Source: an uncultured Ruminococcus sp.
GTDB taxonomy: Bacteria > Bacillota > Clostridia > Monoglobales > Monoglobaceae
DNA length: 43,937 nucleotides
NCBI GenBank assembly: GCA_902797885.1
Contig: CADBUP010000055.1
Span: forward strand, 1 to 43,937
Direction of reading: 5' to 3'
The translations under genes and the position numbers were made by a program. Of the stretch, positions 1 through 43,937 are shown piece after piece; the stretch's first letter is position 1, and each line of letters opens with the position of its first letter. The notes beneath the pieces are model-generated. The model saw only the letters and a program-made list of their open reading frames with translations. It was not told the origin of the DNA and searched no databases.

Positions 1-545
1 AATTATATAACGGCAGACCGACTGATGAAAGCGGTCGGCTCGATAAAGAAATAAGAGTGTATGACTTGTTGGATGAATTGGGGATAGAATACTGTCGCAT
101 AGACCACACCCCGGCGGGAAAAATGGAGGCGTGCCACGATATTGACGAAAAACTCGGTGTCGTTATATGCAAAAATCTTTTTTTGTGTAACCGCCAAAAA
201 ACGAAGTTTTATCTTTTGATGATGCCGGCGGCTAAGCCGTACAGAACGAGAATCTTTTCAAAGCTTGCCGGAAGCTCAAGGCTTTCATTCGGTCCTCCCG
301 AAGAAATGGAAGAGTTTCTTGACGTAACACCGGGTTCAGTCAGCATTTTGGGGCTGATGAATGACAAAGAAAACAATGTGAAGCTATATATCGATCAGGA
401 CGTTTTAGACAGCGAATTTATCGGCTGTCATCCGTGTATTAATACTTCAAGCTTAAGAATGAGAACCGCGGATATAACCGAGAAGTTTTTGCCCGCCGTA
501 CACCACGAGTATACTGCGGTTAAAATGCCGTATGATGAGGAATAA
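1..545 (+). CDS. prdX: Prolyl-tRNA deacylase (ProX/PrdX, YbaK-like), 5' truncated
   Basis: This is a trans-editing enzyme that hydrolyses mischarged aminoacyl-tRNAPro, typically Ala-tRNAPro. The open frame is already running at base 3 with LYNGRPTDESGRLDKEIRV, the usual N-terminal segment of ProX proteins, so the true start lies just outside the window and the ATG at 57 is internal. About 180 residues are visible, which is nearly full length. Family hallmarks are the CHDIDEKLG segment, KNLFLCNRQK (the lysine-bearing strand of the YbaK fold), the SFGPPEEMEEFL turn and the C-terminal GCHPCINTSSLRM. It ends in TAA at 543-545, directly before a hairpin and repeat element. The product family is clear; the upstream neighbour is not visible. 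Confidence 0.9.
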   Translation, partial: LYNGRPTDESGRLDKEIRVYDLLDELGIEYCRIDHTPAGKMEACHDIDEKLGVVICKNLFLCNRQKTKFYLLMMPAAKPYRTRIFSKLAGSSRLSFGPPEEMEEFLDVTPGSVSILGLMNDKENNVKLYIDQDVLDSEFIGCHPCINTSSLRMRTADITEKFLPAVHHEYTAVKMPYDEE

Positions 546-558
546 AAGAGGCAACCTC

Positions 559-789
559 TGAGCGTGCCGACAAACCCTATTTCGCGAAAAATTTCATTTT
601 GATTTTATCGCCGGCCCCTGATTCCGCCATGCCTGCCGCGGCGGAAAGGAAATGAAATTTTTCGCTTTTTTACGCCATTTTCAGCAAGATATTGCGACAT
701 TGATGCTGCGGCTTGGAAAGCGGATTATGGGCTTTGGGCAATTAATTCAAAGCAATATCTTGCTGAAAATAACTTTTTCGAGAGTGTGA
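559..789. repeat. Non-coding double-hairpin repeat element, copy A
   Basis: This 231-bp element is repeated at 5441-5715. It contains two perfect inverted repeats: 584-599 with 650-665 (16 bp) and 678-694 with 753-769 (17 bp). Its left end is TGAGCGTGCCGA and its right end is TCGAGAGTGTGA. The core shared with copy B includes CCCCTGATTCCGCCATGCCT and GGGCAATTAATTCAAAGC. It has no open frame of note. A short hairpin (547-559) abuts it on the left and a longer related one (789-811) on the right, between the convergent prdX and xylanase genes. It is probably a MITE- or REP-like element; no transposase lies nearby. Confidence 0.8.
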
Positions 790-815
790 GAGGCTGCCGC
801 CGGCAGCCTCTTTTA
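789..815. terminator. Terminator hairpin at right edge of repeat copy A
   Basis: The arms AGAGGCTGCCG and CGGCAGCCTCT form an 11-bp stem followed by TTTT on the plus strand. It can end transcripts coming from prdX. The left edge of the repeat carries a shortened version of the same hairpin (AGAGG-caa-CCTCT, 547-559) preceded by AAAA. A single original bidirectional terminator for the two convergent genes is likely. Confidence 0.75.
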
Positions 816-819
816 ACTA

Positions 820-2121
820 TTATAATACAATCTTTATTATTGAAGTGTCCTTATCGACTTTTTCGGTAAATTTCTTACCGTTCACAGTAATGTCGTAGGT
901 TCCATGGAACATTTCAGCAGAGGTCTGACCGATAGTATCTGAAACAGCATCGAATTCTGTATGCCATTCCTTATTTATAAGACAGTCAATAACCTTGTAT
1001 GCGGGTTTTTCACTGAAATCATGGTTTAACAGTCCGCCGCCGTAATAATCCTCATTCCAGTCTGAATTGGGGCTTACGAATGCGAAGCCGTCAACAAGAT
1101 TCCACCATACGATTGACTTTACGTTTCGGGTGCTGAACCAGAGGCGGTACAGGTTCTCGACTATCCTTGCCTGAACCTCAAGCTTTTCGGGTGTGCTGTC
1201 ATAAGATGGAACGGTTATTTCGGAGATGTGAAGAGAATCGCAAAGACCGGAATAAGTGTCAAGCATATCCATAATATGCTCTGCCTGAAGCATTTCGTTG
1301 TCATCGTTGCATATAGCTTCTTCCTTAATAAAAAGGTGGTTCTGTATGCCTATACCGTCGATTCGGCCGCCTGCATACATAATCTTTTTTGCAAGCTGAT
1401 ATGTAAGCGAGCGTTTCTTGCGATAGCTTCCCCAGTTAAAGCCTGCGTAGTCATTGAAAATCAGATGGCAATCAGGGAAGAGCTTGTCAGCGAGCTGATG
1501 AGCCTTTACCTCATAGTCTTCGGGCATATCCTCATAAATGCCGGCTTCCGCAACCTCGTTGCAGACATCCCAAACGGGAATTTTATCAGCATATTTTTCC
1601 GCAAGAATGCGGATTCTGTCATCGATGAGCTTCTGCATCTTCGTTTTATCCTTCGGCATCCATGAGGGAAGTCCGATTTCGGGGTTCAGCCATACCATAT
1701 TATGAGCCTTCGGCTGAATGTTGAGTTTTTCGCACCATTCGAGAACTTCATCTGCGGGCGGACGGCGATAAATCGGCTCGCTCCCCTTTTCAAAACGATA
1801 CTTACCTTTTTCGGGTTCGTCATCCTTCCAATAGAAGGGAACAACCGCCTGGTTGAACACCTTTTTGAATTTTTCGGTGTAGGTTTCATTATCCTCTTCA
1901 TTGTCAAACTGATTGACCATAAACGCGTTACAGCCGAATTTGAATTCACTGTCGGTCTGGTTGACGGAAATTTCCGCACCGTTTACGGGATTGCCGTTCT
2001 TGTCAGTCACTTTAATTTGAACGCTGCTCATACGGTTGCGCTTGATGTTTTGGGAAACAACCTCTGACAGCCCAAGTTTGTCTAAGTCAAGTTTTTTTAG
2101 ACATTCCATAGTATAACTCAT
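820..2121 (-). CDS. GH10 endo-1,4-beta-xylanase, cytoplasmic form
   Basis: This is a family 10 glycoside hydrolase that cleaves beta-1,4-xylan or xylo-oligosaccharide backbones with retention. The start is the ATG at 2121, which has AGGAGGA six bases upstream; a longer frame to 2148 would overlap that ribosome site. The product is 433 residues. The acid/base Glu is in WDVCNEV (about residue 189) and the nucleophile Glu is in LHISEITV (about 301). KAHNMVW and the late WWNLVDGF segment are also typical. An N-terminal beta domain (residues 30-60) precedes the barrel. No signal peptide is visible, so it probably acts on imported oligosaccharides. It is divergent from an AraC-type regulator, which probably controls it. 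Confidence 0.92.
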   Translation of the reverse strand: MSYTMECLKKLDLDKLGLSEVVSQNIKRNRMSSVQIKVTDKNGNPVNGAEISVNQTDSEFKFGCNAFMVNQFDNEEDNETYTEKFKKVFNQAVVPFYWKDDEPEKGKYRFEKGSEPIYRRPPADEVLEWCEKLNIQPKAHNMVWLNPEIGLPSWMPKDKTKMQKLIDDRIRILAEKYADKIPVWDVCNEVAEAGIYEDMPEDYEVKAHQLADKLFPDCHLIFNDYAGFNWGSYRKKRSLTYQLAKKIMYAGGRIDGIGIQNHLFIKEEAICNDDNEMLQAEHIMDMLDTYSGLCDSLHISEITVPSYDSTPEKLEVQARIVENLYRLWFSTRNVKSIVWWNLVDGFAFVSPNSDWNEDYYGGGLLNHDFSEKPAYKVIDCLINKEWHTEFDAVSDTIGQTSAEMFHGTYDITVNGKKFTEKVDKDTSIIKIVL

Positions 2122-2167
2122 AGATAATCCTCCTGAAAATAAATACATTATGTATTTTTATGCGGTA

Positions 2168-2196
2168 ATTATATCACCCGAGGGTAAATAACACAA
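2168..2196 (-). promoter_or_regulatory. Sigma-A promoter of the GH10 gene
   Basis: Read on the minus strand this is TTGTGT, a 17-bp spacer, then a perfect TATAAT. It lies about 47 bases upstream of the xylanase start. It is back to back with the AraC gene promoter, so the two -35 regions are only about 20 bp apart and a bound AraC protein could affect both. Confidence 0.8.
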
Positions 2197-2217
2197 CCTA
2201 AAATTTGAAACAAAAGG

Positions 2218-2246
2218 TTGAAAAAACGGAACAACTTTGGTATAAT
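2218..2246 (+). promoter_or_regulatory. Sigma-A promoter of the AraC-family gene
   Basis: TTGAAA at 2218-2223, a 17-bp spacer and TATAAT at 2241-2246. The first TTG of this -35 box could be mistaken for a start codon of the downstream gene, because the frame is open from there. The real ribosome site lies after the -10 box. Confidence 0.85.
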
Positions 2247-2265
2247 AGTCGTAGGGGTGATATTA

Positions 2266-3036
2266 ATGATTTTTGATAATAACAACGCCGCATTTAGGTT
2301 TTTGAATTCAGTTCATATTTCCGAGAAGGAAATAACCAAGTCACATATCCTTCCCCGTGCGTTTTGCGCATTATCATACAGAATTAACTCTGACACCGAA
2401 ATTGTAAGCAAGGGCGGTTCAATCAAGGTTAAATCCGGTGATATTACGTTTTTCCCCGCGAATTCATCATATAGCAGAATATCGAAAAAGGAAGAACTTA
2501 TAGCTGTGCATTGTGAGGTCTTTAACGATTTCACTAAGGAAATTTGTGCTTATGCCCCGAAAGACAGCGAGAGATTTTTTGAATTGTTCCGAAAAATACA
2601 TGACGTGTATCAGAAACGTGCTCCGGGATATTTGTATGAAGCAGGGGCGCTTGTAAATATGATTCTTATGAATATTTGCTTAGAGCGCAAAAACGAATCA
2701 AAAAAACATTCGAGGAAATTTCTTACAGCGGTTGAATATATGAACGAAAATTTCTCCAATCCACAGCTTACCACCGAGGAAATTGCCGCGGTATGTAATG
2801 TTTCGGAGGGATACCTGCGTAAAATTTTTCGTAATGAGGCGGATATTTCGCCTAAGAGATATTTGAACAGGCTTCGTGTTCAACGCGCAGTGTCGCTGAT
2901 TAACTGTGGATTTTACAGCGTTGCACAGGTTTCTGAAATGGTGGGGTTCTATGATGCAAAATATTTCTCGACGGTGTATAAAAAATATGCTGCTTCATCA
3001 CCGAGTCATTACACGGAAAATGCAGTAAAATATTAA
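2266..3036 (+). CDS. AraC-family transcriptional regulator
   Basis: A 256-residue one-component regulator. The ATG at 2266 is chosen because AGGGGTGA precedes it at good spacing and the upstream in-frame TTG is inside the -35 box. Residues 1-130 form a cupin-like sensor region (GGSIKVKSGDITFFPA is typical of AraC sugar-binding arms). Residues 150-256 hold two helix-turn-helix units: LTTEEIAAVCNVSEGYLRKI and the second around SVAQVSEMVGFYDAKYFSTV. It is divergent from the GH10 xylanase, so xylan-derived sugar control of that gene is the simplest inference; the ligand is not shown by the sequence. The stop codon is part of the terminator stem. Confidence 0.88.
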   Translation: MIFDNNNAAFRFLNSVHISEKEITKSHILPRAFCALSYRINSDTEIVSKGGSIKVKSGDITFFPANSSYSRISKKEELIAVHCEVFNDFTKEICAYAPKDSERFFELFRKIHDVYQKRAPGYLYEAGALVNMILMNICLERKNESKKHSRKFLTAVEYMNENFSNPQLTTEEIAAVCNVSEGYLRKIFRNEADISPKRYLNRLRVQRAVSLINCGFYSVAQVSEMVGFYDAKYFSTVYKKYAASSPSHYTENAVKY

Positions 3037-3066
3037 AAGCCCCGGCTCATTTGAGCCGAGGCTTTT
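3035..3066. terminator. Bidirectional terminator between araC-type gene and galK
   Basis: AAAAGCCCCGGCTCA pairs with TGAGCCGAGGCTTTT with one mismatch. It is flanked by A and T runs, so it can serve both convergent genes. Confidence 0.85.
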
Positions 3067-3078
3067 AATATTTCGCTG

Positions 3079-4245
3079 TTATTTAATTTCTCTTCCGCCG
3101 TCGCCGATTTCGGTGATATAGAATGAAGCCGCATATCCGATTTTGTCGAGGTATTCCTTACCGACTTTTTCGATGAATTCGTCAACGCCGTCTTCCTTTA
3201 CAAGGCTGACGGTACAGCCGCCGAAACCTGCGCCGGTCATTCTTGAACCGAGTACGCTGTCAAGCTTCAGTGCGCTTTCAACCAATGTGTCAAGCTCTGT
3301 GCAGGAAACTTCATACAAATCGCGAAGCGATTCGTGAGATGCCGTCATAAGCTCGCCGAATGCCTTAAGGTCACCCTTTTGAAGGACATCAACCGAACGC
3401 AGAACCCTGTCGTCCTCAGAGATGACGTGCATAACTCTGTTTCTGATAACTTCGTCTGTGATAAGATGCTTTGCGCCATCAAATTCTTCGGCTGAGATGT
3501 CGCCGAGACAGGTCTTATCGGGAAGCTCTGCCTTTAAGAGCTCAAGACCTTTTTCGCATTCCGAGCGTCTTTCGTTATACTTCGAGTCAGCAAGTGAACG
3601 CTTTTTGTTGGTGTTGGAAATCACAAGTTTATATCCGTCTAACTGAATGGGAACAAGCTTATAGTCAAGGGTCTTACAGTTAAGGAAGATGACGTGATTC
3701 TTCTTACCCATTGCCGAAGCAAACTGATCCATAATTCCACAGTTTACACCGATGTAATTGTGCTCTGCAAGCTGACTGATTTTAGCCATTTCGATATTGT
3801 CAATATCTTTTGCTCCGCCGAGTGAAGCCATTGCTATTGCCGCCGAAACTTCGATAGCAGCAGAGGAAGAAAGACCGCCGCCGTGAGGAGTGGTATCGTG
3901 GAAGAGCATATCCGCACCACAGATGTTATAGCCTGCCTTGCGAAGCTCATCAAAGATTCCGAACTGATAGTTGCCCCACTTTAGATCCTTGTATTTATCG
4001 ATAGTGTTGAGGTCGCCCTCTACGATTCCGTCAAGGTCGGTTGCCTTCATGCGAACAACGCTATCCTCTCTCGGACGTGCAATTATGGTAGTAGCCATAG
4101 TAAGCGCCGCCGGGAAAACAAAGCCGCCGTTATAGTCGGTGTGTTCGCCGATAAGGTTTACTCTTCCGGGGGAAGCGAATACGCGGATTCCGTCATCGGT
4201 ACCGCCGAATATTTCAAGAAATTGTTTTTTGAGTTCGTTTATCAT
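3079..4245 (-). CDS. galK: Galactokinase
   Basis: It phosphorylates alpha-D-galactose to galactose-1-phosphate with ATP, the first committed step of the Leloir pathway. The 388 residues match the family length. Visible GHMP-kinase motifs are GRVNLIGEHTDYNGG (27-41, the galactokinase signature), GGGLSSSAA (122-130, the phosphate loop) and TGAGFGGCT near the C-terminus. The ATG follows the galT stop codon with no gap, and AGGAGGA lies inside the galT end, so the pair is translationally coupled. galE and galM are not in the window. Confidence 0.96.
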   Translation of the reverse strand: MINELKKQFLEIFGGTDDGIRVFASPGRVNLIGEHTDYNGGFVFPAALTMATTIIARPREDSVVRMKATDLDGIVEGDLNTIDKYKDLKWGNYQFGIFDELRKAGYNICGADMLFHDTTPHGGGLSSSAAIEVSAAIAMASLGGAKDIDNIEMAKISQLAEHNYIGVNCGIMDQFASAMGKKNHVIFLNCKTLDYKLVPIQLDGYKLVISNTNKKRSLADSKYNERRSECEKGLELLKAELPDKTCLGDISAEEFDGAKHLITDEVIRNRVMHVISEDDRVLRSVDVLQKGDLKAFGELMTASHESLRDLYEVSCTELDTLVESALKLDSVLGSRMTGAGFGGCTVSLVKEDGVDEFIEKVGKEYLDKIGYAASFYITEIGDGGREIK

Positions 4246-5232
4246 TTATTTGTCCTCCTGTGCCATCTTTTCAAGAAATTTTTTGTGTGCCGCACGAAGT
4301 TCCTCGGCCTTTTCTTCCGGAGCGGTCGGGTTGCAGGCAGCCCACGCACCTGTTTCGCTCGATGCGTTAAACTTCTGCTTGTCAGCCGCACGCATCGGCG
4401 GGAAGAATTCTATGTGGAAGTGGAAGAACTCACTTGTATCCTCGCTGTTGACCGGACCCTGGTGCATACACATCATATATGGGAAGGTATAGTCAAACAG
4501 ACAGTCAAGCGTACCTGCGGTCTCTTTTAATATTTTAGCGAGATTATCCTTTTGTCTGTCGCTAAACTCCGAAAGGTTCTGAACGTGTGACTTTGCACCG
4601 ATATACACGCCATAGGGATAATCGGTAAAGAACGGAAGGAAGGTGATAAAATCTTCGTTTTCAAAGATTACACGTTTTTTAAACTCAACTTCGTTCTTTA
4701 TTATGTCACAGAAGAGACAGTTTCCCTTCTCACTGAAATATTCCTTAGAAGATTCAAGCTCAACTTCAAGCTTTTTCGGAATATAGCTATAGCCGTAAAT
4801 CTGACCGTGGGGGTGGGGCATAGTTACGCCGACCGCCGCACCGCGGTTTTCAAAGATGAATACATACTTGATTTTTTCGTCTTTTGAAAGCTCGTTAAAA
4901 CGGTCTGTCCAGAGGTCAACCAGCTCGCGGATATGCGGAACGGGAAGCTCGGGCAGAGTAATTGTATGATTCGGCGAATAGAGTATAACCTCGCACTTTC
5001 CGTATGCTTCACGGGTCTTATAAAGCTCGGTTTCGACATCGTCGGGTGTCGGAGGATTCTGTGAAAGAGCCGGGAAGTCGTTGTCATATTCGTATACGTC
5101 AAAGTGGTCGGGAACCTTTCCCGAACCGGGACAGAACGGACACCAGCCCTTAGGCATTTGAGGTCTGTTTTGTCTGTGTGATGCTATCATTACCCAATCC
5201 TTTGTTAAAGGATTATAACGCAATTCTGCCAT
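4246..5232 (-). CDS. galT: Galactose-1-phosphate uridylyltransferase (HIT-type GalT)
   Basis: It transfers UMP from UDP-glucose to galactose-1-phosphate, giving glucose-1-phosphate and UDP-galactose. The product is 328 residues. The active-site HPHGQ is at about 140-144, with His142 as the expected uridylylated nucleophile. Zinc-type cysteines are in WCPFCPG (31-34) and GNCLFCD, and FHFHIEF forms the C-terminal His cluster. It is first in the galTK operon, with AAAGG about ten bases before the ATG and a sigma-A promoter about 55 bases upstream. Confidence 0.96.
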   Translation of the reverse strand: MAELRYNPLTKDWVMIASHRQNRPQMPKGWCPFCPGSGKVPDHFDVYEYDNDFPALSQNPPTPDDVETELYKTREAYGKCEVILYSPNHTITLPELPVPHIRELVDLWTDRFNELSKDEKIKYVFIFENRGAAVGVTMPHPHGQIYGYSYIPKKLEVELESSKEYFSEKGNCLFCDIIKNEVEFKKRVIFENEDFITFLPFFTDYPYGVYIGAKSHVQNLSEFSDRQKDNLAKILKETAGTLDCLFDYTFPYMMCMHQGPVNSEDTSEFFHFHIEFFPPMRAADKQKFNASSETGAWAACNPTAPEEKAEELRAAHKKFLEKMAQEDK

Positions 5233-5287
5233 TTTATCATAACCTTTCTTTTTAGGAATTAATTTTGGACATACCTTTATATATTTA

Positions 5288-5315
5288 AGTATATCATAAA
5301 CATAGAATACGTCAA
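5288..5315 (-). promoter_or_regulatory. Sigma-A promoter of galTK
   Basis: On the minus strand this is TTGACG, a 16-bp spacer, then TATACT, about 55 bases upstream of galT. No clear operator palindrome was seen around it. The stretch 5316-5413 holds nothing else recognisable. Confidence 0.75.
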
Positions 5316-5413
5316 TAAAAAAATTTTGATTTTTATACCGTAAAATTACAACATCAACAAAAAATAGTACCGTTTTTGGATAAATTGACCTAAATATATA
5401 AGGTTATTAGAAT

Positions 5414-5441
5414 AAAAGCCCCGGCGTGGTTGCCGGGGCTT
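5414..5441 (-). terminator. Left copy of duplicated terminator hairpin (asnB side)
   Basis: GCCCCGGC-gtggtt-GCCGGGGC hairpin. On the minus strand it is followed by TTTTATT, so it can terminate asnB transcripts that read through the repeat. The same 26 bp (5416-5441) recurs exactly at 5715-5740 on the other side of repeat copy B. Confidence 0.8.
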
Positions 5442-5715
5442 GAGCGTGACGATAAAGAACGAAAAATTTCATTTTTAATAAAACACCGTCCCCTGATTCC
5501 GCCATGCCTGTCTCCGCTGTACGCTTCGGTCGGCGATAAGCGGTTGTCACCGGCAACCATCGCCGCGGCGGCAAAGAAATGAAATTTTTCGCGGTTTTAC
5601 AATGTTTTCTGCAAGATATTGTTACATTGCCGCAACGGGCGCGGCGGCGGATTTATGGGCTGGGGCAATTAATTCAAAGCAATATCTTGCTGAAGACAAC
5701 TTTTCGACAGTCTGA
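5441..5715. repeat. Non-coding double-hairpin repeat element, copy B
   Basis: This 275-bp element is homologous to copy A at 559-789, with matching ends TGAGCGTGACGA and TCGACAGTCTGA. It keeps both hairpins: 5460-5474 with 5577-5591 (15 bp perfect), and the pair around GCAAGATATTG at 5611-5621 with CAATATCTTGC at 5680-5690. It carries about 45 extra bases between GCCATGCCTG and CCGCGGCGG, which include their own small inverted repeats. It is flanked by an exact 26-bp direct duplication of a terminator hairpin. This looks like an insertion with target duplication, although 26 bp is long for that. Confidence 0.8.
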
Positions 5716-5742
5716 AGCCCCGGCGTGGTTGCCGGGGCTTTT
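5715..5742 (+). terminator. Right copy of duplicated terminator hairpin
   Basis: Same 26-bp hairpin as 5416-5441, here followed by TTTT on the plus strand only. It overlaps the last base pairs of asnB. If one copy and the repeat are removed, the remaining sequence is an ordinary symmetric terminator with A4 and T4 flanks. Confidence 0.75.
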
Positions 5743-7330
5743 ATATAAATGATTTTCCGCTGTCGCCGTAGTTTGAAAGAACTCGTGCTGACGGGTCGTT
5801 TACGTCACAGCCTTCCCATTCTTTATTGGGCATCCAGAAGTCAACAATCGTCTCGCTCTGACCGGGATAGTATTTTTCAAATATCTCGCGATAGAGCAGG
5901 GGCTCCTTAGTAAACGGCTGAGCGTGAGTATATTTCTTGCGCTTTTCTTCAAATTCTTTGTCGGTATAAACACCCTCGGCATATTCTTTCAGATAATCTA
6001 CCATTGAGTGTCCTACCGCGTCAGAGAACGCGGCCTTCTCGCGGAAGAGTATATCATGCGGAAGATAGTCGCCTTCAAACGCCTTGCGGAGCAGATACTT
6101 ACCCTTTCCGTAGGTGTTCATCTTCATCTTGGGGTCAATCGCCATTACATACTTAACAAAATCCAAATCGCCGAACGGAACGCGTGCTTCAAGCGAGTTT
6201 ACAGAGATACAGCGGTCGGCACGCAGAACGTCATACATATATAATTCGCGGAGACGTTTTTGAGCTTCCTTTTGGAATTCCTCGGCGCTTGGGGCAAAGT
6301 CGGTGTATTTATATCCGAACAGCTCGTCTGAAATCTCGCCCGTCAGAAGAACCCTGATATCGGTATCCTCATGGATTGCCTTGCAGACAAGGTACATTCC
6401 CATGCTTGCGCGGATTGTGGTTATGTCGTATGTTCCGAGAAGAGCAATGACCGTCTCTAAGTTTTTGAGAACGTCATCCTTTGAAATTATGACTTCGGTA
6501 TGGTCGCTTTTTATATAATCCGCAACCTCTTTAGCGTATTTTAAATCGATTGCGTCTTCGCTCATACCTATGGCAAACGTCTTTATCGGCTTATCTGAAA
6601 GCTTGGCGGCTATAGAGCACACGAGTGAAGAGTCAAGTCCGCCGCTCAGCAGGAAACCGACCTTTGCGTCAGACACAAGGCGTTTTTTAACACCGCTGAC
6701 CAGCTTATCGTGGATGTTTTTGCATATCGTTTCGATGTCATCGTGTAGATACTCGTCTACCTCTTCGATTCGGCAATAGCAAACGAACTCGCCGTCTTTG
6801 TAATAATGCCCGGGAGGGAACGGCATAATCTTATCACAAATACCGACCAGGTTTTTAGCTTCGCTTGCAAAAACGATAACATCTTTCCTGTCATACCCAT
6901 AGAAGAGGGGGCGGATGCCAATCGGGTCCCTTGCCGCGATATAGCTGTTTGTCTTTGCATCGTATATTATGCAGGCAAACTCAGCATCGAGTTTTTTAAA
7001 CATATCCGTGCCATATTCCTTATAAAGCGGAAGGAGAATTTCACAGTCTGAATCGCTCTTGAAAGCATAGCCTTTGGCTTCAAGTTCTTTTTTGAACTTG
7101 TCAAAGCCATAAATCTCGCCGTTACACACAACATAGCTTCCGTCCATTGAAAACGGCTGCATACCCTCGTCGGTAAGACCCATAATTGCCAGTCGGTGAA
7201 AGCCGAGAAGACCGTTTCCGGTATCAACAATCCTGCTGTCGTCGGGACCTCTTGATATGGTACGGTCAAAACCTATTTTAAACTCTTTTATGGAGGCGCC
7301 GCCTCCGCAATAACCCATAATAGAACACAT
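5741..7330 (-). CDS. asnB: Asparagine synthetase B (glutamine-hydrolysing)
   Basis: It makes asparagine from aspartate, ATP and glutamine. The product is 529 residues. Cys2 (MCSIMGYCGG) is the N-terminal nucleophile of the class II glutaminase domain, which runs to about 200 with LGFHRLAI and CNGEIYG. The synthetase domain carries the PP-loop SGGLDSS at 229-235 and RVLLTGEISDELFGY. The start ATG has CGGAGGA seven bases upstream. It is the last gene of the minus-strand block glnN, amt-PII, asnB, and a T-box leader with an Asn-type specifier lies directly upstream, so it should be induced when tRNAAsn is uncharged. Confidence 0.95.
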   Translation of the reverse strand: MCSIMGYCGGGASIKEFKIGFDRTISRGPDDSRIVDTGNGLLGFHRLAIMGLTDEGMQPFSMDGSYVVCNGEIYGFDKFKKELEAKGYAFKSDSDCEILLPLYKEYGTDMFKKLDAEFACIIYDAKTNSYIAARDPIGIRPLFYGYDRKDVIVFASEAKNLVGICDKIMPFPPGHYYKDGEFVCYCRIEEVDEYLHDDIETICKNIHDKLVSGVKKRLVSDAKVGFLLSGGLDSSLVCSIAAKLSDKPIKTFAIGMSEDAIDLKYAKEVADYIKSDHTEVIISKDDVLKNLETVIALLGTYDITTIRASMGMYLVCKAIHEDTDIRVLLTGEISDELFGYKYTDFAPSAEEFQKEAQKRLRELYMYDVLRADRCISVNSLEARVPFGDLDFVKYVMAIDPKMKMNTYGKGKYLLRKAFEGDYLPHDILFREKAAFSDAVGHSMVDYLKEYAEGVYTDKEFEEKRKKYTHAQPFTKEPLLYREIFEKYYPGQSETIVDFWMPNKEWEGCDVNDPSARVLSNYGDSGKSFI

Positions 7331-7373
7331 AATAATATCCTCCGAATAAATTAAATAAATTTTTCAGCATCCA

Positions 7374-7643
7374 TATAGGGCAAGTGCTGTGCTTGCGGTG
7401 CCACCTATATTTACTTAATTTCCAAGCCTCTGACAAGGCTCTGCCGTCTTACGCGCGGCACATTACGTCGCACCTACTAAAACGCCCAAACGGTGTTCTG
7501 ACAAAGCGAACGCTTTGTCGGAACACCTTATGGGTATTGTTTCGGATTGCAGCTCGAAAAGTGTTATTCATACGGGACGTGCTGTGCGAATCTCACCGCC
7601 TCGCGCTCTCTGTATGCCGTTTCCCGTATTACTTGTCTTTTCT
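7374..7643 (-). promoter_or_regulatory. T-box leader (Asn specifier) upstream of asnB
   Basis: On the minus strand the T-box core TGGCACCGC is at 7395-7403, inside an antiterminator whose outer arms ATATAGG and CCTATAT pair (7374-7410). Stem I is anchored by ATACGGGA (7622-7629) pairing with TCCCGTAT (7570-7577). The specifier loop reads GAATAACACTTTTCGAG, where AAC (7563-7565) fits asparagine and matches the gene downstream. A long stem II lies at 7492-7528 (GTGTTC and GACAAAGCG arms). It begins about 20 bases after the amt stop codon, so it may sit inside an amt-asnB transcript. No U-run terminator is evident between the T-box and the start codon. Confidence 0.88.
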
Positions 7644-7665
7644 CAAACGCTTTTTATTCTGTGGT

Positions 7666-9408
7666 TTATTCTACGTCCTGAAGAGCGTCAAAACCCTCTT
7701 CGCCGGTACGAACCTTAACTACGTTCTCTACATCGTATACGAAAATCTTACCGTCGCCGATATGACCTGTGTAAAGAACCTTCTTAGCGGTCTCGATAAC
7801 GCTTCTTACCGGAACCTTGCTTACAACGATGTCAACCTGAACCTTAGGAAGGAGGTTCGTTTCAACCGGAACACCTCTGTAATACTCAGGCTTACCCTTC
7901 TGGATACCACAGCCCATAACGTGCGATACCGTCATACCTGTGATACCGATCTGCATCATTGCATTCTTAAGCGATTCAAACTTCGCTTCCTTGCAGACTA
8001 TTTCAACCTTAGTGAACTTATCTGTGCCTTCCTTTGTTACTACCGGCTTGGTCGAAACGTTTTCAACCTTGACAGCCTTAGAAACAGGAACATCACCCAT
8101 TGTCTCGCCGTAATAGTCAGCCGCTGTTGTGTCAGGCTCCATAGCAAAGCCGGCATGTGCGCTGAGCAAACCATGCTCGGAAATATCAAGACCTGCGATT
8201 TCGTCCTCGGCGCTTGCGCGTAAGCCGATGGTGTGCTTCAAAATCTGGAATACTATTGTAATAACTATTCCGACATAAACGATTACCGATACAACACCGA
8301 GCAGCTGAACGCCTAAGAACTTAAAGCCGCCGCCATAGAACAGACCCTGCATAACCGGAAGGGTTCCGTCCGCTTCGGCTACACCGCCGGTCGAGAAGAA
8401 GCCGAGCAGGATAGTTCCGAGTGCGCCGCATACGCCGTGAACAGAGATTGCACCAACCGGGTCATCGATTTTAGCAACTTTATCGAAGAACTCAACAGCC
8501 AAAACCATAACTATACCAAAGATAAGACCCATGATTGCCGCACCGACCGGGCTGACCGTATCACAGCCTGCTGTGATACCTACAAGACCTGCAAGAGCAG
8601 CGTTATATGTCATCGAAACATCCGGCTTTCCGTAACGAACCCATGTGAAGATAAGTGTTGCTACACAAGCGCAGGCTGCTGCGAGGTTTGTGTTGAAGAA
8701 TACAAGACCCGCACGTGTTACCTGTGAGTCAGAATCCATACCTACGGTAGATGCACCGTTGAAACCAAACCAGCAGAACCAAAGAATGAATACACCGAGA
8801 GCCGCCGCTGTCATATTGTGTCCGAGTATAGCTCTGGGTTTTCCGTCCTTTCCATACTTTCCGATACGCGGGCCGAGGATTGCCGCACCTATGCAGGCAC
8901 ATACGCCGCCGACCATATGTACTGTTGTGGAACCTGCGAAGTCATGGAAACCTAATTCCGAAAGCCAGCCGCCGCCCCAAATCCAGTGACCCGATATTGG
9001 GTAGATGAGCAATGAAATTGCCGCTGAATAGATACAATATGCAGAAAACTTTGTACGCTCTGCCATTGAACCCGAAACGATTGTTGCGGACGTTGCACAG
9101 AACACCGTCTGGAATATTGCATATGCCCAAAGCGGAACACCATCCGGAAGGACTGAGCTATAGTCCTTCATAATCATCGGGTCAAACCATCCGAATAACG
9201 CCGTACCTGTTCCAAACATTACGCCGAAGCCAACCAACCAGAAGCACGGCGTACCTATACAGAAATCCATAAGGTTTTTCATTAAAATGTTACCTGTATT
9301 CTTCGCTCTTGTAAAACCTGCTTCGCAAAGCGAGAAGCCTGCCTGCATAAAGAATACTAACGCTGCCCCCAACAGCACCCATATTGTGTTAACCGAACTG
9401 AATTCCAT
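7666..9408 (-). CDS. amt: Ammonium channel Amt with fused C-terminal PII domain
   Basis: A membrane ammonium channel whose tail is a PII-type nitrogen sensor. The product is 580 residues. Residues 1-400 are the 11-helix Amt core: QAGFSLCEAGFTRAKN near the start and both pore histidines in TVHMVGGVCACIG and ISVHGVCGALGT. From about 460 a complete PII domain follows, with KVEIVCKEAKFESLKNA, GITGMTVSHVMGCG, a T-loop of normal length, and IGDGKIFVYDVENVVKVRTGE. The uridylylated Tyr51 of E. coli GlnB is Val here, whereas the residue matching Tyr46 is kept. The start ATG has GGAGGGA upstream. It lies between glnN and asnB. Confidence 0.95.
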   Translation of the reverse strand: MEFSSVNTIWVLLGAALVFFMQAGFSLCEAGFTRAKNTGNILMKNLMDFCIGTPCFWLVGFGVMFGTGTALFGWFDPMIMKDYSSVLPDGVPLWAYAIFQTVFCATSATIVSGSMAERTKFSAYCIYSAAISLLIYPISGHWIWGGGWLSELGFHDFAGSTTVHMVGGVCACIGAAILGPRIGKYGKDGKPRAILGHNMTAAALGVFILWFCWFGFNGASTVGMDSDSQVTRAGLVFFNTNLAAACACVATLIFTWVRYGKPDVSMTYNAALAGLVGITAGCDTVSPVGAAIMGLIFGIVMVLAVEFFDKVAKIDDPVGAISVHGVCGALGTILLGFFSTGGVAEADGTLPVMQGLFYGGGFKFLGVQLLGVVSVIVYVGIVITIVFQILKHTIGLRASAEDEIAGLDISEHGLLSAHAGFAMEPDTTAADYYGETMGDVPVSKAVKVENVSTKPVVTKEGTDKFTKVEIVCKEAKFESLKNAMMQIGITGMTVSHVMGCGIQKGKPEYYRGVPVETNLLPKVQVDIVVSKVPVRSVIETAKKVLYTGHIGDGKIFVYDVENVVKVRTGEEGFDALQDVE

Positions 9409-9484
9409 ATTAATCCCTCCAATATTTTAATATTTAATAAAAATTTTAATCTTTTTACGATTTAAACGAGTTTATGTATTTTAC

Positions 9485-11581
9485 TTATCTGACGCCGAAC
9501 AACAATTCACCGTAGGTCGGGAAAGGCCAATACTTCTCGGCCGTAAGAGTTTCGGCCTCATCAGCAACCGCTCTCAAAGCGCCCATCTTAGGCAGAATTT
9601 CGTCTCTGTCGGCATTAGCTATTTCTGTTACATCATCAACAGTCTTAAGCTTAACAAGTGCGTGTTCCAAATCCTCTGTTGCGGATGCAATGCTGTCGGT
9701 CAGGCAGGAGAGCTTCTTAATAAGCTCTTTTTCGTATTCACAGCTGAGGCCCTCAACAGCGGCGGTCTTAGCCGCAACGGATTTCGCGAGGTCAGCGGTA
9801 TACTCTTCGACAGCCGGAAGAATTTCTTTCTTAGCCATATCAACCATTGTAAGACCTTCGATGTTGATAACCTTACTGTAGTTATCAAGCATTATCTCGC
9901 AGCGCGCCTCGATTTCGGCTTTGGTGTAAATCTTGTGAGATGTAAGCATATCGACGTTCTTCTTATCAAGAAGCTTCGGCATACAATCCGGAGTTGTTCT
10001 CAAGTTCAAAAGGCCTCTCTTTTCGGTTGCTTCCTTAATCCACGCGTCATCATAACCGTTACCGTTGAAGATAATCTTCTTGTGATCCTTGATTGTGTTC
10101 TTAATCATATCATGAAGAGCCGTATCAAAGTCGTCTACGCCCTCGAGTCTGTCGGCATAAACCTTAAGGCTTTCCGCAACAGCTGAGTTTAACATAATGT
10201 TTGCGCAAGCAATACTGTTTGAAGAACCGAGCATACGGAACTCAAACTTGTTACCTGTGAATGCGAAAGGCGAAGTACGGTTACGATCCGTGTTATCCTT
10301 CTGGAACTTAGGAAGAACATTTACTCCGAGCTTCATCTTTGTTTTCTCTGCGGCGCTGTACGGTTTATCGTTTTCAATTGCGTCTAAGATTTCCGTCAGC
10401 TCATCACCTAAGAAAATTGAGATAACAGCCGGCGGAGCTTCGTTTGCACCGAGTCTGTGGTCATTGCCTGCCGTTGCAACGGAAAGTCTGAGTAAATCCT
10501 GATAATCGTCCACCGCTTTGATGACTGCACAGAGGAAGAGTAAAAACTGTGCGTTTTCATAAGGTGTTTCGCCCGGTGTCAGAAGATTTACTCCGGTATC
10601 GGTTGAAATTGACCAGTTGTTGTGCTTACCGCTTCCGTTTACACCCGCGAAAGGCTTCTCGTGAAGCAGGCATACAAGACCGTGCCTTGCGGCAACCTTC
10701 TGCATTATTTCCATTGTGAGCTGGTTGTGGTCCGTCGCAATGTTGGTCGTGCTGTAAATAGGTGCAAGCTCATGCTGTGCCGGCGCAACCTCGTTATGCT
10801 CTGTCTTTGCAAGAATACCGAGTTTCCAAAGCTCCTCGTTTAAATCCTGCATATATTCTTCAACTCTGGGTTTGATTGTACCAAAGTAATGATCGTCAAG
10901 TTCCTGACCTTTAGGAGGCATCGCACCGAAAAGGGTACGACCGGTATATATCAAATCCTTTCTCTGGTCAAAATACTTCTTGTCTACGAGGAAGTATTCC
11001 TGCTCGGGTCCTACAGAAGTTTTAACGCAATGAACATCTGTATTTCCGAAGAGTTTAAGAATTCTAAGAGCCTGTTTGTTAAGCGCTTCCATTGAACGGA
11101 GAAGAGGAGTCTTTTTATCAAGAGCCTCACCGCTGTATGAACAAAACGCTGTCGGAATACAAAGCGTCTTGCCCTTGATGAACGCATATGATGTCGGATC
11201 CCACGCTGTATAGCCTCTTGCTTCAAACGTTGCGCGAAGACCGCCCGACGGGAACGATGATGCATCAGGCTCACCTTTAATCAGCTCCTTGCCTGAAAAT
11301 TCCATCAACACACGTCCGTCCGGAGCCGGGTCAATGAAGCTATCGTGTTTCTCGGCGGTAACGCCTGTCATAGGCTGGAACCAATGCGTATAATGTGTTG
11401 CGCCATGCTCAACCGCCCATTCTTTCATTGCGCTTGCAACCGCGTCCGCAACGGCGGGGTCAAGCTTTGCGCCCTCGTCAATCGTCTTTTTAAGCGACGA
11501 GTAAACCTTTGCTGAAAGCTTTGCTTTCATTACTCTGTCATCAAATACTAAGCTGCCGAAATAATCAGAAACTGTTTTCAT
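9485..11581 (-). CDS. glnN: Glutamine synthetase type III (GlnN)
   Basis: It assimilates ammonium by ATP-dependent conversion of glutamate to glutamine. The 698 residues fit GSIII, which is much longer than GSI. Family segments include [54 protein letters not shown] and [22 protein letters not shown] is common in Bacteroidetes and Clostridia. AGGAGGA precedes the ATG. It is the first gene of the nitrogen block; its leader has a consensus promoter and an immediate terminator hairpin, so its expression is probably set by antitermination. Amt-PII follows after 76 bases. Confidence 0.96.
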
Positions 11582-11660
11582 AATAATTATCCTCCTTAGA
11601 TAAATTATTGATTTTATTATTAACGGTTCTATTCAATTTTGCTTTACATAAATGTAAAAC

Positions 11661-11713
11661 AAAAAAGGCAAAGATGTCTAAAAGGGTAGTACCCTTCAAG
11701 ACATCTTTGCCTT
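11661..11713 (-). terminator. Leader terminator (attenuator) of glnN
   Basis: Arms 11665-11679 and 11699-11713 form a 15-bp perfect stem (AAGGCAAAGATGTCT and its complement). An inner stem, AAGGGTA with TACCCTT, tops it. On the minus strand it is followed by TTTTTTG. It begins only a few bases after the expected start of transcription and about 80 bases before glnN, so most transcripts would stop unless an antiterminator acts. Confidence 0.8.
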
Positions 11714-11723
11714 TACAACCGCT

Positions 11724-11752
11724 ATTATACTACTTATTTTTTGGTTTGTCAA
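11724..11752 (-). promoter_or_regulatory. Perfect sigma-A promoter of glnN
   Basis: On the minus strand: TTGACA, exactly 17 bp, TATAAT. Transcription should begin near 11717, right at the foot of the leader hairpin. Such a strong promoter ahead of a terminator suggests control after initiation. Confidence 0.92.
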
Positions 11753-11832
11753 CCCCTTTTTTAAAATTTTTTAGCTGAATTTTAATTTACTGATATTTCC
11801 CGACTGTTTTAGGTGAAATTCGGCTTTTATAT

Positions 11833-11861
11833 TTGACTTTTTATCGAGTATATAATATAAT
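11833..11861 (+). promoter_or_regulatory. Sigma-A promoter of the DUF6062-like gene
   Basis: TTGACT at 11833-11838, a 17-bp spacer and TATAAT at 11856-11861. The TTG of the -35 box is in frame with the gene downstream and would give a false early start. The promoter is divergent from that of glnN with about 80 bp between the -35 boxes. Confidence 0.88.
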
Positions 11862-11883
11862 TAAAAGAAAAGGATCTGATACA

Positions 11884-12606
11884 GTGAAAGAAAAAATATA
11901 TACGATTCCGCTGACCGAAGCGTTTGAAAAGGATTGTGAATGTGCTTTCTGTGAAATTGAACGAAAGCTGGACAAAGAGATACTTGACTATGTTCTCGGC
12001 CCGTCTTATATGGAAGAGGACATAAGAGAAGAGACAAACAAACACGGCTTCTGTAAGTATCACTACGACAAGATGTTCCACGCTCAAAACCGTCTTGGCG
12101 TTGCGCTTATGGTCAGCACTCACCTAAAAAAGATTAAAAATGACATCGAATCGGTTCTCGCCGATGAACAAGCGGTCGGGAAACGAAAGCTTTTTCAAAA
12201 ATCGGCGCAGACCTCGCCCATCGCCAAATACACCGAGGTTCTGTCAGAGGATTGTTATGCGTGCGGCCGTGCAAAAAAGCGTATGGACGGATACATTGAC
12301 ACCTTCTTTTATTTATGGAAGCGAGAACCCGACTTCCGAAGCAAGGTCAAAGAGAGCAAGGGATTCTGTCTGAACCACTTTTCGCGTTTGATTTCAGAGG
12401 GTCGTGAGAAACTGAACGATTCTTCATTTAATGACCTTCTTAGCACGCTTATCCCCATTGAGCGTGAAAACCTCGCACGTATCTCCGATGAGCTTGACTG
12501 GTTTATACAAAAATTCGATTACAGATTTCAAAATGAACCGTGGAAGAATTCCAAGGATTCGCTTGAACGGGCAATACTTAAAATTTCATCGGCTCGGCTT
12601 GAGTAA
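11884..12606 (+). CDS. DUF6062-like protein with two Cys/His half-domains
   Basis: A 240-residue soluble protein of unknown function. The start is the GTG at 11884, with AAAGGA nine bases upstream; it sits after the -10 box, unlike the TTG at 11833. It begins VKEKIYTIPLTEAF. Two similar halves are visible: CECAFC (18-23) with GFCKYH (Cys57, His60), and CYAC (124-127) with GFCLNH (Cys162, His165). This spacing suggests a duplicated metal-binding unit joined by helices. I recall the same N-terminal pattern in Firmicutes DUF6062 proteins, but the assignment is from memory. It is divergent from glnN, which does not by itself imply a nitrogen role. Confidence 0.75.
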   Translation: MKEKIYTIPLTEAFEKDCECAFCEIERKLDKEILDYVLGPSYMEEDIREETNKHGFCKYHYDKMFHAQNRLGVALMVSTHLKKIKNDIESVLADEQAVGKRKLFQKSAQTSPIAKYTEVLSEDCYACGRAKKRMDGYIDTFFYLWKREPDFRSKVKESKGFCLNHFSRLISEGREKLNDSSFNDLLSTLIPIERENLARISDELDWFIQKFDYRFQNEPWKNSKDSLERAILKISSARLE

Positions 12607-12610
12607 AAAT

Positions 12611-12650
12611 GACCCCTGTCTTATGCAAAAATTTGCATAAAACAGGGGTC
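12611..12650. terminator. Bidirectional terminator
   Basis: GACCCCTGT with ACAGGGGTC, continued by an inner TTATGCAAA/TTTGCATAA stem. It lies between the convergent DUF6062-like gene and ricT. Confidence 0.85.
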
Positions 12651-12655
12651 GAATA

Positions 12656-13663
12656 TTATTCCCGGTTCTGGCGCTTGCCGCGGTTACGGTTTCGCGGCCT
12701 TCTGTTTCGGCGGTCACGCTTTTCATGGCGGCCGCTCTGATTTTTCTCGTTCGGTTCGTCCGAAATTTCCTGTCTGATGGGTTCCGTTTCGGCTTCTTCC
12801 GAAACAAAATCCGCTATCTGCTCATCGTCCTCCGGCTCGGCCGTCTTTGGCTTTGAATGAAGCGGTTTGAACTCACCAAGTTTATAGCTTCCGAAGCGGA
12901 AGCCGTCACCGTCTTCAAACTTAACCTTAATCTCGCCTTTTAATGTGGCGATGTCGGTAACCACGCCCCTTCCGTCAGGGGTGCTGACCACAGCGCCTTT
13001 ATAAGGCAATTTTTTCAGCATATCATCATAGGCGTTTTGTTCGTATTGAAGGCAGCACATCAGCCTTCCGCAGACACCCGAAATTTTTGTCGGATTAAGC
13101 GACAGGCCTTGTTCCTTCGCCATCTTAATCGAAACAGGACGAAAATCGTCAAGGAAGGTGCTACAGCAAAGATTTCTGCCGCAGATTCCGTAGCTTCCGA
13201 TTTGACGTGCCTCATCACGCACACCGATTTGACGAAGTTCTATTCGGGTATGGAATATGCTTGCGAGTGATTTAACAAGTTCGCGGAAGTCAACCCTTCC
13301 GTCCGCTGTGAAATAAAATAGAATTTTGCTTCTGTCAAACGTATATTCAACATCGACAAGCTTCATATCTATTTTGTGCTCACGGATTTTTTCGGCGGCA
13401 ATTATATATGCGTCCTTTTCCTTTTCTTTGTTTTCATCAAGCTGTCTGAAGTCATCTTCCGTTGCCTTTCGGATAATCGGCTTGAGCGGAGCAACAATCT
13501 CATCTTCACCGACTTCTTTATTTTCTATTACCACATGGCCGAGTTCGACTCCGCGTGCCGTTTCAACAAGAACTTTTGTTCCGACAGCAAATGCTTCGCC
13601 GTTTGGGTCAAAGTAATATATCTTTCCTGCGCTGTTAAAGCGCACTCCTATAATTTCTACCAT
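12656..13663 (-). CDS. ricT: PSP1-domain protein RicT (YaaT)
   Basis: RicT is part of the RicA-RicF-RicT Y-complex, which in Bacillus assists RNase Y in mRNA processing and affects sporulation and competence. The start is the ATG at 13663 (MVEIIGVRFN), preceded by GGGAGG; the frame extends 19 codons further but without a ribosome site. The 335-residue product has the PSP1 core with VGTKVLVETARG and conserved cysteines in GICGRNLCCSTFLDDF and GVCGRLMCCLQYEQ, which fit iron-sulfur cluster binding. A very basic Arg-rich tail ends the protein. The start lies inside the 3' end of holB (29-base overlap), so the two are coupled. Confidence 0.92.
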   Translation of the reverse strand: MVEIIGVRFNSAGKIYYFDPNGEAFAVGTKVLVETARGVELGHVVIENKEVGEDEIVAPLKPIIRKATEDDFRQLDENKEKEKDAYIIAAEKIREHKIDMKLVDVEYTFDRSKILFYFTADGRVDFRELVKSLASIFHTRIELRQIGVRDEARQIGSYGICGRNLCCSTFLDDFRPVSIKMAKEQGLSLNPTKISGVCGRLMCCLQYEQNAYDDMLKKLPYKGAVVSTPDGRGVVTDIATLKGEIKVKFEDGDGFRFGSYKLGEFKPLHSKPKTAEPEDDEQIADFVSEEAETEPIRQEISDEPNEKNQSGRHEKRDRRNRRPRNRNRGKRQNRE

Positions 13664-14618
13664 GGATTTCCTCCCAGTATTCCATTGCCATACAAGACAC
13701 GGCAACAGAGTAGTTTGCATTTCTGCTTATCGCCAGCGAATATTTTGTTATAATATCACAGAATCTAAAACACGCTTCAGCGGTAACAAGCGAGCATATT
13801 CGTTTAAGCTCTTCGGCTTTGTCGGCGTTCGTTATATCATAACCTCCGCACAGCTTAAGATGCATAATATCCTCTGACCAGCTTATCATTATATCGATAA
13901 CGGTCGAAATATCCGAATTGCTCTGCTTCAAGAACTTTATAAAGTCATAAAGCGGCCTCGCACCGCTTCCGCAAATGTTGATTAAGTGACTAATCACAGT
14001 TTCGCGCAGGGCAATCGCGTCCTCATCCGCCGAAAAATTTATCGCTTTTCCTATGCTTCCGCCACTCATAGCGGAGATAACCTCAGCGTGGGCGGGGTCG
14101 GCAAGGCCCTTTTCTATAAGATAACCTTCAACCGTTTTACGCGGTAGAGGGTGAATTCTTATCATTGCCGCACGGGAGCGTATTGTCTGAAGAAGGGCGT
14201 TTGCGTTTGCCGCTATCAGTACTACCGTACAATATTCGGGCGGTTCTTCAAATATTTTCAGAAGGCTGTTTTGAGCCGGTTCCTGCATTGTGTCGGAATT
14301 CGGAATGATATAGACCTTCCTGTCCGAGTGGTAAGGCTTGATATAAATATCCGCCTTCATTGCACGAACGGTGTCAATCAAAACATTCTTCTGTTTCTTA
14401 GACGGGTCATAAAGCTCATTTGTTACAACAATTATGTCGGGATTATTTTCCGCGGAAAATCCGCCCGAAAGCTCCTCAGCGAAAGCCTTGGCGAGCGAAA
14501 GCCTTCCTATGCCCTCTGCGCCCTCGAATATATAGGCATGGCCTATATGTCCGCTTGAAATTATGCCGCGGAGCAGCTTCTTAACCCCTTCGTGACCCGT
14601 TATCTCACTCATTTTCAT
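13635..14618 (-). CDS. holB: DNA polymerase III delta-prime subunit
   Basis: A clamp-loader subunit, 327 residues. The N-terminal AAA+ region starts GHEGVKKLLRGIISSGHIGHAYIFEG. The P-loop reads GAEGIGRLSL, with Arg where an active ATPase has Lys, and the usual four-Cys zinc module is missing, so it is probably a non-hydrolysing delta-prime. NSLLKIFEEPPEY and the SRAAMIRI sensor segment are typical. It starts two bases after the glyQS stop with only a distant AAAAGG, consistent with coupled translation. The order glyQS-holB-ricT is one transcription unit. Confidence 0.9.
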   Translation of the reverse strand: MKMSEITGHEGVKKLLRGIISSGHIGHAYIFEGAEGIGRLSLAKAFAEELSGGFSAENNPDIIVVTNELYDPSKKQKNVLIDTVRAMKADIYIKPYHSDRKVYIIPNSDTMQEPAQNSLLKIFEEPPEYCTVVLIAANANALLQTIRSRAAMIRIHPLPRKTVEGYLIEKGLADPAHAEVISAMSGGSIGKAINFSADEDAIALRETVISHLINICGSGARPLYDFIKFLKQSNSDISTVIDIMISWSEDIMHLKLCGGYDITNADKAEELKRICSLVTAEACFRFCDIITKYSLAISRNANYSVAVSCMAMEYWEEIHGRNYRSAL

Positions 14619-14620
14619 AA

Positions 14621-16003
14621 TCAGAACTTTATACCTTTTCTTATATACTCAACAAGGTCGTCAATCTTGACTCTCTCCTGTTCCATTGTGTCGCGGTGAC
14701 GGATTGTTACACTTCCGTCCTCCTCGGAATCAAAATCATATGTGATGCAGAACGGTGTTCCGATTTCATCCTGTCTGCGATAACGCTTACCTATGCTTCC
14801 CGCTTCGTCATATTCGCACATAAATTCCGAAGAAAGCATTGTATAAACTTCACGCGCCTTATCCGAAAGCTTCTTTGACAAAGGAAGAATCGCCGCTTTA
14901 ATCGGTGCAAGAGCCGGATGGAAATGCATAACCGTACGCACATCATTCTTTTCGGGGTCAACAACCTCCTCGTCATACGCTTCAACCAAAAAGGCGAGAG
15001 CAACACGATCGGCGCCGAGTGACGGCTCGATACAATACGGAATATACTTTTCGCCGGTTTCGGGGTCATTATATTCCATCTTCTCGCCGCTGAACTGACT
15101 GTGCTGTTTCAAGTCGAAATCGGTTCTGTCAGCTATTCCCCAAAGCTCGCCCCAGCCGAACGGGAACATAAATTCAATATCCGTTGTCGCATTGCTGTAA
15201 TGCGAAAGTTCCTCCTTCTCGTGGTCACGAAGCTTGATATTCTCCTCTGAAATTCCGAGAGAAAGGAGGAAATTCTTGCAATAGTCCTTCCAATAGCCAA
15301 ACCATTCAAGGTCTGTTCCCGGCTTGCAGAAAAATTCAAGCTCCATCTGTTCAAACTCACGGGTTCTGAAGGTGAAGTTACCCGGTGTTATTTCATTTCT
15401 GAAGGATTTTCCCACCTGGCCGATTCCGAAAGGAATCTTCTTCCTTGAAGTACGCTGTACGCTCTTGAAGTTTACAAAGATACCCTGAGCGGTTTCGGGG
15501 CGGAGGTATATTTCGTTCTTACTGTCCTCTGTTACGCCCTGGAAGGTCTTGAACATAAGATTAAACTTTCGGATGTCGGTGAAGTTGTGCTTTCCGCACT
15601 CAGGGCAGCAGATATTGTTATCCTCTATATACTTCATCATCTTTTCATCTGACCAGCCGTCAGCCGAAACGCCCGCCGCGTCTTCGATAAGCTTGTCCGC
15701 ACGGAAACGCGCCTTACACTCCTTACAATCCATAAGAGGGTCTGAAAATCCGCCGACGTGACCCGACGCAACCCATGTTTTCGGGTTCATCAGAATCGCC
15801 GCGTCAAGGCCAACGTTATAGGGACTTTCCTGAATGAACTTCTTCCACCATGCGCGTTTAACGTTATTTTTAAATTCAACGCCCAACGGGCCGTAATCCC
15901 ACGTATTCGCAAGGCCGCCGTATATTTCCGAGCCGGGGTATATAAAGCCTCTGCCCTTACACAGCGCCACTATTTTCTCCATTGTTTTTTCTGTATTTTG
16001 CAT
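14621..16003 (-). CDS. glyQS: Glycyl-tRNA synthetase, single-chain class II
   Basis: It charges tRNAGly. The start is the ATG at 16003, with GAAAGG nine bases upstream; an in-frame TTG at 16012 overlaps that site. The 460 residues match the homodimeric GlyRS family. Hallmarks are [20 protein letters not shown] near the start, [12 protein letters not shown], the motif 2 region [20 protein letters not shown] and a C-terminal anticodon domain ending in [13 protein letters not shown]. No T-box was seen in its short leader. It heads the glyQS-holB-ricT unit. Confidence 0.96.
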
Positions 16004-16057
16004 ATTTATCAACCTTTCTCGAGCATATCAGCCGAATATTCTGTTAGCATATTTTCT

Positions 16058-16086
16058 ATTATAATATATCCTTGATATAAATTCAA
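16058..16086 (-). promoter_or_regulatory. Sigma-A promoter of glyQS-holB-ricT
   Basis: On the minus strand: TTGAAT, 17 bp, TATAAT. It lies about 55 bases upstream of the glyQS ATG. Confidence 0.85.
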
Positions 16087-16109
16087 GCATTATATTAAAA
16101 TTTCACAGT

Positions 16110-18038
16110 TTAATTATTTATAAGCTGTGATATACGGTATATGAACAGAGCAACCTCAACACGCGTTGCATAGCCCTTAGGCTTGATTGTTCCGTCTCCG
16201 TATCCGCCCATCAGCTTTTTATCGACACACGCCGCCATTGCTTCGCGGGCATAGAAATATATATCATCCGAATCGGTGAAGTTATTGAGCACCGCGGTAT
16301 TCGGGATTGTTGTCAGAAGCTTTTCACGGGTCAGAACGCGGTACGCAAGCGTCGCCATATCCTCGCGGCGGATTGTTGCGTCGGGGTCAAAGCAGTTATC
16401 GCCAACTCCCGAGGCTATCCCCAGAGCCTTTGCCATTCCGATTTCGTTATAGTAATACTTTCCCGGGTAAACATCGTCAAAGTTATCGGTAAACGCCGCT
16501 GTCTTTCCCAGAACTCTCAGAAGCAGAACTGTGTTGTCTGCTCTGGTAATGAGCGAGTCGGGGTCGAATTCGGTTTCGCTTCTGCCCTTGATGATTCCTC
16601 GTGAGGCAAGGTCGTTTACCGCGTCCATCGCCCACCAATAGTCATTCATATCCTTAAACTTATTGACATATTTATCCGATGGCGTCGAAGAAGTATTATC
16701 GTTTGATGATAAGCTTCCGCCCTCAGACGGGGCGGCGTTGTCACCGCTGTTGTCGGAAGTCTGATTATTTGCGCCTGCGCTGTCGCTATTTGCACGAACA
16801 GCCCCCTGCGGAGCGTTTGCCGCTTCGCTGTTCATCTCTTGCATTAGGGCATATATCGAGCGATTCTTTAAAAATGTGTTATAGGTAAAGCAACAATATC
16901 CGCCGATTTCGGGGTTATTCCTTCCATCGAGTATATGCGTGCGAATCTCGTTTGTTCCGCTTTCGCCCGTCCATGCCGGGATTGAGCTTGACGTTGTTCG
17001 ATATGCCGCCTCGCCTATATAAAGCTTAACACCCGTGCCCCTTACCACGTCTGACCACCAGTTACAAAGTGTGGTATAATCGGCAATTTCATAGCCTATA
17101 TTCCAATAAATCTGTGGCATTATATAGTCGACCCAGCCTTCCTTTACCCATTTACGCGAGTCGGCATATATCGCGGTGTATGAGCCGCCGCCGCGGGTAT
17201 CACTTCCCTCGGCCATATCGCTTTTGTTTGCCCAGATTCCTCTCGGACTTATACCGAACTGAATTTCGGGCTTGATGCTATGAAGTTTTTCGTTCATTGT
17301 TTCGACAAGTTTATCAACATTGGCACGTCTCCAGTCGGCCTTGTTCGGATACTCATCTTTATGGAACGAATATGTGGTATCGTCGTTGAAGTCGCTTGAC
17401 GGATAGAAATAATCATCCATATGTATTCCGTCTACATCATAGTTTTCGGCAATCTCAGCCGCACCTCTCACTATGAGGTCAATCGAACCGCTGTCGCCCG
17501 GATTATAGTACATCTTTCCGTCACTGTCGGTCATAACAAGGCCGGGATTTAAAACCGCCGGATTGCTCTTTGCGAGGTACTGATTATCGGCAGGGTTATT
17601 CGTTATTCTGTATGGATTAATCCATGCGTGAAGCTGCATTCCGCGGTTATGAGCTTCGGTCACCGCAAATTCAAGCGGGTCAAAATCGTCATCGGGGGCG
17701 AGACCCTGAGTTCCCGTGAGGTACTTTGACCACGGAAATATTGACGATTTATAAAATGCGTCACCGCAGGGTCTAACCTGAAAGAACACAGCATTAAAGC
17801 CCATATCCTTACAATTATCAAGCACCTGTATGAGCTGGCTTTTTAACACGTTTGAGTCGGTGGTCTGAGTGCTCGGGTAGTCGATGTTCGCAACGGTCGA
17901 AACCCATATGCCGCGGAGCTCGGTATTATCAGCCGCCCTGACCTCTGTATCTGACGGCGCGTAAAACACCGCCGCCTCTATTGCCGCGCAGAGAACAAGA
18001 ATTAACATTCTCAACGCAAAAGTTCTGTTTTTCTTCAT
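16110..18038 (-). CDS. Exported GHL10 (DUF187) glycosidase-like protein with three SLH repeats
   Basis: A 642-residue cell-surface protein. Residues 1-35 form a signal peptide (MKKNR, then a hydrophobic stretch, then a VRAAD cleavage region). Residues 40-395 are a glycosyl-hydrolase-like TIM barrel of the DUF187 type, starting ELRGIWVSTVANIDYPS, with AVFFQVRPCGDAFY, HAWINPYRITN, GIHMDDYFYP and ISPRGIWANK. A low-complexity Ser/Asn/Gly linker (about 405-455) precedes three S-layer homology repeats (about 460-512, 518-571 and 585-638), each with the FDP or GYGDGT pattern and a conserved Arg. SLH repeats normally anchor to pyruvylated wall polymers. The substrate is unknown. Confidence 0.92.
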   Translation of the reverse strand: MKKNRTFALRMLILVLCAAIEAAVFYAPSDTEVRAADNTELRGIWVSTVANIDYPSTQTTDSNVLKSQLIQVLDNCKDMGFNAVFFQVRPCGDAFYKSSIFPWSKYLTGTQGLAPDDDFDPLEFAVTEAHNRGMQLHAWINPYRITNNPADNQYLAKSNPAVLNPGLVMTDSDGKMYYNPGDSGSIDLIVRGAAEIAENYDVDGIHMDDYFYPSSDFNDDTTYSFHKDEYPNKADWRRANVDKLVETMNEKLHSIKPEIQFGISPRGIWANKSDMAEGSDTRGGGSYTAIYADSRKWVKEGWVDYIMPQIYWNIGYEIADYTTLCNWWSDVVRGTGVKLYIGEAAYRTTSSSIPAWTGESGTNEIRTHILDGRNNPEIGGYCCFTYNTFLKNRSIYALMQEMNSEAANAPQGAVRANSDSAGANNQTSDNSGDNAAPSEGGSLSSNDNTSSTPSDKYVNKFKDMNDYWWAMDAVNDLASRGIIKGRSETEFDPDSLITRADNTVLLLRVLGKTAAFTDNFDDVYPGKYYYNEIGMAKALGIASGVGDNCFDPDATIRREDMATLAYRVLTREKLLTTIPNTAVLNNFTDSDDIYFYAREAMAACVDKKLMGGYGDGTIKPKGYATRVEVALFIYRISQLINN

Positions 18039-18150
18039 AAAGTATAATCATTCCTTTCCCGGATTGTAAGTAATAAGGACAATCCCTTTTGTACAGTTTA
18101 TGAATTCATATTTTGTTTTAATACATCTATTACAAAACATAGATATTTTA

Positions 18151-18179
18151 ATTATAACACACTTTTACGAAAATTTCAA
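18151..18179 (-). promoter_or_regulatory. Sigma-A promoter of the SLH glycosidase gene
   Basis: On the minus strand: TTGAAA, 17 bp, TATAAT. Transcription would begin about 105 bases before the start codon. Confidence 0.85.
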
Positions 18180-18270
18180 ATTAAAAACCTGTTACATAAA
18201 CTCATTTAATAAAATTATGTTATTCGACTCATTTTCGGCTATGGAAAATTAATTTTTTCGTTGGCATTCT

Positions 18271-18343
18271 ATGACACTTCAATCCGAGGTATTATATTCG
18301 TGTACAGAGGAGGTGCACATAATCTTATAGGAACCTCGGTACA
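18271..18343 (+). promoter_or_regulatory. Possible promoter and leader inverted repeat of the capsid operon
   Basis: A weak sigma-A-like pair, ATGACA (18271-18276), 16 bp, TATATT (18293-18298), precedes TGTACAGAGG (18301-18310), which nearly pairs with CCTCGGTACA (18334-18343). A second small palindrome, GCTTTTTAAAAAGC (18354-18367), sits just before the ribosome site. The promoter is much weaker than the others here, so a dedicated activator or alternative sigma factor is possible. Confidence 0.4.
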
Positions 18344-18382
18344 AAATAAATTTGCTTTTTAAAAAGCGGAGAGGAGTTTTAA

Positions 18383-18907
18383 ATGTTTAACTTTAACACA
18401 ACCAAACGCCGCAGTGAAGCGGATATGCTTCCGGCAGACGGCGAAATGTCAAACGGCGGCTTGAAAAATATGAATCAGGCTGCAAACATTCAAGGAGGGC
18501 AGGAGCCTTATTCAATGTCAGATACCATAGGGGGTGCAAACGGCATTCCGAACGCCGATGTCAACGCAAGAATCGAAGAGCTTAACGCGCAGTGCCATGA
18601 ATTTATGCAGAAAAACCCGGATTTCGATATGAAAACAGAATTGCAGAATCCTAAGTTTGTAGAGTATGTATTTAAAAACGGAATATCAGTTGAAGATGCA
18701 TACATCCTTGTTCACCTTGATGAGATTATCAAAAATGCCGTTTCAAGCTCGATGAACCGTGCGGCGGTTCGCAGGAACAGAATTTTTGAGAACGGAACGG
18801 GCAAGAACAGTCCTGCCGTTGTCAAGAAAAACCCTAAGGATATGTCGGACAAAGAAATCGACGCAATAATCGAAAGAGTCCGCAACGGTGAAAAAATCAG
18901 TTTTTAA
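18383..18907 (+). CDS. Scaffold-like virion assembly protein, first gene of capsid operon
   Basis: A 174-residue soluble protein with GAGGAG before the ATG. Residues 60-130 are predicted helical: VNARIEELNAQCHEFMQKNP, then a region with ELQNPKFVEYVFKNGISVED and AYILVHLDEIIKNAV. The C-terminus is a short conserved-looking tail, DKEIDAIIERVRNGEKISF. A small, charged, helical protein coded directly before a major capsid gene is the standard place for a scaffolding protein, and I recall this C-terminal style in scaffold-like genes beside N4-gp56-type capsids. No catalytic motif is seen. The function is inferred from position and shape. Confidence 0.6.
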   Translation: MFNFNTTKRRSEADMLPADGEMSNGGLKNMNQAANIQGGQEPYSMSDTIGGANGIPNADVNARIEELNAQCHEFMQKNPDFDMKTELQNPKFVEYVFKNGISVEDAYILVHLDEIIKNAVSSSMNRAAVRRNRIFENGTGKNSPAVVKKNPKDMSDKEIDAIIERVRNGEKISF

Positions 18908-18977
18908 CCTACCGGTGTTCTTAACCGGCTTATACGAACTAACAACTACTAATATAAAATAAGAAAGGATTTTTAAT

Positions 18978-20219
18978 ATGAGCATAGATTACAATACTCA
19001 GACTACAACAACAAACAACGTCGGGAACAACTTAACACCCGAGATGAAAACCTATTATGACAGAGAGCTTATTCACTTTGCTTCACCGAAGCTTGTTCAC
19101 GCTCAGTTCGGACAGAAAAAGCCTATCCCGGCAGGAAACGGAAAGTCTATCGAATTCAGAAAGTTCAGCCCGCTTGAAAAGGCGCTTGTTCCGCTCAGCG
19201 AGGGCGTAACACCAAAGGGAAACGCGCTTAACGTGACAACGGTTGAATCCACGGTTGAACAGTACGGCGACTATATCACTCTTTCGGATATGCTGACTTT
19301 ATCTTCAATCGATTCGGTTATATCCGAAACACAGGCTGTTCTCGGCGATCAGGCAGGACGTACGCTCGATACCGTTATCCGCGAGAAAATCAACGCGGGT
19401 ACCAATGTTCAGTACGGTAACGGCAAGGCGGACAGAAACGTACTTGTCGGCGGTCAGACCAAATATGAAGATAACGACTATCTTTCGGTTGCCGCAGTAA
19501 AAAGAGCCGTAGCAACACTCAAACGTAACAATGCAAGCCCCTTCAAGGATGGCTGTTTCGTAGCAATCATTCATCCGGATGTTGCGAACGACCTAACCAA
19601 CGACCCCGAATGGAAGGCAGTAAAGCAGAATGTTGACCCTGATGACTGGTACAAGGGCGCTATCGGTAAGATTCACGGCGTTGTGTTCTTTGAATCAACC
19701 GAAGCGAAAATATTCCGTGCTAAGGATTTAAGAAATGCGGCTACTCTTGCCAAGGGCGATGCAAAATCACTTTCTATCGCCTCCGTCGGCGCGGACGGCG
19801 CTATTACTCTTAAAGAAGATCTTGAGCAGGCAGACGCAACAGCCCTTGTCGGCAGAAGTATTCAGATTAAAGGCTTTGACTATTCAATCAAATCAGCGAC
19901 AAAAGGTGCGGCCGGCTCAGCTAAAATAACTGTAAACGAAACTCTCGACAAAAGCATTGTTGCTGACGACATCATTTATCCTGCCGGCGCCGGTAAGGAC
20001 GGCAGAGATATTTATTCAACTCTGTTTATCGGTCAGAACGCATACGGTGTAACAAATATTACCGGCGGCGGCCTTGAAACTATTCTCAAGCAGAAGGGAA
20101 GCGCCGGAACAGGCGACCCGCTCGATCAGAGAAGTACTGTGGGCTGGAAGGCAACTCAGACCGCTGAGATTCTTTCACCCGAGTTTATGGTTCGCGTTGA
20201 AACAACCTGCAGCTATTAA
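18978..20219 (+). CDS. N4-gp56-family major capsid protein
   Basis: A 413-residue major capsid-like protein of the N4 gp56 family (HK97-type fold expected). The N-terminal part has TPEMKTYYDRELIHFASPKLVHAQFG, then PIPAGNGKSIEFRKFSPLEKA, LSEGVTPKGNALNVTTVEST and VEQYGDYITLSDML, all typical of this family. FVAIIHPDVANDLTND marks the middle, and an inserted domain of about 270-350 is followed by FIGQNAYGVTNITG. The end is EFMVRVETTCSY. It has AAAGGA at 18963. The frame is intact. A strong hairpin follows the stop. No portal or terminase gene accompanies it. Confidence 0.9.
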   Translation: MSIDYNTQTTTTNNVGNNLTPEMKTYYDRELIHFASPKLVHAQFGQKKPIPAGNGKSIEFRKFSPLEKALVPLSEGVTPKGNALNVTTVESTVEQYGDYITLSDMLTLSSIDSVISETQAVLGDQAGRTLDTVIREKINAGTNVQYGNGKADRNVLVGGQTKYEDNDYLSVAAVKRAVATLKRNNASPFKDGCFVAIIHPDVANDLTNDPEWKAVKQNVDPDDWYKGAIGKIHGVVFFESTEAKIFRAKDLRNAATLAKGDAKSLSIASVGADGAITLKEDLEQADATALVGRSIQIKGFDYSIKSATKGAAGSAKITVNETLDKSIVADDIIYPAGAGKDGRDIYSTLFIGQNAYGVTNITGGGLETILKQKGSAGTGDPLDQRSTVGWKATQTAEILSPEFMVRVETTCSY

Positions 20220-20247
20220 TTCATAGTTATCAATCATATTAGGCATA

Positions 20248-20275
20248 TTAGGCGGCGGATTTCTCCGCCGTCTAA
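20248..20275 (+). promoter_or_regulatory. Hairpin after the capsid gene
   Basis: TTAGGCGGCGGA pairs with TCCGCCGTCTAA (12 bp, one G-U) around a TTTC loop, 28 bases after the capsid stop codon. No U-run follows, so it is not a full terminator. It may protect the 3' end of the upstream mRNA or reduce read-through, giving more capsid than downstream products. Confidence 0.65.
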
Positions 20276-20301
20276 GGCAAAAGGAAAGGAGATTTTATAT
20301 T

Positions 20302-20550
20302 ATGACTAAGGCAACAACAAAACAAAATACCGCCGCTTTGGAAAAGTTTTATGAAGAGCCGGTACCGGTTATGCTGATTAAGGATAACGCAAAGTACAAG
20401 GATGACGTTACCGTTACTGTAAACGGCGTCAACTATCAGATACAGAGAGGAGTTCAGGTTTCGGTTCCGCGCAAGGTTGCACTTGTGCTCGAACGCAGCC
20501 ATCTGCAGGAGCTTGACGCTCAGGCATATATGGACAGCCTGAAAGGATAA
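20302..20550 (+). CDS. Small virion-associated-like protein
   Basis: An 82-residue protein with AAAGGAG upstream. It reads as a short, mostly beta protein: EEPVPVMLIKDNAKYKDDVT, then VTVNGVNYQIQRGVQVSVPR and a C-terminal helix ALVLERSHLQELDAQAYM. I recall similar short genes straight after N4-gp56-type capsid genes in Firmicutes phages, but their role is not established. Decoration or structural accessory are possibilities. The gene ends two bases before the next start, so they are coupled. Confidence 0.6.
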   Translation: MTKATTKQNTAALEKFYEEPVPVMLIKDNAKYKDDVTVTVNGVNYQIQRGVQVSVPRKVALVLERSHLQELDAQAYMDSLKG

Positions 20551-20552
20551 TC

Positions 20553-21335
20553 ATGGAAGTTATGAGGGCTATTGAAAGCGCCGATGCCCTCTGTCCGAAT
20601 CATTACACCATTGAAGAAAAGCTTATGTGGTGCGATGAAGTTACGGCAGAGATTCGGCGAAGTGTTATCAAGGTGTATGATATGATTCAAACTGAAATAG
20701 ATAATCACGGAGAGCTTCTCTTACCTGATGATTTTCCGTTTGAAAGAATCGAGACGGTTTATGTCGGAAATCAAAGAATGGACAAGCAGGATTTTCGGTC
20801 GTTTATTGACAAAACGGAAAGCGGTATTTCGTATTCTCAGCCTAAAAAGCTCAAGATAGTGTATCTTAAGATGCCCGAAAAAATACGGTATCCCGATATC
20901 CGCGGTGAGTTCAACACGGGCGGTGACACAATCGAAATTGAACTTGCACCCTTCCGCGAGGGAGATAAAATTGAAATTGCGGCGCTTGATGACCTTAAAA
21001 GTGAACCTGACTGGGATAATGCTGAGTCTGCATATGTTGTGGAGGTACAGCTTGATAAAATTATTCTGAATTCCGACGCGGCTCCGCCGCAAACCGCTGC
21101 GAAGCTTGCAATCCGAAGGGTAATCGATGATTTGACAGAGATTGACGAGGCGCCCTATGACGGAATGTATATAGAATACATATTGGCAAAGATGGCAATG
21201 TATCAGCACGATTATGTGGGTTATAACGCTCATATGACACAGTATAACTGCCTTTTTGAAAATATGCGGCGAGAATATAAAACACGCAGTCCGCTGACAA
21301 CACTGGCTTGCTTCAGGAACTTCAGTATTGTCTGA
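20553..21335 (+). CDS. Head-tail adaptor-like protein
   Basis: A 260-residue soluble protein with AAAGGA six bases before the ATG. The N-terminal segment HYTIEEKLMWCDEVTAEIRR is helical. A beta-rich middle (IETVYVGNQRMD, KLKIVYLKMPEKIRY, GGDTIEIELAPFREGD) follows, then a helical C-terminus with AAKLAIRRVIDDLTE and EYILAKMAMYQHDYVGY. This helical-beta-helical plan and the place between capsid and nozzle-like genes resemble podovirus adaptor (gp11-like) proteins. No catalytic motif is seen. The assignment is by architecture and position only. Confidence 0.5.
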   Translation: MEVMRAIESADALCPNHYTIEEKLMWCDEVTAEIRRSVIKVYDMIQTEIDNHGELLLPDDFPFERIETVYVGNQRMDKQDFRSFIDKTESGISYSQPKKLKIVYLKMPEKIRYPDIRGEFNTGGDTIEIELAPFREGDKIEIAALDDLKSEPDWDNAESAYVVEVQLDKIILNSDAAPPQTAAKLAIRRVIDDLTEIDEAPYDGMYIEYILAKMAMYQHDYVGYNAHMTQYNCLFENMRREYKTRSPLTTLACFRNFSIV

Positions 21336-21358
21336 CAGACGGCAGGGAGGATTGAGAA

Positions 21359-23020
21359 ATGATTTTACCTAAATTAGATGTAAAAGAGAGCAACAGAGTT
21401 CAAATCAAGGTATTCGGCGGACTCGACAGACGCGATAAAATTTCCGATATGTCGCTTACGGATATGACAAATATGTCATCTTCCGCTATGCCGGCGCTGA
21501 CGCCGAGAGAAGGAAGGCGTAAGATTGCGGATGTTCCGAACGCCTCCGAAATATGCGCTCCGGAATATAGTGACGGCGACTTAAACTCCTTCACCGGTGT
21601 AATAGGCACAAAATTCTATTACAACGGAACGCAAATAGGCGGAACTCTTACCGCCTCAGAAAAATCGATTGCGGATTTTAACGGAAAAATTTGCATTTTC
21701 CCGGATAAGAAGTTCTATGATTATATTCCCGATTCCAAAACGGGAAATATTGCAACAGAGCTGACGTCAATGGAGAAATCGTCTAAATTTAACAACGCCT
21801 CATTTTATTCGTCATATGATGAGGTAAGCGGAAGCTATTCCGCATATATCAGCGGTGCAGGAAGCTTTGACCTATCGTTTGTGCCCGGGGACAGCGTGGT
21901 TATCGAGGGGTGTACAACTGTGCATAACAACACAAAACATCTGCAAAGCAGAAAGGATACTGCGGCTACTGATGACATTATAAGCGCGGTCGTTGACAAG
22001 GTGTCAAGCAACAGGCTTGACCTCTTGCTTTACAACAAAAACGGAGGGAGGGCGTTGTTTAAAAACACAACCGAAGGCGGATATATTACTGTCAAATCGG
22101 CGATACCCGATATGAACCATATTTGTGTTCATAACAATCGTCTGTGGGGAACCGCTGTATCGGGCGAATATATATACGCCTCAAAGCTCGGTGACTGTAC
22201 AAACTTTAACTCCTTCCAAGGACTCAATGATGACAGCTGGTACAGCTATATAGCAACCGGAGGCGGATTCACGGGAATCTGCAGCTATCGTACCGCGGTG
22301 GTGGCGTTTAAACGTGGGTATATTCATCATATTTACGGCGATGCGCCGGTTAATTTCTCAATTCCCAAGCAAACCTTCGGCGGATGTATCGATGGCAAAA
22401 GCATTTGTGAAATAGGCGGGGTGTTGTATTATCTGGCACAGGATGGATTTCGCGCTTACAGCGGCGGCGAGCCGTATGATATTTCGCCGCAGCTCAAATT
22501 CAATTATTCCTCCTGCGCGGCGGGAACCGATGGAAAACATTATTATGCTGCCGCTAAACGCGATAACGGCACCTTTGATGTGCTGGTTTACACTCCTGAA
22601 TCCGATATATGGGTGCGCGAGGACGATACACCGTTTTCGGGTTTCTGTACATTTAACGGAAGCGTGTATGGTATTGCTGACGGAAAGATGTGGAAGATGA
22701 ACGGCGGCTCAGAGCCTTTTGAGTGGTGCTTTGTATCAAAAAGGTTTACCTATGACGCGATTGATTATAAAGGTGTTTCATGCTTATGGATTAGGATGGA
22801 TTTAAAGAACGATGCGAAGATTGAGGTTTCGGTTTCGGCGGACGGCGGAGATTTTATTTCCTGCGGAACCGTCCGCGGCGGAAGAGGATTCTCGGTCTAT
22901 CGCATCCCCGTCAGATTCCGCAAGTGCGACAGCTTCCGCATTATGCTGTTGGGTTCGGGCGGCGCGGTTATACATGATATTGAAATTACAAGTCACAACG
23001 GAGGGAGAATTTATGGATAA
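21359..23020 (+). CDS. Tail nozzle/stabilisation-like beta-propeller protein
   Basis: A 553-residue protein with GGGAGG before the ATG. The N-terminus VFGGLDRRDKISDMSLTDMT followed by a PALTPREGRRK segment resembles the opening of podovirus nozzle and stabilisation proteins (T7 gp12 or P22 gp10 style). The body is a series of beta blades with repeats such as LWGTAVSGEYIYASKLGD, FTGICSYRTAVVAFKRGYIH, GGVLYYLAQDGFRAYSGGEP and YVYTPES-like strands. The last 100 residues look like a separate beta domain. No signal peptide or enzyme motif is present. Its last eight bases overlap the next gene. In a phage it would sit at the tail tip; without a portal here its role is unclear. Confidence 0.6.
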   Translation: MILPKLDVKESNRVQIKVFGGLDRRDKISDMSLTDMTNMSSSAMPALTPREGRRKIADVPNASEICAPEYSDGDLNSFTGVIGTKFYYNGTQIGGTLTASEKSIADFNGKICIFPDKKFYDYIPDSKTGNIATELTSMEKSSKFNNASFYSSYDEVSGSYSAYISGAGSFDLSFVPGDSVVIEGCTTVHNNTKHLQSRKDTAATDDIISAVVDKVSSNRLDLLLYNKNGGRALFKNTTEGGYITVKSAIPDMNHICVHNNRLWGTAVSGEYIYASKLGDCTNFNSFQGLNDDSWYSYIATGGGFTGICSYRTAVVAFKRGYIHHIYGDAPVNFSIPKQTFGGCIDGKSICEIGGVLYYLAQDGFRAYSGGEPYDISPQLKFNYSSCAAGTDGKHYYAAAKRDNGTFDVLVYTPESDIWVREDDTPFSGFCTFNGSVYGIADGKMWKMNGGSEPFEWCFVSKRFTYDAIDYKGVSCLWIRMDLKNDAKIEVSVSADGGDFISCGTVRGGRGFSVYRIPVRFRKCDSFRIMLLGSGGAVIHDIEITSHNGGRIYG

Positions 23021-24239
23021 CATTAAAAACAAAAAAGAAAAGCAACAAAATTCCGTTCCCGACGGGCAGGTCGGAATAAGAACGACGCTAAACAAAATGG
23101 GTTTTTCGGATGACAAAATAAGTTATAACGAAAAGACGGGAACGGTCACCCTTAACGGGAGAAATTTTATGAAGCCTTCTTATATGGACGAGGCGGCAGG
23201 CAGGTCATATGCCCCGAAGTCCGAAATTCAGCGGAGTGTGGTTGATTTTTACAAGAACTCATCCGACCCGGTTGTAAGGGTCAGCGATGCTTACGCCGCA
23301 AAGGCGGGTGATTTAGGCTTAACGGCAGATTCGCTCAGCTATGGTAACGGTGCGGTTATGATTGGCGGAGTTCCGCTTAACACTCTATATATAGATGATT
23401 ACGGAAAGGCATGGGCGCGGCAAAGCGATGTGGATGAACTGACATCGAGCCTTGCGGAGCGGACAGGCGTAAAATCGCCGAATTCAGTGCTGAAAAAATA
23501 CAATGAACAGTATATGTCGAATATATGGAATAAGCTTAATGATATTGCAAACCGAAAGGATTTTTCATATAATCCCGACGATGACCCCGTGTATGCGGCA
23601 TATAAACAAAAGTATCTGACCGAGGGCGACCGGGCAAGCAAGAATGCCATGGCAAATTACTCGGCACTTACCGGCGGTTATACCAATTCGGCGGCGGTCA
23701 CCGCCGGAGCGCAGGCAAATCAGTATTACGCCAAAAAGCTTTCGGACGTGATTCCGCAGCTTGCATCGGATGCTTATGACCGCTATAGCGACAAATACCA
23801 AACTGATTTAAACCTTGTCACTCAGATGCTTGACGCTTATGATAGTGCGTATCAAAAGGCGTCCGCCGCGAATAATCAGACAAGGAAGAATGTTAACACA
23901 TCGAGTTCATCGGTCGTTCAGCGCGATAAAGATGCGTTTGACAGGGAACAAACCGCAAATAAGTCTGACTGGGAAAATTTATTCAACAAGCAGAAGTATG
24001 ACAGCGGGCAGCGCGACAGCTTTTGGAATGAAATCTTTAACACGCAAAAGCGATCTGAAAATAATCTTGAGAACAACGCTCGTGTTTTAAATAACGAGCA
24101 GCAAAAGATTTATCTGGAATATTACAGAAGTCTTCTTGACGCAGAGCTTGAGGAAAGTCAAGCGAACGCTGTCAAAAACAGGTCGAATGCGGAAAAATCC
24201 ATAGCCGAAGCGAGAGCAAGATACGGATACGGGTACTGA
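23013..24239 (+). CDS. Internal/ejection-like virion protein with coiled C-terminus
   Basis: The start is the ATG at 23013 after GGAGGG, overlapping the previous stop by eight bases; the frame is open further upstream only by chance. The 408 residues have three parts. Residues 20-135 hold two related small beta units (GFSDDKISYNEKTGTVTLNG and LGLTADSLSYGNGAVMIGG). Residues 180-260 carry FSYNPDDDPVYAAYKQKY, ALTGGYTNS and VIPQLASDAYDRYSDKY, a pattern I recall in many gut phage structural proteins. Residues 280-400 are long charged helices, likely coiled coil, ending RARYGYGY. It is the last gene before the operon terminator. Confidence 0.6.
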   Translation: MDNIKNKKEKQQNSVPDGQVGIRTTLNKMGFSDDKISYNEKTGTVTLNGRNFMKPSYMDEAAGRSYAPKSEIQRSVVDFYKNSSDPVVRVSDAYAAKAGDLGLTADSLSYGNGAVMIGGVPLNTLYIDDYGKAWARQSDVDELTSSLAERTGVKSPNSVLKKYNEQYMSNIWNKLNDIANRKDFSYNPDDDPVYAAYKQKYLTEGDRASKNAMANYSALTGGYTNSAAVTAGAQANQYYAKKLSDVIPQLASDAYDRYSDKYQTDLNLVTQMLDAYDSAYQKASAANNQTRKNVNTSSSSVVQRDKDAFDREQTANKSDWENLFNKQKYDSGQRDSFWNEIFNTQKRSENNLENNARVLNNEQQKIYLEYYRSLLDAELEESQANAVKNRSNAEKSIAEARARYGYGY

Positions 24240-24266
24240 TTGGGGCAAATCATAAAAAGCCTTACT

Positions 24267-24298
24267 AAAAATCGAGGGTGAAAATCCTCGATTTTTTT
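24267..24298 (+). terminator. Terminator of the capsid operon
   Basis: AAAAATCGAGG pairs with CCTCGATTTTT and runs into a T7 tract. It closes the six-gene operon 28 bases after its last stop and separates it from the exporter gene. Confidence 0.9.
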
Positions 24299-24389
24299 GT
24301 TGTAAAGTTCCGGGTGTAAAATGTGCACGAAATATAAACATATGCTATTATAGCCCTTTAAAAAATCAAAAATTTGAACTATTTTTGGG

Positions 24390-24418
24390 TTGCATTTTTC
24401 GGCAGAATGTGCTATCAT
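24390..24418 (+). promoter_or_regulatory. Sigma-A promoter of the ThrE-type exporter
   Basis: TTGCAT, 17 bp, TATCAT. An 80-base leader follows with a GCCGCAA/TTGCGGC hairpin near 24450-24475. Confidence 0.75.
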
Positions 24419-24499
24419 AAAATACTGTGTGAGAAAATTAATCCGGGCTGCCGCAAGGGCACTTTTTTGCGGCGGCGCGAATTTGAGGTGAATGATTAG

Positions 24500-25822
24500 A
24501 TGTCAAAAATAAGAAAACAGCATATGGCTGTTAACTGGCATGAAATTATTGTGTCGGACGATAGCGTCCCCGCTGTTGAAGCAACCCTTAAAGAGAAGGC
24601 AACTCTTGTCGGAAGGCTTGGTATAATGATGCTCTCTGTCGGTACCGGAGCGTGGCGCGTCAGAAATTCAATGAACAGCATAGCCAGAAGCCTGGGGCTT
24701 TCGTGTTCAGCCGACATCGGCTTGCTTTCCATCACTTGGACGTGCGTCGAAGGAGACGATACATATACTCAATCTTTTTCGCTTCCGACCTCCGGCGTCA
24801 ATACGGATAGGCTGATGGAGCTTGAATTGTTCTTGAAAGATTTTTCGAAACTTGCCAATGTATATTCGGTTGATCATTTTCACAAAATTCTTGACCGAAT
24901 ACAGAGCAAGCCGGCAAACTACAACGCGATACAACAGGGGCTTGCGGCCGCTATCGCGTGCGGAGCGTTTACCTTCCTTCTGGGCGGCGGAATTGTTGAA
25001 ATGATTTGTGCGTTCTTCGGAGCGGGAGCCGGGAACTTTGTCAGAAATAAAATGATTGGCAGGAAACTTTCTCTGTTTGCCAATGTAGGCGTCAGCGTTG
25101 CTGTGGCGTGTATAGTATATGTTTTGGCAATTTTGTTGTCACAGACATTTTTAAATGTCTCCGAGGTTCATCAGGCCGGATATATTTGTGCAATGCTTTT
25201 TGTTATACCGGGATTCCCGCTGATTACCGGCGGAATAGATATGTCAAAGCTTGATATGCGCTCGGGCTTGGAGCGGACTATGTACGCTTTGTTGATTATT
25301 ACCGTTGCAACTCTTACCGGTTGGGTGACCGCGATGATTTTTAAATTTCAGCCTGCGGATTTTCAGGAACTTCGGATTGAAACAGGTATGATGATTATTC
25401 TGCGCATTATTGCAAGCTTTTTCGGAGTGTATAATTTCTCAATTATGTTTAACAGTCCGAGAAAGATGGCGCTTACCGCCGGCCTCATCGGAATGATTTC
25501 AAACACGCTCAGACTTGAGCTGATTGACCTTCTGAATTTTCCGGTCGGAGTCGCGGCATTTGTCGGCGCATTCTGTGCGGGGTGTATAGCATCTATCGTA
25601 AAAAAGAAAATCGGTTTTCCGAGAATTTCGCTTACCGTACCGTCGATTGTTATTATGGTTCCCGGGTTGTTTATGTACAGGGGTATTTATAACATTGGAT
25701 TAAATGATATAGGTACGGGGTCGCTTTGGCTGACCAAAGCGATTTTAATTGTCATCGCCCTTCCTCTCGGATTGGTTGCGGCAAGACTTTGTACAGACAA
25801 AAACTTCAGACATTGTACCTGA
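24500..25822 (+). CDS. Threonine/serine exporter family protein (ThrE fusion)
   Basis: A 440-residue inner-membrane protein that joins the two ThrE modules which are split genes in many Firmicutes. Residues 35-130 form the soluble N-terminal part, with LGIMMLSVGTGAWRVRNSMN and the IGLLSITWTCVE strand. The first helix bundle follows from about 145 (LAAAIACGAFTFLLGGG, then FVIPGFPLITGGIDM, the family signature). A second membrane module begins near 270. The family exports threonine and serine in Corynebacterium; the substrate here is inferred. It has its own promoter and ends in a shared terminator with ssrA. Confidence 0.85.
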   Translation: MSKIRKQHMAVNWHEIIVSDDSVPAVEATLKEKATLVGRLGIMMLSVGTGAWRVRNSMNSIARSLGLSCSADIGLLSITWTCVEGDDTYTQSFSLPTSGVNTDRLMELELFLKDFSKLANVYSVDHFHKILDRIQSKPANYNAIQQGLAAAIACGAFTFLLGGGIVEMICAFFGAGAGNFVRNKMIGRKLSLFANVGVSVAVACIVYVLAILLSQTFLNVSEVHQAGYICAMLFVIPGFPLITGGIDMSKLDMRSGLERTMYALLIITVATLTGWVTAMIFKFQPADFQELRIETGMMIILRIIASFFGVYNFSIMFNSPRKMALTAGLIGMISNTLRLELIDLLNFPVGVAAFVGAFCAGCIASIVKKKIGFPRISLTVPSIVIMVPGLFMYRGIYNIGLNDIGTGSLWLTKAILIVIALPLGLVAARLCTDKNFRHCT

Positions 25823-25893
25823 TTCAAAAGGAAGCAACATATTTCTGTTACAAAACGTATTTGGGAATTGAACTATTTTAAAAAATCGTGTAT

Positions 25894-25935
25894 GAAAATC
25901 AAAAACCGCCTGTTTTAGGCGGTTTTCTTGATTTT
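25894..25935. terminator. Shared terminator of exporter gene and ssrA
   Basis: AAAACCGCC-tgtttta-GGCGGTTTT, extended by outer AAAATCAA/TTGATTTT arms. T-rich tails on both strands let it end both convergent transcripts. Confidence 0.88.
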
Positions 25936-26284
25936 GGTGGAGATGAGGGGAATTGAACCCCTGTCCGAAGAAGCGTCCCCACAGGGCGCTACGAGCGTAG
26001 CTTGTGATTGATATTCCCGAACATCTCAGGCTCACAAGCAAGCCTGAGATGACGGTAGCTTCATAGGTTCATGGCGGGGTCAAAGCTTTCCCCGCTCACG
26101 TTCACCGCTTGGATGATACCTTGCTCTGCGGGCGCGGTAACCGCAGGAAGGCAGCTGCGTTAATTAGGCAGCGTAAGCTAAATTATTGTTAGCGTTTAAT
26201 TTTAAAAAGTTGGGTTTTTAACGCAGTACCCGCTGCGGCTCGCTCCCTGAGTCTCCGCGACCCCGTCGAAGCCTTTACATCCCC
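25935..26284 (-). ncRNA. ssrA: Transfer-messenger RNA (tmRNA)
   Basis: tmRNA rescues stalled ribosomes together with SmpB. On the minus strand the 5' end GGGGATG (26284 down) pairs with CATCTCC next to the encoded 3' CCA at 25935, and the 3' part has the T-arm GGGGAATTGAACCCC-type sequence (as read on the plus strand). The 5' domain begins GGGGATGTAAAGGCTTCGAC, a tmRNA hallmark. The tag reading frame at 26164-26193 encodes ANNNLAYAA and a TAA stop. The end AYAA differs from the commoner ALAA. Pseudoknot-like GC-rich arms fill 26040-26160. smpB lies two genes upstream on the same strand. Confidence 0.95.
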
Positions 26285-26340
26285 ATATATTTTATAGGCC
26301 GCGGAAACGGCGGGAAATTGCCGCTTCCGCAAAATATTTT

Positions 26341-27177
26341 TTAATTTTCAAATTCGTTAATCCAGCGAACCGACATATCAATCCAGTTGGTAACGCACGG
26401 CATACCGGTGCCCGGTGCACAGGTGATATAGTCGCCGGTTGAAAGTCCGTGACCGCCATTTGGATAAATATGCATCTCAAACTTAACATTATGTGCTTCG
26501 AGAGCGTTGGCAAAGCGAAGCGAACTTATAACCGGCACGCAATTATCCGTAAATGTGTGCCATATAAAAGTCTGCGGTGTTTTTTCCGTAACATAGTTTT
26601 CGAGCCAAGCAAGGGGCTTTACGCTTTCCCTTCCGGCAACAAAGTTATCTATTGTACCCTGATGGGTTCTTCCCTCCTCGCCCGTTATAACCGGATAACC
26701 GAGGATAATGCCGTTTGGTCTGTTTGAACCGTCTTCTACACCCGAATATTTAATAACATCGGGGTGATTCCAATGTACGCCGAGACTTGCAACAAGATGG
26801 CCGCCCGCAGAGAAACCGGCAACAAAAATTTTGTTGCTGTCTATATTATTTTCATCGGCGATTTTTCGTACATACGAAACCGCCTTTGAAAGCTCACAGG
26901 TTGCCGCAGGCCACGAGGACGGTTCGATTGAATAGTCAAGCACAAAGGCATGAAATCCCGCCGCACAGTATTTAAGCGCAATAGGCTCAGCCTCACGCGG
27001 TGATGTAAAGCTATATGCGCCGCCCGGACATACTATAACCGCCGGACGCTTTATGCCGCCGCTGTCCATAATGTTTCCCTTATCCAAAATATATGTGGTA
27101 AGGGTTGTCTGTCTCGGTGACGGTTTTACTCCCATTTCTGTATAATCAACATTAATATTTATCACATTGTTTATCAT
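26341..27177 (-). CDS. Alpha/beta hydrolase, carbohydrate-esterase-like
   Basis: A 278-residue cytoplasmic hydrolase of the BD-FAE/acetyl-esterase type. The catalytic Ser is in GFSAGGH (Ser123), with Asp in FTDNCVP (about 211) and His in GGHGLS (about 243). The oxyanion segment is CPGGAYSF (50-57). It has no signal peptide. Family members remove acetyl or feruloyl groups from plant sugars, which would fit the GH10 enzyme elsewhere in the window; the exact substrate is not shown. It starts 34 bases after smpB on the same strand, with AAAGGA upstream, so it shares the smpB transcript. A GC-rich hairpin lies between its stop and ssrA. Confidence 0.88.
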   Translation of the reverse strand: MINNVININVDYTEMGVKPSPRQTTLTTYILDKGNIMDSGGIKRPAVIVCPGGAYSFTSPREAEPIALKYCAAGFHAFVLDYSIEPSSWPAATCELSKAVSYVRKIADENNIDSNKIFVAGFSAGGHLVASLGVHWNHPDVIKYSGVEDGSNRPNGIILGYPVITGEEGRTHQGTIDNFVAGRESVKPLAWLENYVTEKTPQTFIWHTFTDNCVPVISSLRFANALEAHNVKFEMHIYPNGGHGLSTGDYITCAPGTGMPCVTNWIDMSVRWINEFEN

Positions 27178-27211
27178 ATTTATACATTCCTTTCTTTAAT
27201 TTATCATAAGA

Positions 27212-27670
27212 TTATCTATATCTTTCTTTAATCGCTCTGTCCATATTTCGCTTTGCGTCGCGATCCGCAAGAGCGGCACGCTTATCGTAATTCTTTTTAC
27301 CTCTGCAAATTCCGATTGAAAGCTTGACATACTGACCCTTAAAATAAAGCTTTAAGGGAATAAGCGTGAGCCCCTCCTGTGAGGTAAGACCGATAAGCTT
27401 ATTTATCTCTTTTTTATGAAGAAGAAGCCGCCGCGGCCGCAAGGGTTCATGGTTATAGATGCTTCCCTGTTCATACGGACTGATGTGCATACCTATCAGG
27501 ATTGCTTCACCTGTCTTGCAGGAAATATAACTGTCTTTTAGGTTGACGCGGCCGAGACGAACGGATTTAACCTCGGTGCCGACCAGCTCTATTCCCGCTT
27601 CCAACTCATCATCGACAAAGTAATCATGATACGCCTTTTTGTTTTGAGCTATAAGACCGCTCTTCTGCAA
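27212..27670 (-). CDS. smpB: SsrA-binding protein SmpB
   Basis: SmpB carries tmRNA to stalled ribosomes. The start is most likely the TTG at 27670, with GGAGGG eight bases upstream; the frame extends eight codons further but that would include the ribosome site. The 152 residues show [71 protein letters not shown] and the basic tail [13 protein letters not shown] that enters the decoding centre. It has its own sigma-A promoter and is followed by the esterase and then ssrA. Confidence 0.96.
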
Positions 27671-27713
27671 TTCCGCCACCCTCCAATTCTTCAATCTCTG
27701 AATTCATTTTTGT

Positions 27714-27742
27714 ATTATACGCTTAAAGTACGAAAAAGTCAA
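27714..27742 (-). promoter_or_regulatory. Sigma-A promoter of smpB
   Basis: On the minus strand: TTGACT, 17 bp, TATAAT, about 45 bases before the start codon. Confidence 0.88.
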
Positions 27743-27927
27743 GCAATTTATCGCATTTAACATAGAATTTACAAAAAAATACATGCACTTTAAAAATATT
27801 TAAAAAAATTTTCATTTTGCTATGGAAATTATTTATTGTTTATGGTAGAATACTAATATATTGTATTTAAACGGCAGAGAGAAGCCAAACTCTGTCGCTG
27901 ATAATAATATAGAAGGAAGGCGCGCCT

Positions 27928-28644
27928 ATGCGGCTTGATAAATTCCTTGCTGACTGCGGCACGGGAACGAGAAGCGAAGTTAAAAAGCTGATAAGGTCGG
28001 GCGCGGTGCGCGTTATCGGCCTTGATAAAATTTCGCCGGATACTAAGATAGATGAAAAATCGGCAGAGGTGTATTTAAACGGCGAACCTATCGGGTATAA
28101 AAAATATGTTTACCTTATGCTGAACAAGCCTGAAAACTGCCTTTCGGCAACGCAGGACAGATACAAAACGGTGGTCACCGACTTTGTTCCATCCGAATTT
28201 AAACATTTTGACGTTTTCCCGATAGGAAGGCTTGACATAGATACGGTCGGGCTTTGTATTCTGACAAACGACGGCGGTTTGGCTCACCGCCTGCTCAGCC
28301 CCGCAAGGCACATTCCGAAAACCTATCTCGCGGAGGTTGACGGTGCGCTGTCCGATGAGGACGTTAAGGCGTTTGAGTCAGGAATGGATTTAGGCGACTT
28401 TATTACAAAGCCGTCAAGACTTGAAATAATCTCAGCGGCGGAGAACAAGAGCCTTTCAAAAGTGACCATTTTTGAAGGAAAGTTTCATCAAATCAAGCGA
28501 ATGTTTAAAAGCCGCGGCCGAGAGGTAACGCACCTTAAACGTATCGCGATGAATAGACTTTTGCTTGACGGAAATTTAAGTGAGGGCGAAATAAGAGAAC
28601 TGACAACCGATGAATTGGAGTTGCTGACATATGATACAGAATAA
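27928..28644 (+). CDS. rsuA: RsuA/RluB-family rRNA pseudouridine synthase
   Basis: It isomerises a uridine to pseudouridine in rRNA (psi516 of 16S if truly RsuA). The 238-residue product has an S4 domain at 1-55 (MRLDKFLADCGTGTRSEVKK) and the catalytic segment FPIGRLDIDTVGLCILTND, with Asp103. GKFHQIKRMFKSRGREV closes the active site. The protein is close to RsuA in length; RluB is an alternative. AGAAGGAAGG precedes the ATG. Its end overlaps the next gene by 14 bases, starting a tight plus-strand run. Confidence 0.88.
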   Translation: MRLDKFLADCGTGTRSEVKKLIRSGAVRVIGLDKISPDTKIDEKSAEVYLNGEPIGYKKYVYLMLNKPENCLSATQDRYKTVVTDFVPSEFKHFDVFPIGRLDIDTVGLCILTNDGGLAHRLLSPARHIPKTYLAEVDGALSDEDVKAFESGMDLGDFITKPSRLEIISAAENKSLSKVTIFEGKFHQIKRMFKSRGREVTHLKRIAMNRLLLDGNLSEGEIRELTTDELELLTYDTE

Positions 28645-29548
28645 AAACGAAAACGATAAGATTATTCCGCGTGCGGCGGTGGTGCAGGATATGTCCGGGT
28701 TCGGAAGGGTGTCGCTGACCGAGGCAATACCCGCGATGTCCGCTATGGGAATCGAGGTCTGTCCTCTTCCGACCGCGGTTTTGTCAACTCATACATATGA
28801 GTTTAAGGACTATACCCTGCTTGACCTGACTGATGAGATGGAAAAAATTATTGCGCATTGGGAAGAAATCGGTCTTGAATTTGACGCGGTTTACAGCGGA
28901 TATATGAGTTCGGCAAGGCAGATTGACATAACCAAAAGATTTATGCTTAATCAAAAAAAGGTCGGCGCGCTGGCGATAGTTGACCCCGTCCTCGGCGACA
29001 ATGCGCTTCTTGATGTCAAGACGGTGTATTCGGACAGAATGACCGAACTAATCGGCGGGATGCGCGAACTGTGTGAGATAGCTGACACTATTACGCCGAA
29101 TCTGACCGAGGCTTGCCTCCTGCTTGAACGCGAGTACCCAACGTCGCCGCTGACAGACGCGGAGCTTGTTGAAATTTTGAATGGGCTTATTGGTCTCGGG
29201 GCAAAGTCGGTTTTAATCACAAGCGTTATGGAATCGCCCGATACAATGTGTGTGGCTGTCTGTGACGGTGATGAGTTTTATAAGATTGACTGTGGCTATG
29301 TGTCGCGGCCGTTTCACGGAACGGGCGACCTTTTGACAAGTGTGTTCACCGGCGCCCGGCTCAGCGGTTACAGCGTGGTGAATGCGGCGAACCTTGCGGT
29401 TGACTTTTTGGCCAAGGCGATAGAACTGACGGTGAAATATCCCCGTATGCCGATACGTCACGGCGTCTTGTTTGAGCCGATTATACGGGATGGATACTTT
29501 GCCGAAAAGGAGCACACAAACAGGATAAAGCGTTTAAACCGGGAGTGA
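28631..29548 (+). CDS. pdxY: Pyridoxamine/pyridoxal kinase (PdxK/PdxY type)
   Basis: It phosphorylates B6 vitamers in the salvage route to pyridoxal phosphate. The 305 residues have AAVVQDMSGFGRVSLTEAIP at the start, where substrate binds, then PLPTAVLSTHT, AIVDPVLGDN, ADTITPNLTEACLLL and the ATP/anion-hole motif FHGTGDLLTSVF near 235. These fit the ribokinase-like pyridoxal kinase group more closely than ThiD. It overlaps the rsuA-like gene by 14 bases, and yifB starts ten bases after it. The exact vitamer preference cannot be read. Confidence 0.87.
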   Translation: MIQNKNENDKIIPRAAVVQDMSGFGRVSLTEAIPAMSAMGIEVCPLPTAVLSTHTYEFKDYTLLDLTDEMEKIIAHWEEIGLEFDAVYSGYMSSARQIDITKRFMLNQKKVGALAIVDPVLGDNALLDVKTVYSDRMTELIGGMRELCEIADTITPNLTEACLLLEREYPTSPLTDAELVEILNGLIGLGAKSVLITSVMESPDTMCVAVCDGDEFYKIDCGYVSRPFHGTGDLLTSVFTGARLSGYSVVNAANLAVDFLAKAIELTVKYPRMPIRHGVLFEPIIRDGYFAEKEHTNRIKRLNRE

Positions 29549-29558
29549 TAAATTTAAG

Positions 29559-31094
29559 ATGATTACCAAGATTAACAGCGTGGGTCTGTCGGGAATCGAC
29601 GGATACTATATAGGGGTCGAAACCGATATAAGCAACGGCATTCCTCAATGGGAGGTTGTCGGGATGCCCGACACAGCGGTTCGCGAATCAAAAGAAAGAA
29701 TCCGCTCGGCGCTGAAGAATTCCGGATTGATGATTCCGGGAAAGAGAATACTCATAAACCTTGCCCCTGCTGATGTGAAGAAGGAGGGCACCTGTCTTGA
29801 CTTGCCCATTGCGGTCGGAATTCTCGCTTCAAGCGAACAGGTTTTTGTTCATGATATGGATAAGATGTGCTTTTTCGGCGAGCTTTCGCTTGACGGAACG
29901 CTTCGCGGAGTAAAGGGCGCTCTTCCTATGGCCATCACAGCGTATCAGAACGGAGCGAAACAGCTTTTCGTTCCCATCGGGAACGCAAAAGAGGCCGCTG
30001 TGGTCGAGGGCATAGACGTTTTCGGTGTTGAGAGTATATCTGCACTGATAAGGCACTTTACGGGTGAGGAACCTATTCTTCCGACTAAGGTGAATGCCCG
30101 CGCGCTTTTTGAACAGGCAACGGATGAACTTCCTGATTTTTCGGATGTAAAGGGTCAGGAAAGTGCAAAACGTGCTTTGGAGATAGCCGCAGCAGGCGGT
30201 CATAATATATTGATGATAGGCCCTCCCGGGTCGGGAAAGACGATGCTTGCGCAGAGAATCCCTTCGATACTTCCCTCGATGACGTTTGATGAGGCGCTTG
30301 AGGTCACAAAGGTACATAGTATCGCGGGGCGGCTTCCTAAAAATATGCCGATGGTGGTCAGCCGCCCGTTCAGAAGTCCGCATCATACGGTTTCTGCGGT
30401 CGGACTTACCGGCGGAGGAAGCGGTATTCCCAAACCGGGCGAAATAAGCCTTGCGCATCACGGAATCCTGTTTTTGGATGAGCTGCCCGAGTTCCGAAAG
30501 GATGCGCTTGAGGTAATGCGTCAGCCGCTTGAGGACGGAACGGTCACAATCACCCGCGCGGGCGGAACATACTCGTATCCGTGCAACATAATGCTTGTCG
30601 CTTCGATGAATCCTTGTCCGTGCGGATATTACGGGGATAAGAATCATGATTGCTCTTGCTCTGCGAGCAAGATAAGCAGCTATCTTTCAAAGATAAGCGG
30701 GCCGCTTCTTGACAGAATCGACTTGCACATCGAGGTCCCCGCGGTGGACTATGACGACTTAGGTAGGAAGAGTACGGCCGAGCCGTCGTCCGAGATAAAG
30801 CGCCGTGTGGACAAGGCGAGAGAGATTCAGCTCAAACGCTATTCCGGAACGGGTATATACTCAAACAGCTGTCTTACGGCGGCTATGATTGATGAAGTGT
30901 GCGTGCTTGACGAGGACAGCTCAGAGCTGCTCAAAAATGCGTTTGAGATGCTCGGACTGAGTGCGAGAGCGCATAACAGGATTTTAAAGGTTGCGAGAAC
31001 AATTGCCGATCTTTCGGGAAACGAGAAAATAGCCAAAGAGAATATAGCCGAGGCGATACGCTATCGTTCGCTTGACCGGAAGTTCTGGGCATAA
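29559..31094 (+). CDS. comM: YifB/ComM-family Mg-chelatase-like AAA+ ATPase
   Basis: A 511-residue AAA+ protein. The N-terminal ChlI-like part (1-170) has GIDGYYIGVETDISNGIPQW and INLAPADVKKEGTCLDLPIA. The ATPase core has Walker A GPPGSGKTMLAQ, RPFRSPHHTVSAVGLTGGG, Walker B ILFLDELPEF and a Cys cluster NPCPCGYYGDKNHDCSC. In Vibrio and Haemophilus, ComM promotes branch migration during natural transformation; the role in Clostridia is less clear. The order yifB-trmL here is an operon with a stop-start overlap. Confidence 0.93.
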   Translation: MITKINSVGLSGIDGYYIGVETDISNGIPQWEVVGMPDTAVRESKERIRSALKNSGLMIPGKRILINLAPADVKKEGTCLDLPIAVGILASSEQVFVHDMDKMCFFGELSLDGTLRGVKGALPMAITAYQNGAKQLFVPIGNAKEAAVVEGIDVFGVESISALIRHFTGEEPILPTKVNARALFEQATDELPDFSDVKGQESAKRALEIAAAGGHNILMIGPPGSGKTMLAQRIPSILPSMTFDEALEVTKVHSIAGRLPKNMPMVVSRPFRSPHHTVSAVGLTGGGSGIPKPGEISLAHHGILFLDELPEFRKDALEVMRQPLEDGTVTITRAGGTYSYPCNIMLVASMNPCPCGYYGDKNHDCSCSASKISSYLSKISGPLLDRIDLHIEVPAVDYDDLGRKSTAEPSSEIKRRVDKAREIQLKRYSGTGIYSNSCLTAAMIDEVCVLDEDSSELLKNAFEMLGLSARAHNRILKVARTIADLSGNEKIAKENIAEAIRYRSLDRKFWA

Positions 31095-31111
31095 TGACGG
31101 AGGATATAAAA

Positions 31112-31621
31112 TTGAAATTACATATAGTATTGGTAGAACCCGAAATCCCTGCGAACACGGGTAACATTTCAAGAACCTGTTCGGTTATCGGGGTGCCGCT
31201 TCATCTGGTTCATCCGCTTGGGTTTGATATAAGCGAGAAACAGGTTCGGCGTGCGGGTCTTGATTATTGGGATGAGCTTGAACTTCACGAATACCGGTCA
31301 TTTGATGAGGTAAAGGCAGCCTATCCCGACGGACACTTTTTTTACTGCACAACAAAGGCGAAGAATACATACAGCGATGTGGATTATGGGAAGTTTGATA
31401 ACGGCGAGGTGTTCCTTGTTTTCGGAAAGGAAACAAAAGGCCTGCCTGAGTCGCTCCTCGCTGAAAATTATTCCAGCTGTATAAGGATTCCTATGAAAGA
31501 AAATAAACGGTCGCTGAATCTGTCGAATTCCGTTGCGATAATTGCATACGAGGTTTTAAGACAGACGGGCTTTGAGAATTTAGAGAGAGAGGGTGAGCTT
31601 CATGGTACGAATAGTAACTGA
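31112..31621 (+). CDS. trmL: tRNA (cytidine/uridine-34 2'-O)-methyltransferase TrmL
   Basis: A SPOUT methyltransferase that methylates the wobble ribose of tRNALeu. The start is probably the TTG at 31112 with GGAGGATA eight bases before it, giving (M)KLHIVLVEPEIPANTGN, the normal start of the family; an ATG at 31094 overlaps the yifB stop but has no ribosome site. The 169 residues show the knot motifs FLVFGKETKGLPESLL and CIRIPMKENKRSLNLSNSVA. Its end overlaps degV by 20 bases. Confidence 0.93.
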   Translation: MKLHIVLVEPEIPANTGNISRTCSVIGVPLHLVHPLGFDISEKQVRRAGLDYWDELELHEYRSFDEVKAAYPDGHFFYCTTKAKNTYSDVDYGKFDNGEVFLVFGKETKGLPESLLAENYSSCIRIPMKENKRSLNLSNSVAIIAYEVLRQTGFENLEREGELHGTNSN

Positions 31622-32468
31622 CAGAGCCGCGGATATTCCGAAGGAGATTGCTGAAGAGTTTGATATAAAGATTATTCCGTTTATGATAAATGTTGACGGA
31701 AAGCAGATTGTTGCGGACATTAATATGTCGGCCGAGGATTTTTATGAGATAGTCGAGCACTGCACAGAAATTCCGACGACCGGTCAGATGAGTCCGGTCG
31801 AGGTTGAAAACGTGTACCGCGAAATCGGTCCCGGGGATGAGATTATTCATATTACTATGTCGGCTAAGGGAAGCGGACTTAACAATACTTCAAATATGGT
31901 CGCGCGCCAGTTGAGGGACGAAGGCTATGACATAACCGTTATAGACTCGGGAAAGTTCACAATGATTATCGGCTATGCCGTGATTCTTGCCGCAAAAATG
32001 GCGAGAGAGGGCAAGTCAAAGCAGGAAATCATAGATACCGTGAACGAAATCTATGACCGCGACACGGCATATTTTTTGGTTGATGACCTGACCTATCTGA
32101 GAAAGGGCGGAAGAATAAAGGCAACAACGATGGCGATAAGCAAGGTTCTTGACATAAAGCCGATTATGATGATAAACGACGGCCTTGTTGAGGCCTTCAG
32201 AAAAGTTCGCGGGCTTAAAAAGGCAACGTCAATGCTGGTTGACTTTATAGAAGAGAGGATGGATAATCCGTCAGAGAACGAGGTTATGATACTTGATTCC
32301 GATGCACCCGACAAGGTTGAAATTGTCGAACAAATGGTGAGAGAGCGGATTAACCCGAAAAAGATAACCTATGCCAAAATCGGGCCGGTTATAACCGCTC
32401 ACGCGGGAACGGGACTTGTGGGCGTATATTTCAAACACAAAAAACCGTATTACGAGTATAAGAATTAG
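31602..32468 (+). CDS. DegV-family fatty-acid-binding protein
   Basis: DegV (FakB-like) proteins bind fatty acids; some present them to the kinase FakA for phosphorylation. The start is the ATG at 31602, behind GAGGGTGA; an in-frame GTG at 31593 lies inside that site. The 288 residues have MVRIVTDRAADIPKE, TTGQMSPVEVENVY, HITMSAKGSGLNNTSNMVA, IDSGKFTMIIGYAV, DDLTYLRKGGRIKATTM and ITAHAGTGLVGVYF, all typical. A fakA gene is not in the window. The start is inside trmL. Confidence 0.93.
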   Translation: MVRIVTDRAADIPKEIAEEFDIKIIPFMINVDGKQIVADINMSAEDFYEIVEHCTEIPTTGQMSPVEVENVYREIGPGDEIIHITMSAKGSGLNNTSNMVARQLRDEGYDITVIDSGKFTMIIGYAVILAAKMAREGKSKQEIIDTVNEIYDRDTAYFLVDDLTYLRKGGRIKATTMAISKVLDIKPIMMINDGLVEAFRKVRGLKKATSMLVDFIEERMDNPSENEVMILDSDAPDKVEIVEQMVRERINPKKITYAKIGPVITAHAGTGLVGVYFKHKKPYYEYKN

Positions 32469-32484
32469 GGCCAGTGGTGATTTT

Positions 32485-33015
32485 ATGTTTTTGGAACACG
32501 ACGAAATGAAGTTTGCAATTTTATATACGCTTAAGAAGTATGTTGAACCGATAAGTATGACCGAGCTTTGTGATATTCTCACATGGGAGAAGCAGGTGAT
32601 GAATTATTTTGACCTTGCGCTTATGCTTAACGAGCTGATAGAGGACGGGTTTGTAGACAGCAAGTTTTATCGGAACGAAAGGGCCTTTCAGCTGAGCGAA
32701 AAGGGCGATGAAACAAACGCCTTTTTCTTTGAGAGAATTCCGCCGAGCATAAGAAAAAAGATTGACAGCGAAATCTCTGAGCGTAAGTATGAAGAACAGT
32801 ATAACCCGAACTCGGTGTCAACCGAGGTCATACCTATCGCCCCGCATCAGTATATGGCGGCTCTTACCATGCTTGACGCAAATCTGCCGATGCTTGAACT
32901 TAAGATTCATATAGGAAGCCGTGCCGATTCAGAGCGTGCGGCGAAGATTCTGAAAAAAGAGGCGGAGAATATTTATAAGGATATAATTGAAAGAATTCTC
33001 CCCGAGGGTGAGTAA
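32485..33015 (+). CDS. DUF4364-family protein
   Basis: A 176-residue protein from the ATG at 32485 after AGTGGTGA; the frame runs on upstream but inside degV. The N-terminus EHDEMKFAILYTLKKYVEPI and LMLNELIEDGFVDSKFY have the look of a winged helix of the PadR/MarR sort. The C-terminal part is mixed, with a KKEAENIYKDIIERIL helix. DUF4364 occurs in Clostridia and its function is unknown; a small DNA-binding regulator is the likeliest reading. It ends the run that starts with the rsuA-like gene. Confidence 0.8.
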   Translation: MFLEHDEMKFAILYTLKKYVEPISMTELCDILTWEKQVMNYFDLALMLNELIEDGFVDSKFYRNERAFQLSEKGDETNAFFFERIPPSIRKKIDSEISERKYEEQYNPNSVSTEVIPIAPHQYMAALTMLDANLPMLELKIHIGSRADSERAAKILKKEAENIYKDIIERILPEGE

Positions 33016-33040
33016 CCGAAAAATATCCGCATAACCGTAT

Positions 33041-33069
33041 TTGACTAAAACGGAGTTATGTGATATAAT
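33041..33069 (+). promoter_or_regulatory. Sigma-A promoter of alaS
   Basis: TTGACT, 17 bp, TATAAT. An 80-base leader follows. No T-box motif was found in it. Confidence 0.9.
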
Positions 33070-33150
33070 AATTTTATATGTGTAATTCAGAGGCTCGCCT
33101 GCGGCACTGAACGGAATGATTTTTGCAGGTAGAAAGGCAATGAAACTAAT

Positions 33151-35784
33151 ATGAAAAAGTTAGGACTTAACGAAATCAGAGAGAAATATCTCTCGTTCTT
33201 TGAAAGCAAGGGGCATCTGAGATTGCCGTCGTTTCCGCTTGTGCCGCAGGGCGATGCAAGCCTTTTGCTGATAAATGCGGGTATGGCACCGCTTAAACCA
33301 TACTTTTTGGGTAAGGAGGTTCCGCCGCGGAAGCGTGTGACTACCTGTCAGAAGTGTATTAGAACCCCTGATATTGAGTGTGTGGGTCTTACCTCGCGCC
33401 ACGGCACGTTTTTTGAAATGCTGGGTAACTTCTCGTTCGGAGATTATTTCAAGCATGAGGCAACAGCGTGGGCATGGGAGTTTATCACAAAGGTTCTTGA
33501 AATCCCGACCGACAGGCTTTGGGTCAGTGTTTATGAAGAAGACAAGGAAACCGTTAAAATATGGACAGAGGAAGTCGGTGTTTCGCCCGACAGAATTGTT
33601 TTTCTCGGAAAAGAGGATAATTTCTGGGAAATAGGAACAGGTCCTTGCGGCCCTTGCTCTGAGATTTATTATGACAGGGGTGAGGAATACGGCTGCGGCA
33701 AGCCGGATTGTGCCGTTGGCTGTGACTGTGACAGATATGTCGAGTTCTGGAACCTTGTATTCACTCAGTTCGACAAGGATGAGAACGGCGTATACAACCG
33801 CCTTGAACATCCGAACATCGATACCGGTATGGGTCTTGAACGTATTGCCTGCATTATGCAGGGCGTGACCTCAATTTTCGAGGTTGATACAATCCGCCGT
33901 ATACTCGACAGTGCGGCGAAGATGGTAGGAAAGACCTACGGCGTTGACAAAAAGACAGATATTTCGCTTCGTGTTATTACCGACCATATCAGAAGCACAG
34001 TGTTTATGGTGTCTGACGGAATTCTGCCGTCGAACGAGGGCAGGGGCTATGTCTTGAGAAGGCTTTTAAGACGTGCCGCAAGACACGGAAGGCTTCTCGG
34101 CCTTAAAGAAGCATTTTTGTATAAGCTGGCAAAGGTTGTGGCGGATGAATCAAAGACTGCTTACCCTGAGCTTGAAAAGAATTTTGAGTATATCGAGAGG
34201 GTTATCAAAACCGAGGAAGAACGTTTCGGAGAGACAATCGACCAGGGTATTGACATTTTAAACAACTTTGTTGACGAGCTTAAAGAGAGCGGAAAGACCG
34301 AACTTTCGGGCGAGAGTGCATTTAAGCTTTATGACACATTTGGCTTCCCGATTGACTTAACAAAGGAAATCCTTGCAGAGAGCGGTTTTACCGTTGATGA
34401 GGATGCTTTTTCAAAACTGATGGACGAACAGCGCGAACGAGCACGTTCGGCAAGAGGCGATATGGAGGGCGAAGCGTGGAAGGAAGACATCTTTGCGTCA
34501 ATCGATGCGGCAACCGTGTTTGACGGATACGAGCATAATACGCTTGAAGCCGAGATTTTGGGCATAGGAAAGGACGGCGAGAGAGCGGAGAACGTTACCT
34601 CGGGAAGTGAAGCCGTTTTGGTTCTTGACAGAACTCCGTTCTATGCCGAAAGCGGCGGCCAGGTTGGTGATACGGGTGTTATAAAGACCGACAGCGCTGT
34701 TGTTAAAGTTCTTGATACAAAGAAAAGGAACGGAAAGTTCCTGCATTTTTGCAAGGTTGAAAGCGGAAGCGTAAAGGTCGGCGATAAAGTGACCTGTGAA
34801 ATAGATGCCGAGCGCCGTGAAGCAATCAGACGTAACCACTCCGCCGCACATCTTCTTCAGTCGGCTCTGCGTAAGACCCTGGGTAACCATATTGCTCAGG
34901 CAGGCTCTTATGTTGATGAAAACAGAATGAGATTTGACTTCTCACACTTTGCGGCTATGACAGATGCTGAGATAGCCGAGGTAGAGAAGAGTGTAAACAA
35001 TATGATTTTGACTGATGCCGAGATTATCTGTAGCGAAAAGAGCCTTGATGAGGCTAAGAAAATGGGTGCAACAGCTTTGTTCAGCGAGAAGTACGGAAAC
35101 ACGGTTCGTGTAGTAAAAATGGGCGATTTCAGCCTTGAACTTTGCGGCGGAACGCACGCAAGCTCAACCGGCAGACTCGGACTCTTCAAGATAGTCAGCG
35201 AGACGGGTGTTGCGGCAGGTGTCCGCCGAATCGAAGGCGTGACCGGCTTCGGCGTTCTTAACCTGATAGACGAGAAAAACAGTCTTATTAAGAGAACTGC
35301 GGCGGCTCTTAAGATAAAGGATGAGAATGAGATTGACAGCAAGGCCGAGGCTCTTATGGCGGATAATAAAGAGCACGAAAAGGCTCTGATTGTGTTCCGC
35401 GACAGGCTCGCCGCCCTCCGCACAAAGAATATGATGACTTCGGTTCGCCATTTGGGAAAGGTCAACGTTCTGACGGCTCAGCTTGACGGAATGGGTGTAA
35501 ACGAGCTTAAAGCTCTTGCCGATAACGCGAAGGCACAGATGACAGACGGCGTGGTTGTTCTTGCATCGAACAAGAATGGAAAGATCACCTTTATAGCAAT
35601 GGCGGCCAAATCGGCGGTTAAGAACGGAGTGCATTGCGGAAACATTATCAGAGAGGTTACATCAATCTGCGGCGGTCGCGGTGGCGGTAAGCCCGATATG
35701 GCTCAGGGCGGCGGAACAGATACTATGAAGATTGACGATGCACTCGCCAAGGTAGACGAAATTGTATCAGAAATGATTAAATAA
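33151..35784 (+). CDS. alaS: Alanyl-tRNA synthetase
   Basis: It charges tRNAAla and edits Ser- and Gly-tRNAAla. The 877 residues are full length. The class II core begins LNEIREKYLSFFESKGH, with TTCQKCIRTPDIECVG, FFEMLGNFSFGDYFK and GMGLERIACIMQG. The editing domain has the metal-binding RNHSAAHLLQ and CGGTHASSTG, and the C-terminal DHHA1 part ends with CGGRGGGKPDMAQGGG. A four-codon frame (ATG at 33140) overlaps the start in ATGA form, but is too close to its AAAGG to be sure of use. The HIT gene follows after 14 bases. Confidence 0.97.
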   Translation: MKKLGLNEIREKYLSFFESKGHLRLPSFPLVPQGDASLLLINAGMAPLKPYFLGKEVPPRKRVTTCQKCIRTPDIECVGLTSRHGTFFEMLGNFSFGDYFKHEATAWAWEFITKVLEIPTDRLWVSVYEEDKETVKIWTEEVGVSPDRIVFLGKEDNFWEIGTGPCGPCSEIYYDRGEEYGCGKPDCAVGCDCDRYVEFWNLVFTQFDKDENGVYNRLEHPNIDTGMGLERIACIMQGVTSIFEVDTIRRILDSAAKMVGKTYGVDKKTDISLRVITDHIRSTVFMVSDGILPSNEGRGYVLRRLLRRAARHGRLLGLKEAFLYKLAKVVADESKTAYPELEKNFEYIERVIKTEEERFGETIDQGIDILNNFVDELKESGKTELSGESAFKLYDTFGFPIDLTKEILAESGFTVDEDAFSKLMDEQRERARSARGDMEGEAWKEDIFASIDAATVFDGYEHNTLEAEILGIGKDGERAENVTSGSEAVLVLDRTPFYAESGGQVGDTGVIKTDSAVVKVLDTKKRNGKFLHFCKVESGSVKVGDKVTCEIDAERREAIRRNHSAAHLLQSALRKTLGNHIAQAGSYVDENRMRFDFSHFAAMTDAEIAEVEKSVNNMILTDAEIICSEKSLDEAKKMGATALFSEKYGNTVRVVKMGDFSLELCGGTHASSTGRLGLFKIVSETGVAAGVRRIEGVTGFGVLNLIDEKNSLIKRTAAALKIKDENEIDSKAEALMADNKEHEKALIVFRDRLAALRTKNMMTSVRHLGKVNVLTAQLDGMGVNELKALADNAKAQMTDGVVVLASNKNGKITFIAMAAKSAVKNGVHCGNIIREVTSICGGRGGGKPDMAQGGGTDTMKIDDALAKVDEIVSEMIK

Positions 35785-35798
35785 AAGGGGATGAGCAT

Positions 35799-36143
35799 AT
35801 GAGTGATTGTCTTTTTTGTAAAATTATAAACGGTGAAATTCCATCGACAAAGGTGTATGAGGACGATAACGTCTATGCCTTTAACGATATTGACCCACAG
35901 GCTCCGTTTCACATTATAATTGTGCCGAAAGACCATATTGCGTCGGGGAATGACCTCACCGATGAGAACTCGGCGATAGTGGGCCACATTTTCTCCGCTG
36001 CGGCCAAAATCGCGAAGGAAAAGGGCTTTGCCGAAAACGGCTGGAGAATAGTAAACAACTGTGGAAAAGACGGCGGTCAGACTGTCGGCCACCTTCATTT
36101 TCACCTGCTCGCAGGCAGGAACCTTCAATGGCCTCCGGGCTGA
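35799..36143 (+). CDS. HIT-family (HINT-like) nucleotide hydrolase
   Basis: A 114-residue protein of the histidine-triad HINT branch, which hydrolyses purine nucleoside phosphoramidates. It begins with DCLFCKIINGEIPSTKVYED and carries the triad at HLHFHLLAG (His98, His100, His102). The N-terminal CxxC pair is common in the family. It probably shares the alaS transcript. HINT enzymes can process adenylates left by aminoacyl-tRNA synthetases, which would fit the position; this is inference. Confidence 0.94.
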   Translation: MSDCLFCKIINGEIPSTKVYEDDNVYAFNDIDPQAPFHIIIVPKDHIASGNDLTDENSAIVGHIFSAAAKIAKEKGFAENGWRIVNNCGKDGGQTVGHLHFHLLAGRNLQWPPG

Positions 36144-36172
36144 TTATTAAAATTCAGCAAAGAGCAAAAACG

Positions 36173-36204
36173 AAAAAGCGTATCGGTGTAACGGTACGCT
36201 TTTT
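36173..36204 (+). terminator. Terminator of alaS-HIT unit
   Basis: AAAAAGCGTA pairs with TACGCTTTTT, 30 bases after the HIT gene stop. Confidence 0.85.
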
Positions 36205-36238
36205 ATATTCCTTGTTTTTTTGCATATTTTATATTGTT

Positions 36239-36268
36239 TTGACAAATAATAGCGGCGTAACATAATAT
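36239..36268 (+). promoter_or_regulatory. Promoter of the repeat lipoprotein gene
   Basis: A perfect TTGACA at 36239-36244, with either CATAAT (16-bp spacer) or TAATAT (18-bp) as the -10. It lies close after the previous terminator. Confidence 0.75.
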
Positions 36269-36295
36269 AATCAAAATAATATGAGGTGATCTTTT

Positions 36296-36880
36296 ATGAA
36301 AAAGATATTTCTTGGAATCACTATGGCATCATTAATACTGTGTCTTGCCGGCTGTGGTTCAAACAATGCGAACAATGCGGCAAACGAAGCGGGGAATGCG
36401 GTTCAGGACGCAGCAAACGGCGCAGGTAACGCGGCGAAGGATGTTGCCGAAGGCGCCGGCAATGCGGTAAAAGACGCGGCAAACGGAGCCGGCAATGCGG
36501 TAAAAGGCTTCGGTGGAGCTATAAAGTATGCTTGGTCAGATGTGGCCGACGAATTCGGTAAGGTTGAAAACGACACAAGCTTTAACCCCGATTCGGTATC
36601 AAATGACGATATCCGCGGCCTTGTCAGTACCATAAGCAATAATTATGACAAGGTCAAAAACGGTGTTGATGACAATAATAAAGATGCCGCAAAGAAAATG
36701 TACGAGGCCGGTCACAGACTTGAAGTAATCGGAAGGGGCAAAACTGCGGACGAAAATCTCAGTAAGCTCGGGGCAGACGCAAAGGCAATGGTCAAGCACT
36801 ATTACGGCGAGGGAAATGAGGATTTCGATAAGGTAAGCAAGCGCTTTGAGGGCGAGCTTGAAACAGCAAAAAAACAATAG
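36296..36880 (+). CDS. Lipoprotein with 11-residue Ala/Gly/Asn repeats
   Basis: A 194-residue secreted lipoprotein with AGGTGA six bases before the ATG. The signal MKKIFLGITMASLILC ends in the lipobox LAGC, so Cys20 is the lipidated residue. Residues 32-75 are four 11-residue units of the form AGNAVxDAAxG, an LEA- or apolipoprotein-like amphipathic pattern. Residues 76-194 are a charged helical domain with DIRGLVSTISNNYDKVKNG and AKAMVKHYYGEGNEDFDKV. I do not recognise the family. It has its own promoter and no obvious operon partner. Confidence 0.8.
   Translation: MKKIFLGITMASLILCLAGCGSNNANNAANEAGNAVQDAANGAGNAAKDVAEGAGNAVKDAANGAGNAVKGFGGAIKYAWSDVADEFGKVENDTSFNPDSVSNDDIRGLVSTISNNYDKVKNGVDDNNKDAAKKMYEAGHRLEVIGRGKTADENLSKLGADAKAMVKHYYGEGNEDFDKVSKRFEGELETAKKQ
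36389..36520 (+). repeat. In-gene 33-bp tandem repeats
   Basis: Four imperfect 33-base units inside the lipoprotein gene encode AGNAVxDAAxG-like blocks. The last unit has diverged to a Gly/Phe end. Units three and four share long identical stretches, so copy-number change by slippage is possible. Confidence 0.8.
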
Positions 36881-36951
36881 CGTTTAGCTTTAGCCGCCGG
36901 ATAAGGCAGTATTGGTTTTTAAAACATTCGGACTGTTAAAAATTGAACTTT

Positions 36952-36998
36952 TTGTATTATACCGCTTGATTTTCGGACAAAAAAGCGGTATAATACAA
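36952..36998 (+). promoter_or_regulatory. Sigma-A promoter inside a perfect 16-bp palindrome
   Basis: TTGATT (36966-36971), 17 bp, TATAAT (36989-36994). The arms TTGTATTATACCGCTT (36952-36967) and AAGCGGTATAATACAA (36983-36998) are perfect inverted repeats around a 15-base spacer. The right arm contains the -10 box and the left arm overlaps the start of the -35. It may be an operator for a dimeric repressor, or a hairpin that also stops the lipoprotein transcript. Confidence 0.8.
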
Positions 36999-37022
36999 AG
37001 GTTATGTAATATAAGGAAGGGA

Positions 37023-37976
37023 ATGTCCGAATTGTTTGAAACCTTTAAGGCGACTCTGTCGCCGATGCTTGTTATGTTTTTGTGTATGATTATCGGGTTT
37101 GCGGCAAACAAAATGAAGCTTGCGCCCGAGAACACGGCGACCGTTTTGTCAAAACTTGAAAACTATTTTCTTGTTCCGGCGCTCATTATTAATACGTTTA
37201 TGAGGTATTGTACGGTGCGCTCGGTAACCGAGCAGTATAAGCTTATACTATATTGCCTCGCGGCTCTTGTGATTGCACTTGCCGTTGCCTTGCCGCTTTC
37301 AAAGGTCTTTGCCGGCGATGACGAGTACCGAAGAAATATTTATAAATACGCTCTTGCATTCGGAAACTTCTCGTTTATGGGAAACGCGATTGTTCCTGCT
37401 ATAATGGGCGATTCAATGCTTTATAATTATATGCTCTATATACTTCCGCTTAATGTGGCGGTTTATACATGGGGCGTTATAATACTCATCCCTAAGGGCG
37501 AGAAAACCCAGAATGCACTTAAAAATCTCCTCAATCCGATTTTTGTCTCTATTCTTATAGGTGCGGCTTTGGGCCTCAGCGGCCTTGCTGAAAGCGTTCC
37601 TTTGTTTGTCCGCCAGACTATAAGCAGCTGTTCGGCGTGTATGGGACCTCTCGCTATGATTCTTACAGGCTTCGTTATTGGAAGTTACGATATAGGCGGA
37701 CTTATAAAGAATAAAAGGGTGTATATAGCGACATTTTTAAGGCTGATAGTTCTTCCGACAGCCTTTATACTTCTTTTAAGGCTTCTCGGGGCGGATAAGA
37801 ACACGCTGTATCTCACTCTGTTTGCTTACGGAACGCCTCTTGGTCTCAATACCGTTGTGTTTCCGGCGGCTTACGGCGGCGATACCTCCACCGGGGCATC
37901 TATGGCGATGATTTCACATACGTTATGTGTTATAACGATTCCGGTTATGTACGCACTTTTGACGATATTGTTTTAA
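37023..37976 (+). CDS. AEC-family membrane carrier (auxin-efflux-carrier-like)
   Basis: A 317-residue membrane protein with about ten helices. The ATG at 37023 follows AAGGAAGGG; the frame continues upstream through the promoter and is not translated there. It begins with SPMLVMFLCMIIGFAANKMK, with the first five-helix half up to about residue 160 (KYALAFGNFSFMGNAIVPAI is a family segment) and the second half from about 180, with GPLAMILTGFVIGSYD and TVVFPAAYGGDTSTGASMAM. Bacterial members export malate, malonate or other organic acids; the substrate here is unknown. Expression may be controlled by the palindrome. Confidence 0.9.
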   Translation: MSELFETFKATLSPMLVMFLCMIIGFAANKMKLAPENTATVLSKLENYFLVPALIINTFMRYCTVRSVTEQYKLILYCLAALVIALAVALPLSKVFAGDDEYRRNIYKYALAFGNFSFMGNAIVPAIMGDSMLYNYMLYILPLNVAVYTWGVIILIPKGEKTQNALKNLLNPIFVSILIGAALGLSGLAESVPLFVRQTISSCSACMGPLAMILTGFVIGSYDIGGLIKNKRVYIATFLRLIVLPTAFILLLRLLGADKNTLYLTLFAYGTPLGLNTVVFPAAYGGDTSTGASMAMISHTLCVITIPVMYALLTILF

Positions 37977-38005
37977 ACGGACTTTTTAAAAGTCCGTATT
38001 TTTTT
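37977..38005 (+). terminator. Terminator of the AEC gene
   Basis: ACGGACTT with AAGTCCGT, then a seven-T tract. It begins right after the stop codon. Confidence 0.88.
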
Positions 38006-38006
38006 G

Positions 38007-38035
38007 TTGCAAAATATCAGGGAATATGATAAAAT
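38007..38035 (+). promoter_or_regulatory. Sigma-A promoter of the TagA-type gene
   Basis: TTGCAA, 17 bp, TAAAAT. It abuts the T-tract of the preceding terminator, so the unit from 38071 onward starts immediately after it. Confidence 0.8.
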
Positions 38036-38070
38036 AAACCTATATGCTAAAAAGAATGGTGATGATAACT

Positions 38071-38808
38071 ATGAGAGATGTTGTAAACATTCTCGGGGTA
38101 AATATCGATAATATAACGGCGGCGGCTGCGCTTGACAGGGCTGAAGGACTTGTTAAAAGCGAGGGAACTTCGGTGATTTATACTCCGAATCCCGAGATAG
38201 TGATGGCGGCATATGAGAACTCCGGGTTCCGGGAGGTGTTAAATTCGGCTGATATGTGTGTTCCCGATGGAATAGGCGTGGTGTACGGCTCAAGAATAAT
38301 AGGAAAGCCCCTGCCCGAGCGTGTGGCGGGATTTGATTTATCTATGGGACTTATGGAGAGAATGAGCGGCTTCGGCGGAAGGGTGTTTTTGTTCGGCTCA
38401 AAGCCGGGGGTGGCCGATGAGGCGGCGAAGAAGCTGACTGAGAAATTCCCGGGGCTTCAGATTGCGGGAACCCGAAACGGATACTTCGCAGAGAGCGACG
38501 AATCGGAAATTATTGATGAAATCAATGCATCAAATGCGGACTTGCTTATGGTGTGTCTCGGCGCTCCCAAACAGGAAAAGTGGATAAATAAGTATAAGGA
38601 CAAGCTCAATGTTAAGCTTTGCATCGGTGCGGGCGGTTCACTTGATGTTGTTGCCGGAACGGTTAAACGTGCCCCCGAAATATTTATAAAGCTTAATCTT
38701 GAATGGTTCTACAGGCTCTGTAAACAGCCGAGCCGAATCGGAAGGTTTATGGCTCTGCCTAAGTTTATTCTTACGGTTAAGAAGGAAAACAAGAAAAACG
38801 ATAAATAA
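38071..38808 (+). CDS. tagA: WecB/TagA/CpsF-family glycosyltransferase
   Basis: A GT26 enzyme that in wall teichoic acid or related polymer synthesis adds ManNAc to a lipid-linked GlcNAc. The start is probably the ATG at 38071 after GGTGAT; another ATG at 38044 lacks a site. The 245 residues show YTPNPEIVMAA, ADMCVPDGIGVVYGSR, RVAGFDLSMGLME, VFLFGSKPGVADEAA, GYFAESDESEI, DLLMVCLGAPKQEKWI and the C-terminal RAPEIFIKLNLEWFYRL. A link to the polymers bound by SLH proteins is possible but not shown. The DJ-1 gene follows after 11 bases. Confidence 0.92.
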   Translation: MRDVVNILGVNIDNITAAAALDRAEGLVKSEGTSVIYTPNPEIVMAAYENSGFREVLNSADMCVPDGIGVVYGSRIIGKPLPERVAGFDLSMGLMERMSGFGGRVFLFGSKPGVADEAAKKLTEKFPGLQIAGTRNGYFAESDESEIIDEINASNADLLMVCLGAPKQEKWINKYKDKLNVKLCIGAGGSLDVVAGTVKRAPEIFIKLNLEWFYRLCKQPSRIGRFMALPKFILTVKKENKKNDK

Positions 38809-38819
38809 GGAGAATTACT

Positions 38820-39365
38820 ATGATATACGTACTTTTGGCTGAAGGATTTGAAGAGATTGAGGCTCTCGCACCGGTAGATGTGCTCAGAAGAGCGGGAATA
38901 CAGGTTATGACTGCGGGGGTCGGCGGTGACGTGATTAGCGGTGCCCACTCTATAAGCGTAATATGCGATACGGCGGTTGAAGATATAGCGGAAGAAAATG
39001 TTGAAGGAATAATCCTTCCCGGAGGTATGCCGGGGACGCTTAATCTTCAGGCGGACGGAACAGTAAATAAGTTGATTGAATATTGCAGGGATAATGAGCT
39101 TTTGATGGCCGCTATTTGTGCCGCCCCGATGATATTGGGTGAACTCGGAATCCTCGACGGGAAGGCGGCGGTTTGCTTTCCTGGGTTTGAAGAACATCTT
39201 CACGGCGCTGAGCTTTGTGACGCCTTTGTTGTATCAGACGATAATGTAATAACGGCGAGAGGCGCAGGTGCGGCTCTTGAATTCGGCGAGGCAATAGTTG
39301 ACTATTTCGCGGGTCTTGAGGGAAGCGGCCGCGAGATACTCGAACAGATGCAGTATCCGCTGTGA
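38820..39365 (+). CDS. DJ-1/PfpI (ThiJ) family protein
   Basis: A 181-residue glutamine-amidotransferase-like fold protein. YVLLAEGFEEIEALAPVDVL has the conserved Glu, and the nucleophile elbow is LMAAICAAPMILGE with Cys100. GIILPGGMPGTLNL is also typical. DJ-1 members act as deglycases, chaperones or glyoxalases; the role here is not defined. AAGGAG precedes the ATG. Its TGA overlaps the next start codon in TGATG form. Confidence 0.92.
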   Translation: MIYVLLAEGFEEIEALAPVDVLRRAGIQVMTAGVGGDVISGAHSISVICDTAVEDIAEENVEGIILPGGMPGTLNLQADGTVNKLIEYCRDNELLMAAICAAPMILGELGILDGKAAVCFPGFEEHLHGAELCDAFVVSDDNVITARGAGAALEFGEAIVDYFAGLEGSGREILEQMQYPL

Positions 39366-39964
39366 TGAATAAAAAAACGGAACTCAGAAAGAAATATGCG
39401 TACCTCCGTGATTCCATTCCGAAAGAGCGTCGCATAGATGATGCCGCCGGAATATGCCAAAGGCTTGTCGAATCTGAGTATTATAAGCGCTCAAAGACGG
39501 TGTTTGTCTATGTGTCATTCGGGAGTGAGGTTTCGACAGAGCTTTTGATTGATAAAATCATTATGGATAAAGGCTTGGCGGTTGTTCCGCTTTGTGATAC
39601 AGAAACGCATACTATGCGGCTTATCGGGATAGAGAATAAAACTCAGCTTGAACCCGGTTCTTACGGGATTCCTGAACCTAAGCACAAGCTTTTGAAAGAC
39701 GGAGAATTAACTGAATTTGATAAAAACGAAATTGACCTTGCTATAGTTCCGGGGCTGGCTTTTGATGATTCCGGCTTGAGACTCGGCTATGGCGGAGGGT
39801 ACTATGACAGATTTTTTGAGGGGTTTAAGGGGTGTTCGGTCGGACTTTCATATTCTGAATGTATGACCGAAAATCTGCCTGAGACAGAGTATGACTGTAG
39901 AGTTGACGGGGTTATATGCCCCGGGGAGATGAAGATATATGGCGACCGTTTACTTAAAAACTAA
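39365..39964 (+). CDS. 5-formyltetrahydrofolate cyclo-ligase
   Basis: It converts 5-formyl-THF to 5,10-methenyl-THF with ATP. The ATG at 39365 overlaps the preceding stop (TGATG); a GTG one codon before is an alternative. The 199 residues show KKTELRKKYAYLRDSIPKE, VFVYVSFGSEVST, LEPGSYGIPEP, DLAIVPGLAFD and the signature GLRLGYGGGYYDRF. Its end overlaps the protease gene by 26 bases. Confidence 0.94.
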   Translation: MNKKTELRKKYAYLRDSIPKERRIDDAAGICQRLVESEYYKRSKTVFVYVSFGSEVSTELLIDKIIMDKGLAVVPLCDTETHTMRLIGIENKTQLEPGSYGIPEPKHKLLKDGELTEFDKNEIDLAIVPGLAFDDSGLRLGYGGGYYDRFFEGFKGCSVGLSYSECMTENLPETEYDCRVDGVICPGEMKIYGDRLLKN

Positions 39965-40826
39965 ACAAAAGCTTCGCGGTATTCGCTGGATGCTTCTGGC
40001 GGTGACAGTGATTAATGTGCTGACCGTTCTTGTGCTTCAGATGATAGGAAGCTTCTTCGACGGAGCAATACCTACATATCTTGGAGCGTTGATAGTGGGG
40101 CTTTGCGCATATGTAATACCTATTTCGATTTATGCGAGAATTGATGGAGTAACCGCAAATGCCGCGGCTGAGAGATTCTATCTTAAACCGTGTCGGTGGT
40201 GGATGTTCGCCCTTGCTGCGCTTATGGGCGTCGGGTTTCAGTTTGTAATGATTGTGGCAGACCTTCCGCTTAATATGCTATTTAATAATGCAACGTCATA
40301 TACGCCTGAGTCGCCGGCCGAGCTTGCGGCGGCAATCTTCGTTATCGGGATAATTCCGGCTATATTTGAAGAATTTTTGTTCAGGGGAATCGTCCTCGGC
40401 TCTATGTCAGAGCTAAACACACGTGCCGCCGCCCTGTTTTCGACGGTTATGTTTGCGCTTATGCACGGAGATGTTTACAGCCTTATCGGTTATATCCTAA
40501 TGGGAATCGTTCTGGCAAGTGTGGTAAGAAGAACGGACTCGCTCTATGCGGCGATGGTATTCCACTTTACGAACAACACTATGGCGCTTCTTCTCGGATA
40601 TTTTAATTCCGAACTGATTTATGCGCCGACGGCAACAATAAAACTTTTTGCGGCGGGAATTTTGGAATTTGCGGCCGCCTTTGTGATTTTTATTGCGTTG
40701 ACAAAGCGAAAAGAACAAAATAAAAAAATAAAGACATCAGTTTTGCTCGGGCAGAATTTTATAAGTATACCTGTGCTGTTGTGTATTGCGATAGCAGCTG
40801 CGGAGATACTTATACGAATATTATAA
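39939..40826 (+). CDS. CPBP-family intramembrane metalloprotease
   Basis: A 295-residue membrane protein of the Rce1/CAAX-protease-like ABI group with about eight helices. The catalytic motifs are FEEFLFRG (Glu144, Glu145, Arg149), FALMHGD (His176) and VFHFTNN (His209). Helices at 19-36, 47-65, 90-107, 130-143, 165-176, 182-194, 232-250 and 270-293 are visible. Substrates in Firmicutes are mostly unknown. It overlaps the folate gene at its 5' end and mltG follows after 23 bases. Confidence 0.92.
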   Translation: MATVYLKTKQKLRGIRWMLLAVTVINVLTVLVLQMIGSFFDGAIPTYLGALIVGLCAYVIPISIYARIDGVTANAAAERFYLKPCRWWMFALAALMGVGFQFVMIVADLPLNMLFNNATSYTPESPAELAAAIFVIGIIPAIFEEFLFRGIVLGSMSELNTRAAALFSTVMFALMHGDVYSLIGYILMGIVLASVVRRTDSLYAAMVFHFTNNTMALLLGYFNSELIYAPTATIKLFAAGILEFAAAFVIFIALTKRKEQNKKIKTSVLLGQNFISIPVLLCIAIAAAEILIRIL

Positions 40827-40849
40827 AATCACTTAAACGAGGTGAAAAT

Positions 40850-41842
40850 ATGCGAAAATTTATCGGAGCAGCTGTGATAATTGCGATGTTGTTATCAGGA
40901 GGTATTTTGATTGGCGACATCTGTGGGGTAGGCGGCGGAGACAGACGGGTGGACTTGAAGATAACCGAGGGTGAGTCAACCTCTGCCATAATAAGCGAGC
41001 TTAAAGAGAGCGGAATGATTTCGAGTAAGCTGGCGTTTAAGCTGTATGCAAAGAAAACGGGAAGCCACATTTATCAGACCGGTGTTCATCACTTAAACTC
41101 ATCAATGAGTTATAATGAAATATTAAAGGCTCTTGAACAGATTCCAAAGCAAGACAGCGATGCTGTTACTATCCCCGAGGGATATGAACTTCGACAAATT
41201 GCGGATTTGCTTGAAAAAGAGGGGCTGATAAACCGTGATGTCTTTATGCGTGAGACAGAAAGCGGAAGCTTTAACTATGATTTTATAGGGAAGATTCCTA
41301 AGAGAGACAATCGGCTTGAGGGGTATCTCTTCCCTGATACCTATAGCTTTACGGCAGATATGACAGAGCATGATATAATAGACAAAATGCTCGAAAATTT
41401 TAATAAACAGGTTGTTTCCGTATATGAAAAGGCACAGTCGAATTTAAGCCTTGACGAGATTGTTACGCTTGCATCGGTGATTGAGCGTGAAGCGGCGGGA
41501 GATGAAGACAGAGGAAAGATAGCTTCTGTATTTGTTAACCGCTTGAATCGGGGAATGAAGCTTGAATCGTGTGCTACTGTTCAATATGTTTTAAAAGAGC
41601 GCAAGAGTGTATTGAGTAACGAGGATACACAGATTGATTCACCGTATAATACTTATAAAAACAACGGCCTGCCGATAGGACCGATAGCGTCACCCGGGCT
41701 TAAATCGGTTGAGGCGGCTCTCTATCCCGAACAGACGAATTATCTTTATTTTATGGCGGGCGCCGATGGAAAAAGCACGGTGTTTTCCGAAACATTTGAC
41801 GGTCAGCTTGAAAACCAAAAAGAAATTCAGGGCGGGAAATGA
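40850..41842 (+). CDS. mltG: Endolytic murein transglycosylase MltG
   Basis: A membrane-anchored lytic transglycosylase that cuts nascent peptidoglycan strands. The ATG at 40850 follows GAGGTGA; the upstream frame lies in the protease gene. The 330 residues have one N-terminal helix (6-27), a LysM-like region (DLKITEGESTSAIISELKES), then the YceG fold with DAVTIPEGYELRQIADLL, RLEGYLFPDTYSF and the catalytic Glu212 in LASVIEREAAG. FVNRLNRGMKLESCATVQY and SPYNTYKNNGLPIGPIASPG complete it. trmR follows as in Bacillus yrrL-yrrM. Confidence 0.95.
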   Translation: MRKFIGAAVIIAMLLSGGILIGDICGVGGGDRRVDLKITEGESTSAIISELKESGMISSKLAFKLYAKKTGSHIYQTGVHHLNSSMSYNEILKALEQIPKQDSDAVTIPEGYELRQIADLLEKEGLINRDVFMRETESGSFNYDFIGKIPKRDNRLEGYLFPDTYSFTADMTEHDIIDKMLENFNKQVVSVYEKAQSNLSLDEIVTLASVIEREAAGDEDRGKIASVFVNRLNRGMKLESCATVQYVLKERKSVLSNEDTQIDSPYNTYKNNGLPIGPIASPGLKSVEAALYPEQTNYLYFMAGADGKSTVFSETFDGQLENQKEIQGGK

Positions 41843-41877
41843 TACGTATACTAATATCGGAAGGACTATGACGATAA

Positions 41878-42525
41878 ATGATTGACGATAATATAAATTA
41901 TGAATATATAATAAGATATATCCGAAGAACGCTGAAGCCGCAGGTCGGCCTTATAGCCGAGCTTGAAGAATTTGCGGCGGAGAATAGCGTCCCCATTTCT
42001 CAGCCCGAGACAATAAAGCTTCTTGAGCTTTTAATCAAAATCGGAAATGTAAAAAGTATTCTTGAGGTAGGAACAGCAATCGGATATTCGGCGATACGTA
42101 TGGCGGGTGCGGGCGCTGAGCATATCGACACGATAGAGATAAATCATGATGCGGCGGCGTTTGCCGAAAAAAGTATAAAACGCGCCGGCTTTGAGGATAG
42201 AATTCGGATATTTGAGGGTGATGCGCGCGAGGTCTTGAAAGAGCTTGACAGAAGCTATGACCTTATATTCATAGATGCGGCGAAGGCTCAGTATAACGAG
42301 TTCTTTAAGCATTGTATGAGAATGCTCAAACCGGGCGGAATTCTGTTTTCTGACAATATTTTATATAAGGGTATGACCGCGACTGACGAATTGGTTCAGC
42401 ATCGGAAGATTACGATAGTAAAGAGGCTTCGCCGGTATGTTGATATGCTCTGCACTCATTCTGAGCTTGAGACGGATATTCTTCCGCTCGGTGACGGTGT
42501 GGCGATAAGTGTAAAGGGCAGATAA
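41878..42525 (+). CDS. trmR: O-methyltransferase, probably tRNA 5-hydroxyuridine methyltransferase TrmR
   Basis: A 215-residue class I SAM-dependent enzyme of the caffeoyl-CoA O-methyltransferase group. The SAM motif is ILEVGTAIGYSAIRMA (61-76), followed by IDTIEINHDAA, DLIFIDAAKAQYNEFF and GGILFSDNILYKG, in which the metal-binding Asp residues lie. In Bacillus the yrrM product (TrmR) methylates 5-hydroxyuridine at tRNA position 34 and lies next to yrrL (mltG), the same order as here. GGAAGGA lies 12 bases before the ATG. Confidence 0.85.
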   Translation: MIDDNINYEYIIRYIRRTLKPQVGLIAELEEFAAENSVPISQPETIKLLELLIKIGNVKSILEVGTAIGYSAIRMAGAGAEHIDTIEINHDAAAFAEKSIKRAGFEDRIRIFEGDAREVLKELDRSYDLIFIDAAKAQYNEFFKHCMRMLKPGGILFSDNILYKGMTATDELVQHRKITIVKRLRRYVDMLCTHSELETDILPLGDGVAISVKGR

Positions 42526-42540
42526 AAGGGAGAGAATAAA

Positions 42541-43656
42541 ATGTTTAAACGCTCTAACAGAATACGCGGATTCATAAAAAATATGGATTTTTGGCTGCTG
42601 ATATTCACGCTTGCTGCGGCAATCTTCGGAATAATAATGATTTCAAGCGCCGGCGGGGAGAATGGAAGCCGGTATGTTATTGTTCAGTCGGCGGCTTTGG
42701 TTGTCGGAATCGCCGGAATTTGCCTGCTTATGTTTCTTGATTATGAATACCTGTCAAGAATATCGGTATACCTTTCGGCGGCGGGGTTGGTCCTTTTGAT
42801 TTTGGTGCTTATCCCCGGAATAGGAAAGGTGCAGAACGGCGCGAGAAGCTGGTTTGAATTCGGGCCGATTAACCTTCAGCCCGCTGAGATTGCAAAGATT
42901 ATCTTTATAATTGCATTTGCAAAACAGCTTTCCGACTGTGGAAACAGAATAAACGAGCCTAAGAATATACTCGGACTTTTACTGTTCGCTTTGATTCCCA
43001 TGGTTCTGATTCTGCTTCAGCCCGACTTCGGAACGGGTTCGGTTTTCGCGGTAATTCTTGCGGCAATGCTCTTTGCGGCGGGAATAAGCTGGAAGTATAT
43101 AGTCGCCGGAATCACGGCTCTTGCGGCGATGTGTCCAATTATGTGGTTTTTTGTGTTACAGGATTATCAAAAAAACCGAATAATCACCGTGTTTAATCCT
43201 GAAAGCGACCCGTCGGGCGCCGGATACCATGTTCTTCAATCACAACAGGCGGTCGGCTCGGGCAGGATATTCGGCTCGGGGCTCTATAAGGGCTCAAGCC
43301 AGATAAATAATATACTTCCGGAAAGACATACCGACTTTATATATTCGGTTGTCTGTGAGGAACTCGGAATAATAGGCGCGGTTCTGGTTATTGTTTTAAT
43401 GTGTGCAATCATCATCCGCTGCATATATATAGGAATGAACGCAAGAAATTCACTCGGAAGATATATGTGTGTCGGTGTTGCGGCGATGCTTGCCTTTCAG
43501 ACCTTTGAGAATATTGGAATGTGTATAGGAATCTTCCCGGTAACAGGAATAACTCTTCCGTTTTTCAGCTATGGAGGTTCGTCACTTCTGACCACTATGC
43601 TTGCAATAGGAATAGTGCTCAGCGTTAAGTATAAGAGCAGAGTAATTAATTTTTGA
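42541..43656 (+). CDS. rodA: SEDS peptidoglycan glycosyltransferase RodA
   Basis: A 371-residue ten-helix polymerase that extends glycan strands with a class B PBP for side-wall growth. Hallmarks are NGARSWFEFGPINLQPAEIAK, LLQPDFGTGSVF, the catalytic Asp265 in LPERHTDFIYSV and the end segment GITLPFFSYGGSSLLTTM. GPINLQPAE is closer to RodA than FtsW; SpoVE is an alternative. It lies near mltG, which works on the same polymer. AAAGGGAG precedes the ATG. Confidence 0.93.
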   Translation: MFKRSNRIRGFIKNMDFWLLIFTLAAAIFGIIMISSAGGENGSRYVIVQSAALVVGIAGICLLMFLDYEYLSRISVYLSAAGLVLLILVLIPGIGKVQNGARSWFEFGPINLQPAEIAKIIFIIAFAKQLSDCGNRINEPKNILGLLLFALIPMVLILLQPDFGTGSVFAVILAAMLFAAGISWKYIVAGITALAAMCPIMWFFVLQDYQKNRIITVFNPESDPSGAGYHVLQSQQAVGSGRIFGSGLYKGSSQINNILPERHTDFIYSVVCEELGIIGAVLVIVLMCAIIIRCIYIGMNARNSLGRYMCVGVAAMLAFQTFENIGMCIGIFPVTGITLPFFSYGGSSLLTTMLAIGIVLSVKYKSRVINF

Positions 43657-43670
43657 TTAGGGGGATAATA

Positions 43671-43937
43671 ATGTTAAACTTCTTGATAACGCATTTTATT
43701 CCAAACAGCGATGATATATCAAATCCAGAGGTGCGTGAGCGTTACGGAACGCTCGGCGGCACGCTGGGGATAGTGTGTAACCTGCTGTTGTTTGCGATAA
43801 AGCTTACGGCGGGCGCGGCGATAAATAGTATAGCGGTTATATCGGACGCGTTTAACAACCTTTCTGATTTAGGTTCATCGCTTGTCTCGGTTATAGGGGC
43901 GCGCTTAAGCGGAAAGCGTGCCGATAAGGAACATCCC
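43671..43937 (+). CDS. Cation diffusion facilitator transporter, 3' truncated
   Basis: The first 89 codons of a CDF-family metal exporter, with AGGGGGAT before the ATG. GTLGGTLGIVCNLLLFAIKL is the first helix and AVISDAFNNLSDLGSSLVS the second, with the metal-binding Asp pair (DAFNNLSD). RLSGKRADKEHP matches the usual KPADKEHPYG loop. The rest lies beyond the window. Zinc, iron or manganese are the likely substrates of the family. Confidence 0.93.
   Translation, partial: MLNFLITHFIPNSDDISNPEVRERYGTLGGTLGIVCNLLLFAIKLTAGAAINSIAVISDAFNNLSDLGSSLVSVIGARLSGKRADKEHP

Follow-up and report, generated by a model that had tools for sequence, protein, structure and literature searches.

A capsid operon of an uncultured Monoglobaceae bacterium as the probable head-plus-short-tail unit of a dispersed gene transfer agent

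To our knowledge, few gene transfer agents (GTAs) are known outside the Alphaproteobacteria, where RcGTA has a long-tailed morphology. GTAs are marked by dispersed, vertically inherited phage-derived loci and by a small terminase without a DNA-binding domain (PMC12946183). In January 2026, Borodovich et al. described FpGTA of Faecalibacterium, which is podovirus-like, is encoded in two operons and has a TerS without a DNA-binding domain (PMC12946183). TerS, TerL, portal, scaffold and capsid are specified by one 10.5-kb operon, fibre and lysis by the second, and the 40-nm particles package about 9 kb of host DNA (PMC12946183). In our literature search FpGTA was the only described podovirus-like GTA found, and no literature linking Monoglobus with gene transfer agents was found.

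FpGTA is the closest described system to the one reported here. The DNA analysed (the window) is the whole of a 43,937-base contig (C55) in a draft MAG of the gut Clostridia family Monoglobaceae. An earlier note on the window had singled out a six-gene operon as a stand-alone capsid operon without packaging genes. We put the probability at roughly 0.8 that this operon, as judged from sequence, is the head-plus-short-tail unit of a vertically inherited Monoglobaceae GTA whose podovirus ancestor had a P22-like portal and P22-like tail parts. In the best reading of the genomes, the GTA would be split across four or more places on the chromosome, all governed by the same kind of promoter. The argument is built on the parts, their co-occurrence and co-inheritance, the selection acting on them, intact TerL motifs and a common promoter element; it is this promoter signal, linking the scattered parts, that points to an inherited GTA.

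The six genes (Table 1) are all open, lie on one strand, are closely spaced and are followed by a hairpin and T-run, as the earlier note had described. The stretch is single copy in its genome and is flanked on both sides by host genes, including those for a GHL10+SLH protein, an exporter and tmRNA, in keeping with the note's placing of the unit outside any prophage. The tmRNA gene is a common phage integration site; here it lies at 25935-26284 on the minus strand, 1.7 kb to the right of the operon, and no sign of integration was seen. The family of P0001 is also that of the scaffold-position gene in a phage contig, L041, whose product has an additional weak match to the head scaffolding family phrog_2303. 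The assignment of P0002 as an N4-gp56-type capsid protein was borne out by 251 bits against NCBIfam TIGR04387 (cut-off 60) and by a match of 2e-78 to phrog_1357, a major head protein family. An insertion at about residues 250-336 of P0002 (window 19720-19990) is present in most Monoglobaceae and missing from genus g3 and L041. P0003 is kept downstream of the capsid gene in relatives and in phage-like loci, and both P0003 and P0004 match phage families of unknown function. The AlphaFold model of P0005 (pLDDT 87) matched the tail hub/nozzle proteins P22 gp10, Sf6 gp8 and T7 gp12; by this predicted structure P0005 is a short-tail hub/nozzle protein, in agreement with the nozzle-like label it had been given. 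For P0006 no sequence family was found. Its model (pLDDT 72) shows a pair of similar domains at the N-terminus plus a long helical tail, and the best matches of this model are uncharacterised podovirus proteins; the ejection role that had been proposed for P0006 is no more than putative. Searches of the P0004 and P0006 sequences against solved structures gave no convincing match.

Table 1. Features of the capsid operon and its borders in the 43,937-base window
Feature	Position	Strand	Basis
Putative late-promoter element common to the system's units	18262..18295	+	direct repeats TGGCA-N5-TGACAC, 12 bp, TATTAT (-10-like)
P0001, scaffold-like, 174 aa	18383..18907	+	phrog_13908 5e-18; precedes capsid gene
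P0002, N4-gp56-type major capsid protein, 413 aa	18978..20219	+	TIGR04387, phrog_1357
P0003, small structural-type protein, 82 aa	20302..20550	+	phrog_15239 2e-21
P0004, head-tail adaptor candidate, 260 aa	20553..21335	+	phrog_12105 (two stretches) and place in podovirus-type gene order
P0005, predicted short-tail hub/nozzle, 553 aa	21359..23020	+	phrog_511 8e-45 and AlphaFold model
P0006, podovirus-type virion protein, 408-409 aa	23013..24239	+	predicted fold
Intrinsic-terminator-like hairpin (AAATCGAGG...CCTCGATTT) and T-run	~24269-24298	+	seen directly in sequence

Terminase and portal genes are absent from the 43,937 bases of the window, as had been noted, but both are present elsewhere in the same genome. 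A search with portal and TerL profiles found the two together on contig C12 (44440-49196), so the descriptions "without packaging", "nozzle but no portal" and "stand-alone" had to be given up. The order on C12 is a spike/fibre-like gene (300 aa), portal, an opposed gene for a CI-type repressor (HTH plus S24 peptidase), and genes for a 65-aa Cys-rich protein, a late-regulator-like protein (c10, with weak phrog_36/248 matches), a TerS-position protein (73 aa) and TerL. In genera g6 and g8 this second locus adjoins host ruvX and DUF1292 genes. In TerL the Walker A, Walker B and nuclease acidic residues are all conserved, so by its motifs the packaging motor is intact. The 73-aa protein is a candidate TerS by its position and a shared C-terminal look. 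Across the family the TerS-position proteins have 59-94 aa and no helix-turn-helix was found in them; the equivalents in viral-contig relatives have 151-206 aa, apart from one 64-aa contig-end fragment, and the three phage-type equivalents tested gave weak HTH matches. Loss of the HTH at this position is what one would expect in a packager without selectivity. In one genus g5 genome, the portal match (G008:C39:790-2352) contains one TAA, which is either decay or an assembly error.

In the window's own genome the units lie on separate contigs: C55, C12, C63 and C87. The split is not an assembly break, because in the one-contig genome G022 the capsid gene (1.909 Mb) and the portal gene (1.634 Mb) are about 275 kb apart. 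Adjacency of terminase or portal in sister strains, which the earlier note had named as evidence against its reading, was found only in other genera or families: in genus g3 portal, fibre and holin adjoin the capsid gene, the unit still lying among host genes, and in G053 TerL adjoins it. Near the loci no integrase was seen; the modules lie on separate contigs among host genes, and there is no contiguous complete prophage.

The capsid gene was found in 24 of 38 family genomes: in all those sampled from g1, g3, g5, g7 and g8, in all except one from g6, and in none from g2, g4 and g9. Among the matches listed, the named family members are Monoglobus, Ructibacterium gallinarum, Candidatus Roslinia and rumen MAGs; the cultured R. 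gallinarum DSM 107454 has the capsid operon (L167). The six-gene order recurs in the window's own genus and in most capsid-bearing relatives, as the earlier note had anticipated. Every one of the 25 capsid-positive genomes tested had portal, and so did G035, where capsid was undetected at 88% completeness; four capsid-negative genomes lacked it. TerL was found in nearly all capsid-positive genomes, being missed in G023 (72% complete) and divergent in G014. For 13 genes at the two loci dN/dS was about 0.02-0.2, with dS similar to that of host ruvX; the intact, single-copy operon is, by these ratios, under strong purifying selection, which upholds the idea of a domesticated, selected podovirus-like unit. 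When genomes were compared pairwise, the distances for capsid, portal, TerL and host GlyRS were correlated (r 0.75-0.94; none of 2000 permutations reached any of the observed values), and the main groups were largely concordant between trees.

Comparison of upstream regions gave a consensus element, TGGCA-N5-TGGCAC-N11-TATAAT, with a spacing of 11-12 bp to the -10-like box. In split-locus genomes the element precedes both the capsid operon and the spike-portal unit, and its variants co-vary per genome; G010, for example, has TGTCC-N5-TGTCAC at both loci. The direct repeats lie on either side of -35, a layout also found in some phage promoters that depend on an activator. Promoters of the lambda CII type have direct repeats TTGC-N6-TTGC, one helical turn apart and straddling -35; the arrangement here is alike, but the repeat is TGGCA-N5-TGGCAC and the candidate activator, c10, is phrog_36/248-like. 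A sigma-54 reading of the TGGCAC repeats is disfavoured, given the -10-like box at a constant 11-12 bp. In a genome-wide pattern search 49 sites were found in 19 GTA-positive genomes, against 7 for a reversed-control pattern, and no site was found in four GTA-negative genomes. Additional sites precede a Holin_SPP1 and Amidase_3 pair, fibre genes and replication-initiator-like genes, so the earlier statement that lysis and tail-fibre genes are absent fails for the genome. As a cross-check, lysis and fibre loci were retrieved by protein homology, not by the motif, and scored with a matrix trained on loci 1 and 2 only; at the first gene of eight such loci the scores were 12.8-24.9. Scores above 10 were reached by 66 of the 943 genes in the scan, all except three of them in the gene classes named here, and the next score was 9.4. 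The matrix scores of L314-L333 are no independent evidence, since these loci were retrieved via the motif itself. The three other genes, L037:17713-18705 (18.0), the one at window 24500-25822 (13.3, in its upstream region) and L331:8614-9021 (24.1), may be chance or further regulon members.

In the window's own genome the lysis cassette (XhlA-like/holin/amidase) is on C63, adjoining pta-ackA-like genes, and the fibre gene, truncated by a contig end, is on C87, adjoining dnaD/mnmE-like genes. A holin that adjoins the g3 capsid gene (profile A4) was considered as the system's lysis gene and set aside, since neither the window's own genus nor most of g6 has it; the holin of SPP1 type that follows the common promoter fits in its place. 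A fibre-like match on C16 was likewise dropped, as it sits among long-tail-type phage genes without the promoter element. Genes for self-replication or integration were not found at the two main loci. Replication-initiator-like genes lie elsewhere behind the same element, in the own genome on C14 and C29, and directly after it at L314:572-1537, L315:400-2054, L323:3082-3597 and L329:6488-7135; the types are Lin1244_N+DnaB_2, DnaD-like with DnaC/IstB-like, and small HTH proteins. Such genes are not standard GTA parts and count against the GTA reading.

Compared through the published description of FpGTA and, here, genes alone, the Monoglobaceae system is probably of the same kind. Both are podovirus-like systems of Gram-positive gut anaerobes, with a TerS lacking a DNA-binding domain, more than one operon, and holin and endolysin encoded in another operon. 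They differ in layout: the genes for capsid/tail, portal/TerL/repressor, lysis and fibre here each form a unit of their own, linked by a promoter element that all of these units share. No Faecalibacterium was among the best 80 of 125 relatives listed. Dispersed, vertically inherited loci and a small terminase without a DNA-binding domain are shared with RcGTA-type agents of Alphaproteobacteria. What sets the present system apart from these agents is its N4-gp56 capsid, its portal and nozzle of P22 type, and its combination of a CI-type repressor and a phage-like late promoter. The order TerS-TerL-portal-(scaffold position)-capsid-tail is shared with podoviruses that have N4-gp56-type capsids, Bacillus phage Page among them. 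The capsid is 38% identical to that of Page, whose TerL aligns poorly with TerL here; unlike the dispersed system, Page has a contiguous 40-kb genome and a long TerS (200 aa).

Three other readings were weighed. That the operon makes a protein shell or delivery device without packaging would fit its being a transcription unit of its own, with promoter and terminator. Portal in every capsid-positive genome tested, TerL in nearly all of them, the common promoter element at the portal unit, and conservation of portal and TerL about as strong as that of capsid leave this reading next to no probability. An encapsulin-like, packaging-free compartment was rejected on the same ground, its portal and TerL partners being present in the same genome. 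With portal and TerL at a second locus, and lysis and fibre behind the same element, an empty shell is unlikely. A recently integrated prophage, defective or active, or a satellite is very improbable: every part is phage-derived, related contiguous phage modules exist, and the relative G017 carries the separate phage-like contig L041 as well, but the operon is single copy, its order is kept across genera under purifying selection with congruent distances, and the parts lie far apart among host genes with no integrase seen near the loci.

A killing particle, PBSX-like or tailocin-like, which packages host DNA without delivering it and kills relatives by tail and lysin, would be expected to have the identical gene content. 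Fibre sequences diverge strongly between genomes, and the authors of FpGTA keep the same possibility for their particle (PMC12946183). Capsid, portal and TerL, which serve to fill heads with DNA, are nevertheless among the most conserved genes, and a killing tail alone needs none of them; we consider this reading unlikely.

For the GTA reading we infer an activator, an induction route, packaging of random host DNA and gene transfer, as follows. Relief of the CI-type repressor would open the divergent late regulator/TerS/TerL unit. The late regulator, for which c10 is a candidate on its weak phrog matches, would then activate promoters whose TGGCA-N5-TGGCAC repeats straddle -35, the dispersed targets being capsid/adaptor/nozzle in the window, spike-portal on C12, fibre on C87 and XhlA-like/holin/amidase on C63. 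Heads would assemble and TerL would load chromosomal DNA, with a low selectivity that we propose from the loss of the DNA-binding helix-turn-helix in TerS. The producer would be lysed by holin and amidase, and DNA would be delivered via fibre, spike and nozzle. The own-genome repressor (L088:11004-11702, on C12) has YCRRL where relatives have YCKKL, that is, Arg replacing the catalytic-type Lys, and lacks the AAAG (Ala-Gly) cleavage-like site of most relatives, the SMEP serine being kept; without the conserved Lys and the Ala-Gly autocleavage site, SOS induction in this genome is doubtful.

As to origin, viral contigs and other Clostridia contain contiguous TerL-portal-scaffold-capsid-P3-P5 modules, and a more distant one is found in Bacillus phage Page. 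L041 (G017:C18:1-8896), in a GTA-bearing genome, has TerS with HTH, TerL, portal, a Prp-like protease, scaffold and capsid (38% identity). L179 (capsid identity 63%) has spike-portal-scaffold-capsid-P3-P6 in a single operon without TerL, and this arrangement and that of genus g3 may be intermediates toward the split. At 12 other Clostridia loci a gene of less than 90 aa precedes TerL. Small-TerS-position loci with TerL-portal-scaffold-capsid operons are L183:1569-12030, L182, L187, L188, L194, L204-L208, L211 and L214. L183 has an 80-aa TerS-position gene in a compact 10-kb operon between ordinary host genes, with an M23-like lysin at its end; it and similar loci are, from their gene content, candidate podovirus-type GTAs. 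A larger picture is offered tentatively, as we think it somewhat doubtful: an ancient whole-regulon Monoglobaceae GTA in which the late promoter also drives replication initiators of phage type that belong to the GTA itself, packaging being coupled to induced chromosomal over-replication, and podovirus-type GTAs with HTH-less TerS widespread across Clostridia (the 12 further loci and L183).

In sum, the capsid operon would add a vertically inherited GTA lineage that spans several genera of a gut Clostridia family, with head genes in one chromosomal unit and packaging genes in another. The case is also a caution: where a window shows capsid genes but no terminase, these genes can be a piece of a dispersed system, the remaining parts of which may be found by the promoter signature. 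With Ructibacterium gallinarum DSM 107454 in culture, GTA biology can be put to the test in an anaerobe, and the system suggests a route of DNA exchange among gut commensals.
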